Source of the DNA: Aquisphaera giovannonii
GTDB lineage: Bacteria > Planctomycetota > Planctomycetia > Isosphaerales > Isosphaeraceae
NCBI RefSeq assembly: GCF_008087625.1
Contig: NZ_CP042997.1
Coordinates: 4,650,001-4,714,000, forward strand
Length of the DNA stretch: 64,000 nucleotides
Direction of reading: 5' to 3'
A program made the translations under genes and the position numbers. The notes beneath the pieces were generated by a model. That model was given only the letters and a program-made list of their open reading frames with translations, was not told where the DNA came from and made no database searches. The stretch's first letter is position 1. Every line of letters starts with the position of its first letter. Below are positions 1-64,000 of this stretch, in pieces.

Positions 1-1
1 G

Positions 2-256
2 GACGTCCCGTACGAGCAGAAGTCCCACCCATTGGCCCCCGGCGACGTCGTGTTCCTGTACACCGACGGCGTGACCGAGGCGCGGGGCCCCGCCGGCATG
101 TTCGGCCGCGACCGGCTCCTCTCCCACCTCCAGGCCGGCCGCCGCGGCGACGACCTCCTCGACGGCCTCCTCGCCGACCTCGCCGCCTTCACCGGCTCCC
201 CGACGGGGCAGGACGACATCACCATGCTCTGCGTGGAGGTGGAGGGTAAAGGGTAG
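2..256 (+). CDS. SpoIIE/PP2C-type phosphatase, C-terminal end (partial)
   Basis: The reading frame is open from the first bases and stops at TAG 254-256, so only the last 84 residues are present. The segment APGDVVFLYTDGVTEA and the later GQDDIT are the two conserved C-terminal motifs of SpoIIE/RsbU-type PP2C phosphatases; the aspartates in YTDG and QDD are metal ligands in the family. Such proteins dephosphorylate anti-sigma-factor antagonists or act as outputs of response regulators. The N-terminal sensor or receiver part lies outside the window, so the exact class cannot be named. The family assignment is firm; the partner is unknown. Confidence 0.85.
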   Translation, partial: DVPYEQKSHPLAPGDVVFLYTDGVTEARGPAGMFGRDRLLSHLQAGRRGDDLLDGLLADLAAFTGSPTGQDDITMLCVEVEGKG

Positions 257-315
257 TCTGGCCTGAGGGCGGGCCTCGTCGCAGCCGCCTCCGCGCGGCG
301 ACATCGCCCGTTGTT

Positions 316-344
316 GGGTGCGTCAAGCGGGGCGCGGACGCACC
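316..344. repeat. repeat family C copy (GGTGCGTC...GACGCACC)
   Basis: Begins GGGTGCGTCAAGC and ends GGACGCACC, with the outer GGTGCGTC and GACGCACC able to pair. The same unit, followed by GGATCGGCTTG, recurs at 18389-18434, showing it is a dispersed element rather than chance sequence. Confidence 0.7.
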
Positions 345-381
345 GGATCGGCTTGAGCCGGGGACGGCGGGCCGCCGACTC

Positions 382-410
382 TTGTAGGGTGCGCCTTGAC
401 GCACCGGACC
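382..410. repeat. repeat family C copy, short form
   Basis: Reads TTGTAGGGTGCGCCTTGACGCACCGG. It keeps the TGTAGGGTGCG start and the TTGACGCACC end but lacks the middle of the longer copies. Confidence 0.6.
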
Positions 411-496
411 GCCGCGTCATGGGGACGATGCGGCGATGAGGGGGGACGTGCCCCGCCGTCCGAGACGGCCGGGGCCCTTCGCGGTGCCGGGCCGGT

Positions 497-535
497 CCGG
501 TGCGTCAAGACGCACCCTACAAGAGTCGGACCAGT
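497..535. repeat. repeat family C copy, inverted short form
   Basis: Reads CCGGTGCGTCAAGACGCACCC followed by TACAAGAGTC, the reverse-complement orientation of the copy at 382-410. Together the two could form a large cruciform or transcript hairpin. Confidence 0.6.
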
Positions 536-649
536 CCATCGCGGCTCAAAATGATGCCCATGCGTCGAGCGGAGCGCCGACGCGCCGGCCCGTCAACAGG
601 AGCGAACACCGAAGTCGCTGCAACAGGGACTCTGGCTCCGCCGGTCCCC

Positions 650-1177
650 TCACGGGAACGGCCGCGGGTACGGCACCGGCACCGGGAAGGTGTACGGCGG
701 CGGGCCGAGGTTCAGGGGCGTGTAGCCGCCGCCGAGCGGGGAGAGGCCGGGGAGGCGTGGTGCCGGGGCGAGCCCCCGCGACGCGGACGCGCCGGGGGTG
801 ATCATCGGCGGGGCGCCGATGAAGACGCCCTGGAGGGCGGCGGCGGCGAAGAGCTCGCGCTGGATCACGGCGCCGAGCTTGAGCTTCTCGGTCCGCCCCT
901 TCTCCCGCGAGAGGTCCACGGGGCGGACGCGGACCTCGTAATTCGGGAAGCGGGACTCCATGAGCGCCTCCCAGTCCCGCACGGCCTTGGTGTACTCGCC
1001 CCGGCGGAGGTCGTAGACCTGGTACTGGAAGGTGTCCAGCGGGCGGTCGCGGCGGTAGTAGACCACGACCTTGTAGGCGATCGCGGGGGCCGGCTTCGCG
1101 GCCGGCTGCGGCTGGGGTTGCGCCGGGGACTGGGCCGCGGCGATCGCGGTCGAGATCAGGACCAGGGGGATTCTCAT
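650..1177 (-). CDS. hypothetical secreted protein
   Basis: A 175-residue protein starting at ATG 1175-1177. The N-terminus MRIPLVLISTAIAAAQS looks like a signal peptide, followed by a Pro/Gln/Ala-rich linker (about 17-32). A charged central domain follows (about 33-115) with YKVVVYYRRDRP and a WEALMESRFPNYEVRVRPVD-like stretch. The tail is rich in Pro and Gly. I do not recognise a family. Its start is only about 37 bp beyond the stop of the SDR gene on the same strand (2066-1215), so the two may be co-transcribed. It is probably periplasmic. Confidence 0.6.
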   Translation of the reverse strand: MRIPLVLISTAIAAAQSPAQPQPQPAAKPAPAIAYKVVVYYRRDRPLDTFQYQVYDLRRGEYTKAVRDWEALMESRFPNYEVRVRPVDLSREKGRTEKLKLGAVIQRELFAAAALQGVFIGAPPMITPGASASRGLAPAPRLPGLSPLGGGYTPLNLGPPPYTFPVPVPYPRPFP

Positions 1178-1214
1178 CGTGATGCGCGGGCCGCCTCGCC
1201 GGCGTCCCGCCTCG

Positions 1215-2066
1215 TCATCGCCCGGCCCGGGCGCCCGCGCCCTGGAGGGCCGGCGCGTCGGGGAAGTGGCGGAAGAGCCAGCGGGTCAGGCCCCAGTCCA
1301 CGAACCGGGGGGCGAGCTTGCTGGTGAGGAGGAAGAGCTTCGCGTGGGGCGAGACGACGATCTCGCGGCGGCGGGCCTCGATGGCGCGGAGCGTGGCGCG
1401 GGCGACGGTGTCCGGGGACATCGTCCGGCGGTGCTTGACGGAGACGCGTGCGGTCTTCACGACGGCGTTGTCGTCGAACGGCGTGTCGGTGAAGCCGGGG
1501 TTCACCTGGAGGACGTGGATCCCGAACCGCCGCCACTCGATCCGGATCGACTCGGCGAAGCCGCTGACGGCGAACTTGCTGGCGCTGTACTCGGACCGGC
1601 CGGGCAGGCCGCGGCGGGCGTTCACCGAGCCCATCAGCACCATCACCGGGTCGCGGCCCTCCGCCAGGAGCGGCAGCGAGGCGCGGCAGGCCTCGATCGT
1701 CGCGAAGACGTTGACCTCGAAGACCCGGCGCAGGTCGGAGGGGTCGTGGGTGTCGAACTGGCCGGTGGCGCCCACGCCCGCGTTGTTGACCACGACGTCG
1801 AGCGCGCCGAGGCGGTCGCGGGCCTCGTCGAAGAGCCGCGTGCGGTCCTCCTCGACGGTCAGGTCGGCGGGGACGGTGATCATCCGGGCCGGGTCGGCCC
1901 CCTCGCGGGCCAGGCCGGCGGCCACGTCGTCCAGGCGGCCGGCGGATCGGCCGGTGAGGACCACGGTCGCCCCGGCGCGGACCAGGTGCTCGGCGATGGC
2001 CCGGCCCAGGCCGGACGACGCCCCCGTGACGAGCGCCCGGGTCTCATCCCATGCTCGGTATCCCAT
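1215..2066 (-). CDS. SDR family NAD(P)-dependent oxidoreductase
   Basis: A classical short-chain dehydrogenase/reductase of 283 residues. The Rossmann dinucleotide motif TGASSGLG is at residues 14-21, NNAG at 94-97, the catalytic Ser at 147 and YSASK (Tyr160, Lys164) in the expected order. The residue order suits the 'classical' SDRs acting on alcohols, ketones or fatty-acyl intermediates, but the sequence does not identify the substrate. The C-terminus (about 235-283) is longer than in minimal SDRs and contains a hydrophobic/aromatic stretch (FLLTSKLAPRFVDWGLTRWLF), which suggests membrane association. It lies upstream of the secreted unknown gene on the same strand. Confidence 0.9.
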   Translation of the reverse strand: MGYRAWDETRALVTGASSGLGRAIAEHLVRAGATVVLTGRSAGRLDDVAAGLAREGADPARMITVPADLTVEEDRTRLFDEARDRLGALDVVVNNAGVGATGQFDTHDPSDLRRVFEVNVFATIEACRASLPLLAEGRDPVMVLMGSVNARRGLPGRSEYSASKFAVSGFAESIRIEWRRFGIHVLQVNPGFTDTPFDDNAVVKTARVSVKHRRTMSPDTVARATLRAIEARRREIVVSPHAKLFLLTSKLAPRFVDWGLTRWLFRHFPDAPALQGAGARAGR

Positions 2067-2099
2067 GCCATCGATTATAACCCGCGAAACGGCCCGGCG

Positions 2100-2486
2100 T
2101 CATTTCTTGACGGTATTGCCGTCGAGCGTCCCGTCCACCTGGGTGATGGTGGGGGCCTCGTCGGGGTCGGTGGGCCGCCAGCCGAACTTGAAGCTCTTGC
2201 CCCTCGACGGCTCGCTGACCACGACGCGCGAGCTGCGCCCGTCGCCGATGGTGGAGGAGCGCATCGTGGAGCCCTCCGCGGGGACCTCGCAGACCGGGCC
2301 GGTGGCCACGGCGCTGGGGACGACCGCGGCGCCGGCGGCCGGCGGGCAGCCGTAGCCGGCCGGCGGCGGGGTGCCGTAGTAGTGGTAATGCTGGTGGCAT
2401 CCCCAACTGCAGACGCACAGCCCGACGGCCAGGACGATTCGACTCGCCTCGCGACCGAGCTGGCTGATCCGGTGGGTGTTCCGCAT
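2100..2486 (-). CDS. small putative lipoprotein
   Basis: The start is set at ATG 2484-2486 because GGAGG lies about 8 bases before it; the frame stays open further upstream but without such a site. The 128-residue product begins MRNTHRISQLGREASRIVLAVGL and has a lipobox-like end, CSWGC, at about residues 28-32, so the Cys would be lipidated. A His/Tyr-rich patch (HQHYHYYG) and a Pro/Gly segment follow. The remaining domain is polar, with GKSFKFGWRPTDPDEAP. The function is unknown; it is probably an envelope lipoprotein. Confidence 0.6.
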   Translation of the reverse strand: MRNTHRISQLGREASRIVLAVGLCVCSWGCHQHYHYYGTPPPAGYGCPPAAGAAVVPSAVATGPVCEVPAEGSTMRSSTIGDGRSSRVVVSEPSRGKSFKFGWRPTDPDEAPTITQVDGTLDGNTVKK

Positions 2487-2788
2487 GGCGAACCTCCGTG
2501 TCCTTGCCGGGCCTCCCGCGCCCGCCCGCGGGCCCCGCGGCGGCTCCGGGCGCGACGCACCATGACGGTGGAGGGGGCGTCGGAAAGGCAAGCCAGGGCC
2601 GCGATCCGTTCACGAGCGGACGGCCGGCCGGTCAGCCGAAGACGAGGGGCAGCGCGACGAGGTGACCGGGCCCCGAGGCTCCCCCTCGGCTCCCAGGCGA
2701 CGGGACTTTACAGAAAACCCCGGATCCGGCCAATGGCAATCCGGCCGGGATCCGGGGGGGAGACGGAGACCGGCCGTGACGGCGAGCT

Positions 2789-3448
2789 TCACGCGAGGGA
2801 TAGGGCGGCCCCCTCGCTCTTGACGAGGTATCGCGCGGTCGCGGTGATATGGCGGACGAGGTCGGGGGCGACCTCCCCGGGCACAAGGCCGTGGACGACC
2901 TGAGACCGGACCTTGTAGGACTCCCGCAGTTGCTCGAATTGCTCCCGGCTGAGGACGCCGTTGCTGTAGAGCGCTCTCATCATCTCGCTCGGCGTCGCCC
3001 GGCCGTGGACCTCCACATCCCCGCGCGGCCGTCGCATCGCCGCTTCCAGGCCGCTCCAGGCGATCACGCAGGCGAAGGGGGCGTGCCCCTTGTCGGCAAG
3101 CTCATCGGCCGTCCGAAGGATCTGGAACAACTGGTCGTCGGACGGCTCGGCGGCGTCCTGGGTCGCCTTCTCGATCTGGGTTTCGGATTCGAGCACGACG
3201 AGGTCAAGCTTCCAGCCCGGCTCGGAATGTACGATCTCCGCCAATCGGGTGATGTCCGCATCCCTGGCCAGATCCATCCTATTGAGCTTCACCTCGATAA
3301 CCACGCCCTCACTGCCGCGGGTCGCCATGATGTCGACCCGGAACCCGGCCAGGAAGGGGGGCAATTGCTCCGGGCGGGGGGCGACAACGACCTCATATCC
3401 CTCATCCCGATACCGCCGGGCGATCTTCGCAAGCGATTCCTGATCCAT
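2789..3448 (-). CDS. PD-(D/E)XK nuclease-like protein with C-terminal HEPN-like RxxxxH motif
   Basis: The start is taken at ATG 3446-3448, four bases after the stop of the upstream RusA-like gene, so translation is probably coupled. The product is 219 residues. Residues 5-100 look like a restriction-endonuclease fold: FRVDIMA (Asp39), then VVIEVKLN (Glu52, Lys54), the D...ExK signature, similar to the archaeal-Holliday-resolvase-like REase families. The C-terminal half (about 155-210) is helical and contains RSQVVHG (Arg181, His186), an Rx4H motif as in HEPN ribonucleases and DUF4145-like proteins. Base composition looks less GC-biased than the neighbours, hinting at transfer. The nuclease call is an inference from motifs; cleavage and target are unknown. 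Confidence 0.6.
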   Translation of the reverse strand: MDQESLAKIARRYRDEGYEVVVAPRPEQLPPFLAGFRVDIMATRGSEGVVIEVKLNRMDLARDADITRLAEIVHSEPGWKLDLVVLESETQIEKATQDAAEPSDDQLFQILRTADELADKGHAPFACVIAWSGLEAAMRRPRGDVEVHGRATPSEMMRALYSNGVLSREQFEQLRESYKVRSQVVHGLVPGEVAPDLVRHITATARYLVKSEGAALSLA

Positions 3449-3452
3449 GGGG

Positions 3453-3863
3453 TCACTGTGGGAGTTGGAGGAAATCGGGCAGGTCATCGATCCGGATGTA
3501 GAGGAATTCATCCCCCTTGCTGTAGGCCGCCAGGAGGATAGGCGAGGCCCTCCGAATTCTGATCGGGGCGTCGATGCTGATGTGGATCGTCTCCGAGTAA
3601 CAAATCTGGGAGTCGTCCTCGTAGATCAGGCCGTTCATGGCGTCCCGGATGGGCTTCACCATGTTGTCGTCGTCGAGCGAGGCATACTCGCCTTCGTGGA
3701 AGTTGAGGATCGTGCACTTGAGCCTGCCCTTGAGGGGCGCTTTCCCGGCCCAGCACCGGGCGGCTTCCGATCGGATCGCATCCCGCCACGCCCGCAGATT
3801 GGCCTTGTCTTTCGTCTGATTGGAGACGGGCGGCCCATCGACGGTGAATTCCAGGTGCGGCAT
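3453..3863 (-). CDS. RusA-family Holliday junction resolvase-like protein
   Basis: 136 residues, close to the 120-residue Escherichia coli RusA. The segment LDDDNMVKPIRDAMNG then YEDDSQI matches the RusA active-site block: Asp64, Asp66, Lys70 and Asp83/Asp84 occupy the places of the catalytic Asp70, Asp72, Lys76 and Asp91 of E. coli RusA. Family members cut four-way DNA junctions as dimers and are usually carried by phages or mobile islands. It is immediately upstream of, and coupled to, the PD-(D/E)XK gene. No phage structural genes are near, so this is not an obvious prophage remnant. Confidence 0.8.
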   Translation of the reverse strand: MPHLEFTVDGPPVSNQTKDKANLRAWRDAIRSEAARCWAGKAPLKGRLKCTILNFHEGEYASLDDDNMVKPIRDAMNGLIYEDDSQICYSETIHISIDAPIRIRRASPILLAAYSKGDEFLYIRIDDLPDFLQLPQ

Positions 3864-4068
3864 GCCGATGGGCTTCCGTCCGCTCCAGGCCTCGGCGACC
3901 GGGGCGCCTCGACGACGGACTTACACGAGGTCGGGGTTTCCAGCGATCCTATCACGAACCGGCGGTGGAGTCCTCCTCATCCTCCGGCCCTCCGACCCCT
4001 CTCCGGACGTGCCGGGGCGCCGACCGGTGGGCGCGGAGTGGCCGCCGGCCCATCGCCTCCGGCGCCCA

Positions 4069-5445
4069 TCACGCCCAGGCCGGCTTGCTGGCCGGGGACG
4101 GCTCTTCGTCGCCGGCGCGGGCACGCTCGACCTGGAGGACCAGCCAGGCGAAGCTGGCCGCGCCGACGCCCAGGGCGTAGAGGTCCATGTCCTGCTTCAG
4201 GAGCGTGTCGTACAGCCCGTGGAGGATCATCGGGACGGCCAGGATCTTCAGGACGGCCAGCGCCAGGGACGCGCCGTCCTGGCCGTGCCGGAGGCCGTCC
4301 CGCCCGCGCCACACGGCGATTCCGACGGAGGCCGTCCAGATCGCGTGCAGCGCGGCGCACGAGACGAACCGCACGACGTACATCTCGCCCGGCGAGATCC
4401 CGTTGTAATAGCGGGACGAGTACATGATGCCCTCGGCCACGCCGAAGCCCGCGCCCGAGGCGAGCCCCCAGAGCGCGGCGTTGCGCCAGCCCATACGGTC
4501 GTTGCCGCCGAAGTACTGCGAGAGGATCGGCAGCGCCTTGCAGAGCTCCTCGCAGAGGCCCACGCCGCAGGTGTAGCCGAGGAAGCTGAGCCAGAAGTTG
4601 GCCCCCGGGTCGCTCGCCGAGGCGTACGACCAGCCGATGAACTTGACGACGTAGAAGAGCAGCACGATGATGCCCCGGCCCCGGATCCAGACCCCCTGCG
4701 TGGCCGCCGCCGCGTACTGGAAGCCCAGCAGCAGCACGATGCCCACGGTCGCCGTGAACAGCCCCGCCAGCAGCAGGTGATGCGGCACCTTCCTCTCGCC
4801 CGGGAACAGGAGCAGGGCCAGGCCCAGGAAGCCCGCCGCCGCGACCGCGCCGTAGATCCAGTGGACGATCGTGGAATGGGGCAGGTGAGCGGAGGCGTCG
4901 AGCTTGCCGCCGGGGAAGGCCTCCAGGAGGTCGCCCAGGCCGACGCCCTCGCGAGCCTCGAGCGCGCCGAGCCGGGCCTTGGTCTCCGCGTCGGCGTGCT
5001 CCACCGCGGTCTCGAGGCGGGCCTCGAAATCCTTCGCCTCCGGCCTGAGGACCGAGATCCCCAGCGGGACGAGCGCCAGGATCAGGGCCAGGTAGAGGAA
5101 CTCCCGGGCCGAAGACCGTCCCTCGGCGGGCGATGCGGCGACGGCCGCCGCGGCCCTCCGGGGCGGCGCGGGGGCCGGCGAGGACGCGGATGGGGACGAG
5201 GGCGCCGACGTCGCGGACCCGGGGAGCTCACGCGAGAGGGCCGGGGCGGCGGGCCGGGCGGGGGCCTCGTCGTCCGCCCCCGAGGCGGCGTCCGCGAAGC
5301 CGATGACGTCGTCCTCGGCGGGCGACGGCCCGGGGTGCGGGACCGTGAGCGGCCGGCCGCAGTCCGGGCAGGGGGCCGTACGCCCCGCCATCTCGTCTCT
5401 GGCCTTGAGCTTCTTCCCGCACTCGCACTGCACCCGGATCGCCAT
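4069..5445 (-). CDS. PrsW-family intramembrane metalloprotease with N-terminal zinc ribbon
   Basis: The start is ATG 5443-5445, with GGAGGGG 6-8 bases before it. The product is 458 residues. Residues 7-29 form a zinc ribbon (Cys7, Cys9, Cys26, Cys29). A Pro/Ala/Ser linker follows to about 112, then a helix (115-133), an amphipathic segment, and a multi-helix membrane domain from about 190. The PrsW signatures are in order: CEELCK (Glu299, Glu300, Lys303), GFGVAEG (Glu338), His367 and HGLYD (His409). PrsW proteases perform site-1 cleavage of anti-sigma factors in Bacillus; whether this protein does so is unknown. The zinc ribbon on the cytoplasmic end is an accessory common in planctomycete membrane proteins. 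Confidence 0.85.
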   Translation of the reverse strand: MAIRVQCECGKKLKARDEMAGRTAPCPDCGRPLTVPHPGPSPAEDDVIGFADAASGADDEAPARPAAPALSRELPGSATSAPSSPSASSPAPAPPRRAAAAVAASPAEGRSSAREFLYLALILALVPLGISVLRPEAKDFEARLETAVEHADAETKARLGALEAREGVGLGDLLEAFPGGKLDASAHLPHSTIVHWIYGAVAAAGFLGLALLLFPGERKVPHHLLLAGLFTATVGIVLLLGFQYAAAATQGVWIRGRGIIVLLFYVVKFIGWSYASASDPGANFWLSFLGYTCGVGLCEELCKALPILSQYFGGNDRMGWRNAALWGLASGAGFGVAEGIMYSSRYYNGISPGEMYVVRFVSCAALHAIWTASVGIAVWRGRDGLRHGQDGASLALAVLKILAVPMILHGLYDTLLKQDMDLYALGVGAASFAWLVLQVERARAGDEEPSPASKPAWA

Positions 5446-5692
5446 GGGATGCCCCTCCGAGATCGAGACGACTTCGATGCCGCCGGGAGGATGGAGACGT
5501 GGAGGCCGCGCCGGTCCGCGGGGCGGCCCGTCGCGGCGAGGACGATCGCGGCGGAGCGCGCCCGTCGGGATCGAGCCGGGCCCGATCCCGCCGCGCACGT
5601 CGGCGATCGTCGATCATGCCGACGGATGACCAGACACACATCGGCATGCCGGGGGCGAAATCTTGACGGCCTCCATGGACGCAGCCACGTGC

Positions 5693-6898
5693 TCAGCGGA
5701 ACAACCGGGGCGCAAATTCGCTCAGGTACTTGCGCCAGTTGATCCAGGTGTGACCGCCGTCGTTGATCGTCAGCTCGTGCTTGACGTCGTGCCGGCTGAG
5801 GACCTCGTCGAGATTCTTCGTGCCGGCCAGGGCGAAGTCGCCGTCGCCGACGCGGATCGAGAGGAGCTTCACGGTGCCGTTGAACGCCTTCGCCTGGTCG
5901 AGGAACGCGGCGTTGCGCTTCTCCCACTCGTCGGGGTTGCCGCCAAACAGCCCGGCGCTCCAGATCCCGACGTAGGCGAAGCGGTCGGGGTTCGTCGTGA
6001 TCAGGCGGAGGGTCTGGCCGCCGCCCATGGAGAGCCCCGCGAGGGCCCGGTTCTCCACGCCCGGCAGGACGCGGTAATGGCCCTCGACGAACGGGGCGAC
6101 GTCCTTCAGGAGCTCGTCGGTGAACCGGTTCTGGATGGCCTCCATCGCGGCGCGGGCCTCCGGCGAGGGCGCGGTCCCGGGGGCGGTCCTCGGGAAGTTC
6201 GTCGGCCGGGGCAGGCTGCCGTTGGGCATGACCACGATCATCGGCCGGGCCTTGCCGGAGGCGATCAGGTTGTCCATGATGAACCCGGCGCGGCCGATGG
6301 TGCTCCAGCCCGAGTCGTCGTCCCCCGCGCCGTGGAGGAGGTAGAACACCGGGTACTTCTCGGTGCCCTGGTCGTAACCGGGCGGCGTGTAGACGTGCAG
6401 CCGGCGGGGCTCGCCGAGGGTCGCCGAGCGGTACCAGGCCTGGCGGACCTCGCCGTGGGGGACGTCCTTCGTGGCCTCGAATTCGCTCTCCTCGCCGGGG
6501 ACCAGCAGCATGCTGTCCACGTTCGCGATCCCCTGCTTGATCATCGCGTTCTTCGGGTCGACCGTGCGCACGCCGTCCACGTTGAACCCGTAGGTGTAGA
6601 AGTCCGGCCGGAGCGGGCCGGTCGTGAGCGACCAGACGCCCTGCTCGTCCTTGGTCATCTTGCCGCCCCCCTTGAAGTCGCCGTTGACGGAGACCTCGGA
6701 GGCCTTCGGCGCGTAGATCCGGAAGGTGACCTTGTGGTCCGGCGAGACCTCGACCGACTTCAGGGTGTCGTTGGGCGTGCGGGCCCTCTGGCCCTGCGGC
6801 TGGGCCTGCGCGGGGACCGTCGTGGCGACATTCGCCCCGATCGCCAGGGCGAAGAGGCCCGGCAGGAGGACGTGGCGGCGCGATCGCAGGACGCTCAT
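5693..6898 (-). CDS. secreted esterase of the enterochelin-esterase / CE1-like type
   Basis: 401 residues. The N-terminus [33 protein letters not shown] is a signal peptide with an Arg-rich start. Residues about 48-140 form an immunoglobulin-like N-terminal domain ([19 protein letters not shown]), as in CBM48/E-set modules. The alpha/beta-hydrolase domain follows: oxyanion region YLLHGAGDD (187-195), nucleophile GLSMGG (Ser290), probable acid near GDGDFA (about 352-357) and GGHTW (His383). Related proteins deacylate sugars, feruloyl esters or siderophores; the substrate is not evident. It is likely periplasmic or extracellular. Confidence 0.88.
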
Positions 6899-7386
6899 GG
6901 TGCGTTCTCCATGGGGTACGGGAGATGCCGCCCGCCGGCCCGGCCGCGTGATCCCGGGCCGGCCGGCGAGCTCGGTACAGTGTAAAGCGTCAGGACGCTC
7001 GGATCCGTACCCCCGCGAGGGACGCGATTCGTCGGGCGGGCGAGACCGTCAACCTGCGACGGCCGGCGTTGGCACCGGCCGACCGGGATTGGCCGCAGCC
7101 TTCCGCGACCGACCGGACGGGTTCGGCGGCTCGCCCGGGAAGGGTTCGTGCCTCACCCTCGCGGCCCGGGCCGCTCGACTTGCCTTGCGGCCCGTCGCCA
7201 GCGATCGCCCCCTCTCCCTAACCCTCCCCCGCGGCGGGGGGAGGGGACCGGAGGGGATGCCTCGCGCGAAGGGCTGGTCGGCTAACATCCTGTCCTCGCT
7301 CCCTTCCGCCTCCGTGGTTTTTCACCTTCCCGTCTCCTCTTCCCCGCTTCTCCGTGCCCTCCGTGCCTCCGTGGTGAGTCCCTCTC
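6899..7386. other. intergenic region, no gene seen
   Basis: Between the SppA and esterase genes, both on the minus strand. It holds a GC-rich hairpin block around 7200-7250 (CCCTCTCCCTAACCCTCCCC with GGGGGGAGGGGA after it) and a copy of the TCCGTGCCTCCGTGGT repeat next to the sppA stop. Nothing looks coding. Confidence 0.5.
7347..7378. repeat. repeat family D copy (CTCCGTGCC...GTGGTTAGG type)
   Basis: Reads CGCTTCTCCGTGCCCTCCGT then GCCTCCGTGGTGAG. Near-identical copies are at 18579-18609 and 18796-18829. Internally it is a roughly 9-base tandem motif (CTCCGTGCC). Confidence 0.65.
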
Positions 7387-9285
7387 TTAATGTCCCGTGG
7401 TCAGCTCGGGCATCATGAGGACGACGCCCTCGCGGCGGATCAGCTCCAGGCGGCCGATCGCGGCGCGGACGAGGGAGGCGCGGTCGGGGTCGAGGGCCCG
7501 CAGGTGCGGAGCGGCCAGCTCCAGCAGCGAGGGGCGCTGGAGGATGTCCAGGTGCTTGCCCCCCTCGTCGTCGGAGCCCTCGTCGAGGAGCTGCTCGAGG
7601 AACGACTTCGGCTTGGGCACGGTGCGGACGTCGTAGTCCTTGACCTTCGCCTGATCGGCCACGTACGCGATGGCGTCGTGCAGCGTGCCGATCCGGTCCA
7701 CCAGGCCGAGGGCCAGGGCCTGCTTGCCGGTGAAGACGCGGCCGCCGGCGAGCTCGTCGATCGGCTTCTTCAGGCGGTTGCCGCGGGCGGCCGTGACGTG
7801 GCCCTTGAAGACGCCGTAGACCTCGTCCATGTAGGCCCGCATCTTGAGCCGCTCGCCGGGCGAGAAGACGTCGCCGGAGGCGAGCATGCCGGCGTTCTGG
7901 CCGCGGCGGTAGGACTTGAAGTCAACGCCGAGCTTGTCGTACACGTCCTTCGTCGCGAGCTTGCCGCTGACCACGCCGATCGAGGCGGTGATCGTGGATT
8001 CGTCGGCGAAGATCGTGTCCGAGGCGCAGGCGACGTAGTACCCGCCGCTGCCGGCGACGTCGCCCATGGAGACAACGAACGGCTTCTTCGCCTTCACGCG
8101 GCGGGTGGCGTCCAGGATGATCTCGCTGGCCAGGGCGGAGCCGCCCGGCGAATCCACCCGCAGCACCACGGCCTTGATCGCGTCGTCCGCCGCGGCCCGG
8201 TCGAGCGCCTTGCGGATCTTCACGCCCGAGGCGGAGGCCTCCTGGAAGAGGTCCGAGGCGCCGCCCCCGCCGCCGACCACGATCGGACCCTCCACGTAGA
8301 CGACGCCGATCGCCGGCTTCCTGGAGTCGGACGCCTTCGACGCGCCCAGGAGCTCGCCCCAGAACTTGAACAGGCCGAAGGGGGACGAGGCGTCGAGTTT
8401 GGGCTCGGCCTTGCGCCCGTACTTGCGGTCGAAGGTCACGTCCTTGCCGTACTTGCCGGCCAGGCGGGCCTCCAGGTCCTGGCGGTGCTCGACGACGTCC
8501 ACCATGCCCAGCTCCTTCGCCTTCTCGGCGGAGTGCGGGCCGCTGTCGATCCAGGCCTGGACCATCGCCGGGCTGACCTTGCGGCCGGCGGCGATCCGCG
8601 CGACGGCCGTCTCGTAGAGGCTGTCCAGCAGCCAGTTCTGCATCGCCTCGGCCTCCTTGCTGGGGCCGTCGCGGAGGAAGATCTCGGCGGCGCTCTTGTA
8701 GTCGCCGCAGGTCATGAAGTCGGGCTTCACGCCGATCTTGTCGAGCATCCGGCGGAGATAGGGCGACTCGCCATAAAGCCCGGTGATCCAGAGGTCGGCC
8801 GTCGGCGTGACGGCGATCGTCGAGGCCGCGGTCAGCAGCGCGTAGTGGCCCAGGCCGCCGATCTGGTCGGCGTGCGCGTACACCTCCTTGCCGGCCGCCC
8901 GGATCCGGCCGATCGCCTGCCGCAGCTCCTCCACCTGGGATGAGCCGACCGTGGGGCTCTCCAGAAGGATGACGACGGCCTTCACCGCGGGGTCGCCGGC
9001 CGCCTTGTCCATCCGGGAGACGAGCGTCTGCAACGGCACGCTCGCCTCGCCGCCGAAGTTGAAGACGTCGTCCGTGGGGGTCTCCTGGACCGTCCCGCCG
9101 AGGCGGAAGACGGCGACCTTCGGCTTCGGCGGCGCCTCGGGCTTCGCGTCCTTCGCGGGGGACGGGTTGGAGGGGGACGACGCGGGCTTCGGGCCGTCCG
9201 CGGGCTTGTCCTGGGCGGGCGCCGCGGGGACCGCCAGCAGGGCGAGGGACAGGGCGATGCCGGGAATCCGGCCGATGCGAGTCAT
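7387..9285 (-). CDS. sppA: signal peptide peptidase SppA, 67K type
   Basis: The start is ATG 9283-9285 (GAGGAT about 7 bases before), giving 632 residues; the frame stays open far upstream without a better start. The N-terminus MTRIGRIPGIALSLALLAVP is a signal peptide or anchor, followed by a Pro/Lys-rich linker (27-56). Two tandem S49 peptidase domains follow. In the first, GDYKSAAE supplies the general-base Lys197; in the second, GDVAGSGGYY supplies the nucleophile Ser413. This is the Lys/Ser split active site of the long SppA form, which degrades leftover signal peptides in the membrane. The C-terminal 50 residues form an extra tail. The neighbour across an inverted repeat is the radical SAM gene. 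Confidence 0.92.
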   Translation of the reverse strand: MTRIGRIPGIALSLALLAVPAAPAQDKPADGPKPASSPSNPSPAKDAKPEAPPKPKVAVFRLGGTVQETPTDDVFNFGGEASVPLQTLVSRMDKAAGDPAVKAVVILLESPTVGSSQVEELRQAIGRIRAAGKEVYAHADQIGGLGHYALLTAASTIAVTPTADLWITGLYGESPYLRRMLDKIGVKPDFMTCGDYKSAAEIFLRDGPSKEAEAMQNWLLDSLYETAVARIAAGRKVSPAMVQAWIDSGPHSAEKAKELGMVDVVEHRQDLEARLAGKYGKDVTFDRKYGRKAEPKLDASSPFGLFKFWGELLGASKASDSRKPAIGVVYVEGPIVVGGGGGASDLFQEASASGVKIRKALDRAAADDAIKAVVLRVDSPGGSALASEIILDATRRVKAKKPFVVSMGDVAGSGGYYVACASDTIFADESTITASIGVVSGKLATKDVYDKLGVDFKSYRRGQNAGMLASGDVFSPGERLKMRAYMDEVYGVFKGHVTAARGNRLKKPIDELAGGRVFTGKQALALGLVDRIGTLHDAIAYVADQAKVKDYDVRTVPKPKSFLEQLLDEGSDDEGGKHLDILQRPSLLELAAPHLRALDPDRASLVRAAIGRLELIRREGVVLMMPELTTGH

Positions 9286-9600
9286 GGCGTGATCCTCGAG
9301 AGTTCGTTCGTGTCCATCCACGAGGCCCTTCTTCCGACTGCGCGAGACGCGGAAGGCGGCGAGCCTCGGGGTATTCGCCGGACCTTGCCGGATCTTATGG
9401 TTGTAGCAGATCCGAAGGAAGGCTGCCCTGGGACACGCCCCTCGGGTGGCTGTGGTGGAGCGCAGCGACACCACGGTGCGCGGGCCTTCGCACGCCCCCA
9501 CGCCGAGGCGATCCCGTGGGGTCGCTGCGCTCCACCACAGCCACCCGGACGGGTTGAGCCGAGCTTTCCTGCCGGGAAGAGCGAGTGCACCGAACCGCCG
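9286..9600. other. intergenic region with a large perfect inverted repeat
   Basis: Between the radical SAM gene (stop at 9601) and sppA (start at 9285). The main feature is the inverted repeat at 9443-9547; the rest shows no gene. Confidence 0.55.
9443..9547. repeat. 27-bp perfect inverted repeat, extendable to 34 bp (family E)
   Basis: The left arm 9443-9469 (CGGGTGGCTGTGGTGGAGCG...) is the exact reverse complement of 9521-9547. Allowing one mismatch, the arms extend to 9443-9476 and 9514-9547, leaving a 37-base loop. It lies just beyond the radical SAM gene. A transcript would fold into a very strong hairpin, but there is no T tract, so termination is uncertain. It could also be a non-autonomous mobile palindrome. 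Confidence 0.8.
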
Positions 9601-10701
9601 TCACTCGAACAGCCGCAACTGCCTCCCCGGGCCGGATGGCTCGGGCCGCCGGAACGCCGAGGGGGAGACGGGCCAGCGCTCCCGGTTCAGGCCGTGCTGG
9701 CGGCAGGCGACGTGGAAGACCTGGCGGATCACGTCGGCGAGCGGCCCCTCGCCGAGCAGGCGGACGCCGAACCGCGCGTCGTTCAGGCGGCCGCCCCGGA
9801 GGGCGCGGATGCGGCCGAGGACGCGGTCCTTGACGGCCGGGCGGTGCTTATCCAGCCAGTCCTCGAAGAGCGGGGCGACGGCCAGGGGGAGCCGGAGCAT
9901 CACGTAGCCGGCGACGCGTGCCCCGGCCGCCGCGGCGGCCTCCAGGATCGCGGGCATCTCGTGGTCGGTCAGGCCCGGGATGACGGGCGCGACCATGACC
10001 CCGGCCGGGACGCCCGCCGCCGCCAGCGCCCGGATCGCCTCCAGCCGGGCCGCCGGGGGCGAGGTCCTCGGCTCGAGCTCTCGCGCCAGGCCCGCGTCGA
10101 GCGTCGTGATCGAGAGCATCACCCCCGAGGCGCCTTGCGCCGCCAGCGGGGCCAGCAGGTCCAGGTCCCGCACGACCAGCCGGTTCTTGGTGACGATCCC
10201 CACCGGGTGGCGGAACTCGGCGAGCACCTCCAGGCAGCGCCGGGTCAGCCGCAGCCGACGCTCCGCCGGCTGGTACGGGTCGGTCACGCCGCTGATCGCC
10301 AGCACCTTCGGCTCGTAGCCCGGCTTCATCAGCTCCCGACGCAGCAGCTCCGGCGCGTCGTGCTTGACCAGGATCCGCGTCTCGAAGTCCAGGCCGGCCG
10401 AATAGCCCAGGTACTCGTGGCCCGGCCTCGCATAGCAATAGCTGCAACCGTGTTCGCAGCCCCGGTAGGGGTTGATGCTCGCCTCGAAGCCCACGTCCGG
10501 GCTGTCGTTGCGGCAGACGACGGTCCGCGAGCGGTCGGGGAGGAACTCGGTCGGGGGCCGGCCCAGCGAGGCGATGTAGTCCGCGTCGTCCGCGGCGTCC
10601 AGCTCGGAGAGGTCCAGCTCGTGGTGCGTCCGCTCGAAGCGGTTCGGCGTGTTGACCCGGGCGCCTCGGCCGGCGGCGAGGGGATGGTCGTCGCGCGTCA
10701 T
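9601..10701 (-). CDS. PA0069-family radical SAM protein
   Basis: Start chosen at ATG 10699-10701; a TTG 20 codons upstream is the alternative. The product is 366 residues. The radical SAM cluster motif is CEHGCSYC (Cys82, Cys86, Cys89), preceded by EASINPYRG, the hallmark of the PA0069 / Rv2578c family. ISGVTDPYQPAE and GIVTKNRLVVRDLDLL are also typical. The family resembles spore photoproduct lyase-like radical SAM enzymes; its reaction is not established. The C-terminus ends RQLRLFE. The next gene across an AT-richer gap is the divergent ABC ATPase. Confidence 0.9.
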   Translation of the reverse strand: MTRDDHPLAAGRGARVNTPNRFERTHHELDLSELDAADDADYIASLGRPPTEFLPDRSRTVVCRNDSPDVGFEASINPYRGCEHGCSYCYARPGHEYLGYSAGLDFETRILVKHDAPELLRRELMKPGYEPKVLAISGVTDPYQPAERRLRLTRRCLEVLAEFRHPVGIVTKNRLVVRDLDLLAPLAAQGASGVMLSITTLDAGLARELEPRTSPPAARLEAIRALAAAGVPAGVMVAPVIPGLTDHEMPAILEAAAAAGARVAGYVMLRLPLAVAPLFEDWLDKHRPAVKDRVLGRIRALRGGRLNDARFGVRLLGEGPLADVIRQVFHVACRQHGLNRERWPVSPSAFRRPEPSGPGRQLRLFE

Positions 10702-10958
10702 GGGTGCGGCCCCGGGGGACTCTGTGGGTCGGCTTTTGAGGCGAAGGGATTCTATCGTCAAACTGATCTTTTGTCCAGATATACGTCGCCCGACGCGGCA
10801 TCCGGCCCGGTGGCGATGGTTTACCGGGCGAGGTGGGTTGTCGTATCCTCGTCGGGGCCTTCCAAGATTTCGCCGGGGGCGGCGAAGACGTATCGTGCCG
10901 CGGCGTCCGGGGCGCGGGGCGGGGGCGGGGCAGTGCGGAGTCGCGATCGGGACCGTTG

Positions 10959-11870
10959 ATGCTCATCGAACTGGACGGCGTGAGGAAGACCTACGGCAGG
11001 GTGACGGCCCTGGACGGGCTGTCGGTGGCCCTGCCGGAGGGGGCGATCGGCCTGCTCGGGCCCAACGGGGCGGGCAAGACGACGATGATCCGCTGCCTGC
11101 TGGGCCTGATCGCCCTGGATTCCGGTGGCGGCCGGGTGCTCGGCATGGACATCCGCGAGCGGCGGATGGACATCCGCCAGGCGGTCGGCTTCGCCACCGA
11201 GGACGAGTGCCTCTTCCCGGGGCTCATGGGCGTACGGTTCGTGGCCTACGCGGGGGAACTCGTGGGGATGGCCCCGCGGGACGCCCTGCGGCGGGCGCAC
11301 GAGGTGCTGGACTACGTCGGGCTGGGCGAGGCGCGGTACCGCCGGGTGGAGTCGTACTCGACGGGGATGAAGCAGCGGCTGAAGATCGCCTCGGCGATCG
11401 TCCACGACCCGCGGCTGCTGATCCTGGACGAGCCGACCAACGGCATGGACCCGGCGGGCCGGGAGGAGATCCTGGGCCTGGCGCGGGACCTCTCGCGGTC
11501 CAAGGGGATGAGCCTGGTCTTCTCCAGCCACCTGCTGCCGGACGTCGAGGGGGTCTGCGACCACGTGATGGTGATGGGCCGCGGCCGGCTGCTGGCGCAG
11601 GGGCGGATCGACGACCTGAAGCGGCCGCACGACGACGAGTTCGAGGTCCGCGTGAAGGGGGACCTGGCCGCCTTCGCCGCGACGCTCGCCGGGCGCGGGG
11701 CCGAGGCGAAGGCCGCGGAGGACCACCTGCTGGTGAAGCTCCCGAAGGGGGAGTCGGCGGGCGTCCTCTGGGACGCGGCCGGTCGGTCCGGCGAGCAGAT
11801 CCGCGCCCTGAGGCCGCGGCGGAGCACGCTGGAGGAGATCTTCCTGGGCGCCCTGGCGGAGCAGAGCTGA
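10959..11870 (+). CDS. ABC transporter ATP-binding protein (first ABC-2 set)
   Basis: Start at ATG 10959-10961; product 303 residues. Walker A GPNGAGKT is at 34-41, signature YSTGMKQR at 133-140 and Walker B LLILDEPT at 153-160, with the switch His in SSHLL. The C-terminal extension beyond about 215 and the ending STLEEIFLGALAE are typical of ABC-2 drug, polysaccharide or membrane-stress exporters. It is four bases upstream of its permease gene, so the two form one transcription unit. The substrate is unknown. Confidence 0.93.
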   Translation: MLIELDGVRKTYGRVTALDGLSVALPEGAIGLLGPNGAGKTTMIRCLLGLIALDSGGGRVLGMDIRERRMDIRQAVGFATEDECLFPGLMGVRFVAYAGELVGMAPRDALRRAHEVLDYVGLGEARYRRVESYSTGMKQRLKIASAIVHDPRLLILDEPTNGMDPAGREEILGLARDLSRSKGMSLVFSSHLLPDVEGVCDHVMVMGRGRLLAQGRIDDLKRPHDDEFEVRVKGDLAAFAATLAGRGAEAKAAEDHLLVKLPKGESAGVLWDAAGRSGEQIRALRPRRSTLEEIFLGALAEQS

Positions 11871-11874
11871 GCCG

Positions 11875-12966
11875 ATGCCGATCCTCGAACAGGGCTATCA
11901 ACACTGGCGGGGCGAGCTGCACGGGCACGCCTGGCGATGGGCGGCCATCACCCGCCAGGGGCTCCGCGCCCAGGCCGGCAACCGCTGGCTGCGCTGGATC
12001 CTCTTCGGCGCCTTCGTGCCGGCGATCGTCCTCGTCGGGTTCCTCGTGGTCTGGGGGCTGTTCGAGCAGAAGTCGAGCGTGCTGGCCCCCTTCCTGTTCC
12101 TCTTCCAGGGGCTGCCCGAGGAGCTCCGAGCCGGGCCTCGCGGGTTCCGGGTCACGTTCTGGACGCTGGCCTTCAACACGTTCCTGAGCGTCGAGCTGTA
12201 CTTCTCGATGCTGCTGGTGCTGCTCGCCGGGCCGGAGCTGATCAGCCAGGACCTCCGGTTCAACGCCATCCCGCTGTACTTCTCGCGGCCGGTGCGGCGG
12301 ACCGACTACTTCCTCGGCAAGTTCGGCGTGGTCGCGACGTTCCTGTCGGGGGTGATCTTCGTGCCGGTGGTCCTCGCCTACGTGCTGGGCGTGGCGTTCA
12401 GCCTGGACCCGCTGGTGATCCGCGACACCTGGCGGATCTTCCTCGGTGCGCTCGCCTACGGGGCCATCGTGGTCCTGTCGGCCGGGACGCTGATCCTGGC
12501 CGTGTCCTCGCTGTCGAGGAACTCGCGGTACGTCGGGGCGATGTGGGTGGGGATCTGGATCGTCAGCGCGACCGCGGCCGGGCAGCTCGAGCAGGTGGTC
12601 CGCCGGCCGTGGTGCCCGCTCGTCTCGTACTCGGGGAACCTGGACCGGATCCGCGAGGGCCTGCTCGACACGCCGGCCGCCTACGAGAGGCTGAAGACCC
12701 TGTTCCGGGCCGGCCAGGACCAGCTCCGGCAGTCGGCCCGGCCGTCGCTCTTCGGCCGCGGGCGTCGCAAGGGCCCCGACGGCATGGCCCCGCCCGTTCC
12801 GCGGCCCCCAGAGCCGCCCGGCGCGCGGGGGCCCGGCGGGACGGCCCCGGACGGGGAGAAGGCCGAGCTGCCCTGGCCCTGGTCGCTCGCCGTCCTGGCC
12901 GGCCTGGGCGTGCTCTCGGCGGGCATCCTCTCGGTCCGGATACGCTCGCTGGATCGGCTGAGATGA
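11875..12966 (+). CDS. ABC-2 type transporter permease (first set)
   Basis: 363 residues, beginning four bases after the ATPase stop. Hydrophobic helices are visible at about 41-63, 100-122, 152-178 and 190-222, plus a final helix near 328-350. The segment GPELISQDLRFNAIPLYFSRPVRRTDYFLGKF is the cytoplasmic coupling stretch conserved in ABC-2 permeases. The region 270-325 is a Pro/Gly/Arg-rich insert before the last helix. It pairs with the preceding ATPase to form an exporter in the inner membrane. The substrate is unknown. Confidence 0.88.
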   Translation: MPILEQGYQHWRGELHGHAWRWAAITRQGLRAQAGNRWLRWILFGAFVPAIVLVGFLVVWGLFEQKSSVLAPFLFLFQGLPEELRAGPRGFRVTFWTLAFNTFLSVELYFSMLLVLLAGPELISQDLRFNAIPLYFSRPVRRTDYFLGKFGVVATFLSGVIFVPVVLAYVLGVAFSLDPLVIRDTWRIFLGALAYGAIVVLSAGTLILAVSSLSRNSRYVGAMWVGIWIVSATAAGQLEQVVRRPWCPLVSYSGNLDRIREGLLDTPAAYERLKTLFRAGQDQLRQSARPSLFGRGRRKGPDGMAPPVPRPPEPPGARGPGGTAPDGEKAELPWPWSLAVLAGLGVLSAGILSVRIRSLDRLR

Positions 12967-13020
12967 GGGGGGGAGTGGGGACGAACATGAGCATTCGTCG
13001 CGGCCGGGTCACGACGCGAA

Positions 13021-13150
13021 ATCCCTTCCCCCGTTACCAAGGGGGGATGCAGGGGGGTGGATGCGATCGCCTCGGCCTGGGCCATGCACCCCCTCTAACT
13101 CCCCCTTCGTAAGGGGGAGAACCGGAGCGGCTTGCCCCTCGCGAGGTTGA
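13021..13150. repeat. repeat family A copy 1 (CCCCCTT hairpin element)
   Basis: Contains CCGTTACCAAGGGGGGATG, then CCCCCTCTAACTCCCCCTT, CGTAAGGGGGAG and a trailing ACCGGA..TGCCCCTCGCGAGG. A copy in the same orientation lies at 15064-15220 and an inverted one at 23131-23265. The element has nested hairpins (CTCCCCCTT/AAGGGGGAG). It sits between the two ABC-2 sets. Confidence 0.8.
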
Positions 13151-13202
13151 AGAGACACATCAGGGGCGGGCGTGAAGACAGGGCAGGAGATCGACCGTCG
13201 TC

Positions 13203-14180
13203 ATGAGCATCAGCCCGCAGCCAGCCGAACGCGCAGCTTCAGCATCCCCACGCCAGGCGGTGCCGGTGGCGTTCCACTCGGTGTCGAAGTGGTACGGCCC
13301 GGTGATCGGCGTGAACAACTTCTCGATCCGGATCGGGCCCGGGGTGACCGGGCTGCTCGGGCCCAACGGGGCGGGCAAGAGCACGTTCCTGCAGCTCGCG
13401 ACGGGGCAGCTCCAGCCCAGCCAGGGCGAGGTCCGCGTGCTCGGGCACCGGCCCTGGAACAACGCCGCGCTCAACCGCCTGATCGGGCTCTGCCCGGAGC
13501 AGGACGCCTTCTTCGAGTGGATGAGCGGGCGGGAGTTCCTGCGGTCGTGCGCGCTGATGGCCGGCCTCGGCCGTCGCGGGGCGAGGGACGCGGTGGACCG
13601 CGTGCTGGAGACCGTCCGGATGACCGAGCACGCCCACCGCGCCGTCCGCGGCTATTCCAAGGGCATGCGGCAGCGGACGAAGCTGGCCCAGGCGCTCGTG
13701 CACGACCCCCGGGTCCTCTTCCTGGATGAGCCGCTCACCGGGACGGACCCCGTCGCCCGGCACGAGCTGGTGGAGCTGGTGGCGAGGCTCGGCCGCGAGG
13801 GGCGGACGATCGTGGTCTCCAGCCACGTCCTCCAGGAGGTCCAGGGCTTCACGCGGCAGATCGTGCTCATGAACCGCGGCCGGCTCGTCGCCTACGGGGA
13901 CGTCCGCCAGATCCGCGACCTGATCGACGCCCACCCGCACCGGATCGTCCTGAGGAGCCCCGAGCCCCGGGCGCTGGCCGCGAAGCTGGTGCGCCACGAC
14001 GACGTCGTGGGGGTGGACTTCCAGCGGGGCGACGGCGCCATCGTCGTCGAGACCCGCACCCCGGACGCCTTCTACGGCCGGCTCCCCGCCCTGGCCCTGG
14101 AAGGGGACACGCCGATCACGGAGGTCTACTCGGACGACGACAACCTGGAGGCGGTCTTCAAGTACCTGGTGACCTCATGA
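13203..14180 (+). CDS. ABC transporter ATP-binding protein (second ABC-2 set)
   Basis: 325 residues from ATG 13203. Walker A GPNGAGKS is at 53-60, signature YSKGMRQ at 151-157 and Walker B VLFLDEP at 171-177. The N-terminal 20 residues are a polar extension not seen in the first set. The stop codon overlaps the start of the permease gene (ATGA), a sign of coupled translation. The domain order matches the paralogous set at 10959-12966, from which it is separated by a family A repeat. Confidence 0.93.
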   Translation: MSISPQPAERAASASPRQAVPVAFHSVSKWYGPVIGVNNFSIRIGPGVTGLLGPNGAGKSTFLQLATGQLQPSQGEVRVLGHRPWNNAALNRLIGLCPEQDAFFEWMSGREFLRSCALMAGLGRRGARDAVDRVLETVRMTEHAHRAVRGYSKGMRQRTKLAQALVHDPRVLFLDEPLTGTDPVARHELVELVARLGREGRTIVVSSHVLQEVQGFTRQIVLMNRGRLVAYGDVRQIRDLIDAHPHRIVLRSPEPRALAAKLVRHDDVVGVDFQRGDGAIVVETRTPDAFYGRLPALALEGDTPITEVYSDDDNLEAVFKYLVTS

Positions 14181-15046
14181 ACGACGCGGCGATCGAGACC
14201 GGCCTGCCCGCGCCGGGGGACCTCGACGACGGGCCGCCGGTGCCGCTGCCCCGCGGGGTGCGGCCCTCGGCGATCGGGACGGTCCTGCGGATCACGGCCG
14301 ACCGCCAGGTCCGCGGGCGCAAGCTGCTGGTCCTCTGCGCGATGTTCTCCCTGCCCATCCTCTTCGCCGCGCTGGCGCACCGCTTCCAGGACCCGTTCAA
14401 CGCCAAGAAGGCGGAGGACGTCCTGGTCTTCGGGATGATCCCCCAGGCCCTGGTGCCGCTGGCGGCGCTGCTGTTCGCCTCCGGGATGGTCCAGGACGAC
14501 GTGGAGGAGCAGACGCTGACCTACCTGATGATCCGGCCGGTCCCGCGCTGGCTGATCTACGCGTCCAAGCTCGCCGGGACCTGGCTGGTGCTGGCCCTGG
14601 TCACGGCCGCGTTCACGACGATGGCCCTGGCGGCCGTCTACTGGGGGACCGGCCTGCTGGACGCGCCGGCCCTGGCGATCCGGGCGGGCATCCTCTCCGG
14701 GATCCTGGCCCTCGCCCTGGCCGCCTACGCGGCCCTCTTCGGGCTGCTCGGCCTGCTGACCCGCCGGGCGCTCGTCGGCGGGGTGGCGTACATCGTCGCC
14801 TTCGAGGGGGCCTTCGCGAACATCGACTTCGCCGTCCGCTGGTCCACCGTCATGTTCCACGTCCGCACGCTCTCCATCCGCTGGCTGGGCCTCTCCGGCG
14901 ACGACTGGGGCATCGACGCGGCGAAGGCCCCCGCCGCGACGACCTCCGTGCTCGTCCTGGCCGGCGTCGCGGCCGCCGCCGCGGTCCTCGGCGCCCTGGC
15001 CTTCAGCACCCGCGAGTTCCGCGTGAAGACGCCCGAGGGGAGCTGA
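14177..15046 (+). CDS. ABC-2 type transporter permease (second set)
   Basis: 289 residues. The ATG overlaps the ATPase stop by four bases. Six hydrophobic segments can be picked out, at about 53-71, 93-110, 135-158, 168-195, 200-218 and 255-278. The cytoplasmic segment QDDVEEQTLTYLMIRPVPRWLIYASKLAGTW is the coupling stretch found in ABC-2 permeases. It acts with the preceding ATPase. A family A repeat follows directly after the stop and may serve as a transcript end. Confidence 0.88.
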   Translation: MNDAAIETGLPAPGDLDDGPPVPLPRGVRPSAIGTVLRITADRQVRGRKLLVLCAMFSLPILFAALAHRFQDPFNAKKAEDVLVFGMIPQALVPLAALLFASGMVQDDVEEQTLTYLMIRPVPRWLIYASKLAGTWLVLALVTAAFTTMALAAVYWGTGLLDAPALAIRAGILSGILALALAAYAALFGLLGLLTRRALVGGVAYIVAFEGAFANIDFAVRWSTVMFHVRTLSIRWLGLSGDDWGIDAAKAPAATTSVLVLAGVAAAAAVLGALAFSTREFRVKTPEGS

Positions 15047-15063
15047 CGTCTGCGCCGATGACG

Positions 15064-15220
15064 CCCTCGAACCTCCGCCTGGCCAGGGGAAAATCCATCG
15101 TCCCCCCCTTGCCAAGGGGAGATACAGGGGGGTGAGTTCGATCGCCTCGGCTCGCGGCATTCACCCCCTCTAACTCCCCCTTGGTAAGGGGGAGGACCGG
15201 ATCTGGCTTACCAGAGGGGA
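15064..15220. repeat. repeat family A copy 2
   Basis: Same orientation as the copy at 13021-13150. Shared blocks include GATCGCCTCGG, CACCCCCTCTAACTCCCCC and TAAGGGGGAG followed by GACCGGA. The two copies bracket the second ABC-2 gene pair, so recombination between them would delete or duplicate that pair. Confidence 0.8.
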
Positions 15221-15245
15221 TCGCGGAGGTCTCCTGGGACAGGCC

Positions 15246-15878
15246 ATGGCTCGCCCTCGCTATCTCAAGCTGTTCAAGCCCTACGACGTCCTCTGCCAGT
15301 TCACCGACGAGGGGGGCCGCGCGACGCTCAAGGACTTCGTGGCCGAGCCGGGCGTCTACCCCGTCGGCCGGCTCGACCGGGACAGCGAAGGGCTGCTCCT
15401 GCTCACGGACGACGGGCCGCTCGCCCACCGGCTGATCGACCCGAAGTTCGAGCACCCGCGGACGTACCTGGTCCAGGTCGAGCGCGTCCCGGGCGAGGAG
15501 GCGCTGGAGGCCCTGCGCCGGGGTGTCGTGCTCAAGGACGGCCCGACGCGGCCCGCCGAGGCGGTCCTGCTCCCGGAGGAGCCGCCGCTGCCGGACCGGT
15601 CGCCGCCGATCCGGTTCCGCAAGAACGTGCCGACGGCGTGGCTGTCCTTGACGCTCCGCGAGGGCCGCAACCGCCAGGTCCGCCGGATGACCGCCGCCGT
15701 CGGCTTCCCGACCCTGCGACTCGTCCGCGTCGCCATCGGCCCGATCGGCCTGGAGGGCCTCTCGCCGGGCGAATGCCGGGCGCTCGACGACCGCGAGGCG
15801 GCGGCACTCCGGGCGGCCTGCGTCCCGCGCGGTCAGGCCGGCGCCGGCCGCCCGAGGCGGCCTCGCGGGCGGTCGTAA
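15246..15878 (+). CDS. rluE: RluE-type 23S rRNA pseudouridine synthase
   Basis: 210 residues, close to the E. coli RluE length. It starts [21 protein letters not shown], the 'F-KP--VL-QF' opening of the RluE/RsuA branch that lacks an S4 domain. The catalytic Asp is in [17 protein letters not shown] (Asp44). [12 protein letters not shown] is the conserved C-terminal RNA-contact motif. RluE converts U2457 of E. coli 23S rRNA to pseudouridine; the same target is likely here. The C-terminus is a basic tail. No S4 domain is seen. Confidence 0.9.
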
Positions 15879-15913
15879 ACCGGGGTACACTAGCAGACGG
15901 GCGGTGCCCGCTC

Positions 15914-15991
15914 CCCGTGGGAGCCGGCTCCGCCCGGCGACCGGGCGGGCCTGGGCCGGCGGGGTCGCCGGGCGGAGCCGGCTCCCACGGG
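15914..15991. repeat. repeat family B palindrome, copy 1
   Basis: Two perfect 29-base inverted arms, 15914-15942 and 15963-15991, with a 20-base spacer. The arm begins CCCGTGGGAGCCGGCTCCG, itself partly palindromic. A second full copy lies inside a gene at 23846-23923 and a single arm at 18681-18707. Confidence 0.85.
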
Positions 15992-16034
15992 CTTGATCCT
16001 CGCGCGTGGACCGAGAATGGGGACGATCGAGCTC

Positions 16035-17453
16035 ATGAGCACCACTCCGCCGCCGAACGACGCGACGCCGGGGGCCTTGCGGCTGGTCTTCGACGACGGC
16101 ACGCTGGTCGTCGAGGGCCTGGCGGAGGGGCAGGAGCTCGAGCTCGGGCTGGCGGGGGTGAAGTACGACCCTCGGATCCGCGCCCATCGCGCGCAGGCGA
16201 TCTTCTACCGCAGCCTGGTGGAGCAGCTGCGCCGGGACGGGATCCCGTACATCGACCACGCGAGGGCCTACGACGGCCCGACGCCCTGGAAGATCCAGGT
16301 GGCCAAGGAGGCGTTCCCGCACCAGGTCGAGGGCCTCCAGGCCTGGTGGAAGGCCGGCGGGCGGGGCGTCGTGGTGCTGCCGACGGGGACGGGCAAGACC
16401 CACCTGGCGAACATGGCCATCGAGAAGGCCGGCCGGCCCACCCTGGTCGTCACGCCGACGATCGACCTGATGAACCAGTGGTACGACGAGCTGACGCTCA
16501 GCTTCGGCACCGAGATCGGCCTGCTCGGCGGCGGGTACAACGACATCCGCCCGCTGACGGTGACGACGTACGACTCGGCCTACCAGAACATCGGCCGGAT
16601 CGGCAACAGGTTCGGCCTGGTCGTCTTCGACGAGTGCCACCACCTGCCGGGCCCGACCTACGGCCTCTCGGCGACGGACTCGATCGCCCCCTATCGCCTG
16701 GGCCTGACCGCCACGCCCGAGCGCGCGGACAACGCCCACCAGCAGCTCGACGTGCTGATCGGCCCGATTACGTACCGACGCGAGATCACCCAGCTCCGGG
16801 GCCAGTTCCTGGCCGAGTACCGGGTGATGACGCTCTACGTCTCGCTGAGCGAGCCGGAGCGGGTCCGCTACGAGGAGGCCCGCGAGCTGTACCGCGGCTT
16901 CCTCCAGCAGACGGGCATCGACATGCGACGGCCCGACGGCTGGAGCCGGTTCCTGTTCACCGCCTTCCGCTCGCCCGAGGGCCGCGAGGCCTTCCACGCC
17001 TACCGCGAGCAGCGGACGCTCGCCCTCGCCGCCCCCGCCAAGCTGAAGCTGCTGGAGCGGCTGCTGGAGCGCCACGGCGGCGACCGCGTGATCATCTTCA
17101 CGCACGACAACGCCACCGTGTACACGATCGCCCGCCAGTTCCTGGTCCCGGTGATCACGCACCAGACCAAGACCAAGGAGCGCCGGGAGGTCCTCCTGCG
17201 GTTCAACAAGGGGACCTACCCGATCGTCGCCACGTCCAAGGTCCTCAACGAGGGGGTGAACGTCCCGGAGGCCAACGTGGCGATCATCCTCTCCGGCTCC
17301 GGCTCCGTCCGCGAGCACGTCCAGCGCCTGGGCCGCATCCTCCGCAAGTCGGGCGACAAGGAGGCCGTCCTCTACGAGGTCATCACCCGGGGCACGGTCG
17401 AGGAGTTCACGTCCAACCGCCGGAGGCAGCACAGCGCGTATGACGGGAACTGA
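16035..17453 (+). CDS. XPB-like superfamily II DNA helicase
   Basis: 472 residues from ATG 16035; an ATG at 16017 is the alternative start. An N-terminal damage-recognition-like region (about 12-85) precedes the two helicase lobes. Walker A PTGTGKT is at 116-122, the DEAH-box equivalent DECHH at 199-203, TATP at 225-228 and motif VI QRLGRILRKS at 430-439. This arrangement matches the XPB/Rad25-like helicases of archaea and some bacteria, which open DNA for repair. The protein is followed, after a DUF4058 gene, by a Bax1/DUF790 gene. In archaea Bax1 is the nuclease partner of XPB, so a joint repair role is inferred. Confidence 0.85.
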   Translation: MSTTPPPNDATPGALRLVFDDGTLVVEGLAEGQELELGLAGVKYDPRIRAHRAQAIFYRSLVEQLRRDGIPYIDHARAYDGPTPWKIQVAKEAFPHQVEGLQAWWKAGGRGVVVLPTGTGKTHLANMAIEKAGRPTLVVTPTIDLMNQWYDELTLSFGTEIGLLGGGYNDIRPLTVTTYDSAYQNIGRIGNRFGLVVFDECHHLPGPTYGLSATDSIAPYRLGLTATPERADNAHQQLDVLIGPITYRREITQLRGQFLAEYRVMTLYVSLSEPERVRYEEARELYRGFLQQTGIDMRRPDGWSRFLFTAFRSPEGREAFHAYREQRTLALAAPAKLKLLERLLERHGGDRVIIFTHDNATVYTIARQFLVPVITHQTKTKERREVLLRFNKGTYPIVATSKVLNEGVNVPEANVAIILSGSGSVREHVQRLGRILRKSGDKEAVLYEVITRGTVEEFTSNRRRQHSAYDGN

Positions 17454-17567
17454 GCGCGGGCGAAGGGCACGCGCCGGCCGTGGTTCTCCGGATTGCGTCG
17501 CTGGGATATGATGGGTGTGAACCGTTCATCAACCGGCTGAATGCCGCCCGAAGCGGAGGACTTCACC

Positions 17568-18368
17568 ATGGCCGGACCATTCCCCGGGATGGACCCTTAC
17601 ATCGAAGCCCAGATCGACTGGGAGGATTTTCACAACAACCTGATCAGCGAGATGCGGACTTCCCTGTCGAAAAGACTGCCGGGCGACTACGTGGCGCGAT
17701 CGGACACGCGAATCGAGGTCATCGACGTCGGTGAGGATTCGACGAGGATCTACAAGCCCGATGTTCTGCTCGCTCATCGGAGAGGGTCTGTTGCTCCGCA
17801 GCGCTCGGCCTCACCGGAGATCGGCGAGAGCGTCGCGATCCTGGAGCCGTGGCAGGCCGAAGTGACAGCTCGGGACCCCGAAGAGGTGCGCACTGCGTTC
17901 CTGGAGATCCGTCGCTTGCCCGACCTGGAACTCGTCACGGTGGTCGAGGTCCTCTCCCCGTCAAACAAGGCCGGGCTGTCGCGGCAGGACTACATGGATA
18001 AGAGGCAGGACCTGTACGAGAGAAAAATCAACCTCGTGGAGATCGACCTGCTCCTGGGCGGTCATCGCGTGCCCATGAAGCCGCCGCTTCGCGGGGCCGA
18101 TTACTTCGCGGTCGTCGCGAGGGGTGCAACGCTGCCCCAGGCCCAGGTCTACGGCTGGACCGTGCGTGATCCGCTCCCGACTCTGCCGATTCCGTTGAAG
18201 GCACCCGCCGCGGACCTATCGATCCACCTCGGCGAACTGGCAAGCCGAGTCTATGAGAATGGCCTCTATGACCGAACGCTTCGGTACGACCTCCCCCTGC
18301 CCAGGGAGTGGCATATCCGCCCCGAGGACCGCGAATGGGCGCAAGGGCAGGGGGGACGGGCCTCGTGA
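17568..18368 (+). CDS. DUF4058 family protein
   Basis: The start is ATG 17568-17570 with GGAGGA seven bases before it, giving 266 residues. It opens MAGPFPGMDPYIEAQIDWEDFHNNLI, the family hallmark. YKPDVLLAHRR and ELVTVVEVLSPSNKAG are also typical of DUF4058. The last has the D...ExE-like spacing of a PD-(D/E)XK fold, so a nuclease-like fold is possible but unproven. The family is common in cyanobacteria and planctomycetes, often in many copies. GC content appears lower than in the flanking genes. It separates the XPB and Bax1 homologues and is followed by a repeat cluster. Confidence 0.85.
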   Translation: MAGPFPGMDPYIEAQIDWEDFHNNLISEMRTSLSKRLPGDYVARSDTRIEVIDVGEDSTRIYKPDVLLAHRRGSVAPQRSASPEIGESVAILEPWQAEVTARDPEEVRTAFLEIRRLPDLELVTVVEVLSPSNKAGLSRQDYMDKRQDLYERKINLVEIDLLLGGHRVPMKPPLRGADYFAVVARGATLPQAQVYGWTVRDPLPTLPIPLKAPAADLSIHLGELASRVYENGLYDRTLRYDLPLPREWHIRPEDREWAQGQGGRAS

Positions 18369-18388
18369 GCGTGCGGCGGCATGAGTCT

Positions 18389-18434
18389 TTTGTAGGGTGC
18401 GTCAAGCGGAGCGCGGACGCACCGGATCGGCTTG
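18389..18434. repeat. repeat family C copy, long form
   Basis: Starts TTTTGTAGGGTGCGTCAAGC and ends GACGCACCGGATCGGCTT. It forms an inverted pair with 18512-18555. Confidence 0.75.
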
Positions 18435-18511
18435 GCGATTCGGACCGCGCCGGGCCCATCGGGATTCGAAGCCCACGCGACTTCACCCCCTTGCTGGCCC
18501 GACATTCCACG

Positions 18512-18555
18512 GCGATCCGGTGCGTCCGCGCTGCGCTTGACGCACCCTACAAGAG
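18512..18555. repeat. repeat family C copy, inverted
   Basis: Starts GCGATCCGGTGCGTCCGCGC and ends TTGACGCACCCTACAAGAGA, the reverse complement of the 18389-18434 copy with few changes. Confidence 0.75.
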
Positions 18556-18578
18556 ACCTTCTGAGCATCGGCCTCGCC

Positions 18579-18609
18579 TTCTCTGTGCCCTCCGTGCCTC
18601 TGTGGTTAG
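18579..18609. repeat. repeat family D copy
   Basis: CTCTGTGCCCTCCGTGCCTC followed by TGTGGTTAGG. It matches 18796-18829 almost base for base. Confidence 0.7.
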
Positions 18610-18680
18610 GGGAAGCCTCGGGATCGTCGATTCCGGCCTCTGCCCGAGCCATCTCCCGGGAAGCCCGCCTCGGCCCGCCC

Positions 18681-18707
18681 GGTCGCCGGGCGGAGCCGGC
18701 TCCCACG
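18681..18707. repeat. repeat family B single arm
   Basis: The first 27 bases of the right arm seen at 15963-15991 (GGTCGCCGGGCGGAGCCGGC...) without the matching left arm, so this is a truncated or solo copy. Confidence 0.7.
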
Positions 18708-18735
18708 AAAAGGCCTGCCGGCCTCTGCCCGCCCT

Positions 18736-18772
18736 CGGTGCGTCCGCGCTGCGCTCGACGCACCCTGCAAAA
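18736..18772. repeat. repeat family C copy, inverted
   Basis: TCGGTGCGTCCGCGCTGCGC followed by TCGACGCACCCTGCAAAAG; same orientation as 18512-18555, with a few substitutions. Confidence 0.65.
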
Positions 18773-18795
18773 GACCTTCTGCGCCTCGGCCTCGT

Positions 18796-18829
18796 CTTCT
18801 CCGTGCTCTCCGTGCCTCTGTGGTTAGGT
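18796..18829. repeat. repeat family D copy next to the Bax1 start
   Basis: TTCTCCGTGCTCTCCGTGCC followed by TCTGTGGTTAGGTC. It ends about ten bases before the Bax1 start codon at 18840, so part of the gene's leader derives from this repeat. Confidence 0.7.
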
Positions 18830-18839
18830 CCTTATTGCC

Positions 18840-20132
18840 ATGCTGACCGGTGACCTCGTCCGCGTCCGGGGCTCGAAGGACCGGATCATCCCGCTGTACC
18901 TGAACCGCAGCAGCGAGCAGTGGCTGGAGGCGGCGGAGAGCCTGCTGGCGATCTTCCGCGAGAACGTCGGGATGACGCGGGGGGAGATCGAGGGGGAGAT
19001 CGACGACCTCTTCGGCGGGGGCGGCAAGGCGACCCTGGTCCACCGGGGGCTCGCCAAGGTGCTGGAGGACCGCGCCGAGTTCGAGGTCGTCTCCGACGTC
19101 CCGCCGGAGACGATCCGCGACAAGGTCTTCTCCGCCGCCGCCGAGGCCCGCCGCAAGCTCCGCGAGGATCGCCCCGCGCCGGTGGGCGAGGCCGACGGCA
19201 TGGCCCTCTCCGCCCGGCCGGCCTTCCACCGCGACGAGATCCTGGCCGCGGTCTCCGCCGAGCTGAAGCTGGAGCCGGAGATCCTCCTCCAGGGCATGTT
19301 CGCCGACCTCCGCGACGAGAACCGGCTGCTGAAGTTCGAGGACATGACCGCCCAGCGGCTCATCGACCGGTACAACGTCGCGCTCGCCCAGGCCGTGCTG
19401 CTGCGATCCGTCCGCGTGGAGGTGGAGGTCCGCAACGAGGGCCCGACGCGGTACCGCCAGATCTTCCGCCGGCTCAAGTTCCATCGCCTCGTCTACAAGG
19501 TGGACGGCACGATGGACGACGGCTACAAGATCTACATCGACGGCCCGGCCAGCCTCTTCAGCGCGACGACCCGGTACGGCCTTCAGATGGCCATGTTCCT
19601 CCCCGCGCTGCTGCACTGCGACGACTTCCGCCTCGACGCCGAGCTGCGATGGGGCCCGCGCCGCGAGCCCAGGAGCTTCCACCTGGACGCCAGCGTCGGC
19701 CTGATGACCCACCAGCTCGACCAGGGGACCTACATCCCGGCGGAGATCCCCGCGTTCGTCGAGCGGTTCCGGCAGGTCGTCCCCGACTGGGAGCTGACCG
19801 ACACCACCGACGTCATCGAGCTCGGCCGCGAGGGCGTCTGGGTCCCCGACTACCGGGCCGTGCATAAAGCCACGGGCACCGACGTCTTCATCGAGGTCGT
19901 CGGCTTCTGGAAGCGGTCGAGCCTGGACCGCCTGCTCCGACTCCTCCCGCGCCACGGCCCGCCGCGGTTCGTCCTGATCATCTCCGACAAGCTCAAGGTG
20001 GACGAGGGGGCCCTCGGCGAGCTCTCCGGGCCGATCCTCTGGTTCAAGGAGATCCCCAGCGCCCCGGAGCTGGGGGCGATGCTGGGATCGCTCCTGAAGC
20101 CCGGAGAGAAGCCGGAACGGTTGTTCGAATAG
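18840..20132 (+). CDS. Bax1-like (DUF790) nuclease, partner of XPB helicase
   Basis: 430 residues from ATG 18840. The N-terminal part MLTGDLVRVRGSKDRIIPLYL, the central RYNVALAQAVLLR (178-190) and the C-terminal VPDYRAVHK then DVFIEVVGFWKR are hallmarks of DUF790. The last segment is the nuclease core: Pro336-Asp337 and Glu352 with Trp357. In archaea this family is Bax1, which binds XPB and cuts DNA bubbles 3' of the damage. An XPB homologue lies 1.4 kb upstream on the same strand. Pairing is inferred from that neighbourhood. The gene is probably read from its own promoter or through the repeat cluster. Confidence 0.85.
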   Translation: MLTGDLVRVRGSKDRIIPLYLNRSSEQWLEAAESLLAIFRENVGMTRGEIEGEIDDLFGGGGKATLVHRGLAKVLEDRAEFEVVSDVPPETIRDKVFSAAAEARRKLREDRPAPVGEADGMALSARPAFHRDEILAAVSAELKLEPEILLQGMFADLRDENRLLKFEDMTAQRLIDRYNVALAQAVLLRSVRVEVEVRNEGPTRYRQIFRRLKFHRLVYKVDGTMDDGYKIYIDGPASLFSATTRYGLQMAMFLPALLHCDDFRLDAELRWGPRREPRSFHLDASVGLMTHQLDQGTYIPAEIPAFVERFRQVVPDWELTDTTDVIELGREGVWVPDYRAVHKATGTDVFIEVVGFWKRSSLDRLLRLLPRHGPPRFVLIISDKLKVDEGALGELSGPILWFKEIPSAPELGAMLGSLLKPGEKPERLFE

Positions 20133-20323
20133 AGACATGACCACCCGCGTGATCGGGTGGTCGCCCCTCCTGTGGCGTCCCGTGCCTGGTGAAGGACGTG
20201 ACCGCAATCGTGAGATCGTGGTTCGGACGGGGCGCAGCCCTCCAGCCTCGCACGTCAGTGCGATCCGGCGGGGAGGAAAGTCTACAGGGCAGGGCAGGGG
20301 GACCGCGGCCAGCCTTCCCAGGC

Positions 20324-22285
20324 TCATCGCGCGGTGTCGACGGACTCCAGCCGCTGGAGCTCCACCATGTCGCGGTACGGGCCCGCCGCGGCCATCAGCT
20401 CGTCGTGGGTGCCGGACTCGACGACCTCGCCGTTCTCCAGCACGAGGATGCGGTCGGCGTGGCGGATCGTGCTGAGTCGGTGGGCGATGACGAACGAGGT
20501 CCGGCCCTCGAGCAGGGTGGCGAGCCCCTGCTGGATGAGCCGCTCGCTCTCGGAGTCGAGGTTGCTGGTGGCCTCGTCGAGGATGAAGACCCTCGGGTCG
20601 GCGAGGATGGCCCGGGCGATCGCCAGCCGCTGGCGCTGGCCGCCGCTGAGCCGCACCCCGCGCTCGCCGATGAGGGTGTCATAACCGTCCGGCAGGCGGT
20701 CGATGAACTCCGCGGCGTTCGCCGCCGCGGCGGCCATGGCGATCCGCTGCGGCGAGGCGGATCGGTCGCCATAGGCGATGTTCTCGGCGATCGTGCCGTC
20801 GAACAGGAAGACGTCCTGCTCGACGATCCCGAGGATCCGCCGGTAGCTCTCCACCTCGATCTCCCGGAGGTCCACGCCGTCGAGCCGGACGACCCCCTGC
20901 GACGGGTCGTAGAACCGCGCGACCAGGTTGCACAGCGTCGTCTTGCCGGAGCCGCTCCGTCCGACCAGGGCGATCGTCTCGCCCGGCTCGATGTCCAGGT
21001 CGACGTCCCGGAGCACCAGCCGGTCGGTCCCCGGGTAGCGGAAGCCGACCCCCTCCAGGGTGATCCGCCCGCGGACCGCGCGCTTCTCCAGCCGGCGATG
21101 GCCCTCGGTCCCGGCCATCTCCCGGGGCTCCTCCAGGATGTCCAGCACCCGGTCGAAGCCCGAGAGGTTGTTCTGGAGCTGGGTGACGCTCGTGGCGAGG
21201 ACGGCCATCGGCTCCAGGAGCATCGTCAGGTAGACCAGGAACATCATCAGGTCGCCCATCGAGAGCCCGCCGTCGAGCACCTGGAGGCCGCCGTAGAGGA
21301 GCAGGCCGACGGAGGCCATCGGCAGGATCAGCTCCCAGAGCAATTCGACGAGCCGGGAGAGCCACCACGAGTAGAGCTCGAGCCGGCTCATGTAATGGCT
21401 CTGACCCATGAACCGGGCGGACTCGCTCCGCTGGCGGCCGAAGGCCCGGACGATCCGCATGCCGCCGAAGACCTCCGTGGTCTCGCCGTCGACCTGCTGG
21501 CGCTGCTTGCGGATGTCCTTGTGCAGCGGCCGGATCCGCCGGTTCCACAGGAGGTCCGCGTAGTAGACGCACGGCACCAGGCAGAGGGCGCCGAAGAGGA
21601 GCCGCCAGTCCACCCAGGCCAGGACGACGAGCCCGCCCAGGAACTGGACGATGGCCCGCCACGGGTTGTACAGCATGCTGAAGACCAGGTCGCCCACGCC
21701 GCCGGCGTCCTCGCGGAGCAGGCTGGACGCCCCGCCGCTCTTGAGCTGGTAGACGCGATGCAGCGGCAGCCGCATGGCGTGCTCGTAGACCTTGCGGCGC
21801 ACCGAGACCTGGACCCGCTTCGTGCTCCAGGTCGCCAGCCATCGGCTCCAGAGGCCGATCATCGTGCCGAGCACGGAGACCGCCGCCGTGACGCCGACCA
21901 GGAGGAAGAGCCGGAGCCGCGGAGACTCAGGGATGGGCAGGGGGCTCCAGGCCTGGACCGAGGCCGGGACCGGCCGGCCGAGCAGCACGTAGTCGATGGC
22001 CGCCTTCGTCGCCGCCGGCGGGATCAGCTTCAGCAAGGTGGCCAGCGAGAGGGCCAGCAGCGACGCCGCGAGCGTCCTCCGCTGGCCGGCGAGCAGGCCG
22101 TAGAGGTTCCGGTAGAGCAGCGGCAGCGATCGATGCCGGGCCGCGTGCTTCTCCTCGCCGGACGCCGACGGCCCCGGGGCGTTCATGGGCTCGCGACGAG
22201 GGCGAGGCGCCCGGAGCCGCTCGCGGTAGGTCTTCAGGTAGTCGCGGAACCGCAGGCGGCTGCCGATCCGTCGGTGGAGGGACAA
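20324..22285 (-). CDS. ABC exporter, fused membrane and ATPase domains
   Basis: I chose TTG 22283-22285 because AGAGGA lies about seven bases before it; ATG 22184-22186 is in frame but has no ribosome site. That gives 653 residues. The N-terminal FRDYLKTYRERL precedes a six-helix type-1 exporter domain (about 70-370). Then come Walker A GRSGSGKT (442-449), signature LSGGQ (546-550), Walker B VFILDE (566-571) and the switch His602. It would work as a dimer to export lipids, peptides or drugs. The substrate is not evident. It is divergent from the spermidine-synthase-like gene. Confidence 0.92.
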   Translation of the reverse strand: MSLHRRIGSRLRFRDYLKTYRERLRAPRPRREPMNAPGPSASGEEKHAARHRSLPLLYRNLYGLLAGQRRTLAASLLALSLATLLKLIPPAATKAAIDYVLLGRPVPASVQAWSPLPIPESPRLRLFLLVGVTAAVSVLGTMIGLWSRWLATWSTKRVQVSVRRKVYEHAMRLPLHRVYQLKSGGASSLLREDAGGVGDLVFSMLYNPWRAIVQFLGGLVVLAWVDWRLLFGALCLVPCVYYADLLWNRRIRPLHKDIRKQRQQVDGETTEVFGGMRIVRAFGRQRSESARFMGQSHYMSRLELYSWWLSRLVELLWELILPMASVGLLLYGGLQVLDGGLSMGDLMMFLVYLTMLLEPMAVLATSVTQLQNNLSGFDRVLDILEEPREMAGTEGHRRLEKRAVRGRITLEGVGFRYPGTDRLVLRDVDLDIEPGETIALVGRSGSGKTTLCNLVARFYDPSQGVVRLDGVDLREIEVESYRRILGIVEQDVFLFDGTIAENIAYGDRSASPQRIAMAAAAANAAEFIDRLPDGYDTLIGERGVRLSGGQRQRLAIARAILADPRVFILDEATSNLDSESERLIQQGLATLLEGRTSFVIAHRLSTIRHADRILVLENGEVVESGTHDELMAAAGPYRDMVELQRLESVDTAR

Positions 22286-22454
22286 GGGCACTTCCTCTTT
22301 CAAGCGGGGTCGATGCGATCTGGCCCGGGCGCGGATATGGACCGGCCTCGCAGCGGCCCCGGCCCCTTGCTGGTATTGTAGGGGGACCGTCGAGATCGTC
22401 GAGCGACGGCCCCGCTGGCCTCGCGCCGCACCGCCCCGGAGCCGGACCCGCCGC

Positions 22455-25034
22455 ATGCGAATGACTGCCCTGGCCTGGCTTTACGGCTCCGCGATGTGGC
22501 TCGCCGCGGGGCTCCTGTTCGCGGTCCAGCCGATGGTCGGCAAGATGGTCCTGCCGCTGCTGGGCGGCACGCCGGGCGTCTGGAACGCGTGCCTGGCCTT
22601 CTACCAGGCGGCGCTCCTGGCCGGATACGCCTACACGCACGGGGGCTCGCGGCGGCTGCCGTTCCGCGTCCAGTATCCCCTCCACGGGCTGGCATTGTTA
22701 CTGGCCGCCTGCGTCCTGCCGATCGCCCTGCCCGCGGGCCTGTCGCCGCCGGAGGCCGGCGGCCTCGCCCCGCCGCTCTGGCTGCTCGGCGTCCTGGCCC
22801 TGTCGGCCGGCCTCCCGTTCGTCGTCGTCGCGGCGACGGCCCCCTTGCTCCAGCGATGGTTCTCCATGAGCCGGCACCCTCGCGCCCGCGACCCGTACTT
22901 CCTCTACGCGGCCAGCAACGCCGGCAGCCTGGCCGGGCTGATCGCCTACCCGTGGCTCATCGAGCCGTCGCTCGGCCTGCCGGGGCAGTCGCGGGCGTGG
23001 GCGGCCGGCTTCGGCGTCCTCTCCGCCCTCATCCTGGCCTGCGGCGCGGCCGTCGCGCGGACGAGGGGGGCGCGAGGCGATGAGGGCCGTCCGCACGACC
23101 TGGTCCCGGAAGACCTCATGGAGGCGGGCCAATCCGGCTCTCCCCCTTACGAAGGGGGAGTTGGAGGGGGTGAATGGGGCGAGCCTGGGCGGTCGAAGAC
23201 CATCCCCCTGAAGCCCCCCTTCGTAAGGGGGGAACCGGATTCGGCCTTCCCTCTCGCGGAGGGGATTCCGGAAGCCACACCGCCGGCCTTCCGCGACGTC
23301 CCTTCGGCCTCCGCCTCCTGGCGCGACCTCGCCCGCTGGGCCGCCCTGGCGGCGATCCCCTCGAGCTGGCTGCTCGGGGTGACGACCTACATCACGACCG
23401 ACCTCGCCGCGATCCCGATGCTCTGGACGGTGCCGCTCGCGATCTACCTCATCACGTACATCGTCGCCTTCGGCCGCGGCTCGGGGGCGGCGACGCGGCT
23501 GGCGGCCGCGACCTTGCCGATGGCCGCCGTGCCCCTGGTGATGGTCCTCGCCGCGGGGTTCGTCCACCTGTTCTGGATCCCGCTGCACCTGCTCGCGTTC
23601 TTCCTCGGTGCCCTCGTCTGCCACGGCCGGCTCGCCGCGACGCGCCCGCAGGCGGACCGCGCGACGGCCTTCTACCTGGCGATCGCGGCGGGGGGCGTCG
23701 TCGGGGGGCTGTTCAACTCGCTCGTGGCACCCCTGGCGTTCGATCGCCTGGTCGAATATCCGATGGCGATCGTGCTCGGCTGCCTGGCGTCGCCTGGGGT
23801 CGACGCGGGGCGGGCGGGAAGAGGGGCGAGGTCACGGCCAAAAGCCCCGTGGGAGCCGGCTCCGTCCGGCGACCGGGTGAGCCGCGGCCGTCGCGGTCGC
23901 CGGACGGAGCCGGCTCCCACGGGGGGCCTTCGTCGCTCGCTCATGATCGGCTCCGACGCTCCTGCACTGGACGCCGCCCTGCCCCTCGCCGTCGCGGGCC
24001 TCACCGCCCTGCTGGTGACGGGGCCGCCCGGCCTGGTGGACACGGCGGCGGGGATGCTCGGCGTGACGCTGGCCGCGGGGCTCGGCGTCTACGCCTGCGT
24101 GACGGGCCTCCGCCGGCCGCATCGGTTCGCGATGACCGCGGCCGGCGTGCTGCTCGCGAGCGGCCTGGCCCGCGAGCCCGGCGGCACCGTGCTGCTGCGC
24201 TCCCGCGACTTCTTCGGCACGCTCCGCGTGCTCCGCGACGAGGCGGCAAACGCCCACCGGCTCCTCCAGGGCAGCACCCTCCACGGCCAGCAGTCGCTCG
24301 ACCCGGCGCTCCGCGTCGAGCCGACCGCGTACTTCGCCCGCACGGGCCCGATCGGCGACGCCTTCGCCGCGATCGAGGGCTCGCCGTCCCGCCGGACGGG
24401 GATCATCGGCCTGGGCGCGGGGACGCTCGCCTGCTACGCGAAGGCCGGCGAGTCGTGGACCTTCCACGAGATCGACCCCGCCGTGCCGCGGATCGCGGAC
24501 GACCCGCGCTATTTCACCTACCTGGCCGACGCCCGCGCCCGCGGCGCCTCGATCGACGTCCTCCTGGGCGACGCCCGCCTCCGGCTCCGCGAGGCGGCCG
24601 ACGGCGGCTACCGCGTCCTCGTCCTGGACGCCTTCAGCTCCGACGCCGTCCCCGTCCACCTCCTCACCCGCGAGGCGATCCGGCTCTATCTCTCCAAGCT
24701 GGGCCCCCGCGGCCTCCTCGTCTTCAACATCTCCAACCGCTACCTCGACCTGGATCCCCTGATGGCCCTCCAGGCCGCCGACGCCGGCCTCGCCTGCCGG
24801 ATCCGCTACGACGTGAAGGTCGACGACGCCGAGCGCCGGGCCGGCAAGCAGCCTTCCATCTGGGCCGCGATGGCCCGCTCCGAGTCCGACCTCGGACCGA
24901 TCGCCGCGGATCCTCGCTGGCGGACGCCGACGCCCAGGCCCGGCGCCCGCCCGTGGACGGACGACCGATCCGACCTGGCGTCGTACCTCGTCCTCGGCGG
25001 CCGGAGGCTGCCCGCCGCGCGGTCGGATCGATGA
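22455..25034 (+). CDS. membrane protein fused to spermidine-synthase-like domain, with two repeat-derived inserts
   Basis: 859 residues. The N-terminus (LFAVQPMVGKMVLPLLGGTPGVWN) is the typical opening of the multi-helix proteins fused to a spermidine-synthase-like methyltransferase fold. The C-terminal domain has IIGLGAGTLACYA (about 649-661), HEIDP, LLGDARLRL and LVLDAFSSDAVP, matching the aminopropyltransferase fold. Two stretches look foreign: residues about 226-270 are encoded by a family A repeat and 464-490 by a family B palindrome. Both keep the frame open and fall in loops between helices. The function is unproven; many family members are uncharacterised. Confidence 0.85.
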   Translation: MRMTALAWLYGSAMWLAAGLLFAVQPMVGKMVLPLLGGTPGVWNACLAFYQAALLAGYAYTHGGSRRLPFRVQYPLHGLALLLAACVLPIALPAGLSPPEAGGLAPPLWLLGVLALSAGLPFVVVAATAPLLQRWFSMSRHPRARDPYFLYAASNAGSLAGLIAYPWLIEPSLGLPGQSRAWAAGFGVLSALILACGAAVARTRGARGDEGRPHDLVPEDLMEAGQSGSPPYEGGVGGGEWGEPGRSKTIPLKPPFVRGEPDSAFPLAEGIPEATPPAFRDVPSASASWRDLARWAALAAIPSSWLLGVTTYITTDLAAIPMLWTVPLAIYLITYIVAFGRGSGAATRLAAATLPMAAVPLVMVLAAGFVHLFWIPLHLLAFFLGALVCHGRLAATRPQADRATAFYLAIAAGGVVGGLFNSLVAPLAFDRLVEYPMAIVLGCLASPGVDAGRAGRGARSRPKAPWEPAPSGDRVSRGRRGRRTEPAPTGGLRRSLMIGSDAPALDAALPLAVAGLTALLVTGPPGLVDTAAGMLGVTLAAGLGVYACVTGLRRPHRFAMTAAGVLLASGLAREPGGTVLLRSRDFFGTLRVLRDEAANAHRLLQGSTLHGQQSLDPALRVEPTAYFARTGPIGDAFAAIEGSPSRRTGIIGLGAGTLACYAKAGESWTFHEIDPAVPRIADDPRYFTYLADARARGASIDVLLGDARLRLREAADGGYRVLVLDAFSSDAVPVHLLTREAIRLYLSKLGPRGLLVFNISNRYLDLDPLMALQAADAGLACRIRYDVKVDDAERRAGKQPSIWAAMARSESDLGPIAADPRWRTPTPRPGARPWTDDRSDLASYLVLGGRRLPAARSDR
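23131..23265. repeat. repeat family A copy 3, inside a coding sequence
   Basis: Has TCTCCCCCTTACGAAGGGGG, AGTTGGAGGGGGTGAATGGG, then CCCCCTTCGTAAGGGGGG and AACCGGATTCGGCCTTCC. Its left part is the reverse complement of the copies at 13021 and 15064. It is translated as a Gly/Pro-rich segment of the membrane protein. Confidence 0.85.
23846..23923. repeat. repeat family B palindrome, copy 2, inside a coding sequence
   Basis: Perfect 29-base inverted arms, 23846-23874 and 23895-23923, spacer 20 bases, the same geometry as 15914-15991. One base in each arm differs from copy 1 (CCGTCCGG versus CCGCCCGG), and the change is matched in both arms, which indicates compensatory change or arm conversion. 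Confidence 0.85.
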
Positions 25035-25037
25035 GGC

Positions 25038-26009
25038 TCAGAACCGCTCCCCCACCATCGCCTCGCTCCTGGCCCACAGGGCCGCGGCCCGCTCGGGATC
25101 GAGCGCGTAGGCCCGCACGCCGCCGAGCACGGGGTTGATCGGCCCGTCGCTGATCGCCGAGACGTGGCAGTCCTCGCAGTAGCGGCCGCCGACCTCCTCG
25201 GCGGGGGCGACGAAGCCCGCCCAGACCGACGTCGCGGCGCCCTGGGGGATCGTCTTCCAGCGGAAGGGCGGCAGCCCCTTCGCGGCCAGCTCGGCGTTGA
25301 TCTCCGCCAGCCTCGCCTCGAGGGCCTCGTCGCCGCCGAGGTGCCGCCCGAGCTCGGTCCGGATGCCGCCCGGGTGCAGCGCGGTCGCCCGCACGCCGCG
25401 GCCGCGATGCCGGCGGTCGAACTCGACGGCGAAGAGGATGTTCGCGGTCTTCGAGCGGCCGTACGCCTTCCACGGCTCGTAGGGCGTCCGCTCGAAGTTC
25501 GGGTCGTCGAGGTCCACGTCCCCGTAGCGATGCCCCGCGGAGGAGACGTTCACCAGCCGCCCGCCCGGCGCGATCAGGCCCGCGATCCGGTTGACGAACA
25601 CGAAGTGCCCCAGGTGGTTCGTCCCGAACTGCGTCTCGAAGCCGTCCGCCGTGTGCCCGAGGGGCGTGGCCATCGTCCCGGCGTTGGCGATCACCACGTC
25701 GATCGGCCGCCCGTCGGCGACGAGGGCGTCGGCGCAGGCCCGGACGCTCGCCAGCGAGGCGAGGTCCATCTCGACCAGCTCCAGCCCGCCGCCATTGGCC
25801 GCTCCCTCGAGGACGTGCGCGGTCGCCTTCCTCGCCTTGCCAAGGTCCCTCGCCGTGCCGACCACCCTCGCCCCGTGCGCCGCGAGCGCCCGCGCCGTCT
25901 CCACGCCCAGCCCGGCCGACACGCCCGTCACGAGCACCCGCTTGCCGCCCAGGTCCACCCCCTCGAGCACGTCGTCGGTCGTCGATTCCGCGTTGAAAGG
26001 CCCCGCCAT
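25038..26009 (-). CDS. SDR oxidoreductase, retinol-dehydrogenase-like
   Basis: Start at ATG 26007-26009, with GGGGGGAG six bases before; an ATG two codons earlier lies against that site. The product is 323 residues. TGVSAGLG is at 28-35, NAG at 109-111, catalytic SS at 156-157 and YGRSK (Tyr183, Lys187). The region around 210-300 with HPGGIRTELGRH is typical of the WW-oxidoreductase / retinol dehydrogenase-like SDRs. It is divergent from a TetR gene with two identical-pattern palindromes between them, so it is probably the regulated target. It ends three bases from the membrane-protein gene, tail to tail. Confidence 0.9.
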   Translation of the reverse strand: MAGPFNAESTTDDVLEGVDLGGKRVLVTGVSAGLGVETARALAAHGARVVGTARDLGKARKATAHVLEGAANGGGLELVEMDLASLASVRACADALVADGRPIDVVIANAGTMATPLGHTADGFETQFGTNHLGHFVFVNRIAGLIAPGGRLVNVSSAGHRYGDVDLDDPNFERTPYEPWKAYGRSKTANILFAVEFDRRHRGRGVRATALHPGGIRTELGRHLGGDEALEARLAEINAELAAKGLPPFRWKTIPQGAATSVWAGFVAPAEEVGGRYCEDCHVSAISDGPINPVLGGVRAYALDPERAAALWARSEAMVGERF

Positions 26010-26083
26010 GGTCATCTCCCCCCCTCTGCCGCCCTACTCCCCCCGGCGGATGACGACCCGCCCCGGATGGAGTAAGATTGAAA

Positions 26084-26098
26084 CGGAGAGCGTCTCCG
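26084..26098. promoter_or_regulatory. putative TetR operator 1
   Basis: Perfect palindrome CGGAGA-GCG-TCTCCG between the divergent SDR and TetR genes. It has the same core pattern as the site at 26106-26122, with centres 23 bases apart. Confidence 0.6.
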
Positions 26099-26105
26099 GA
26101 AAAAT

Positions 26106-26122
26106 ACGGAGGATGCCTCCGT
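26106..26122. promoter_or_regulatory. putative TetR operator 2
   Basis: Perfect palindrome ACGGAGG-ATG-CCTCCGT, followed by TTTTT. It shares CGGAGR-N3-YCTCCG with operator 1. The T run makes it look like a small terminator as well, but the three-base loop and its position 20 bases before the TetR start favour an operator. Confidence 0.6.
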
Positions 26123-26141
26123 TTTTCAAGGGGTGATCCTC

Positions 26142-26726
26142 ATGCCGGCTGGTGGAGGGGAGTCGCCGGGCCGCAAGCCGCGGGCCGACGCGCAGCGGAA
26201 CCGGGCCCACCTGCTCGACGTGGCGAAGTCGGCCTTCGCGGAGAAGGGGTCGGCGGCCAGCCTGGACGAGATCGCGAGGAGGGCGGGGGTGGGGATCGGG
26301 ACGCTCTACCGCCACTTCCCGACGAGGGACGCCCTGATCGAGGCGGTCTATCGCAACGAGGTCGAGCAGCTCGGCGAGGCGGCGAGCAGGCTGGCGGCGG
26401 AGTGCCCGCCGGTGGAGGCGTTGCGCGCGTGGCTCTTGCTGTTCGTCGAGTATCTGGGGACCAAGCGCGGGATGTCCGAGGCGCTCGACTCGCTCGTCGG
26501 GGGGGCGTCCGAGCTCCGGGCCGCGTCGGGCGAGATGGTGAAGCGGTCGGTGGCCATGCTGGCGGGGCGCGCCTCCGGCGAGCTCCGCCTGGACTTCGAC
26601 CCGCTGGACCTCCTGCGGGCGCTGGCGGGCGTCGCCAACATGGGCTCCGGCCCGGACTGGCGGCGGTCGGCCGGGCGCCTCGTCGACGTGCTCATCGCGG
26701 GGCTGAGGGCGGATGAGGCCGGCTGA
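26142..26726 (+). CDS. TetR/AcrR family transcriptional regulator
   Basis: Start at ATG 26142 (AAGGGG about eight bases before); a GTG at 26133 is the alternative. The product is 194 residues. The N-terminal helix-turn-helix is clear: HLLDVAKSAFAEKGSAASLDEIARRAGVGIGTLYRHFPTR, ending in the TLYRHF recognition motif. The C-terminal ligand domain resembles the SdpR/TetR_C group. It most likely represses itself and the divergent SDR through the two palindromes in the gap. Confidence 0.92.
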   Translation: MPAGGGESPGRKPRADAQRNRAHLLDVAKSAFAEKGSAASLDEIARRAGVGIGTLYRHFPTRDALIEAVYRNEVEQLGEAASRLAAECPPVEALRAWLLLFVEYLGTKRGMSEALDSLVGGASELRAASGEMVKRSVAMLAGRASGELRLDFDPLDLLRALAGVANMGSGPDWRRSAGRLVDVLIAGLRADEAG

Positions 26727-26744
26727 GCCCCCGGCTCGGGCCCG

Positions 26745-27803
26745 TCAGCAGAAGTCCGTGCGGGTCACCTTCGGGCGGACTTCCGGCACGGGCGTGTAGC
26801 GGCCCGTCGGGTCCACCACGAAGCGGATCTGGTGGGACGCCCGGCCGCCGGGGCCCGCCTCGGCCTCGACCGCGAGGGCGTGCTCCCCTTTCTCCAGCCG
26901 CCCGGGCAGCGGGGCCGACCAGTCGCCGTCGCCCGCGGGCGAGAGGGGGAACCAGGGCCCGTCGTCGATCCGCCCGCGGACGCCGATCACCGGCTCCTCC
27001 GACCAGATGCGCGCCCGGACCACGTCGGGGCCGACCACGACGTGCGGCGGGCCGGTGGCCAGGAGGGATTCCCTCGGGTGCGTGATGAGGACGAGCGGGC
27101 CGGCGTCGTCCACCGTCCGGTAGGCGATCGCGAAGTCCTCGCCGTCGAGGAGGCCGACGCAATAGCCGGCTGCGCCGCCCTCGGGGTCGCCGATCGACCG
27201 GACGGCGACGTAGGCATTCCGGCCGTCGTTGGCGACCTGCCAGTAGTGGGTGTGCCCGCAGACGATGGCGTCGATCCGGTGCGCCTGCACGAGCGCCCGC
27301 CAGTCGTCGATCCCGGGGCCCGAGAAGTCCTCCCAGATCTGGTACGGGTAGTTGTGCTGGAAGATGACGACCCGCTCCCCCGCGGCGGCCGCCGCCTCCA
27401 GCTCCGCGCGGAGCCAGGCGACCTGGCCTTCGACGAGGCCGACGGGCCTCGCCTGCTGGGTGTCGAGCCGGATCAGCCGGAACCCGCGGAGCGACGTCGA
27501 GCCGTACGTCTCGCCCACGTGCTTCCGGAAGCCCTGTGCCGCGGGATCGTCCTTCACGTCGTGGTCCCCGACCAGCGCGAAGTGCGGGCAGTCGAGCCGC
27601 GATCTCAGCCCGTCGAACAGCCGGAACTGGTCGGCGGTCGCGTCCTGCACGTTGTCGCCGATGAACTGCACGAAGTCGGGTCGGATGAGCCGGTTCACCT
27701 CGCCCACCATCCATTCGGCGACGCGATGGTTCTCCAGCCCCGGGTCGGTCAGGTGCAGGTCGCCCGGGACGACGAAGACGACGGGTCGCTGAGGTTCGAT
27801 CAT
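26745..27803 (-). CDS. calcineurin-like metallophosphoesterase
   Basis: Start taken at ATG 27801-27803, with GGAGA six bases before; an ATG four codons earlier is possible. The product is 352 residues. Metal-binding motifs are in order: GDLHL (Asp15, His17), GDN (49-51), GDHD (79-82, the GNHD position), QHN (His149) and GHTH (182-185). The C-terminal 100 residues form a beta-rich domain of the Ig-like type seen in purple-acid-phosphatase relatives. There is no signal peptide, so it is probably cytoplasmic. The substrate is unknown. Confidence 0.88.
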   Translation of the reverse strand: MIEPQRPVVFVVPGDLHLTDPGLENHRVAEWMVGEVNRLIRPDFVQFIGDNVQDATADQFRLFDGLRSRLDCPHFALVGDHDVKDDPAAQGFRKHVGETYGSTSLRGFRLIRLDTQQARPVGLVEGQVAWLRAELEAAAAAGERVVIFQHNYPYQIWEDFSGPGIDDWRALVQAHRIDAIVCGHTHYWQVANDGRNAYVAVRSIGDPEGGAAGYCVGLLDGEDFAIAYRTVDDAGPLVLITHPRESLLATGPPHVVVGPDVVRARIWSEEPVIGVRGRIDDGPWFPLSPAGDGDWSAPLPGRLEKGEHALAVEAEAGPGGRASHQIRFVVDPTGRYTPVPEVRPKVTRTDFC

Positions 27804-27861
27804 GTTGGTCTCCATGGGGGTGTCTCGTCCTCGCGGCGCGGGGATGGCGGGCGGCCGGCGC

Positions 27862-28083
27862 TCAGGCGTTCGGCCCCAGGCGGATCGCCCGCCGAGGCCG
27901 GGCGTCCCGGGCGACGCGGCCGGCCCCGTCCCTCGCCTCGCCGCGATCGATCCGCCCCAGGATCCGCTCGCCGATCGCCGAGATCATCCTCAGCATGCCC
28001 AGGTAGATCGCCCCGCACGCGAGCGACCCGAGGGTCGCCCAGAAGATCGGCAGGACGAGGATTTCATACGCGGATGCGCCCAC
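27862..28083 (-). CDS. small membrane protein, unknown
   Basis: 73 residues from GTG 28081-28083, with GGGAGGAA seven bases upstream. A single long hydrophobic segment (about 8-33, ILVLPIFWATLGSLACGAIYL) is followed by a basic C-terminus. No family is recognised. It lies between the metallophosphoesterase and the ABC-2-like permease on the same strand and could belong to either unit. Confidence 0.55.
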   Translation of the reverse strand: MGASAYEILVLPIFWATLGSLACGAIYLGMLRMISAIGERILGRIDRGEARDGAGRVARDARPRRAIRLGPNA

Positions 28084-28248
28084 GGGAGTTCCTCCCTGAC
28101 AAGGTTCGGCTCGTTCTCCGGACGTCGTCCTTGACCCGCCGCGCGGCCGTCCCGGGCCGCATGGGGGAGTGCCAAAGCACGGCGCGTACCGATCGCGAGA
28201 TTCCGCCCTTTCGGCCGAAATCCCGGCGATTTCGGCGTCCCGATGGCG

Positions 28249-29919
28249 TCACCTGGGCGGAATCCCCCCGATCCGAGCGGGGGCCTCCCGCCCGCCCGGG
28301 GCCTGCCGGTCGCGGGCCGCGGGGCGGCGGCGACGGCGGGGCGGGGCGGGGATCCGGGCGTACATCCGGCCGGCCGCGAGCAGGGACGCCCAGGCCAGGC
28401 AGGCCTCGGCGGCGAGCACCCCGAGGAGCATCCGCGAGCCCACGGGGAAGCGGAAGCGGGTGCCGTGGGCGCCGACGGCGGAGACCTGGTAGATCGGGCC
28501 GGAGGCGGCGATGGCCTGCGCCGCGGGCTCCGCCAGGCGGGGAGGGGCGGCGAGCAGGAGGACGAGGGGGCCGGCCGCGAGCCAGGCGAGCCAGAGCAGG
28601 CCCAGGGCCAGCGCCCGGCGGGTCGTGCGGGCGGTCGCGGAGGCGAGGAGCGACGGCCCGGCCGCCGCAAGCGCCGTGACCGCGATCACGAGTGCGGCCT
28701 CCCCCGCGCCCAGCCAGGGCTCCGTCGCGACGAGCCCGCGGGGGCCCGCGGAGAAGGCGAACAGGGCGTAAGCCGTCGCCAGCGGGACGGTCACCCCCAT
28801 CGGGGCGAGGATCGCCGCCAGCTTGGACCGCACCAGGCCGGGCCCGTCCCGGCCCGCCATCAGGAGGAGGTCGAGCGTCCCCCGCGCCCGCTCGTCCGCG
28901 AGCGTGGCCGAGCACCTCAGGCCGACGGCCGCGGCCGGCGCCAGGGTCAGCGTCAGGAGGACTCCGTTCGCGGACCGCGACAACCCGGACCTCCCGTCCT
29001 CGGCGCCGGGCTCCCAGTCCCGGGCCGCGAACAGGGCGAGGGCGGCCGCCGCGACCAGGGCGGCCCCGAGCACGACGCGACGGCCGCCCGCCTCGCGGGC
29101 CTCGCGCCAGCGGACGGGGTCGTCGCCGACGCGCCGGGCCCGCCCGCGGGATCGGGCCGCCCGGCGGGTCGGCGACCGCTCGCCGAGGCGACGCACGCCC
29201 ATCGCCGCGCCGGCCGTCGCCGCGGCGAAGACCGAGGCGGCGAACGCGAGGAGGAGCACCGGCGGCCAGGGAGCGATCGTCGCCCCGCGGCCCGCCGAGG
29301 CCAGCGTCTTCTCGAGGAGGCGGGCCGGGTGCAGCGCCCGGCAGAGCGAGGGGGCGATCCCCCGGCCGGCGAGCCAGTCCAGCCCCGCGAACCAGGGGAA
29401 GAGCACGGCCGCCGCCCCGAGCGCCGCGCCGTGGAGGCCCCGGTCGGTCCACGCGGAGGCCATCAGCCCGAGCCCGGCCGTCGCGACGCCCAGGCCGATC
29501 AGCACCGCGTGCACCGCCGCGATCAGGGGCCACGAGGCCGTCCCCCGCCAGCCGCTGGCGACGTGGGCCGGCAGGGCCAGCGCGACGACGGTCGCGACCC
29601 GGAGCAGGACCCCGAGCGCCTTCCTCCCGGCGATCTCCGGGTCGGTCCAGTCGGTGAGGCGGATCGCGTCCCACGTCCCCCGCCGGCGCTCCTCGGCGAT
29701 CGTCGCGCCTCCCTCGACCGCGGCGACGGCCGCGACGGTCGCGAACTCGATCCATGCGAGCGTCCCGTAAAGCCCGGCGGCCCCGGCCGACGGCCCTCCG
29801 CTCGGGGAGGGGTCGGCCGGGGCCAGGGCGACGGCCATGAGGAGGACCGACGCGGCCAGGGGGAGCCGCCAGGATCGTCCGGGAATCGGCGACGCGACGC
29901 GTCGCATGAGCAATCTCAT
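28249..29919 (-). CDS. ABC-2-type permease, two-fold repeated
   Basis: 556 residues, very Ala/Leu-rich, with about twelve hydrophobic segments. The two halves carry the same cytoplasmic coupling motif: EERRRGTWDAIRLTDW (about 76-91) and DERARGTLDLLLMAGR (about 350-365). This is the EE-R-GT-----LT pattern of ABC-2 permeases, so the protein looks like an internal duplication. No ATPase gene is adjacent in the unit. Its start is about 34 bases after the stop of the beta-propeller gene, suggesting an operon with it and the sigma factor. Confidence 0.75.
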   Translation of the reverse strand: MRLLMRRVASPIPGRSWRLPLAASVLLMAVALAPADPSPSGGPSAGAAGLYGTLAWIEFATVAAVAAVEGGATIAEERRRGTWDAIRLTDWTDPEIAGRKALGVLLRVATVVALALPAHVASGWRGTASWPLIAAVHAVLIGLGVATAGLGLMASAWTDRGLHGAALGAAAVLFPWFAGLDWLAGRGIAPSLCRALHPARLLEKTLASAGRGATIAPWPPVLLLAFAASVFAAATAGAAMGVRRLGERSPTRRAARSRGRARRVGDDPVRWREAREAGGRRVVLGAALVAAAALALFAARDWEPGAEDGRSGLSRSANGVLLTLTLAPAAAVGLRCSATLADERARGTLDLLLMAGRDGPGLVRSKLAAILAPMGVTVPLATAYALFAFSAGPRGLVATEPWLGAGEAALVIAVTALAAAGPSLLASATARTTRRALALGLLWLAWLAAGPLVLLLAAPPRLAEPAAQAIAASGPIYQVSAVGAHGTRFRFPVGSRMLLGVLAAEACLAWASLLAAGRMYARIPAPPRRRRRPAARDRQAPGGREAPARIGGIPPR

Positions 29920-29952
29920 CGAAGCCGGCCTCCTCGCCGCCCGGACCGGGCC

Positions 29953-31089
29953 CTACCGCCCCCGCCAGTCGGGGCACCAGCCGCCCGCGATCCGCGTCAG
30001 GTCCTTGCCGTCGACCGCCACCGACCAGATCGACAGGACGTCCCCGGCGGGCTCCGCGACGGCGCCGACCGGGCCCTTGCCTTCGTCCCATCGGGCGAAG
30101 AGGATCCGCCTGCCGTCGGGCGACCAGCAGATCGGGCCGTCGAAGACGTCCGACCCCTCGCAGAGGACGCGCTCCTCGTAGCCTCCACGCTCGCGGAGGC
30201 TCAGGACCTTGTTGGCCGAGGCGAACCGCGACGCATCGATCAGGCCCTCGCCCTGCGGCTTGAAGGAGGAGCCCGCGATCGCGATCAGCCGGCCGTCGGG
30301 GGAGTAGCGGGCCATCCCGCCCTGGAACCCCTTCGCCAGCGGCCGGATCGCCCGCAGGCCGCCGCCCGAGGGCTCCTTGTCGCTCCCCTTCATCCCGCCC
30401 GGGTCGTCGCGGCCGGCGTCGGGGGCCTTGCGGGCCTCGGCCAGGTCCAGCTCGAAGAGCGCCGACGACGCGAACTGGATGATCGGCGTGGACACGTACT
30501 TCACCAGCAGGTGGCGGCCGTCGGGCGACCAGTCGCAGGGCTCCCAGATCCCCGGCCGGTCCAGGACGACCTCCTCGGCGGCCCCGTCCAGGGGGTGGAT
30601 GACGAGCTCCGTGCGGGGGGCGATCGGGTGGCGCATCGCCGCCGGATGCCGCCAGAGCGAGCGGGCGTAGACGAGCCGCTTCGAGTCCGGGGCCCAGGCG
30701 AACACCTCCCCGGCGTCCGGCGTGATCAGCCGGGTCGAGCCGCTGCCGATCCGCCCCAAGTGAAGGAGGTACCTCGGCGGGGACTGGAAGCGGCCGGCCG
30801 GCGAGCCGCGATCGAGGGCCCAGGAGAGGAAATACGCCCCGTCCGGGCTCTGGACGCTCCAGTGCGGCTCGCGCCACCAGCCCATCCCGGCGGGCAGGCC
30901 GGGGGCGTCCTTGATCTCGCCGCCGAAGAGGGGCTCCGGCTCGCCGCCGGGGTGCATCCGGTAGAGGAGGTTCTTGCCCTCCCGATGGGACAGGAACGTG
31001 ATCCACGAGTCGTCCGCCCGCGCCCCGGCGGGCCCGAAGGCCGCCGCGACGGCGACGAGGACGGCGTTCACCGAGAGGGTCGCTTTCAC
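29953..31089 (-). CDS. secreted TolB-like beta-propeller protein
   Basis: The start is GTG 31087-31089 with GGAG about eight bases before; the frame is open upstream but the signal peptide sets the start. The product is 378 residues. MKATLSVNAVLVAVAAAFGPAGARA is the signal peptide. Repeated blades carry WSPDGRxxL-type motifs (WAPDSKRLVYA, WSPDGRHLLVKY, YSPDGRLIAIAG, WSPDGRRILFARW), the WD40-like/TolB signature. It probably binds or reports in the periplasm. It lies in an apparent operon after the ECF-DUF1559 sigma factor and before the permease. Confidence 0.8.
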   Translation of the reverse strand: MKATLSVNAVLVAVAAAFGPAGARADDSWITFLSHREGKNLLYRMHPGGEPEPLFGGEIKDAPGLPAGMGWWREPHWSVQSPDGAYFLSWALDRGSPAGRFQSPPRYLLHLGRIGSGSTRLITPDAGEVFAWAPDSKRLVYARSLWRHPAAMRHPIAPRTELVIHPLDGAAEEVVLDRPGIWEPCDWSPDGRHLLVKYVSTPIIQFASSALFELDLAEARKAPDAGRDDPGGMKGSDKEPSGGGLRAIRPLAKGFQGGMARYSPDGRLIAIAGSSFKPQGEGLIDASRFASANKVLSLRERGGYEERVLCEGSDVFDGPICWSPDGRRILFARWDEGKGPVGAVAEPAGDVLSIWSVAVDGKDLTRIAGGWCPDWRGR

Positions 31090-31147
31090 GTCGATGCTCC
31101 GAAACAGGTCCTCAGGGTCATCCCGGCGCCCACGCGGGCGCCGGGCA

Positions 31148-32635
31148 TCATGGGGCGACTTCTCCGAGGTCGGCCCCCCGGACCGGCTCGCCGCCCGACC
31201 GGGTGACGGCGGCCCGGATCGCGTCCTCGCCGGCCGCCTTGCGGACGACCCGGACCGCGCCGTCGCCGAAGAGGGCGAGGAACGTCCCGCCATCGGGGCG
31301 GCCGAGCGGCGGCAGGGGTGGCCCGGGGTCGAGGGCGTCCGGGCGGGTCCACGGGACGGCCTCGCCGGCCTCGACGAGGAGGATCGTGTCGGCCCGCCCG
31401 TCGGCGATCTCCCGCAGCTCGACGCCGTCCGGCCGGGCGAATGCGGAGTCCGGCCCGCCGAACGCCCGGAGGTGCGTGAGGCCGTCGGCCCGCGTCTCCT
31501 CCGCGGTCGTGAGGAAGACGGCCGGCATCTCGGGGATCAGCGCGCGGTTGTGGGGGCCGTCCCAGGGCTCGTCGAGGTGGAACCGGTTGTAGAGCTCGCG
31601 CTCGCCGATCAGGGGCAGGATCGCCACCCGCCAGCTCAGCAGGGGTGCCCCTTCGGCCGCGGGGACCTTCGGCGGAGGGATGCTGGCCGCCTGCTCGACG
31701 ATGGCCAGGCCGATCTGCCTGAGGGCCGTCGCCATACGGGCGAGCGCCTCATCCCCGGCCGGCGCTGGGCCCCGGACGGCCTTCGGCGCCGGCGCCGGCG
31801 GTGAGTCGCCCCGGAACGCCCACCAGGCGAATGCCGCCGCGCCGCCGACCGCGAGGGCCGCCGCGGCCGCCCGGAGCCTCGCGACGACCACGCCGCGCGC
31901 CAGGGCCCGCGCCGTGGCCTCGGCCGCCGCGTTGGCGGCGGCGCCGGCCTTGCCGCCGAGCACGGCGCGGGACGTCGCTTCGAGGGTGCCCGCCTCGGCC
32001 GCCTCGACCATCCCGCCGGCCAGCAGCGCGGCGACGGCGGGCGCGGCCACGCCGCGACGGGCCAGCCGGCCCCGCAGGCGGTCCCTGGCCCGCGAGAGCC
32101 GCGACAGGATCGTCCCCCGGGGGCACCCGATCCGCCCGGCCGCCTCCTCCGCGGTCAGCCCTTCCAGGTAGCAGAGCACGACCGGCTCGCGGAACCTCGC
32201 GGGCAGCCGGGCGACCTCGTCGTGGATCGCCTCGCGCGTCTCGGGCGGGAGGGCGGGCCGTTCCTCTCGCATGGTGGCGGTCCTCCTCTCGTGCTCGCGG
32301 CGCCGGGCCTCGGCCGCCCGGAGCCGCAGGGAGACGTGGCGGGCCACCCCGTGCAGCCAGCTCGCCGCCGAGTCCCCGCGCCGGACCGTCCCCGCCTTGC
32401 GGGCCAGGACCAGGAACGTGGCCTGGCAGGCGTCGTGCGCGTCCTCGACGTCGCCGAGGATCCCCCGGCAGACGCCGAGGACCATCGGCCCGTGACGCCG
32501 CATCAGCGCTGCGAACGCGGCCTCCGCGGCCTCGCCCCGCCCGTCCCCGAATCGGCCGAGCAGGTCGCCGTCGGTCACCCGGCCACCGTCCTCGAGGCCC
32601 TCCGGAGTCGCATGCCCGATCGGCACCGTTCCCAT
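31148..32635 (-). CDS. ECF sigma factor fused to a membrane helix and DUF1559-like domain
   Basis: 495 residues. Residues about 22-195 are a sigma-70 ECF core: region 2 with MVLGVCRGILGDVEDAHDACQATFLVLARKA and region 4 with LPARFREPVVLCYLEGLTAEEAAGRIGCPRGTILSRLSRAR. A hydrophobic helix at about 250-270 (AAAALAVGGAAAFAWWAF) would place the C-terminus outside the cytoplasm. The last 200 residues contain LLSWRVAILPLIGERELYNRFHLDEPWDGPHN, the DUF1559 hallmark. Such self-regulating sigma fusions occur in planctomycetes. It probably controls this operon, but the stimulus is unknown. Confidence 0.85.
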   Translation of the reverse strand: MGTVPIGHATPEGLEDGGRVTDGDLLGRFGDGRGEAAEAAFAALMRRHGPMVLGVCRGILGDVEDAHDACQATFLVLARKAGTVRRGDSAASWLHGVARHVSLRLRAAEARRREHERRTATMREERPALPPETREAIHDEVARLPARFREPVVLCYLEGLTAEEAAGRIGCPRGTILSRLSRARDRLRGRLARRGVAAPAVAALLAGGMVEAAEAGTLEATSRAVLGGKAGAAANAAAEATARALARGVVVARLRAAAAALAVGGAAAFAWWAFRGDSPPAPAPKAVRGPAPAGDEALARMATALRQIGLAIVEQAASIPPPKVPAAEGAPLLSWRVAILPLIGERELYNRFHLDEPWDGPHNRALIPEMPAVFLTTAEETRADGLTHLRAFGGPDSAFARPDGVELREIADGRADTILLVEAGEAVPWTRPDALDPGPPLPPLGRPDGGTFLALFGDGAVRVVRKAAGEDAIRAAVTRSGGEPVRGADLGEVAP

Positions 32636-32907
32636 CGCCCCCCCAACGCTCGATTTTCGTCCTCGTCGGAACGCTCACTTGGTCCCGCGCCGAGATCCCT
32701 TGATTCCCATTTTCTCCGGCCCACGCCCGCGGGGCGACGGCCCCCCGTGGCCGTCTCGGCGGGCCGACGTGGGAGATTCGCGGCCCGACCGGCCCGCCCT
32801 CCGGGGTCTGGCCCGGCCTGGCGAGGGATCGTATAACGGATCTGCCGCTCGTGCCCCATCCGGCGCGTTTCCGGGGCGGGATGCGGCCGGACGCGGGGGC
32901 GCATCGC

Positions 32908-34071
32908 ATGGAACGTCTCGTCCTCATCCTCGCGATGTCGTCGCCCGCCTGGGCGGGGGATGGGCCGACGCGCACGGTGGCCGACGCGAGGCAGCTGCAG
33001 GACGCCCTGGACCATGCCCGGCCGGGAGAGACGATCCGAGTCGCACCGGGCGAATACCGCGGCAGCTTCGCGGCCCGGGGGCTGCGCGGGGAGCCGGGCC
33101 GGCCGATCCTGCTGAAGGCGAGCGACCCGGATCGCCGCCCCGTCTTCCGGGGCGGGGAGACCGGGCTGCACCTCTCGCGGGTCGCCCACGTCGAGCTCGA
33201 CGGCCTGGTCTTCGCGGGGGCGACCGGCAACGGCATCAACATCGACGACGGCGGCGTGCTGGAGGAACCTTCGCATCACGTCCTGGTCCGCAATGCGATC
33301 GTCCGGGACGTCGGCCCGACCGGCAACCGGGACGGGATCAAGCTCTCCGGCGTGGACGAGTTCCGGGTCGAGGGCTGCACCGTCGAGCGCTGGGGCGACG
33401 GCGGCTCGGCGATCGACATGGTGGGCTGTCACCGCGGGGAGATCCTCGGGTGCACGTTCCGCCACGGCGACGGGGCCGGCGACAGCGGCGTCCAGGCCAA
33501 GGGAGGGAGCCGGGGCATCCTCATCCGCGCCTGCCGGTTCGAGCACGCCGGCCGGCGGGCGATCAACATCGGCGGCAGCACGGGGCTGGCCTTCTTCCGA
33601 CCCAGGCCCGAGGGCTTCGAGGCCAGGGACGTCACGGTCGAGGATTGCACGTTCGTCGGCTCGATGGCGCCGATCGCCTTCGTGGGGGCGGACGGGGCCG
33701 TCGTGCGGCACAACACGATCTACAGGCCGGGGCGATGGGCGTTCCGCATCCTCCAGGAGACGCGGGCCCCCGGCTTCGTCCCATGCCGCAGGGGGCAGGT
33801 CCTCGACAACCTGATCGCCTATCGGTCGGAGGAGATGGCGGCGGCGATCAACGTCGGCGATGCCACCGAGCCCGGCAGCTTCACCCTGGCCCGCAACGCC
33901 TGGTACTGCCTGGACGCCCCCGGCCGGAGCCGCCCGAGGCTACCGATCCCGGAGACGGACGGGACCTACGGGATCGCCCCGGGGTTCCGCGATGCCGAGG
34001 CGGGCGACCTGCGACTACGCCCCGACAGCCCGGTCCGCTCGGCCGGCGCCCGGGCCGACGGGATGCGGTGA
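32908..34071 (+). CDS. secreted right-handed parallel beta-helix protein
   Basis: Start taken at ATG 32908 because MERLVLILAMSSPAWAGD is a short signal peptide; ATG 32881 is upstream in frame. The product is 387 residues. DARQLQDALDHARPGETIRVAPGEYRG is the classic entry of pectate-lyase-like beta-helices. Repeated coils follow (NGINIDDGG, RDGIKLSGV, GSAIDMVGC, RRAINIGGS). No clear catalytic set is visible, so it may be a lyase, a hydrolase or a binding protein. The ending DAEAGDLRLRPDSPVRSAG is typical of this group. Confidence 0.85.
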   Translation: MERLVLILAMSSPAWAGDGPTRTVADARQLQDALDHARPGETIRVAPGEYRGSFAARGLRGEPGRPILLKASDPDRRPVFRGGETGLHLSRVAHVELDGLVFAGATGNGINIDDGGVLEEPSHHVLVRNAIVRDVGPTGNRDGIKLSGVDEFRVEGCTVERWGDGGSAIDMVGCHRGEILGCTFRHGDGAGDSGVQAKGGSRGILIRACRFEHAGRRAINIGGSTGLAFFRPRPEGFEARDVTVEDCTFVGSMAPIAFVGADGAVVRHNTIYRPGRWAFRILQETRAPGFVPCRRGQVLDNLIAYRSEEMAAAINVGDATEPGSFTLARNAWYCLDAPGRSRPRLPIPETDGTYGIAPGFRDAEAGDLRLRPDSPVRSAGARADGMR

Positions 34072-34407
34072 GCTTGCCCCCGCGGCACGCCTCCGGGGGT
34101 CCCGACGGGACGCCCGCCGGGTGGGAGGGCCGCGGGCCGGGTCCATCCCGCGCGACGAGAGCCGCGCGGACCGGCGGCGGCAGGAAGCGCGCGACCGGGT
34201 CATCCGGGGCGGACTTCCCCATGACGCAAGGCGCGGCCGCGGGGCGCCGGGTCCTGATGCCGGAGGCGGGCCCGCGGGGCGATTCCTTGGGGCGGATTTG
34301 CCTCGCCGGCCGGGGTGGCCTAGTGTCCAGAGGAGCCCGCGGAGATCCGCCAGTCCGCGCCTTCTTCGACACCCTGACTCATCCGCGGGCGGCCAGCGAG
34401 GGACGAC
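34072..34407. other. intergenic region, no gene seen
   Basis: A 336-base gap between the beta-helix gene and the diguanylate cyclase gene, both on the plus strand. No gene, repeat family member or clear hairpin is visible; it probably holds the promoter of the cyclase gene. Confidence 0.45.
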
Positions 34408-35334
34408 ATGGAGATCCTGATCGCCGACGATCAGCGGACGACCGGGCTGGCGCTGGCCTGGGCCCTGGAAGGGATGGGCCATGTCCCGCGCCTGGCGAGC
34501 TCCGGCGAGGAGGCATGGGCGCTCCTCCGGAAGGGGGAATGGCGGCTGGTCATCACCGACTGGGTCATGCCCGGGATGAGCGGCACGGACCTCTGCCGCC
34601 TGATCCGGTCCCGCGCCGATCGCCCCTACGTCTACACGATCATCCTGACCGGCCTGTCCGGCCGGGTGAACCGGCTGGAGGGGCTGGACTCCGGGGCGGA
34701 TGACTTCCTCACCAAGCCCGTGGACCACGAGGAGCTGAAGGTCCGGATCTCGATCGCGCGCCGGATCCTGGGCGTCCAGTCGGAGCTGGAGGAGCGGAAC
34801 GCCCTGCTGCGGGCGATGGCCAGCACCGACCCTCTGACGGGACTGGCCAACCGCCGGGGCTTCCAGGCCGCCGCCGAGGCGCTGGCCGACGGGGGGGCCG
34901 CCGGCCTGCCCCACTCCCTGATCTCCTTGGACGTGGACCACTTCAAGTCCTATAACGACACCTACGGCCACGGCGCGGGGGACGAGGCGCTGCGGGCCGT
35001 CGCGGCGATCCTGCGGTCCTCGACCCGACGGGACGACCTGGTGGCGCGGGTCGGCGGGGAGGAGTTCGCGGTGCTCCTCCCCGAGACGAACGCCCCCACG
35101 GCCCTGCGGCGGGCCGAGGCCATCCGCCGCGCCGTCGCCTCGGCCGACTGGCCGCGCCGCCCGGTGACGATCAGCGCGGGCGTGGCCACCACCCGCCTCG
35201 CCTGGGAGCCGGGGGCCATCGCGGGCCTGCTGGAGGAGGCGGATCGTGCGCTCTACCAGTCCAAGCGCTCGGGCCGGGATCGGGCCTGCCACGCGGGCCA
35301 TCCGCCGCCTTCGCCCCACGTTGCGTGCGCCTGA
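34408..35334 (+). CDS. response regulator with GGDEF diguanylate cyclase domain
   Basis: 308 residues. The REC domain (1-120) has the acid pair Asp7-Asp8, phosphoacceptor Asp51 (ITDWVMPGMSG) and Lys103. A short coiled linker (about 120-138) leads to the GGDEF domain with DPLTGLANRR (141-150), LISLDVDHFKSYNDTYGH (about 171-188) and the active site GGEEF (216-220). An inhibitory site RxxD (Arg207, Asp210) lies five residues before it. It should make cyclic di-GMP when phosphorylated and be product-inhibited. The histidine kinase at 37517-39502 is a possible but unproven partner. Confidence 0.93.
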   Translation: MEILIADDQRTTGLALAWALEGMGHVPRLASSGEEAWALLRKGEWRLVITDWVMPGMSGTDLCRLIRSRADRPYVYTIILTGLSGRVNRLEGLDSGADDFLTKPVDHEELKVRISIARRILGVQSELEERNALLRAMASTDPLTGLANRRGFQAAAEALADGGAAGLPHSLISLDVDHFKSYNDTYGHGAGDEALRAVAAILRSSTRRDDLVARVGGEEFAVLLPETNAPTALRRAEAIRRAVASADWPRRPVTISAGVATTRLAWEPGAIAGLLEEADRALYQSKRSGRDRACHAGHPPPSPHVACA

Positions 35335-35554
35335 GCGGGCCTCGACTCGCGACGAGTGCGGGGCGGAGGTGGCACCCGGCGGCCTAAGGGGCCGTGGCGA
35401 TCCGAGGACGGGGCCGGGAGGCGCGTCTGGGGCAGGTATCGGGCGGCCCTCCGTCACGGGGCCGGGAGGCCAGGCCAGCGATCAACGACCGCATGGGCTT
35501 CCCGGGGCTCGTCCACCCACGCGCCTCGGGCGGCGGCCGCAACGGTCGATCGGC

Positions 35555-36889
35555 TCACTGGATGGCCGCGATATCGCCTCCGGCGTTGCCGCTGACGTCG
35601 GAGGCGCGGAGGGTCGGGGCGTCTCCGACGTAGGCGATGCCGCCGCCGCGGGTCGCGGAATTCCGGCGGATCCGAGTCGAGGTGATCACGATGATGCCCG
35701 CGTCGTTGTAGATCCCGCCCCCCAGGGCGCGGCTGCCGTCCGCGGCCGTGTTCCCCTCGATCGATGTCGCGATGATCGTCATCGAGCCGCTGACGCCGAG
35801 GCTGGCGATGCCGCCGCCGCGATGGGCCTCGTTGTCGCGAATCACGCCGCCGATGATCGTGACCCCGCCGCCCAGGTTCCTGAGTCCGCCGCCGTCGCCG
35901 ACTGCCGTGTTGTCGCGGATCACGCCGCCGATGATCATCATCGTCCCGTTCGTGTTGCCCACGCCCCCTCCGTCCGAGTCGGAGGAGTTGCCGGCGATGG
36001 TGCTCGACATGATCCTCATGCTGCCGAGGTTGACGAGGCCGCCGCCGACGCCGCTGGAGCAGCGATTGTCGATGATCGTGCAGGCGGAGATGGTCATCGT
36101 GCCGCCGGTCCCCCCGGTCCCGTTCGAGATGCCGCCGCCGCTGGAGCCGGTCTGATTGCCGCTGATCGTGCTCCCGGAGATCATCACGCTGCCGCCCCGG
36201 TTGGTGAGGCCGCCGCCGCCGCCCGTCGAGGTGTTGCCGTCGATGGTGCTGCCGATGATCGTCATCGTCCCGCCCGCGTTGTCGATGCCGCCGATGGCGA
36301 GTTCGCCCGCGTTGCCGCGGATTGTGCAGCCGGAGATGGTCATCGTGCCGCCCGCATTCGCGATGCCCCCGCCGAAGTCCGCGACGTTGCCGTCGATGGT
36401 GCAGGCGGTGATCGCGACCGTCCCGGCCCTATTGAGGATGCCACCGCCCGATGCATCGGAGTCGCCGCCGGCTATCGTCAAGCCGCCGATCGCCGCGCGA
36501 ACCCCGTCGATCTCGAACACGCGGTCGGAGTTGTTGCCGCTGACGCTGAGGCGGCCTGCACCGGGCCCCGCGATATCGACGTCGTTGCCGGCGATCATCA
36601 ACTCGCCGCCGGTCAGCGTGATCGTGCCTCTCACTGCCGGATCGAACCGGATCTGATTGTGACCGGCCGTGCTGCTAGACAGGACGACGGCCCGCCTGAG
36701 CGAGCCGTCAATCAGCGGCTGCCCGGGCAGGTTGTCCATGGTGTTCGTCACCAGGAACGAAGAGAGCACCGCCCGGTCTTCCAGGGGCTCGAAACCGGGG
36801 ACGCGCCGCCGCCCGGTACGCCTAACGTCCGGCGCATGCTCCACCGGGCCATGACGGCCAGTCTCACTCGAGGCCTTCGGGAATCCCAT
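35555..36889 (-). CDS. exported beta-helix repeat protein with LEDR-type N-terminus
   Basis: The start is ATG 36887-36889 (GGAGG six bases before), giving 444 residues. The N-terminus is Arg-rich and carries GFEPLEDRAVLSS, the motif common at the start of planctomycete surface proteins, in place of an ordinary signal peptide. The body is a right-handed beta-helix of tandem coils of the type GGGIxNxGGTMTISxxTIxGN, about 20 residues each, many with Gly runs. It is probably a cell-surface protein. GC content and codon use look milder than in neighbouring genes because of the Asn/Thr/Ile-rich repeats. Confidence 0.85.
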   Translation of the reverse strand: MGFPKASSETGRHGPVEHAPDVRRTGRRRVPGFEPLEDRAVLSSFLVTNTMDNLPGQPLIDGSLRRAVVLSSSTAGHNQIRFDPAVRGTITLTGGELMIAGNDVDIAGPGAGRLSVSGNNSDRVFEIDGVRAAIGGLTIAGGDSDASGGGILNRAGTVAITACTIDGNVADFGGGIANAGGTMTISGCTIRGNAGELAIGGIDNAGGTMTIIGSTIDGNTSTGGGGGLTNRGGSVMISGSTISGNQTGSSGGGISNGTGGTGGTMTISACTIIDNRCSSGVGGGLVNLGSMRIMSSTIAGNSSDSDGGGVGNTNGTMMIIGGVIRDNTAVGDGGGLRNLGGGVTIIGGVIRDNEAHRGGGIASLGVSGSMTIIATSIEGNTAADGSRALGGGIYNDAGIIVITSTRIRRNSATRGGGIAYVGDAPTLRASDVSGNAGGDIAAIQ

Positions 36890-37516
36890 CGCTCGCCTCC
36901 TTCCGCCTGGGCCGCCGGCTTGCGAACGCGATCCGTCGAGACGCCAGCGGCCTCGGCGCGGGTATCCCGAGACATGCACGGCGCCGGCCCAGCAACCCCA
37001 GGCGACATCACCCACAGATTGGCAGACAATTCACTGCTTGATTTCATTTCGCATTCCAATCAAGGAACCAGGCTCATTCAAGGGTGCACCACCTCAATCA
37101 GATAAAAAATATCCGGACGTCTCGATTCTGTCCGGCTTTTGATCCGACCGGCGGGTGGCCCGTTCGCGGGGAGGCATGAGGGCTGGATGGGCGCGGGATC
37201 GTGCACGGCGCCGCGTGGCTGCACGGGCCGGTGCCCATGGTCGCGCGGCGAGGCCGTGCCCCGGCTGGCCTCGCGCGCCGTCCGACCCCTCCCGGTGCCC
37301 CGTCCGGGCGGAATCGCCACGCCCGCAGCCAATGCCCGATTTTTCCTTATATCATCCTTATTTACTTTGTCAGCTCCGCTCGGCTGACCCTCGCCCCGTC
37401 GCCGGTGCGGCCCCGCATGACGTGCCGGGCCGCGGCGATCGTCGCGCCGCGACGGCCGGGGCCTCTCACGCGTCCTGCCGGTCCGAGGGCTCGAAGGCCG
37501 GATGCCGACCTCCGAC
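36890..37516. other. intergenic region, AT-richer in parts
   Basis: A 627-base gap between the histidine kinase stop and the beta-helix start, both on the minus strand. AT-rich patches at about 37015-37110 and 37330-37375 stand out from the high-GC surroundings and probably hold the beta-helix promoter. A terminator-like hairpin is at 37113-37135. No gene is supported. Confidence 0.5.
37105..37140 (-). terminator. putative intrinsic terminator after the histidine kinase gene
   Basis: Stem CCGGAC (37113-37118) / GTCCGG (37130-37135) with an 11-base loop. Read on the minus strand it is followed by ATATTTTTTATC; on the plus strand by CTTTT, so it may work both ways. It lies about 380 bases beyond the kinase stop. 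Confidence 0.5.
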
Positions 37517-39502
37517 CTATCGCCCATCGCCGGCGGGCGCGGCGTAGCCGGGCTTCCCGCGGCCCCGCGCGACCCCCTCGACCGGCAGGATCACGCGGAA
37601 GCGGGTGCCCCGGCCGGGGGTGCTCTCGACCTCGATGCGGCCGCCGTGGTCGGCGACGATGCCGTGGCTGATCGCCAGCCCCAGGCCCGTCCCCTGGCCG
37701 ACGGGCTTGGTCGTGAAGAACGGGTCGAAGATCCTCGACTGGACCTCCGCCGTCATGCCGCAGCCGTCGTCCGCCACCTCCAGGATGACCTCGCCCCCCT
37801 GGGCGCGGGTGCCGATCTCGATCCGCCCGCCGGCCCGCCCGGCGGACTCGATCGCCTGCATGGCGTTGACCAGCAGGTTGAGGACCACCTGGTTGATCTG
37901 CGCGGGGGAGCAGACGACCGGGGGGATCCGGCCGGGATGCTGCTCGACGGCGATGTGATGCCGCTCCAACTGGCCCCGGATCAGCTCGAGGCTGCCGGCG
38001 ATCGCCTGGTGCAGGTCCACCCGGTCGACGTCGGCCTGGTCGAGCCGGGCGAACCGCCGCAGGTTCTCGACGATGCCGGAGATCCGCCGGACGCCCTTGC
38101 GGGTGCTGGCGAGCAGCGGCCCCAGGTTCGCCCGGAGGTAGGGCAGGTCGATCTCCTCCCCGATCCGGTCGATCTCCCCGGCCGCCGCCGGGCACGCGGC
38201 CGCCAGCTCCGGGCGGGCCCGCTCCAGGGCGCCCAGCAGCTCCGACAGGCCGCCCCAGTCGCGCTCGAGCACGGTCAGGTTGTTGGCGACGTACGCCAGC
38301 GGGTTGTTGATCTCGTGCGCGACCCCGGCGCTGACCAGGCCCAGCGAGGCCAGCTTCTCCGCCTGGACGATCATCGCCTGCATCCTCCGGCGCTCGGTCA
38401 GGTCGTGGATCGCGCCCAGGAGGACGGTGCCCTCGGGCAGCTCGATGGCCGAGAGCGACAGCTCGATCGGGAAGACCTCGCCCCCCTTCCGCAGGCCCCG
38501 CCGCTCGGTCGCGGGGCGGGCCCCGCGGGCCTTGCCGGCCTCCACGAAGCGCCGCAGCCCCTGCTCGTGGGCCTCGCGGTCCTCCGGGGGCATCAGGATC
38601 GCCAGGGGCCGGCCCAGGACCTCGTGCTCCTCGTAGCCGAACGCGCGCTGGGCGGCGGGGTTGAACAGCTTGATCCGCCCCCGCTCGTCGGCCACGACGA
38701 TCGCCTCGAGGATGCCCTCGGTGAGCTGGCGATAGAGCCGCTCGGAGTCCCGCAGCGCGGCCTCGGCCCGCTCGCGCTCGGCGACCTCCCGGGTCAGCCG
38801 CTCGTTGGCTCGCGTGAGCTCGGCGGTGCGCTCCTCGACGCGGCGCTCGAGCCCCTCGTGCGCCCGCTGGAGGGCCGCCTCCGCCTCCCGGCAGGCGGCC
38901 CGCGTGCGGAGGGCGACGATGCCGTAGCTCAGGTCGTCGGCCAGCTCCTCCAGGAGCTCGGTCTCGCCCGCGTCGAAGGCGTCGGGATCCGCGGCGTAGA
39001 TCGCCAGGGCCCCCAGGACCTCCGGGCCGGAGGTCAGCGGGATGCCGGCCACCGAGGCGAAGCCGCGCCGGAGGGCCTCGTCGCGCCACGGGGCGAAGCC
39101 GGGGTCGCGGGTGACGTCCCGGAAGATCACCGGCTTCCGGGTCCGGATGGCCGTCCCCACCGGGCCGTGCCCGCGCTCCGCGTCGGCCCAGGTGACGCGG
39201 ACGGTCTCCAGGTAGCCCTGCTCGTAGCCGGCATGGGCGACGGGGCGCACCGACTTCGCCTCGTCGTGCTCGGCGTAGCCGACCCAGCAGAGGCGATAGC
39301 CCGCGACCTCGACGACGACGCGGCAGAGCTCCCGGAGGAACTGGGCCTCGTCGACGGCCCGGACCAGGGCCCGGTTGACGCGGCTGAGGGCCTGGCGGGC
39401 CCGGTCGACCTTCCGGCGCTCGCGGACCTCCGCCGCCAGCGCCTCGTTGGCCCGCGTGAGCTCCTCGCTGCGCTGCCGGAGCTGCCGCAAATCGCCTGTC
39501 AT
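37517..39502 (-). CDS. GAF-PAS hybrid-input sensor histidine kinase
   Basis: Start at ATG 39500-39502; the frame is open upstream without a better start. The product is 661 residues with no membrane helix, so it is a cytoplasmic sensor. A short coiled coil (5-35) precedes a GAF domain (about 45-195). A second coiled coil (about 205-255) leads to a PAS domain (about 255-370). The HisKA helix has GVAHEINNPLAY (phospho-His396). The ATPase domain has NLLVNAMQAI (N box), VADDGCGM (G1) and GTGLGLAI (G2). It probably signals to a separate response regulator; none is directly next to it, but a REC-GGDEF protein is 2 kb away. Confidence 0.92.
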   Translation of the reverse strand: MTGDLRQLRQRSEELTRANEALAAEVRERRKVDRARQALSRVNRALVRAVDEAQFLRELCRVVVEVAGYRLCWVGYAEHDEAKSVRPVAHAGYEQGYLETVRVTWADAERGHGPVGTAIRTRKPVIFRDVTRDPGFAPWRDEALRRGFASVAGIPLTSGPEVLGALAIYAADPDAFDAGETELLEELADDLSYGIVALRTRAACREAEAALQRAHEGLERRVEERTAELTRANERLTREVAERERAEAALRDSERLYRQLTEGILEAIVVADERGRIKLFNPAAQRAFGYEEHEVLGRPLAILMPPEDREAHEQGLRRFVEAGKARGARPATERRGLRKGGEVFPIELSLSAIELPEGTVLLGAIHDLTERRRMQAMIVQAEKLASLGLVSAGVAHEINNPLAYVANNLTVLERDWGGLSELLGALERARPELAAACPAAAGEIDRIGEEIDLPYLRANLGPLLASTRKGVRRISGIVENLRRFARLDQADVDRVDLHQAIAGSLELIRGQLERHHIAVEQHPGRIPPVVCSPAQINQVVLNLLVNAMQAIESAGRAGGRIEIGTRAQGGEVILEVADDGCGMTAEVQSRIFDPFFTTKPVGQGTGLGLAISHGIVADHGGRIEVESTPGRGTRFRVILPVEGVARGRGKPGYAAPAGDGR

Positions 39503-40087
39503 GGGGGGCCCTTGTTCGTCGCGGGATCGCCGCCGTCCGGAGATGGCCGGCGGCCCGGCCCCGCGGGCCGCGTCGTGCACGAGAGGGGACGTACGACGCC
39601 AACGTGCGGCGTCACCACGGCATCCGGATATGGTTCTTCCTTACCAGCGAATTCTTCACCTATGAGTATAACAATTCTGCCGACGAGGGGACAGGCGGCG
39701 CTCCATCCACGGCGGCACTCACATGGCGAGCCCGGCCTGCGGAGGGCCCGGCGGCCCCGACCCCGGCGTCCCGGGGAGACCGGCCTCGGAGTCCTCCCTC
39801 CGCATCGGGCCGGCACGCCCGCTATCCTGGATGCCGGCACGCCGGCGCGCCTCGACCGGGGCGGCTGCCGGAAATCTGGGCCCGCGACCTGTCCCGCGGG
39901 CCGATGAGGAGGCTCGCCGGGGATATCCCGCACCTCACGGACATCGCCTTCTCCCCGGGCGAATAGCGCCACCCCACATCCGCCGCGAGGTCCCCGGCGC
40001 GACGTTTGCTGACCGCGGGGTCACGGGCGTTGTCCGGCGCGGAGGTCCGCCCGCCGCGAGGTGCCCGAGGTCTCCAGGAGCCCTCCC
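39503..40087. other. intergenic region, no gene seen
   Basis: Separates the divergent histidine kinase and hydrolase genes. An AT-rich patch at about 39645-39680 contains, on the minus strand, TTGTTATACTCATAGG, whose TATACT is a plausible -10 box for the kinase; no matching -35 is clear. The rest is GC-rich without a supported gene. Confidence 0.45.
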
Positions 40088-40762
40088 TTGACCCGTCGCC
40101 GAGAGCCCTCCCGACGCTTCTCCCCGTGCTTCGATCCTTGCGAGGCGCGGACGCTGCCGACGCCGATCTTCGTGCTCAACGGCTCGAGCTTCAACGCCGC
40201 CGGGCCGAGCGACCTGACCGCGAACGCCGCGGCGGTGCTCCGACGGGCCGGCAATCGCGTCGTACAGCTCTCCTACGGCCGCATCGACTCCGCCGCGGCC
40301 TTCGACGGGCTCGCCCGGCGGGTGGCGGCCCTGGCGCACGGCCGGCCGGTCGGGCTGGTCGGCTTCAGCGCGGGCGGGGCCCTCGCCCTGCGGCTCGCCG
40401 CGGCGCCCGGCATCCGCGCGGTTGCCGTCCTGGACTACTACGGCGTGCCCGACGTGCGTGCCTACCTCTCGCGGCACGCCCGCGACCGCGTCTTCCGCCC
40501 GATCTCCGGCCTGGCCCCGTACCGCCCCGGCGTCGTCTCGCGGCTGAGCGGCGCGCTGGAGACGCCCGCGCACGTGGTCGCCGCGTTCGGCCGGTCGGAC
40601 CCGAACGTCCGCGCCGACGCGAGCTCCGCCGACCTGCTGCGGGACAGCCCGGGCGCCAACGTTTACACCTACGCCGGGGGTCACGGCGTCGGCATCGGGG
40701 CCAGCCGGCCGGCCCTCGAGGACTTCCTGGCCCATCTCGGCGAGGGCCCCGTCGGGGCCTGA
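40088..40762 (+). CDS. exported alpha/beta hydrolase with LEDR-like N-terminus
   Basis: The start is TTG 40088-40090, chosen because AGGAG ends seven bases before it. The product is 224 residues. The N-terminus is basic and then FDPCEARTLPTPIFVLNG, which resembles the LEPLEDRxLLS export motif of planctomycete surface proteins. The nucleophile elbow is GFSAGG, and YAGGHGVGI near the C-terminus supplies a candidate catalytic His. DYYGVPD is reminiscent of the dienelactone-hydrolase region. The protein is small for the family. Substrate and location are uncertain. Confidence 0.65.
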   Translation: MTRRREPSRRFSPCFDPCEARTLPTPIFVLNGSSFNAAGPSDLTANAAAVLRRAGNRVVQLSYGRIDSAAAFDGLARRVAALAHGRPVGLVGFSAGGALALRLAAAPGIRAVAVLDYYGVPDVRAYLSRHARDRVFRPISGLAPYRPGVVSRLSGALETPAHVVAAFGRSDPNVRADASSADLLRDSPGANVYTYAGGHGVGIGASRPALEDFLAHLGEGPVGA

Positions 40763-41371
40763 TCGCGGGGAGGCGAGGCCCGGCCGGGCCCCGCGGCTGG
40801 CCCATCGACGCGGGCGGCGCGATGGCCCGGCCGGGATCGTCGCGGGCAACGCGGCGGCTGGTCGCCGATCGGCGTCCGCGGCGGCCTGCCGATCGTCCTG
40901 GCGACGCTCGTGGTGGGCCACGCCTGCGCCGTCCTGCGGGCGCGGTCGGGGAGCCTCTGGCCCGCCATCGCCTGCCACGTCATCGGCAATCTCGCCGGCG
41001 TCCCGGGTGCGATCCTCGGCGTCGCCCTGCATCGCGTGCCCTACGGCCGGCCGCCGGAGATGCTGACGGCCGGCGGCCGACCGGCGGGCGGCGGCGAGGC
41101 CGTGAGGGCATCCGCCCGATGCGTCCCCCGGCAACGCGACGGTGCGGCGGTGGCGACCTCGATCGCCGTCGCCGCGAGCACCGCGGACGAGGCGGCCGCG
41201 ACGACCCCGGTGCTGGCCAACGCTTGGCCTTCATCGAGGACGTGTCCGTCCCCCGGTCGGCCCTGGCGTTGACGGGGACGAGGATGGGCGGCCACGCCTT
41301 CAGCTCCGTCTCCGATGAACGATACCCTACCGACCATGCGGGGTCGTAGGGCCCTGGCCGGTCGCCCCCGG
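40763..41371. other. region holding a degraded CPBP protease remnant
   Basis: Between the hydrolase and the sialidase-like gene. Only the CPBP-like remnant at about 40850-41080 is recognisable; the rest shows no gene. Confidence 0.5.
40850..41080 (+). pseudogene. remnant of a CPBP-family intramembrane metalloprotease
   Basis: Translation of the frame through 40862-41080 gives SPIGVRGGLPIVLATLVVGH then RSGSLWPAIACHVIGNLAG. This matches the C-terminal helices of CPBP/Abi proteases, including the His in ACHVIGN. The first half of the domain with the EExxxR active-site motif is missing, and no start with a ribosome site precedes it. It is therefore best read as a decayed gene. Confidence 0.55.
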
Positions 41372-42769
41372 CTATTCCGCGCCGACGTGGACCGCCGCGG
41401 TCCAGACTTGCCGCTCCCCGGTGCGGTTGTCGATCCAGAGCGGGTGGAATGCGCCGTCGGCGTCGGCGCACAGACCGGCGGTATCTCCGAGCCACAGCGG
41501 GCGCCGGATGCGACGGTGCTCCTCCTCCGGGTCCTCGCCGGAGAAGACGCTCGTCTGGCTGGTGACCCGCACGCTCGGCTGCCATGCCCGCCCTCCGTCG
41601 GCCGACACCCGCAGCCGAAGGTCCCAGGCAGGTTTGCCGATCCGGTCCCGCTCGCGGGTGTCGTACCAGCTGACCGCCACAACGCCCGCCTTGTTCACCG
41701 CCACCGCGGGGAGGAAGGCGTGATAGCCGGCGCCCTCGGCGGGTTGCTCGCTCAGCGGCACGGGCTCCGACCAGTGCGCCCCCCGGTCCTCGCTGCGGCT
41801 GAGCATCACCCGCCTGCCCACCTCGTCCCACTGGCTCCAGGTCAGGTACACCCGATCCTTGTGGCGGCCCTCGCCGGCGTCGGACGCCATCGCCGGGAGC
41901 GAGGCGTGGAGGTAATGCGGCTGGACGGGGGCCTGGCCCTCCAGGAGCCGACCACCGACGGCGATGCGGCGGACCAGGAGCTCGCACTCGAACCCGGTTG
42001 GCGTCAGCCCCACCTTCCAGCCGGCCGACAGGACCGGCTTGATGCTGTCCTTCCAACCGGCGAACGGCATGCAGGGATACGAAGTCACGACCGTGCCGTC
42101 GGACAGGACCACCAGCGATCCATTCGCGTAGTTATCCCCCGCCTGGATGTGGTCCGGGTCCCAGGCCGCTACCGGCTCGAGGCCGTGCTCGCCCTCGGAC
42201 CGATGGACCGCGGGTCGGCTATTGGACCTGGCGGTCCGCTCGCCGCCCGTGCCGCTGAGATAGAGCGTGCCCCGGCCAGGGCCGGCCTGGCCGACCGCCA
42301 GGAAGGGCCGATCCAGGCTGAACCGGTCGCCCCCGGTGATCCGCTGCCATTGCTGCCCCCCGTGGGCGAGGCGGAACACGAGGATCCTGAACTTGTCCTC
42401 CCCTTCCGGGGCAATCACCGCGAGATGGGCCGTGCCGTCGGGTCCGAAGGCGAGCGCGGGATCGGCCTTGGCCGACGGTTCGAAGGAGACGGCCCAGGTC
42501 CGGCCCCCGTCCGAGGAGCTGTACACGACGACCCGGCTCTCTTCTTTGGCCCCCTCCTCGGCCGCCAGCATGGAGGCCGCCAGGAGATGCTCCGGCCGGG
42601 TCGGGTCCGCGGCGATGACGACCTCGGCGTGCGGGACCCTTGCGTTCGCCCTGCTCACCTGCACGTTGGGCCCTACGCTGACGGACGGCTTCCCTGCCGC
42701 GAGGGCCCGTTGCTCGGTGCCTACCAGGAGGCACAGGATGATGGTCGGCGAGATCGTTCGCATCCGCAT
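41372..42769 (-). CDS. secreted sialidase-like (BNR/Asp-box) protein
   Basis: The start is ATG 42767-42769, seven bases after AGGAG. The product is 465 residues. The N-terminus MRMRTISPTIILCLLVGTEQRALA is a signal peptide. Three Asp-box motifs (SSDGGRTW, SEDRGAHW, SADGGRAW) mark a six-bladed sialidase-like propeller. The usual sialidase Arg triad is not obvious, so enzymatic activity is uncertain; many such proteins in planctomycetes are annotated only as exo-alpha-sialidase-like. It is likely periplasmic or secreted. Confidence 0.8.
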   Translation of the reverse strand: MRMRTISPTIILCLLVGTEQRALAAGKPSVSVGPNVQVSRANARVPHAEVVIAADPTRPEHLLAASMLAAEEGAKEESRVVVYSSSDGGRTWAVSFEPSAKADPALAFGPDGTAHLAVIAPEGEDKFRILVFRLAHGGQQWQRITGGDRFSLDRPFLAVGQAGPGRGTLYLSGTGGERTARSNSRPAVHRSEGEHGLEPVAAWDPDHIQAGDNYANGSLVVLSDGTVVTSYPCMPFAGWKDSIKPVLSAGWKVGLTPTGFECELLVRRIAVGGRLLEGQAPVQPHYLHASLPAMASDAGEGRHKDRVYLTWSQWDEVGRRVMLSRSEDRGAHWSEPVPLSEQPAEGAGYHAFLPAVAVNKAGVVAVSWYDTRERDRIGKPAWDLRLRVSADGGRAWQPSVRVTSQTSVFSGEDPEEEHRRIRRPLWLGDTAGLCADADGAFHPLWIDNRTGERQVWTAAVHVGAE

Positions 42770-43273
42770 GGGCCATCTCCTGTAGGCATTCGAGGACCGG
42801 CTGCGCCACTCGGGTGATGCGGGGCGTGGGGATGAGCGGAGGGATCGGGCGCCCTTCGAGACCGGCCTGATGGCCGCGGGCCAGGTGGTGCAATACGTCG
42901 GCACCCTGCCGGCGGCACGTCGCCAACATCGACCGCACCCGGCCCGCGAACCGACACCCGACCTCGCCATCGGTGCCGCCGCCAGATCGCCGCGTGCCGC
43001 GGGGCACGCTCGTCCACGTGGGGTGAGGGTCTTCGATTGCCTTGGCCCTCGCGGGGCTGTATCGATCCCGGGCTCGCCGCGGCGGCGGAGGCATCGGCAC
43101 TCGCGCGAAGGCTCGCTCCGCCCTCACCCCGCGCCCCTCCCGCCGAGCGGGAGAGGGAGACATCTTCGCTCCTCCGCCGCCGCAGCGGGAGAGGGAGAGG
43201 GAGATATCTTCGCTCGCCAGGCAGCCGCATGGGCGATCGGCGTGCGGCGGCCCCCTTCGCCCGCCGGCCGGGC
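42770..43273. other. intergenic region with a tandem GA-rich repeat
   Basis: A 504-base gap between the metal efflux adaptor and the sialidase-like gene. It contains a tandem duplication at 43145-43215; no gene is supported in the rest. Confidence 0.5.
43145..43215. repeat. imperfect tandem duplication, GA-rich unit
   Basis: Unit 1 (43145-43171) GAGCGGGAGAGGGAGACATC then TTCGCTC; unit 2 (43184-43215) AGCGGGAGAGGGAGAGGGAG then ATATCTTCGCTC. Unit 2 has one extra GGGAGA. Confidence 0.65.
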
Positions 43274-44860
43274 TCAGGGCGGGCCCGTCGTCGCCGGGTT
43301 GAGGCGGGACTCGGCGTCGATCAGGAAGGCGCCGGCGGCCGCGACGCGGTCGCCGGGGGAGAGGCCCGCGAGGACCGGATAGCGATCGCCGGAGCGCGGG
43401 CCGAGGGTGACCGCGCGGCCCTCGAAGACGCCGGGGCCGACCTCGACGTAGACGACCTGGCGGGAGCCGGTGTCGATCACGGCCGACTCGGGCACGGCCA
43501 GGGCCGCGTCGCCGGGCGACGCCCCCGGGGCCGCGAGGTACCTGCCGGGATCCGACTCCAGCTTCGGGACGCACCCCGGGCAGCAGACCGAGAGGGTCCG
43601 CCCGGCCACCTCGACCGGGACCGGCCCGCCCATGGAGTTCAGCTTCAACCCCGTGACCGGGCAGGTCGCCTGCTCCCGTGGCGCGGGCGGCGCTGGCGCG
43701 AGGCCCAGGGTGACGGTGGCGAACATCCCCGGCCGCAGGCGATGGCCCGGGTTGTCCAGCTCGAAGCGGACCGCGGCGGTGCGAGTGGCCGGGTCGAGGG
43801 CCGGCGCGATCATCGCGACGCGCCCCGGGAACGCCTCGCCCGGGAAGGCGGGGACCTCCGCCTCGACCCCGCGGCCGACCTCGACGCGCCCGAGCTGGTC
43901 CTCGAAGACCTGGGCCACGATCCAGACCCGGCCCAGGTCGGCGACATCGAAGAGGGGCTCCCCCTCGGGGACGTACTGGCCTTCGATGACGTACTTCCGG
44001 ACCACCTGTCCGTCGATCGGGGCGAGGACGGGGAGCAGCCCCGCGGAGGGGCCGCCCGCCGCGATCGCGTCGATCTGGTCCTGGCGGGCCCCCAGCACCC
44101 TGAGGGCCTCGGCGGCGAGCGCGATCCGGTCCTCGGGGTCGCCCGGGGGGGCGGTCGCGGGGGCCGCCCCGGGGCCCCCGGGGGATCCCGCCCCCTCGCC
44201 CCCCGCGGCCCTCGCGTCGCGGTACTGACGGATCGCCTGAGACAGGTCGTAGCCGTACAGCTCGGCGAGCTTCTGGCCGGCGCGCACGGTCAGCCCCTCC
44301 GACGTGGCGAGGAGCCGATCGACGCGGAGCTGGCCGCGAGCGTTGGAAGCCACACGGAATCGGCGGCCCTCGTCGAACCCGACATACCCGACCGTTCGGA
44401 GCCGCTCCTCCAGCCTGACGAGGCCAACCGCGACCGTCCGCACGCCCGCCTGCGCGACCCGCCCCGGCGTCAGGCGGACCCGCGGCGAGGCGCCCTCGGT
44501 CGATGCCACGTCCGTCCCGCCCACCCGCCTCGCCAGCGGCATGCCGCAGGTCGGGCAGTGGCCCGGCGCGTCGTCCACGACGGCCGGATGCATCGGGCAG
44601 AAATAGGCGACGCGGGATGCGGCCTCGCGGGCCTCCCCGCCGGCAGGCCGTCGCCACTTCTCGAGATGGCCGGCGAGCGTGTCCCAGTAGCCGAGGACCA
44701 GCCCGGTCGCCGCCATCAGGGCGACGAACCGGAGCCGCAACTCGACGACCCGGACGGCCGCCCGCAGCGTCCATCCCGGCACCAGGGGCGGCCCGTCCGG
44801 CCCCGCATGCGACGGGCCCGGCATCGGCTCGTTCGGGTCGGTCGGCGTCACGTGGGCCAT
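43274..44860 (-). CDS. CusB-like metal efflux adaptor with heavy-metal-binding and YHS-like domains
   Basis: Start at ATG 44858-44860, 13 bases after the stop of the SBP56-like gene, so the two are probably co-transcribed. The product is 528 residues. A membrane helix (about 44-60) anchors the protein. YFCPMHPAVVDDAPGHCPTCGMPL (86-109) is the heavy-metal-binding domain of CusB-type adaptors, with Cys88, Cys102, Cys105 and Met/His ligands. The barrel-sandwich and beta-barrel domains follow. A Cys-rich insert (400-442, CPVTG then CCPGC) looks like a YHS/TRASH metal-binding module. No CusA-type pump or CusC is in the window. Confidence 0.85.
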   Translation of the reverse strand: MAHVTPTDPNEPMPGPSHAGPDGPPLVPGWTLRAAVRVVELRLRFVALMAATGLVLGYWDTLAGHLEKWRRPAGGEAREAASRVAYFCPMHPAVVDDAPGHCPTCGMPLARRVGGTDVASTEGASPRVRLTPGRVAQAGVRTVAVGLVRLEERLRTVGYVGFDEGRRFRVASNARGQLRVDRLLATSEGLTVRAGQKLAELYGYDLSQAIRQYRDARAAGGEGAGSPGGPGAAPATAPPGDPEDRIALAAEALRVLGARQDQIDAIAAGGPSAGLLPVLAPIDGQVVRKYVIEGQYVPEGEPLFDVADLGRVWIVAQVFEDQLGRVEVGRGVEAEVPAFPGEAFPGRVAMIAPALDPATRTAAVRFELDNPGHRLRPGMFATVTLGLAPAPPAPREQATCPVTGLKLNSMGGPVPVEVAGRTLSVCCPGCVPKLESDPGRYLAAPGASPGDAALAVPESAVIDTGSRQVVYVEVGPGVFEGRAVTLGPRSGDRYPVLAGLSPGDRVAAAGAFLIDAESRLNPATTGPP

Positions 44861-44873
44861 CTCCGGGGGCCGC

Positions 44874-46160
44874 TCACCGGATCGCGATCCCGTGGGGTCG
44901 GGCCGGGCCGCCCGGGAACGCCGTGTTGAAATCGAGCTCGAACCGCGGGTCCCGCCGCAGCGCGTTCCGCCCCACCTTGAGGACATGGACCTTGTGGTCC
45001 CCCTCGAGCAGGACCTTGCCGGGGCTCGCCAGGGGGAACATGTCCTCGACCAGGAAATAGTCGGCGACGACCAGCCGCCGGTCGTCATGCGTCAGCATCA
45101 TGTTGTGCGGCCCGGCGCCGGGCCCCAGGTCCGCGACCGCGACCTGCCGGGGGCGGGCCCGGATCGTCGTGTCGAGCATCACGACCTGGCCCGCCTGGAA
45201 GAGGCCGGTGATCAGCCGCGAGCCGTCGCCGGTCATCTGGAGGATCTGCGGCATCGGGCCCATCGGCGCGGGCCGATGCGGCGCGACGTCCGCGAAGTCG
45301 AACACCCGGGCGGCCCTGCCGGCGGCCGGGTTGATGAGGTAGAGGCCGCCGTCGAACATCCCGGCGCTGTAGGCCCGCCCGAGGGGGTCGCCGGGGATCA
45401 TCCGGACATCCATCATCCCCACGCCGCCGGGCGCCTCGATGGTCCGGACGATCCGCCGCCGCTTGAAGTCCCACACCCGGACCGTGCTCTGGAGGACGGG
45501 CGGCCCGGGGACGACGTCCAGCGTGGATGCCGGCAGGATGAAGTCGCTGGTGATCATGAGGTTGAGGTCGTGGCGGACCGAGATCCCGTGCGGGTTGAAG
45601 CCGTTGGCCGGCGGCCTCGCGGGCCACGAGCCGACGCGCCGCAGGCGGGCGTCGAACTCCACGACCCGGCCGGGCGAGCCGCCGTCGGCGGAGCCCATCT
45701 GGGTCACCAGGAAACCCCCGTTCGGGAGCGGGAGGAAGTCGTCGGTGATGCTCGAGTGCGGGTCGGCCGCGGAGGCCAGGAACCGGGGCCGCCGCGGGAC
45801 GGTCGCGTCGAAGAAGAAGATGCCCGGCTGGTCGCTCAGGACGCTGAGGAGCCCGCCGCACGCCAGCACCCGCTTGTCGGCGGAGAGGTGCATGTGGTGC
45901 GGCTCGTTGAAGGTCGATCCGGGCCCGGGCAGGGGCACCACGTTGACGACCCGGCCGTAACCCGGCGAGCCCTCGTCGAAGTCGACCACGGCCAGGAAGT
46001 CCGGGACGGAATGGTCGACGTGGCCGGCCCAGATGTAGAGGAACGACCCCTCGTCGTGCGCCCGGGCCGCCGGGGCGGATGCCAGGGCCAGCAGGCCAGA
46101 GGCGAACAGGATGGCCAGCACGCTCGCGCGGCGGACGGGCCCCGACCGTCGTCTCGTCAT
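44874..46160 (-). CDS. secreted SBP56 / methanethiol-oxidase-like protein
   Basis: The start is ATG 46158-46160 with GAGGAG six bases before. The product is 428 residues with a signal peptide (about 1-32, ending APAARA). His-containing motifs FNEPHHMHLSADKR, FNPHGISVRHDLN, GPHNMMLTHDDRRL and RPHGIAI match the selenium-binding protein SBP56 family. Bacterial members include the copper-dependent methanethiol oxidase MtoX. Assignment to the oxidase itself is not certain. The next gene in the unit is a metal efflux adaptor, consistent with a copper link. Confidence 0.75.
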   Translation of the reverse strand: MTRRRSGPVRRASVLAILFASGLLALASAPAARAHDEGSFLYIWAGHVDHSVPDFLAVVDFDEGSPGYGRVVNVVPLPGPGSTFNEPHHMHLSADKRVLACGGLLSVLSDQPGIFFFDATVPRRPRFLASAADPHSSITDDFLPLPNGGFLVTQMGSADGGSPGRVVEFDARLRRVGSWPARPPANGFNPHGISVRHDLNLMITSDFILPASTLDVVPGPPVLQSTVRVWDFKRRRIVRTIEAPGGVGMMDVRMIPGDPLGRAYSAGMFDGGLYLINPAAGRAARVFDFADVAPHRPAPMGPMPQILQMTGDGSRLITGLFQAGQVVMLDTTIRARPRQVAVADLGPGAGPHNMMLTHDDRRLVVADYFLVEDMFPLASPGKVLLEGDHKVHVLKVGRNALRRDPRFELDFNTAFPGGPARPHGIAIR

Positions 46161-46522
46161 GTATGGCTCCTCGTCCAGCGGCTGAGATGTCGGCCGGGGC
46201 GGGCGCGGCACCCGGCGTCGATCGGATGCCGCGTCACGCGCGGGCCGGGGCCCGTAATGATTGCTCGCAGGGCGGTATCGCCCTGGGCGGCCCGGGGCGG
46301 GCCGCGGGTGAGCTTCTCCGGGAGGACCGCTCCCGGGTACCATCGGACACGCCGGGGGCCTCGGGGGGAGCGGTCGCCTCTCCGTCGCGGCGGACGAAGT
46401 CCTCAACGAGTTCCTTCGGAGCGACGCCGGCCGCTCGATGCCCCGGGGGGCTCGCCGCCCGGCGGCCGCCAGCCCCGGCTATCGAGTCATCTGAAAACGG
46501 CGCGGCGGGAGGGTCAAAAATC
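46161..46522. other. intergenic region between divergent genes, no gene seen
   Basis: A 362-base gap between the divergent SBP56-like and ECF sigma genes. It should hold both promoters. No repeat family member and no convincing box is seen; the GGGAGGG at 46508-46514 is the ribosome site of the sigma gene. Confidence 0.45.
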
Positions 46523-47089
46523 GTGACGATGCGTCCTCCGGATCCGCCGGACGGGCCGGATCGGCCCGATTCGAAGCAGCCGGCGGCGGATCTGCTGCCG
46601 GTCCTCTACGCGGAGCTGCACCGCCTGGCCGCGGCCCTCACGTCCCGCCTGCCCCCCGGCCAGACCCTCCAGCCGACGGCCCTGGTGCACGAGGCGTACC
46701 TGCGCCTCATGGGGGACCGCGATCCCGGCTGGGAGGGCCGCCGCCATTTCTTCGGCTCGGCCGCCCGGGCGATGCGCGAGATCCTCATCGAGCAGGCCCG
46801 CCGCAAGGGGAGCGTCAAGCATGGCGGGCAGGCGCGTCGCGTCGAGCTGGCGGAGGGCCTGGCCTGGATCGAGCCCCCGGCCGGCGACCTCCTCAGCCTG
46901 GACGAGGCGATCCGGCAGCTCCAGGCGGAGGACGCGCACCTCGCGGAGATCGTCCTGCTCCGCTACTACACCGGGCTGAGCGTGGAGGAGACGGCCGCGG
47001 TGATCGGCGCCTCGGCCAGCACGGTGAAGAGGGACTGGCGGTTCGCCCGGGCCTGGCTGGCCCGCCGCCTGGGGGAGGGCGAGGCCTGA
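46523..47089 (+). CDS. ECF-type sigma factor
   Basis: The start is GTG 46523-46525 with GGGAGGG about eight bases before it; an ATG two codons later has poorer spacing. The product is 188 residues. ELHRLAAALTSRLPPGQTLQPTALVHEAYLRL (region 2), RRHFFGSAARAMREILIEQARRK, and region 4 VLLRYYTGLSVEETAAVIGASASTVKRDWRFARAWLARRL fit the TIGR02999-like ECF group found in planctomycetes and acidobacteria. It is 37 bases upstream of the WD40 kinase gene, a recurring pairing in this phylum. Its regulation by the kinase is an inference. Confidence 0.9.
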   Translation: MTMRPPDPPDGPDRPDSKQPAADLLPVLYAELHRLAAALTSRLPPGQTLQPTALVHEAYLRLMGDRDPGWEGRRHFFGSAARAMREILIEQARRKGSVKHGGQARRVELAEGLAWIEPPAGDLLSLDEAIRQLQAEDAHLAEIVLLRYYTGLSVEETAAVIGASASTVKRDWRFARAWLARRLGEGEA

Positions 47090-47126
47090 CCGGCGCCGGG
47101 GCCGGCCGCCGACGGCCGGGGGCTCC

Positions 47127-50100
47127 ATGATCGATCCGCGACAGCTCCGAGTGCGGGCCCTGTTCGACCGGGCCGCCGACCTGCCGCCCGGCGACCGCGA
47201 CGCCTTCCTGGACGAGGCCTGCCGCGGCGAGGCCGGGCTCCGCGCCGAGGTGGAGGGCCTGCTCGCCTACGACCCGGGCGACGACGCCGGCGAGGACGAG
47301 GGCAGCTTCCTGAAGAGCCCGCTGGTCCGCACGCCGGGGACCGCGGGGCCCGGCCCCTCGCCGGAGCCGGAGCCGGAGCCGGAGCCGGGGCTGCCGGCCC
47401 GCCTCGGCCGCTACCGCATCCTGCGGCGGCACGGCGAGGGGGGCATGGGCACGGTGTACGAGGCGGAGCAGGCCAGCCCCCGTCGCGTCGTCGCCCTGAA
47501 GGTGCTCCGGCCCAACCTCCTGCTCCCGGAGCTCCTCAGCCGATTCCGCCACGAGGCCCAGATCCTGGCCCGGCTGCGGCATCCCGGGATCGCCCAGGTC
47601 TACGAGGCGGGCATGGCCGAGGACGGCCGGCCCTTCTTCGCCATGGAGTTCATCCGGGGGCTGCCGCTGGACGAGTACGCCCGCGCCCGCGGCCTGGGCG
47701 CGGCGGGTCGGCTCGAGCTGGTGGCCCGCGTCTGCGACGCCGTGCAGCACGCCCACGACGAGGGGGTCATCCATCGCGACCTCAAGCCCGGCAACATCCT
47801 GGTCGACGAGTCCGGCCGGCCCAGGGTGCTCGACTTCGGGGTCGCGCACGTCGCGACCGCGGACCTCGCGGCGTCCTCCGCCCGGACCCGGACCGGCCAG
47901 CTCCTGGGCACCCTGTCCTACATGAGCCCGGAGCAGGTCGTCGCCGACCACGCCGGCCTCGACGGGCGGTCCGACGTCTATACCCTGGGCGTCATCCTCT
48001 TCGAGCTGCTGGCGGGCCGGCCGCCCTACCACCTGGACCGGCTGCCGATCCACGAGGTCGCGCGCGTGATCCAGCAGGAGGAGCCGCCGCGGCTGGGCTC
48101 GCTCCGCGCCGACTGCCGCGGCGACGTCGAGGTCATCGCGGCCAAGGCGATGGAGAAGGACCGGGCCCGCCGATACGAGTCGGCCGGGGGGCTGGCGGCG
48201 GACATCCGCCGCCACCTGCGGGGCGAGGTCGTCCTGGCCCGGCCGGCCTCGGCGCTCTATCAGCTCCGCAAGCTCGCGAGGCGGCACGGGGCGCTCGCGG
48301 CCGCGGCGGCCGGCATCGCCGCGGCGCTCGTGACGGGCACCGTCGTGTCGCTGGCCTTCGCCGTGCGGGCCGCGGAGAACGCCCGCGTGGCGACCGAGCG
48401 CGAGCGGGCGGCCACGTATCAGGGCTACCGCTCGCGGATCGCGGCGGCGGTCGCCGCCCTGTCGCAGCACGACGTCGCCGACGCGGCCCACCAGCTCGAC
48501 GCCGCCCCGCCCGCCTGGCGCGACTGGGAATGGCGACACCTGCGCGGCCGGCTCGACGACAGCACCTCCGTGCTGCCGGCGGGCGAGGGCGAATCCCGGT
48601 TCCTCATCGAGGGCCCGGAGGGAATCCGTGTCGCCTCTTGGTCGGCCGGGACCTTGCGCGTCAACGACCTGGAGGGGCGCGAGCTCTCCAGGGGGCTCTT
48701 CCCGTCCGAGACCCCGACGATCTTCCGCCCGCCCCTGCTGACCCGGGCCGGGCTCGGGCTCCTCGGCGGGGACGGGCATGGGCTGACCTCCGACCCCAGC
48801 CGGGCCGGGTCCACCGTCGGCACGGGCGACGTCGTGCGCCTCTCGGGCGCCGGGGGGCGCGGCGGCCCGCGGCTGCGCGGGCCCGCGGGCTCGAGCGTCT
48901 TCCTGGCTGCGGCCAGCCCGGACGGCACGCGGGTGGCGGTCGTCTGGTTGGGGCCGGTGAGGTGGACCTTCACGGTGCACGACGCGGCCTCGGGCGAGCC
49001 CACGGCGACGGCCGACCGGGAGCTCGGCTACACCTGGGTCCTCGCCTTCAGCCCGGACGGCACGCGCATCGCCACCGGCGGGGAGGACGGGGTGACGCGC
49101 CTGTGGGACGCCGCCACCGGGCGGATGGCCGCCGAGTGCCGCGGGCACGCGCGCAAGGTGCTCGGCCTCGCGTTCCGCCCGGACGGCCGGCGCCTCGTGA
49201 CGACGTCGGCGGACGGGACCGCGCGCCAGTGGGATCCCGCGACCGGACGGGCGGTCGCGGGCCCATACGAGGGGCACACGGGCGACGTCACCGCCGCGGC
49301 CTACAGCCCCGACGGGCTCCGCGTCGCCTCCGGGGGCACGGACCGGACCGTCCGGGTCTGGAGGGCGGCAGACCTGCACGACGTCTCGGTCCTGCACGGG
49401 CACACCGGGGTCGTCGGCCAGCTGGCGTTCGCCCCGGACGGCCGCCGGATCGCCTCCGCGAGCCAGCTCGGGCGGGGCGGCGAGGCGGGGGACGGCACGG
49501 TGCGGGTCTGGGACGCGGGCCGACATGCGGGGACGGCCGTGCTGCGGGGCCACTCCAGCTACGTCTATCCGGTGGCCTTCAGCCCGGACGGCCGCTGGAT
49601 CGCCTCCGGGGACTGGGACGGCAACGTGCGCCTGTGGGACGCGGCGACGCGAGAGGCCCGCGAGGGCCCGCGCCGGGCCGGGAACGTGCGCGCCCTGGCC
49701 TTCAGCCCGGACGGCACGCGGCTGATCTGCGGCGGCACCCCGGGCGAGGACCTGATCGTCTGGGACGTCGCGGCCGGCCGGGTCGAGAAGGAGATCCGGG
49801 TCCCCGGCACGGCCGGGATCCTGGCGATCGCGGCGAGCCCGGACGGCCGCCGGATCGCGGCCGGGGGAGGGCTGGGGGTCGCGAGGGTCATGGATTCGGC
49901 GTCCGGCGCGGAGGTGGGATCCTTCCGGATGCCCCCGGCCATGACCAGGAAGTCCCTGGCCTACAGCCCCGACGGGCGGCTCCTGGCGGGCACGGGCGAG
50001 GACGGCACGCAGGTCGACATCCGCGACGCGCAGTCCCTCCGCCGGACGGCCCGGCTGGCCGGCCACGCGGGCCCCGTCTACTCGGTCGCGTTCAGCCGCG

Positions 50101-50504
50101 ACGGGCGACTGCTCGCGTCCGCCGGCGGCGACCGCACCGTCCGGATCTGGGACGTGGCGGCGGGGACGTGCGTCGCCGTCCTGAGCGGGCACACCGACGA
50201 GGTGTTCACGGCCGAATTCCACCCCGACGGCAGGCGGCTGGCCTCCGCCGGCCGCGACCGCGCCGTCTGGCTGTGGGACGTCACGACCGGCGAGGAGGTC
50301 GCCCGCCTGGAGGGGCATGCGAATTACGTGTTCACCCTGGCCTTCAGCCCGGACGGCGAGTCCCTGGCCTCGGCCTCCGGCGACGGCACGGTCCGGGTCT
50401 GGGACGCCGGGCCGCCGTCGCGGCGCCTCGGGAGCCTCGCCGATGGAGTCGAGGCACCGCCCGGGCCGACGTCGAGCAAGGCGGGCGGACGCCCGGGCAG
50501 GTGA
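47127..50504 (+). CDS. Ser/Thr protein kinase with WD40 repeats
   Basis: 1125 residues. The kinase domain spans about 94-360: GEGGMG loop (103-108), catalytic Lys125, HRDLKPGN (Asp218, Asn223) and DFG (236-238). A membrane helix lies at about 388-412. The C-terminal 650 residues hold some thirteen WD40 blades with FSPDGxxxASGGxDGTVRxWD motifs, enough for two propellers, on the far side of the membrane. The N-terminal 45 residues (QLRVRALFDRAADLPPGDRDAFLDEACRG) form the short conserved tag of these kinases. It lies directly after an ECF sigma gene. Confidence 0.93.
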   Translation: MIDPRQLRVRALFDRAADLPPGDRDAFLDEACRGEAGLRAEVEGLLAYDPGDDAGEDEGSFLKSPLVRTPGTAGPGPSPEPEPEPEPGLPARLGRYRILRRHGEGGMGTVYEAEQASPRRVVALKVLRPNLLLPELLSRFRHEAQILARLRHPGIAQVYEAGMAEDGRPFFAMEFIRGLPLDEYARARGLGAAGRLELVARVCDAVQHAHDEGVIHRDLKPGNILVDESGRPRVLDFGVAHVATADLAASSARTRTGQLLGTLSYMSPEQVVADHAGLDGRSDVYTLGVILFELLAGRPPYHLDRLPIHEVARVIQQEEPPRLGSLRADCRGDVEVIAAKAMEKDRARRYESAGGLAADIRRHLRGEVVLARPASALYQLRKLARRHGALAAAAAGIAAALVTGTVVSLAFAVRAAENARVATERERAATYQGYRSRIAAAVAALSQHDVADAAHQLDAAPPAWRDWEWRHLRGRLDDSTSVLPAGEGESRFLIEGPEGIRVASWSAGTLRVNDLEGRELSRGLFPSETPTIFRPPLLTRAGLGLLGGDGHGLTSDPSRAGSTVGTGDVVRLSGAGGRGGPRLRGPAGSSVFLAAASPDGTRVAVVWLGPVRWTFTVHDAASGEPTATADRELGYTWVLAFSPDGTRIATGGEDGVTRLWDAATGRMAAECRGHARKVLGLAFRPDGRRLVTTSADGTARQWDPATGRAVAGPYEGHTGDVTAAAYSPDGLRVASGGTDRTVRVWRAADLHDVSVLHGHTGVVGQLAFAPDGRRIASASQLGRGGEAGDGTVRVWDAGRHAGTAVLRGHSSYVYPVAFSPDGRWIASGDWDGNVRLWDAATREAREGPRRAGNVRALAFSPDGTRLICGGTPGEDLIVWDVAAGRVEKEIRVPGTAGILAIAASPDGRRIAAGGGLGVARVMDSASGAEVGSFRMPPAMTRKSLAYSPDGRLLAGTGEDGTQVDIRDAQSLRRTARLAGHAGPVYSVAFSRDGRLLASAGGDRTVRIWDVAAGTCVAVLSGHTDEVFTAEFHPDGRRLASAGRDRAVWLWDVTTGEEVARLEGHANYVFTLAFSPDGESLASASGDGTVRVWDAGPPSRRLGSLADGVEAPPGPTSSKAGGRPGR

Positions 50505-50679
50505 GCCCGGGCGGGCCTCGCGCCGGATCGCGGCCGGGCGAGAGGGAGGATCCGGCCGGTCGGGCCGCGAGGGCAGGGGAGGCCCGAGCCCCCCGCGGCG
50601 CACCCGAGCCGTCGCATCGGCGTCGCCCCTCCGGGCCGCCCGACCCGTCGTCGCGGCCCGGGAGGCTGCCGACGCGGGC

Positions 50680-52098
50680 TCAGGCCCAGCCGGAGGCCCT
50701 GGCCGTGTTGAGGAGGTAGCGCGACAGCTTCGGGCCGCGGAGGCCCATGGCCTGCACGGCGGTCGCCGCCGTCGAGTTGGACCGGGCGATCGAGACGTAG
50801 ACGCGCTGGACGCCGGCCCCGCTGCGCAGGGCGCGGACATACCGGTCGAGCTCGGCGGCCGACGGCATCCGCGAGACCAAGGACTCGAAGGCGCCCAGGA
50901 CGTAGGCGCCCGCTCGGGTGTGGTAGAACCGGCTGGACGTGACGTCGCTGGTCTGGATCTGGGAGAGCAGCGTCTGGGCGCCCTGGAGGTGGAGATAGAC
51001 GGACGGGATGTCCATCTGGATGACCGCCTTCAGGCTCGGATCCGCGACGTTCGCCACCTGGGATGCCTCCAGGTTGTACAGGTCGGTGTGCATCGCGATG
51101 TTGTTCGTCAGGTAGGTCGTCTCATAATTCGAGGTCTTGACGGTGCCGTTCGTCAGGGCCTGGCCGCCGGAGGTATTGAGCGTCGCCATCAGCGCCTGGA
51201 TGTTCGGGATGGCGGCGGCGGGCAGGCTCGGCTGGAGCGCCGTGTTGGTCGCGAACGCGACCGTCTCGTAGGCGTGATTCACGATCGTATGGTCGCCGGT
51301 GAGCTTCATGCCGTACTGCGACAGGGCGGCGGCGGAGCCGGCCATCGGCGTGGACGTCGACGAGGACGACGAGGCGGGCGTCTGGCCATCGATGAGCGCC
51401 GTGAGCTGCGCCGTGAACTTGTCGGCGTTGCTCATCGAGTAGGCCGTCTGCAGCAGGTTCTGGTCGGCGGACGAGAGCGACGAGCTGCCCGTCGTCGGCG
51501 TGGACGGGATCGTAACGCCCGTGCCCGGGTCGGCGATCAGCGACTGGACGGCGGCGAGGTGCGACTGGTCGGACGTCAACTGGGACTGGAGCCACGTCGT
51601 CAGGGTCGGATTCGTGGTCTGGGACATCGCCTGCTGGATCAGCGAGATCTGCGTCTGGTTGATGGAGACCATGGCGTTCAGGTAGGCCGCATCGGTCCCG
51701 GTCCCCGAGCTGCCCGCCCCCGCGATGGCCTGGAGGACCGTCGTCGCGTCGGCCGGCTGGATCCCCGGCGGGAGCATGAAGTTGAACTGCTGCGAGAGCT
51801 TGTACGCGACGAAGTCGGAGTCGCGATCGTCCGTGACGACCGAGCCGGCGTAATTCTGGACGTTCGCGTTCGTGCCGGCGACCGTATCGGCGACCGAGAG
51901 GAACCACTCCGCGTTCGAGGCCGAGCTGAGCTGCTGCAACGTCTGCACGAGGGCCGTCGGCAGGGCCGACCCCGGCGACTGGCCGAGCACGGACGGGGCG
52001 AGCGCCCCGCCGGGGACGGAGGTCGGTGGCGTCACCGAGAGGAGGGTACGGTCCTCCAGGGCGTCGAAGAGCCGCGGGCGAGAGGGGCGCTGGCGCAT
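50680..52098 (-). CDS. exported DUF4142-like protein with LEDR-type N-terminus
   Basis: The start is ATG 52096-52098 with GGAG about eight bases before. The product is 472 residues. RLFDALEDRTLLS lies at about residues 9-21. Residues about 55-330 hold two or three helical repeats (NAEWFLSVADTVAGTNANVQNYAGSVVTDDRDSD) like the ferritin-like DUF4142 domain. The C-terminal 80 residues (SSRFYHTRAGAYVLGAFESLVSRMPSAAELDRYV) resemble a DUF4214-type module. Composition is Ser/Thr/Gln-rich. It is probably exported; the function is unknown. Confidence 0.65.
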   Translation of the reverse strand: MRQRPSRPRLFDALEDRTLLSVTPPTSVPGGALAPSVLGQSPGSALPTALVQTLQQLSSASNAEWFLSVADTVAGTNANVQNYAGSVVTDDRDSDFVAYKLSQQFNFMLPPGIQPADATTVLQAIAGAGSSGTGTDAAYLNAMVSINQTQISLIQQAMSQTTNPTLTTWLQSQLTSDQSHLAAVQSLIADPGTGVTIPSTPTTGSSSLSSADQNLLQTAYSMSNADKFTAQLTALIDGQTPASSSSSTSTPMAGSAAALSQYGMKLTGDHTIVNHAYETVAFATNTALQPSLPAAAIPNIQALMATLNTSGGQALTNGTVKTSNYETTYLTNNIAMHTDLYNLEASQVANVADPSLKAVIQMDIPSVYLHLQGAQTLLSQIQTSDVTSSRFYHTRAGAYVLGAFESLVSRMPSAAELDRYVRALRSGAGVQRVYVSIARSNSTAATAVQAMGLRGPKLSRYLLNTARASGWA

Positions 52099-52625
52099 GG
52101 TGTTCTCCGTCGAGAAGGAGACTGGCTGCCCGGACCGTCGCGTCCCCTGCCGCCTCGGCAATCCATAGCGAGGAGGACGGCGAAGGACACTGGTCATTCG
52201 GGGCAATGTGGGCGTGCCTTGACGGCTGGCACATGGCATACCCGCGAGCCGTCGCCCGGATTAATTCCGCTCAACATATGGCAGTTACTTGACACCGGCT
52301 CTCTCGAGCCGCGACGCCTCGCGCCACCTCCCGACACGCATGCCGACTTCTCCTGACGGACATCCGTACGCCTGATGACGGGCCCGCATGGCGCGTGCCG
52401 GGCCTCGAGGCCCGGCAAGCCCTCGGGCCGGGCTCGGCTCCGGGCCGTCCAGGACCGGCGGGATCAGTGCGAGCGGGGGCTTCCCTTCTCTCGATAGAAT
52501 GGGCCAATCAAGCGGGCGGCCCGTCCCGATTCGGCCGCTCTATCGGTTCGGAGAACATCCCGGCGGCGTGACCAAATTCTCGCCTTGTGATAGGATGGGA
52601 ATGGAGGCCCGGAAAGGGGAGGACC
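52099..52625. other. intergenic region, no gene seen
   Basis: A 527-base gap between the divergent DUF4142-like gene and the toxin-antitoxin pair. It has a mildly AT-rich patch at about 52255-52290 and no supported gene. Confidence 0.45.
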
Positions 52626-52883
52626 ATGGCCACGGAACGACTCAACGACTCCAGGGCATTTCGCGACTTCCTCGACGCCAGGCTCGCCAAGGACGGAGGA
52701 TACATCCCGCTCGACGAAGCCCTGGGGCTCTGGGAATACGAGAACCAAACCGACGACGAGCGGGCGAAGACGCTGGCGGTGATTCGCCAGGGGCTGGCCG
52801 ACGCCGAAGCCGGTAGGCTCCGGCCCCTCGAGGAGTTCGATCGGGATTTCCGTGCGAAACGCGGCCTCCCCCCGCGGCCATGA
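52626..52883 (+). CDS. putative type II antitoxin
   Basis: The start is ATG 52626 with GGGGAGGA four bases before. The product is 85 residues, highly charged. MATERLNDSRAFRDFLDARL and EDAxGLWEYENQTDDERAKTLAVIRQGLADAEAGRLRPLEEF-like text is the pattern of antitoxins that pair with ParE/RelE toxins. Its stop overlaps the start of the broken toxin (ATGA), the usual arrangement of such pairs. GC content is lower than in the neighbours, as is common for transferred modules. Confidence 0.75.
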   Translation: MATERLNDSRAFRDFLDARLAKDGGYIPLDEALGLWEYENQTDDERAKTLAVIRQGLADAEAGRLRPLEEFDRDFRAKRGLPPRP

Positions 52884-53208
52884 GTTACCGCGTCCGGTTG
52901 ACGGCCCAGGCCGAGGCGGACATCGACCGCATCTTCGATTGGCTCGCCGGTCGCACCGAGGGGGGGCGCGACGCTGGTATGAATCGTTCTGGGATTCGGC
53001 CGAGCGATTGAGGTCGCTTCCGACCTCGTGCCCGTCTGCGCCAGAGTCCGATGCCTTCCCGGAGGAACTCCGGCAGATGCTCTTCGGGACCCGGCGGGGC
53101 CGTACCTTCCGAGCTCTGTTCGTCATCCGCGGGGACTTGGTGCTCATACTGTGCGTTCGGGGACCAGGGGAGAAGCCCGTCAGGCCCGATGACATCGCCG
53201 GCGAGTGA
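52880..53208 (+). pseudogene. ParE/RelE-type toxin interrupted by a frameshift at a G7 tract
   Basis: The frame from ATG 52880 gives MSYRVRLTAQAEADIDRIFDWLAGRTEGG, then leaves the family and stops. The downstream frame gives ARRWYESFWDSAERL, ELRQMLFGTRRGRTFRALF and LVLILCVRGPG to the stop at 53206-53208, the rest of a ParE-type toxin. The frames meet at seven G bases (52960-52966). One extra G would restore a single 110-residue toxin. The cause could be decay, a sequencing error or slippage at the G run. Confidence 0.75.
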
Positions 53209-53314
53209 CCGTGAGCGGTGGCTCGATGTCGCCGGCCCGGCCGGTTGCGGGGTCTCGAGCAATCCACCTGGCGACGAATGCTCTGCAGCAGCAGCGATGA
53301 GGCAAAGGGCATTG

Positions 53315-54835
53315 ATGGAAGACTGGCTCTCGGATTACCTGCGGCGGATCCTCACGGCCCGGGTCTATGACGTCGCGGTGGAGACGCCCATGGACCTGGC
53401 GGGGAAGCTCTCGGCCCGGCTGGGGAACCGGGTCTGGCTGAAGCGCGAGGACACCCAGCCGGTGTTCAGCTTCAAGCTCCGCGGGGCGTACAACAAGATG
53501 GCCGGCCTCTCGCCAGGGCAGCGGGACTGCGGCGTGATCTGCGCGTCGGCGGGGAACCACGCCCAGGGGGTGGCGCTGAGCGCCCGGAGGCTCGGCTGCC
53601 GGGCCGTGGTCGTCATGCCGCTGACGACGCCGCGTCTCAAGTCCGACGCCGTGCGGGCCCTCGGCGGCGAGGTGGTCCTGCACGGCGACAGCTACTCGGA
53701 CGCATACCGGCACGCCCTGGAGCTCCAGGCCAGCCACGGATACACGTTCGTCCATCCGTTCGACGACCCGGACGTCATCGCGGGGCAGGGGACCGTGGGC
53801 ATGGAGATCCTCCGCCAGCACCAGCACCCCATCCACGCGGTGTTCGTCGCCATCGGCGGCGGCGGGCTCATCTCCGGCGTGGCCGCGTACGTCAAGGCCG
53901 TGCGGCCCGAGATCAAGGTGATCGGCGTCCAGATGGCCGACTCCGACGCCATGGTCCGCTCCGTCCGCGCGGGCGGGCGCATCCCGCTCGACGAGGTCGG
54001 CCTGTTCTCCGACGGCACGGCGGTCAAGCAGGTCGGCGAGGAGACGTTCCGCATCACGAAGGCCCTCGTCGACGACTTCGTCGTCGTCGACACCGACGCC
54101 GTGTGCGCCGCGATCAAGGACGTGTTCGAGGACACGCGCAGCGTCATGGAGCCGGCCGGGGCGATGGGCGTCGCCGGGCTGAAGCAGTACGTCACGCGGC
54201 ACGAGATGAAGGACCAGACGCTGGTCGCCATCACCTGCGGGGCGAACATGAACTTCGACCGCCTCCGGTTCGTCGCCGAGCGGGCCGAGGTGGGCGAGGA
54301 GCGCGAGGCCCTCTTCGCGGTCACGATCCCGGAGGAGCGGGGGAGCTTCCGCCGCCTCTGCGAGATCATCGGCGACCGCAGCGTCACGGAGTTCAGCTAC
54401 CGGATCTCCGACGAGCGGCAGGCCCACGTCTTCGTCGGCCTGGCCACGAGCAACCGCGCCGAGGCGGCGGAGATCCGCCGCGCGCTGGCGGCGAATCGCT
54501 TCGACGCGCTGGACCTCGTGGGCGACGAGCTCTCCAAGGAGCACGTCCGCTACATGGTCGGCGGCCGCAGCGCCCTCGCCCGGGATGAGCGGCTCTACCG
54601 CTTCGAGTTCCCCGAGCGGCCCGGCGCCCTGATGCGGTTCCTGTCGCACATGCCCCCGGACTGGAACATCAGCCTCTTCCACTACCGCAACCAGGGCGCC
54701 GACTACGGCCGCATCCTCGTCGGCATCCAGGTCCCCCCCGACGAGAAGGCCGACTTCCGCGCCTTCCTGGACAACCTCGCGTATCCGTGCGTCGACGAAA
54801 CGGAGAGCCCGGCGTATCGCCTCTTCCTCCGGTAG
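53315..54835 (+). CDS. ilvA: threonine ammonia-lyase, biosynthetic
   Basis: The start is ATG 53315 (AAAGGG just before); ATG 53297 is the alternative. The product is 506 residues, near the 514 of E. coli IlvA. The PLP lysine is in FSFKLRGAYN (Lys54), and the phosphate-binding loop is IGGGGLISG (180-188). The C-terminal 180 residues hold two ACT-like regulatory domains (ALFAVTIPEERGSFRRLCEII and LYRFEFPERPGALMRFL), as in the isoleucine-inhibited form. It makes 2-oxobutanoate for isoleucine synthesis. No other ilv gene is near. Confidence 0.95.
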   Translation: MEDWLSDYLRRILTARVYDVAVETPMDLAGKLSARLGNRVWLKREDTQPVFSFKLRGAYNKMAGLSPGQRDCGVICASAGNHAQGVALSARRLGCRAVVVMPLTTPRLKSDAVRALGGEVVLHGDSYSDAYRHALELQASHGYTFVHPFDDPDVIAGQGTVGMEILRQHQHPIHAVFVAIGGGGLISGVAAYVKAVRPEIKVIGVQMADSDAMVRSVRAGGRIPLDEVGLFSDGTAVKQVGEETFRITKALVDDFVVVDTDAVCAAIKDVFEDTRSVMEPAGAMGVAGLKQYVTRHEMKDQTLVAITCGANMNFDRLRFVAERAEVGEEREALFAVTIPEERGSFRRLCEIIGDRSVTEFSYRISDERQAHVFVGLATSNRAEAAEIRRALAANRFDALDLVGDELSKEHVRYMVGGRSALARDERLYRFEFPERPGALMRFLSHMPPDWNISLFHYRNQGADYGRILVGIQVPPDEKADFRAFLDNLAYPCVDETESPAYRLFLR

Positions 54836-54880
54836 GGCCGAAGCACCGGGCCGGTCGGGGGGCCGCGGCCGTCGGGCACC

Positions 54881-55141
54881 TCAACCTCGGGGACGGCCCC
54901 GGCCCGCCCTGCCGCGGAGGCGACGGGCGGAGCCGATCCCGACGAGCGGGCCGACGGCCAGGGACACGAGCGACGACGGCTCGGGGATCGCGGCGGGGTA
55001 GATGATGTTGCCGTCCTCGTCGCTGATCGTCGTACCGATGGTGAAGACCGCGATCATCGCCGCCGTGAGGGGCGCGTTCGGGTCATCCCGGAACGTGACG
55101 TGCGCCAGTCCGCAGCTCTCCCCCGCCGTGCCGGCCTCCAT
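54881..55141 (-). CDS. PEP-CTERM protein stub
   Basis: The start is ATG 55139-55141, with GGAGGG three to four bases before. The product is only 86 residues. It ends in IPEPSSLVSLAVGPLVGIGS followed by RRLRGRAGRGR: the Pro-Glu-Pro motif, helix and basic tail of the PEP-CTERM sorting signal. There is no signal peptide, although these proteins normally have one and are longer. It is probably a truncated copy whose upstream leader was kept; the leader matches that of the large beta-helix gene at 61381. Confidence 0.6.
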   Translation of the reverse strand: MEAGTAGESCGLAHVTFRDDPNAPLTAAMIAVFTIGTTISDEDGNIIYPAAIPEPSSLVSLAVGPLVGIGSARRLRGRAGRGRPRG

Positions 55142-55504
55142 CGTCCCTCCGCTCCAGCGGTGCATCGCCCCGGTGATAAACAAGCTCTCTCCACGCTTCA
55201 TGAACTTTGAGAAGGCATGGCGTCGTCGCGCAGTTCTCGGCAGGCCAGGCGGAAGCCGCCGGGGGAGTCGGCGGGCTGCACCCACTTCTCATTCTCTCAA
55301 TGCTCGTTCATTTGAGGCGACACCTGGGTCGCTGTCGTGCCAGCGACCGCGAACGAGTTCTCCGGGACGTTCTCCTCGCCTTCGATCGGCCCCGGGGCTC
55401 GTCGCCACCGCAGCGGCGTGGCGGGGAGGATCTCCCGCACGGCGGGACCGGGGACGGGAGCCTCCGGCGTCCAGATCACCAGGACTCCCGTCCGCCTTTG
55501 CGCC
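55142..55504. other. intergenic region with a duplicated leader module
   Basis: Holds the upstream region of the PEP-CTERM stub and the downstream region of the large beta-helix gene. Positions about 55142-55305 resemble 61382-61545 (see the leader entries). The rest shows no gene. Confidence 0.6.
55165..55191 (-). promoter_or_regulatory. conserved leader element, copy 1
   Basis: Read on the minus strand: GAGAGAGCTTG then TTTATCACCGGGGCGA, starting about 50 bases before the stub's ATG. It matches 61408-61434 in 24 of 27 positions. It could be an operator, an RNA element or a promoter part. Confidence 0.6.
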
Positions 55505-58500
55505 CTAGGCGAACAGCCTGGATCCCTTCGATTTCAGGCTGAATCGGGAGGTCACGGTGGTCGGGTTGATCGTGACAAGGTTGTCCATCGGCGAGCCCAC
55601 CGGCAGGGCCTGCGGGACAAAATCGCCGGCGGAAGTGGCCGCCATGGACACCACCGGCAGGCGCGACGCGCCGACGTTGTTGCCCAGGGCATCCGTGAGC
55701 TTGACCTTCATCCTGGTCGGGATCGTGGCGGGCGCGGCCTGCTCGAGGACCGATACGGCCCCGATCGAGCTGGACGTCGCGGCGATTTTCACGGAGGCGG
55801 CGACCGCGTTGCTCCGGATGCCGGCAGTCGCGCAGCCGGCCGCGCGCGGGCCATTCGCGGCTCCATTGCCGCTCAGCGAGAGCCGCTTGACGATCAGGGA
55901 CGCATTGAGCGCGGCGTTACCGCTCTCGGAGAGGGTGACCGCCGGCGCGTAGATCGTTCCGGCGATCCCCGAGGCATTGGTGGTGACGGACATGGCCTTC
56001 GTGTTGTCGCTCGGCTGGAAGAGGACGATGCCCGCATAGATGCCGCTGCTCGCGGGGCTCAGGTTGAAGGTCGCGTTGCCGCCCAGCGAGATGCCGCCGT
56101 AGCTGCCGCCGGCCGCGGGATAGTTGCTACCGGCGTTCACGATCATCACCCCGGAGCCGCTGACGCTGGAGAAGCCGGAGGCGGAGAAGCCGCCCCCCTC
56201 GATGATGTAGATGCCGGGTGCCATCGTGAGCCTGGCGTTCCCGGTCACGCTGATCCTGGTGTAGATGCCCGGCTGGATCGTCGTGGACGAATTCCCGCCC
56301 AGGCTCAGGGATCCATGATTGGTCATCCCCGCGGCGCTCGGCAACGGCAGCGAGGCCACCGCGAGCACCGGGGCCCCCGCGACCGGGGTCGGGTTGAGAC
56401 CCGCGTTGCCGCTCCTCACGAAGCGGCCATGGACGTCGATGGCCTGGGCCGTGACATTGGCGTTGCCGCTGGCCGTGAGGGCGCTCGACGAGCTGGAATT
56501 GATGTAGACGATTCCGGCGGTGTTGATGCTCGCGTTGCCCGAGAGGCTGAGTGCTCCCGACGCCGACGGGTCGAGGGCGATGATCAACTGGAGGTTGGTC
56601 AGGCGGAAGCTCGCGGGAGTCGTGATGCCGCTGGCGGTGGCCGTGACGGCGTAGCTGCCGGTGACGCCGTTGGCCGTGGCCGTGACGCTCGCCGAGCCGT
56701 CGCCGCCGACGGTCGCCGGGCTTCCACTGAGGGTCGCCGACGCCCCGCTCGACGGCGGGGTGAAGGTGACCAGGCCCCCCGCCACCGGCTCGTCCGGGTT
56801 GTTCGCCGTGACCGTCGCGACCAGCGGGTTCGGGAAGGCCGTGAGCACGCCGGTGGACTGGCCGCTTCCCGAGGTGACGGCGATGGTGAACCCGCTCGAC
56901 TCGAAGGCGCCGATGTCCACGACGCTGTTGACGACGCGGGGCAGGCCGCGCTGGTCGGTGGTGACGCCGTCGGGGATGAGGGCGTTACTGCCCGCGTCGA
57001 TGGCCGGGCTGCCCGGGAGCAGGGCCATCGTCTGGGTCGGCCCGCCGTAGTCCCCCAGCGGCGCCAGCAAGGGATTGAGCGGCGTGACGACGGTGCCGGT
57101 CAGGTCCGTGCCGACCCAGCCGGAGCTTCCGTCGGTCTCGCCGATCAGGTTGTTCCCCAGGGAGGTGACGACGCCGGAGACGTCCGGGCCCGTGCCGGCC
57201 ATGTTCCCGGCGACGATCGTGTTGCCCAGCATGATGGTGGTGTCAAAGTCGCTGGCCAGGCCGCCGCCGTTGTCTGCGGAGTTGCCGCTCACGGTGCAAT
57301 TGGTCAGAGTGGTCGTGGCGCCGTTACTGGCGTACAGACCGCCGCCGGTCTTGCTCGCGCTGTTTCCGCTGAAGGTGCAGTTGGTCAGCGTCGTGGTGCC
57401 GGCAAAATTGCTCAGCCCACCAGCATTGCCGGCGAAGGACCACGGAAGGCCGTCGGCGCTGGCGGAGTTGTCGCTGATCGTGCAGTCGGTCAAAATAGCC
57501 GTGCTGAACTGGTTGATCATGCCGGCGCCTGCGACGCCGGTGTTCCCGGTTATGGTGCAGTTGGTCAGAGTGACCGTGCCGCCGCCGTGGATGTCCACGC
57601 CCCCGCCATTACTGTACGGGCCGACGCTTGCGGAGTTCCGGCTCACGAGGCAGTTCGTCAGCGTGGCCGAGCCGCCGAAGTTGAGGTAGACGCCGCCGCC
57701 GTTGTCCGCGGAATTGCCGCTGACGGTGCAGCTAGTGAGCGTGGCCGTACCGAAGTCGGCCAGGCCACCGCCACTGTGGCTGGCGGAGTTGCCGCTCACG
57801 GTGCAGTCGGTCAACGAGGTCGCGCCGTGGTTGTTGAACAGGCCGCCGCCGTTGTTGCCGGCGGAGTTGCCACTGACGGTGCAGTCGGTCAGCGTGGTGG
57901 TGCCTTGGCTGAACACGCCGCCGCCGTTCACAGAGGCGGAGTTGCCGCTGACGGTGCAGTTGGTCAGCGTCATCGTGCCTTGCGAGTTGTACACACCTGG
58001 ACCGGAGTAATTGAACAGGCCGCCGCCGTCGCAGTAGATACCGACATTGTCGCTCACGGTGCAGTTGGTGAGCGTCAGCATGCCGAAGTTACCCACGCCG
58101 CCGCCGCCGCGGTAGATGTCGGTGTTGCCGCTCACGGTGCAGTTGGTCAGCGTGGCCGTGCCGAAATTGGCCAGGCCGCCGCCGACGCCCTGGTTGGCGA
58201 GGTTGTTGGTGAACGTGCAGGTGTCCAGCATGGCCGTGCCCATGTTGCAAACGCCGCCGCCGGCATTCCCGCCAAGGTTGTCCGTGAACGTGCAGCCGGC
58301 CAGCGTCGCCGTGTTACCGCCGTCGATGTAGAGGCCGCCGCCGCTGTTGCCGGCGTAGTTGCCGCTGATGGTGCAGCCGGCGAGAGTGGCCGTCGTGTTG
58401 TCCCCCCTGATCCAGATGCCGCCGCTGATGCCGCCCCCCACGGAGTTGTCGCTCACCATGCTGTCGGTCAGCGTGAGCGTGCCGGAGTTGATGAACAGGC

Positions 58501-61381
58501 CGCCGCCGCTGCTGGAGGAGTTGCCGCCGACGGTGCAGTTGGTCAGCGTCGTCGCGGCGTTCTGGCTGTACAGGCCCCCGCCGTATCCGCCGGCGGAGTT
58601 GCCCGATACAATGCTGTCCATCAGGGTCGTTGTCGCATCCTTGGTATACACCCCGCCGCCGTTTCCGGACGCGGTGTTTCCGCTGACGGTACAGTTCGTC
58701 AAGGTGGTCGTGCCACCGTTATTCGTATAGACGCCGGCGCCATAGCCGGCGGTATTTCCGCTGGCGGTGCAGTCGGTCAGCGAGACGGTGCTTCCGGAGT
58801 TGAACACCGCGCCCTGGAGGCCGGTGTTTCCGGTGATGGTGCAGTCGGTCAGACTGGCCGAACCACCCCCGTTGACGTAGATGCCAGCGCCATTCACGGT
58901 TGCGGAGTTGTCGCCGACGGTGCAGTCGGCCAGCGTGGTGGTGCCGCCGGTGTTGCTATACACGCCGCCGCCGTTGTTCCCGGCGGAGTTGCCGCTCACG
59001 GTGCAAGAGGTCAGCGTGAGATTGCCGCCGTAGTTGGCCAGGCCACCGCCGTTCTGGGCGCTGCCGCCGGTGATCGTCATCCCCGAGATCGTAGCGGTGA
59101 CTCCTCCGTCAACCTGGAACACCCGGCTCGCCCCGTGGGCATCGACCGTCACGCCCCCATCCGGGCCGGTGATGGCCTCGGTCCCGGACGCGCCGCTCAG
59201 CTCGAGCTGGCCGCGCGTCAGCGTGATCGTCTGGCCGCCGGCGAAGACCGTCGGGTCGAAGGTGATCGTCTGGCCCGGTAGGGCGTTGGCTCCCGCAATC
59301 GCCTCACGAAGGCTGGTTGTGCCGCTATAGAAATCGAAGTCGTCGGCCGTGGTATTGACCACGAAGCTGGGTGCGATCACGGTCAAGATGTCGGCGGTGC
59401 TCGTGATACCCACCATCGACGCGGTGATCGCAGTCGTACCCAGGGACAGGGCCGAGGCCACGCCGGTGCCGCTGATCGTGGCCACCGACGGCGTCGCCGA
59501 CTCCCAGTCGGTCACGAGACGTGTGACATCCCCGGTCGAGCCGTCGGCGAAGGTCCCGATGGCGGTGAGCTGCCCCACGACGCCCAGGGCCAGCTCCGGG
59601 TTGCCGGGAGAGAGCGCGATCGACACCATCGCCAGGTTCGTGAGGCTGTACGAGAGCACGCCCGGGGCGCCGTTGGCCGTGGCCGTGACGGTGTAGCTGC
59701 CGGCGAGGCCGTTGTTCGCGGCCGTGACGCTCACCGTGCCGCCGACGCCGATGGCCGCCGGGCTATCGAGCACCGCCGACGCGCCACTATCCGGCGGGGT
59801 GAATGTGACCAGGCCCCCCGCCACCGGCTCGTCCGGGTTGTTCGCCGTGACCGTCGCGACCAGCGGCGCGGGGAACACGGCGCCTGCCGTCTGGCCGCTT
59901 CCCGAGGTGTAGGCGAGGGTGAACCCGCTCGACTCGAAGGCCCCGATGTCCACGACGCCGTCGACGACGCGGGGCAGGCCGCGCTGGTCGGTGGTGACGC
60001 CGTCGGGGATGAGGGCATTGCTGCCCGCGCCGATCGCCGGGCTGCCCGGGAGCAGGGCCATCGTCCGGGTCGGGCCGCCGTAGTCGCCCAGCGGCGCCAG
60101 CACGGGATTGAGCGGCGCGGCGACGGTGCCGGTCAGGTCCGTGCCGACCCAGCCGGAGCTGCCGTCGGCCTCGCCGATCAGGTTGTTCCCCGGGGAGGCG
60201 ACGACGCCTGCGACGTCCGGGCCCGTGCCGGCCGTGTTCCCGGCGATGATCGTGTTGGACAGCGTGGTCGCGCCGTAGTTGGAGGTGGCCAGGCCGCCGC
60301 CGTTGCGGCCCGAGGAGTTGCCGCTGATGGTGCAGCCGGTCAGCGTAGCATTGCCGTCATTGTACACACCGCCTCCGTTGTCGCCCGAGGAATTGCCGCT
60401 GATGGTGCAGTTGGTCAGCGTGGCGAACGTGCTGTAGCCGTTGTCCAGGCCTCCGTGGGAGTTGCCGCTGATGGTGCAGTTGGTCAGCGTGGCCCTGCCC
60501 ACGGACGACCCGCGCCCGCGGTCGACCACGCCGGTGCCCGAGTTGCCGCTGACGGTGCAGTCGGTCACCGTGGCCGGGCCATAACCGATGTAAAGGCCGT
60601 CGCCGGAGCTGCCGCTGATGGTGCAGCCGGTCACCGTGGCCGAGACAGCACGCCTCATGTGCACACCGGTGCGGCCGTTGCCGCTGACGGTGCAGTCGGT
60701 GAGCGTGACCGTGCCATTATTGAGGTACAGGCCGCCGCTATTGCCGGTGAAGGAGCACCTGGTCATCGTGATCGTGCCGAAGCTGGTTACACCGCCATTG
60801 GAAAATGTGGCGGTACTGCCGGTGATCGCGCAGTCGGTCAGCGTGGCCGTTCCATCATTGTAGAGGGCGCCGGGGGCGAAGAAGCCTGTGTTGTCGCTGA
60901 AGGTGCATCCGGTCAGGGTGATCGTGCCTTGATTGTACAGGCCGCCGGCGGCGAAGAAGCTGTTGCCCCCGGTGATCGTGAGATTCGAGATCGACGCCGT
61001 GACACCCCGGTCGACCTGGAACACCCCGTTGGCATTATTCCCGTTGACTGTCACGCCCGCCGCCGGGCCTGTGATCGTCTCGGTCCCGGACGTGTCGCTC
61101 AGCTCGAGCTGGTTGCCGTTCAGCGTGATCGTCTGCGGGGTGGCGAAGACGCCGGCGTCGAAGTCGATCGTGTTGTCACCCCCGGAATTCGCCTGCGCGA
61201 TGGCCCATCGCAGGGTGCCATCGCTGCCGTCGTCGAGCGTGCTGGTGACGGTGAATGTCGACAGGAGCTGGCGGTCCTCCAGCGCCAGCAAGGACGGCCG
61301 CAGCCGCCGCCGTTGCCGTCTCCGTGCCTCGACCGTTGCCCGCCCGATTGCTCGCCGATCGCTCGCTGTGCTGAGCTTCAT
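55505..61381 (-). CDS. giant exported beta-helix surface protein with LEDR-type N-terminus
   Basis: The start is ATG 61379-61381 with AAGGAA three to four bases before. The product is 1958 residues. RPSLLALEDRQLLSTFTVTSTLDDG (about 28-52) is the planctomycete export motif running into the first beta-helix. Two large right-handed beta-helix regions (about 45-450 and 670-1450) consist of coils such as TVSGNSAGNNGGGLY and TTTLTNCTVSGNSA. A bacterial-Ig-like segment (about 600-660, with a BIG2-type ATPSVATISGTGVAS) separates them. The last 400 residues form another beta-rich domain (GNASINTAGIVYINS). It is probably a cell-surface adhesin or matrix protein. Confidence 0.88.
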   Translation of the reverse strand: MKLSTASDRRAIGRATVEARRRQRRRLRPSLLALEDRQLLSTFTVTSTLDDGSDGTLRWAIAQANSGGDNTIDFDAGVFATPQTITLNGNQLELSDTSGTETITGPAAGVTVNGNNANGVFQVDRGVTASISNLTITGGNSFFAAGGLYNQGTITLTGCTFSDNTGFFAPGALYNDGTATLTDCAITGSTATFSNGGVTSFGTITMTRCSFTGNSGGLYLNNGTVTLTDCTVSGNGRTGVHMRRAVSATVTGCTISGSSGDGLYIGYGPATVTDCTVSGNSGTGVVDRGRGSSVGRATLTNCTISGNSHGGLDNGYSTFATLTNCTISGNSSGDNGGGVYNDGNATLTGCTISGNSSGRNGGGLATSNYGATTLSNTIIAGNTAGTGPDVAGVVASPGNNLIGEADGSSGWVGTDLTGTVAAPLNPVLAPLGDYGGPTRTMALLPGSPAIGAGSNALIPDGVTTDQRGLPRVVDGVVDIGAFESSGFTLAYTSGSGQTAGAVFPAPLVATVTANNPDEPVAGGLVTFTPPDSGASAVLDSPAAIGVGGTVSVTAANNGLAGSYTVTATANGAPGVLSYSLTNLAMVSIALSPGNPELALGVVGQLTAIGTFADGSTGDVTRLVTDWESATPSVATISGTGVASALSLGTTAITASMVGITSTADILTVIAPSFVVNTTADDFDFYSGTTSLREAIAGANALPGQTITFDPTVFAGGQTITLTRGQLELSGASGTEAITGPDGGVTVDAHGASRVFQVDGGVTATISGMTITGGSAQNGGGLANYGGNLTLTSCTVSGNSAGNNGGGVYSNTGGTTTLADCTVGDNSATVNGAGIYVNGGGSASLTDCTITGNTGLQGAVFNSGSTVSLTDCTASGNTAGYGAGVYTNNGGTTTLTNCTVSGNTASGNGGGVYTKDATTTLMDSIVSGNSAGGYGGGLYSQNAATTLTNCTVGGNSSSSGGGLFINSGTLTLTDSMVSDNSVGGGISGGIWIRGDNTTATLAGCTISGNYAGNSGGGLYIDGGNTATLAGCTFTDNLGGNAGGGVCNMGTAMLDTCTFTNNLANQGVGGGLANFGTATLTNCTVSGNTDIYRGGGGVGNFGMLTLTNCTVSDNVGIYCDGGGLFNYSGPGVYNSQGTMTLTNCTVSGNSASVNGGGVFSQGTTTLTDCTVSGNSAGNNGGGLFNNHGATSLTDCTVSGNSASHSGGGLADFGTATLTSCTVSGNSADNGGGVYLNFGGSATLTNCLVSRNSASVGPYSNGGGVDIHGGGTVTLTNCTITGNTGVAGAGMINQFSTAILTDCTISDNSASADGLPWSFAGNAGGLSNFAGTTTLTNCTFSGNSASKTGGGLYASNGATTTLTNCTVSGNSADNGGGLASDFDTTIMLGNTIVAGNMAGTGPDVSGVVTSLGNNLIGETDGSSGWVGTDLTGTVVTPLNPLLAPLGDYGGPTQTMALLPGSPAIDAGSNALIPDGVTTDQRGLPRVVNSVVDIGAFESSGFTIAVTSGSGQSTGVLTAFPNPLVATVTANNPDEPVAGGLVTFTPPSSGASATLSGSPATVGGDGSASVTATANGVTGSYAVTATASGITTPASFRLTNLQLIIALDPSASGALSLSGNASINTAGIVYINSSSSSALTASGNANVTAQAIDVHGRFVRSGNAGLNPTPVAGAPVLAVASLPLPSAAGMTNHGSLSLGGNSSTTIQPGIYTRISVTGNARLTMAPGIYIIEGGGFSASGFSSVSGSGVMIVNAGSNYPAAGGSYGGISLGGNATFNLSPASSGIYAGIVLFQPSDNTKAMSVTTNASGIAGTIYAPAVTLSESGNAALNASLIVKRLSLSGNGAANGPRAAGCATAGIRSNAVAASVKIAATSSSIGAVSVLEQAAPATIPTRMKVKLTDALGNNVGASRLPVVSMAATSAGDFVPQALPVGSPMDNLVTINPTTVTSRFSLKSKGSRLFA

Positions 61382-61407
61382 CGTTCCTTCGCTCCTGCGG
61401 TGGTGAG

Positions 61408-61434
61408 TCACCCCGGTGATGAACAAACTCTCTC
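61408..61434 (-). promoter_or_regulatory. conserved leader element, copy 2
   Basis: Read on the minus strand: GAGAGAGTTTG then TTCATCACCGGGGTGA, starting about 53 bases before the giant gene's ATG. It matches the copy at 55165-55191 with three differences. Confidence 0.6.
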
Positions 61435-61483
61435 AAAGGCTTGACGGACCTCGACCCTGCGCCGCGTCGGCGCGGCGCCCTCG

Positions 61484-61534
61484 GTAGGGCGGGTGCAACC
61501 CGCCCGTGGAGTCGGTGGGTTTCACCCATCCTAC
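61484..61534. repeat. palindromic repeat with GTAGG/CCTAC ends
   Basis: Inside is the stem GGGCGGGT (61487-61494) / ACCCGCCC (61498-61505), then GGTGGGTTTCACCC. The ends GTAGG and CCTAC pair. A degenerate copy is at about 55255-55300 (GGAGTCGGCGGGCTGCACCC). Confidence 0.6.
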
Positions 61535-62697
61535 GAATGCGATGATGTTTGCGCATGCCCGTTCACGGCCGGCGCCCGCAGCGCCGGCGACACGTCGGCC
61601 AGGGCCGCGTCGGGGACCACGAACGAGTTCTCCAGCAGGGTCTCGTCGTCGTTGATCAGCTCGGGGAAGCGCCGGCCCGGCAGCACCGTCACGGCGAAGA
61701 CCTCCTGCACGGCGGTCTCGAACCGGAGGAGCCCGACCACCCGACCATTCCTCAGGTCGATCGCGCAGACGCCGCAGGCCCGCTCCTCCGCCGCCAGCCG
61801 CTCGGTGATCGGGATGCCGCTGAACACGGCGCTCTCGCGGACCTGCGACAGGCCGACGAAGGCCAGGTTGCCGGCGAAGTCCACGCCGCGGGTGAAGCCG
61901 GGGACCTCGGCGACGGGCACGTACTTGCGAGCGTCCGGGTCGATGTAGCCGAACGTGCCCGCCCCCGACTCGCACACCCAGAGCCGGCCGCCGTACCACC
62001 GCGGCGAGTGGGGCATCGACAGCCCGCGGGCGATCACCCGGCCCGAGTCCACGTCCATCACGATGCCGCCCCCGGCCTTGTTGGCCCGCCAGCCGGCCGG
62101 CTCGTCGGTCTCGCCCAGCGCCGTGACGTAGCGAGGGCGGCCGTCGACCATGCCCAGGCCGTTGAGGTGGCAGCGGTCGGTGGGCTCCAGCGCGGTGACG
62201 AACGGCGGCCGCCACCGCGGCGCGAAGCTGGCCGAGCCGTCCAGCGTGCAGAGGCAGGAGAACCGGGTGTTGACGACCCAGAGTTCGTTGCCGGTCCCCC
62301 AGGCCATCTCGTGGATCTGGATGTTGCCCGTGACATGGCTGGAGCGGGGCAGGAAGCAGGCGTCGTGGCGGCCCGGCGGCGCCAGCCTGGCCGTCACGGC
62401 CGGGACGTCGACGAACTCCCAGACCTGGATCTTGGTGCCGACGGCCAGCCGGTCGCCGGCCAGGGCCATGCCCATGGGGGCCTGGAAGCCGCGGAAGTGG
62501 GTGTTGAGGTGGTCCCCCTCGTCGCGGACCAGCACGAGCTTGCCGGCCTGGTAGGTGGTGACCAGCAGCGATGCGCCGAGCTGCCGCAAGAGCGAGGGGA
62601 AGTTCGACGTGTGCACCGCCCGCAACGGGGCCGGGTCGGCGGCCCCGGTGGGGTCGAGGTCGAGCGTCGGTTCGGCGGGGGAGGTGGCCGTCGCCAT
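61531..62697 (-). CDS. TIGR03032 family protein
   Basis: The start is ATG 62695-62697, giving 388 residues; the frame is open further upstream. No signal peptide is seen. LLRQLGASLLVTTYQAGKLVLVR, WELWVVNTRFSCLCTL-like text (NELWVVNTRFSCLCTL), CHLNGLGMVDGRPRYVTALGETD and WRANKAGGGIVMDVDSG are the signatures of TIGR03032, a beta-propeller-like family often found in cyanobacteria and planctomycetes. The function is unknown. It lies upstream of the giant beta-helix gene on the same strand, separated by a palindromic repeat. Confidence 0.88.
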   Translation of the reverse strand: MATATSPAEPTLDLDPTGAADPAPLRAVHTSNFPSLLRQLGASLLVTTYQAGKLVLVRDEGDHLNTHFRGFQAPMGMALAGDRLAVGTKIQVWEFVDVPAVTARLAPPGRHDACFLPRSSHVTGNIQIHEMAWGTGNELWVVNTRFSCLCTLDGSASFAPRWRPPFVTALEPTDRCHLNGLGMVDGRPRYVTALGETDEPAGWRANKAGGGIVMDVDSGRVIARGLSMPHSPRWYGGRLWVCESGAGTFGYIDPDARKYVPVAEVPGFTRGVDFAGNLAFVGLSQVRESAVFSGIPITERLAAEERACGVCAIDLRNGRVVGLLRFETAVQEVFAVTVLPGRRFPELINDDETLLENSFVVPDAALADVSPALRAPAVNGHAQTSSHS

Positions 62698-63006
62698 GGT
62701 GCCTTGCCTGCTTTCGTCAAGAGGTGAGACGTGGGATCCGCGGCGCATGGGACGATCGCTCCGGCCGCCGGGTCGGACGGGGCGTGTACGAACGGCCGGG
62801 GGATCGGTGGGCTGGACGCGCCCGAAGGAGTTCGAGCTCAATATCGAGCGTCGCGGCCCCGGTCGGGCTTCGACCGGGGCCGGATCTCCGCGACTGCCCC
62901 TTATACCGCGGGGGTACCGCGATCATTGACCGGGCCCGATGAAAAATCGGCGAGTTCCGTCCACATCCGTTTGAAACCCGCGGTATCCATAAGTATTGTG
63001 GATGAA
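62698..63006. other. intergenic region between divergent genes
   Basis: A 309-base gap between the divergent TIGR03032 and ECF sigma genes. It holds the strong hairpin at 62855-62881 and an AT-richer patch at about 62940-63005 that probably contains the sigma-gene promoter. Confidence 0.5.
62855..62881. other. perfect 11-bp stem, 5-base loop hairpin
   Basis: GGCCCCGGTCG (62855-62865), loop GGCTT, CGACCGGGGCC (62871-62881). No T tract follows on either strand, so it is not a standard terminator. It may be a regulatory site or a repeat remnant. Confidence 0.6.
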
Positions 63007-63645
63007 ATGTCACCACCCCCAGGTGAGATCCCGGGCCTCGTCGTCCGAGCCGCCGCCGGCGATCGCGTGGCCATTGCTGAGCTGCTCGAGCGCTACCGGG
63101 GCCGGCTGAGGCGGATGGTGGCCTTGCGCCTCGACCCCCGGCTCCAGGGGCGAGTCGACCCCTCGGACGTGATCCAGGAGGGCTACCTGGCGGCGATGCG
63201 GCGGATCGACGAATTCATTCGGAATCCGTCGGTTCCGTTCTATATCTGGCTCCGGTTCCTGGTCGGCCAGCAGGTGCATGACCACTACCGGCGGCACCTG
63301 GCCACGCCCAGCCGCGACGTCGGCCGCGAGGTCTCGATCGATCGGGGTGTCATGCCCGGCGCCAGCACCGGGATCCTGGCGGCCCGGCTCCTCGGCAAGC
63401 AGTCCAGCCCCAGCGACGCGGCGGTGCGGGCCGAGCGGAAGGCCCAGCTCCAGGAGGCTCTCGAACGGATGGACCCGCTGGACCGCGAGGTCCTCGTCCT
63501 GCGCCACTACGAGCAGATGACCAACGGCCACGCCGCCGCGGCCCTGGGCCTGAGCCAATCGGCCGCGAGCAAGCGCTACGCCCGGGCGGTGCAACGGCTC
63601 AGGGAGATCCTGGCCGCCTTGCCGGGCGAGGAGTCCGGGCCCTGA
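63007..63645 (+). CDS. planctomycete-type ECF sigma factor
   Basis: Start taken at ATG 63007; GTG 62998 is an alternative. The product is 212 residues. Region 2 ([45 protein letters not shown]) and [22 protein letters not shown] are hallmarks of the planctomycete-specific sigma subfamily. Region 4 is [44 protein letters not shown]. It is three bases upstream of a kinase gene, the second ECF-kinase pair in the window. Confidence 0.93.
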
Positions 63646-63647
63646 GC

Positions 63648-64000
63648 ATGAGCGAACCGACCTGCGACCGCGATCCCTGGGAGCTCGTCGCCGAGTCGTT
63701 CCTGGCCCGCTACCGGGCCGGCGAGCGGCCGAGCATCGAGGAGTACGCCGCCCGCCACCCCGAGCTGGCCGATCGGATCCGCTGGCTGATGCCGGCGCTG
63801 GTGAGGATGGAGCAGGACCTGTCGCTCGACCCCGCCCGGGCCGCCCCGCCCCGCCGGCCGGGGGGGGCCCCGGGCGGGTCGAGGCGGCTGGGTGACTATC
63901 GCATCCTCCGGGAAATCGGCCGGGGCGGGATGGGGGTGGTGTACGAGGCCGAGCAGGTCAGCCTGGGCCGCCGGGTGGCCCTGAAGGTCCTGCCCCGGGA
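63648..64000 (+). CDS. Ser/Thr protein kinase, N-terminal part (cut by window end)
   Basis: ATG 63648 begins two bases after the sigma-factor stop. The 117 visible residues start [45 protein letters not shown], the short N-terminal tag of planctomycete kinases. The kinase domain begins [23 protein letters not shown] then [11 protein letters not shown], with the glycine loop GRGGMG and the catalytic Lys. The rest, possibly with WD40 or other sensor repeats, lies beyond the window. Confidence 0.9.

Follow-up and report, generated by a model that had tools for sequence, protein, structure and literature searches.

The 64,000-nucleotide stretch of DNA analysed here (the window; Aquisphaera giovannonii, contig NZ_CP042997.1, positions 4,650,001 to 4,714,000) carries on its forward strand, at 22455..25034, a gene for a fused MFS/spermidine-synthase-like membrane protein, whose ORF runs over all 859 codons without a stop or frameshift. 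Membership of the fused MFS/spermidine synthase family is indicated by the score against NCBIfam NF037959 MFS_SpdSyn (52.1 bits vs a cut-off of 40) and by the succession of an MFS fold and a spermidine-synthase fold; searches with the 859-aa protein returned no Pfam match at E 0.001 and, by sequence, no solved structure at E 0.01. The AlphaFold2 model, computed from 70 sequences (P0001 and 69 of 80 orthologue loci), had a mean pLDDT of 85.2 and a pTM of 0.86. In this model, residues 1-451 constitute the MFS-like part (MFS chain 9w1r: Z 21.6, rmsd 4.4, 349 aligned) and residues 579-838 the spermidine-synthase-like part (3gjy: Z 22.2, rmsd 3.0, 235 aligned).

Two segments of this gene are copies of dispersed palindromic families of the 10.5 Mb genome, A and B, whose sequences are unrelated to each other. 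The family A repeat, of 116 bp (23131..23246, + strand, nhmmer score 107.9), would be translated as residues 226-264, and the family B repeat, an inverted REP dimer of 79 bp (23845..23923, + strand, nhmmer score 68.7), as residues 464-490. A codon-usage test revealed that the flanks on either side of each insert share one frame. An earlier note on this DNA had proposed that a single membrane protein contains two unrelated palindromic repeats, each read in frame and located in a loop; the coordinates and the open ORF bear this out, and both repeats lie in loops predicted to be disordered.

Family A falls in loop 1 (residues 205-288; 23067..23318, + strand), located between the model helices 175-204 and 289-317, where palindromes are also found in orthologues. 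According to the model, loop 1 is the central linker of the MFS-like part, from helix 6 to helix 7 (a numbering that takes 106-137 as a single helix). Family B falls in loop 2 (residues 445-502; 23787..23960, + strand), which in the model follows helix 12, the last of the MFS-like part, and precedes the next long helix; the block pLDDT over residues 451-500 is 44-54. Apart from the C-terminal tail (854-859), pLDDT drops below 50 only at 213-218, 221-279 and 472-491, stretches that coincide in the model with the inserts, and both inserts are accordingly modelled as disordered. Loop 1 comprises 93 residues, 39 of them from A, and loop 2 comprises 67, 27 of them from B, the medians over 81 sequences being 34 and 24 residues. 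Beyond the median and the repeat cores, about 20 extra residues are present in loop 1 and about 16 in loop 2. The RNA hairpins predicted for the inserts are very stable (−82.0 kcal/mol for B and −74.4 kcal/mol for A) and could hinder translation.

The window contains four other copies, for none of which the codon-usage test indicates an in-frame position within a gene. A family A copy at 13017..13126 (− strand, nhmmer score 103.1) is intergenic, with both flanks non-coding, and another at 15101..15208 (− strand, 96.9) lies between coding stretches whose flank frames differ. A family B copy at 15914..15990 (+ strand, 54.5) and a half family B copy at 18664..18709 (− strand, 27.7) each have one coding flank. 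The first three are the copies that had been cited previously at 13021, 15064 and 15914, all of them real; the half copy is additional to those.

We searched five genomes with core patterns of 33 bases for A and 35 bases for B, allowing up to three mismatches. The A core matched 117 times in its own genome and 28 times in G002, of the same genus; the B core matched 196 and 13 times, respectively. Neither core had a match in G006, G016 or G030, three genomes that represent two further genera of the family, and the reversed control patterns of A and B had no match in any of the five. G002 has a single intact orthologue ORF of 783 codons that aligns in three blocks of 70, 77 and 87% identity, the last one downstream of the second insert, and the gaps between the blocks fall at both inserts. 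Both segments are therefore missing from an intact same-genus orthologue; conserved orthologous sequence at the two positions, which the earlier note had named as the sign that the likeness to the repeats is coincidental, was looked for, and G002 has gaps there. The paralogue in the same genome, read by eye, has short loops without repeats, and the other genome of the genus, G001, gave no match to the 859-aa protein. Loop 1 of G002 holds a different palindrome, single-copy in G002, which prevents the precise empty site of A from being seen in that genome. With at least 100 matching copies of each family, none in the reversed controls, and both segments absent from the same-genus orthologue and from the paralogue, we rejected the notion that the similarity is fortuitous and that these residues belonged to the ancestral protein; its probability is close to nil.

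Two hairpins in a single gene could also mean that the gene is decaying, or that the inserts are skipped by translational bypassing or through a split product, leaving the repeats outside the working protein; a passage of PMC6649704 mentions bypassed palindromes in yeast mitochondria. We judge this very unlikely, given 859 codons free of stops and frameshifts, coding-like codon usage on both sides, the high identity to the G002 orthologue past the second insert and a confident fold on both sides.

To place these two copies among the others, contexts were fetched around listed copies (100 of the 117 A places and 100 of the 196 B places); the 200 copies so listed lie in 126 stretches, and with a further stretch at the paralogue the sample amounts to 0.85 Mb. 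When these stretches were scanned by profile, 218 merged units emerged, 103 of A and 115 of B, of which all but one at a stretch edge could be classified with a coding-frame model based on codon usage and filtered on codon-position GC. The search for repeats inside coding genes that the earlier note had suggested thus returned, in the sampled stretches and with the window gene included, eight in-frame units among the 217 that could be classified (two A and six B; a lower bound, see below), as compared with 895 of 1752 random segments from the same stretches (Fisher p 5e-49; without the two window copies, 6/215, p 2e-51). From this difference, the copies in frame seem to be the few that were tolerated and survived. 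A rough neutral estimate, made from a coding share of 0.511, one third in phase and the open-frame share, is about 9 in-frame units for A and 14-15 for B; since only two and six were seen, in-frame copies seem to be depleted as well. We also considered whether the window copies carry frame-saving mutations, and these are unneeded: the frame used in this gene is open in 41 of the 76 A copies whose left hairpin can be recognised and in all 32 full-length B copies. If all genes were equally tolerant, two of the eight in-frame units would share one gene with a chance of 0.35% (28 pairs, an estimated gene number of about 8000), which makes such sharing unlikely under equal tolerance.

The in-frame units outside the window gene occur in diverse proteins. 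One is inserted in a polyketide synthase, between the ketosynthase and the acyltransferase (L123); another, in an Lhr helicase (L130), is found in a region of 41 residues (224-264) that lies opposite 5 residues in a relative from the PDB; and half an A repeat is in frame in UvrA (L166), in a region of 64 residues (531-594) opposite 6 residues in a known structure. The remaining units are in a large membrane protein without a Pfam match (L138), in a PMT-like protein (L201) and in an N-terminal position that may be upstream of the true start (L106). Two cases are additional to the eight: a B copy in frame in an M56 peptidase (L055), which comes from an earlier sample of 26 B copies separate from the classification of 217 units, and an A insert at residues 84-121 that is spanned by a Peptidase_M56 match over 16-333 (L124) and scored below the codon-test threshold. 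Across different proteins, B is read in at least two frames.

Regarding the nature of the elements, the 132 exact B half-units in the fetched stretches begin with the tag GTGG in 125 cases, GTAG in three, GCGG in three and TTGG in one, and the folded half-unit has the stem GCCGG/CCGGC. Among the 51 neighbours within 160 bp, inverted pairs with their tags outward and a span of 70-89 bp occur most often (20 cases). Six matches to the Y1 transposase (PF01797) were obtained, three of them above the cut-off of 80 for NF047646; one of these, L222 (112.3 bits), is a RAYT gene flanked on either side by B copies, of which the stronger matches are in opposite orientations. An end tag, inverted dimers and a RAYT gene with flanking copies are the features by which REPs and REPINs of the GTAG super-family are recognised, and on these grounds B is a GTAG-type REP family with REPIN-like dimers and a degenerate GTGG/GTAG tag. 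A is a palindrome of 116 bp with two hairpin halves. The six Y1 loci, each extended by flanks of 1.5 kb, gave no match to A at E 1e-3, and so no RAYT for A was found there; no obvious GTAG or CGTC tag was seen by eye at the ends of the A consensus, which are approximate. We also tried the possibility that A is part of a larger element with flanking hairpins; a 5-bp stem was present in 41% and 43% of 83 flanks vs 31% of 1000 random segments, an excess judged too weak to claim.

The distribution of palindromes along the gene was analysed in 81 orthologous CDS, namely the window gene and 80 orthologues from named genomes, kept from at least 572 confirmed stretches among at least 592. Palindromes with an arm score of at least 13 numbered 15 in these CDS, and nine of them are centred at residues 211-269 of the window protein, in loop 1, a region that represents on average 5% of the protein (binomial p 7e-9); one codon shuffle per CDS produced two palindromes in all. 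The clustering persisted when the window gene was left out, which we did because it had been chosen for its repeats (8/13, p 4e-8), and also when, in addition, the two Methylobacter MAGs were counted once (7/12, p 5e-7), as their palindromes are nearly identical and probably derive from one event. A separate shuffle test detected a significant loop 1 palindrome in 8 of the 80 relatives and a significant loop 2 palindrome in none of them, the window gene being alone in this respect among the 81 CDS. A similar trend was seen in a further set of 23 relatives (loop 1, 4/23; loop 2, 0/23), which were those used of the 29 fetched, after leaving out L068 and L085-L089; the two samples overlap, since three of the four with a loop 1 palindrome (L067, L070 and L081) recur in the larger one as L263, L264 and L318.

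In several cases the loop 1 palindrome is a member of a repeat family of its own genome. That of the Singulisphaera MAG G016 had 183 matches and that of the Fimbriiglobus MAG G051 had 29, in both cases with none in four other genomes, and the family of the two Methylobacter MAGs had 14 and 5 matches. In G002, G030 and L317 the loop 1 palindrome is single-copy in its own genome, so not all of them are proven mobile repeats; these counts, each made with the palindrome's own pattern, cover the loop 1 palindromes other than those of L297 and L300. The G051 family is found in frame in genes in 7 of 22 units, or 6 of 21 without the orthologue L081, which had been added by hand; this share is higher than that of A and B (6/215, p 2e-4), and the Pfam domains of the host proteins include squalene-hopene cyclase, MobA-like, U32 peptidase and GT87. 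In G016 none of the 25 units was scored as in frame, the known in-frame orthologue being missed, which indicates that the classifier undercounts copies in long loops and that its shares are lower bounds for copies so placed; the random-segment controls were in frame in 325/676 (G016) and 369/691 (G051) cases.

These data incline us, somewhat beyond an even judgement, to regard the central linker of MFS/spermidine-synthase proteins as a landing site shared across phyla, at which unrelated mobile palindromes have repeatedly and independently become protein. If true, selfish DNA would time and again add new disordered stretches of peptide at a fixed structural position. The cluster itself could also reflect a target-site preference of the elements rather than tolerance by the protein. 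This seems unlikely to us because the sequences of the families are not alike, the palindrome centres are spread over residues 211-269 (in a loop where the alignment is uncertain) and A and B units are otherwise rarely in genes. We prefer tolerance, as the same linker is reached by unrelated families and A and B otherwise seldom occur within genes.

A further possibility is domestication, in which the inserts, as a peptide or as a hairpin in mRNA or DNA, alter the transporter or its expression and are kept by selection. The great stability of the hairpins is in line with this, repeated uptake in the same loop of distant lineages could mean an advantage, and PMC3733652, in one of its passages, speculates likewise for repair genes. 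On the other hand, the site holds unrelated sequences that give different peptides, most of the orthologues examined have no significant palindrome in either loop, and B is read in more than one frame in different proteins; we consider selection of this kind slightly less likely still than a target preference.

Tolerance of small non-autonomous palindromes, which entered the transporter gene and were retained in disordered linkers, with loop 1 permissive across lineages, is very probably the correct explanation. What the sequences contribute to it is the multi-copy nature of both families, the in-frame position, the absence from orthologues, the association of B with a RAYT and the recurrence at loop 1. 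B, as a GTRG-tagged inverted REP dimer, would have been moved in trans by the RAYT that its own copies flank, and A would have been inserted as a 116-bp palindrome with no assigned mobiliser. The depletion in genes suggests that selection purged most gene insertions and that the survivors are those in frame; the A and B inserts would have persisted because neither closes the frame and both lie in disordered linkers. The uninterrupted frame, together with an intact domain downstream, points to translation of both inserts, in which case the protein would carry disordered segments of 39 and 27 residues with, as predicted, little effect on folding, and they are probably near neutral. Loop 1, as the central MFS linker, may thus be a tolerant site at which several lineages of bacteria acquired unrelated palindromes.

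In the part of PMC3733652 available, GTAG and CGTC REPs are described in many bacteria, planctomycetes included, and REPs are reported in frame within genes of several of them, with double insertions in uvrA; flexible linkers are proposed there as the reason for this tolerance. The GTAG REPs of that study resemble A and B in being short palindromes, mostly intergenic and in some cases in frame, uvrA being one of the hosts; they resemble B in forming inverted dimers, in their association with RAYT genes and in a GTGG variant of the tag (most GTAG-20 elements of Opitutus terrae have this degenerate tag); and, as in the window gene, there are sometimes two in-frame copies per gene. The window gene differs in that two unrelated families share it, a comparison made by description. 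In addition, the only shared in-gene site reported in that text is in recB of two Xanthomonas, whereas loop 1 recurs across Planctomycetota and Gammaproteobacteria. B also resembles the REPINs of PMC3116915 in its inverted doublet, in the single long hairpin predicted for it and in the RAYT adjoining some copies; in the passages available, those doublets are extragenic and no mention of coding copies was found, whereas the B copy in the gene at 22455-25034 is coding. In the passages available of PMC5352709, on four Isosphaeraceae genomes, CRISPR are the only repeats mentioned. The earlier note knew of no description of such repeats in planctomycetes, a statement that has to be narrowed: in-frame REPs and planctomycete REPs have been published (PMC3733652, as available), and this gene itself was not found in print. 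Our literature search, which left subscription papers mostly outside, found no report of the inserts of this gene, nor of a structural site with unrelated repeats in different phyla.

The earlier note had also compared the repeats with the Rickettsia palindromic elements, reportedly the subject of Ogata 2000 and 2002. The likeness holds for multi-copy palindromes found in frame in membrane-protein loops; membership is not supported, on account of the tag, the RAYT and the few units in frame. Like A and B, the Rickettsia elements are palindromic repeats in frame in unrelated proteins (PMC6649704, in the part available). They differ in that those of R. conorii are CGTC-tagged (according to a passage of PMC3733652), a tag that is not found in B (GTGG/GTAG) and was not seen by eye in A, and in belonging to another phylum, and A and B are in frame in only 8 of 217 units; the G051 family, with 6 of 21 in frame without the orthologue, is nearer to Rickettsia element behaviour than A and B. 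As in-frame REPs and the Rickettsia elements are already published, the phenomenon is of a known kind, and the recurrent linker is the less expected part. The gene adds a clear two-family example to the few cases of mobile palindromes turned protein, and the same loop with different repeats in different phyla offers a place to study insertion into proteins. It raises the questions of whether target choice or tolerance limits such insertions and of the frequency with which new segments of proteins arise from selfish DNA. In nematomorph mitochondria, too, long inverted repeats are described as being read as protein, in the available part of PMC6649704; there, both arms of the palindromes encode conserved residues, whereas here the segments are dispersed copies absent from orthologues.

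In the Fimbriiglobus metagenome-assembled genome (G051), 7 of the 22 units of the palindromic family that occupies loop 1 of its orthologue (L081), the linker between helices 6 and 7 of the MFS-like fold, lie in frame within genes (loci L243-L262 together with L081); leaving the orthologue aside, the count is 6 of 21. Genes tolerate this family more than they do A or B, and because of this higher tolerance it is nearer than either of them to the Rickettsia palindromic elements. A long palindrome within loop 1 was also observed in two Methylobacter metagenome-assembled genomes (L298 and L299), where it is a member of a repeat family common to both genomes and encodes a peptide of the CRGEFIRPGRMNSPL type.

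A 39-bp half of A was found in frame inside a UvrA gene (locus L166:336-4079); uvrA is likewise a REP target in other bacteria, according to a published account (PMC3733652). Along the window's own chromosome (G000:C1), three long stretches, at about 1.7-2.7, 2.8-3.4 and 6.6-8.0 Mb, hold few copies of A and B relative to the remainder, judging by the 200 matches listed out of 313.

On the same chromosome, a REP-associated tyrosine transposase gene lies between B copies (L222, about 5138100-5141350), several to its left in one orientation and several to its right in the opposite one. Halves of B also form tandem arrays with a regular spacing of 93 bp (8362954-8363267), 74 bp (5327470-5327652) and 54 bp (5746678-5746830). 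Besides A and B, the window carries a third family of repeats (18385-18828), with an inverted repeat of the GTAGGGTGCGT type and a direct repeat that has CCTCTGTGGTTAGG as its end.
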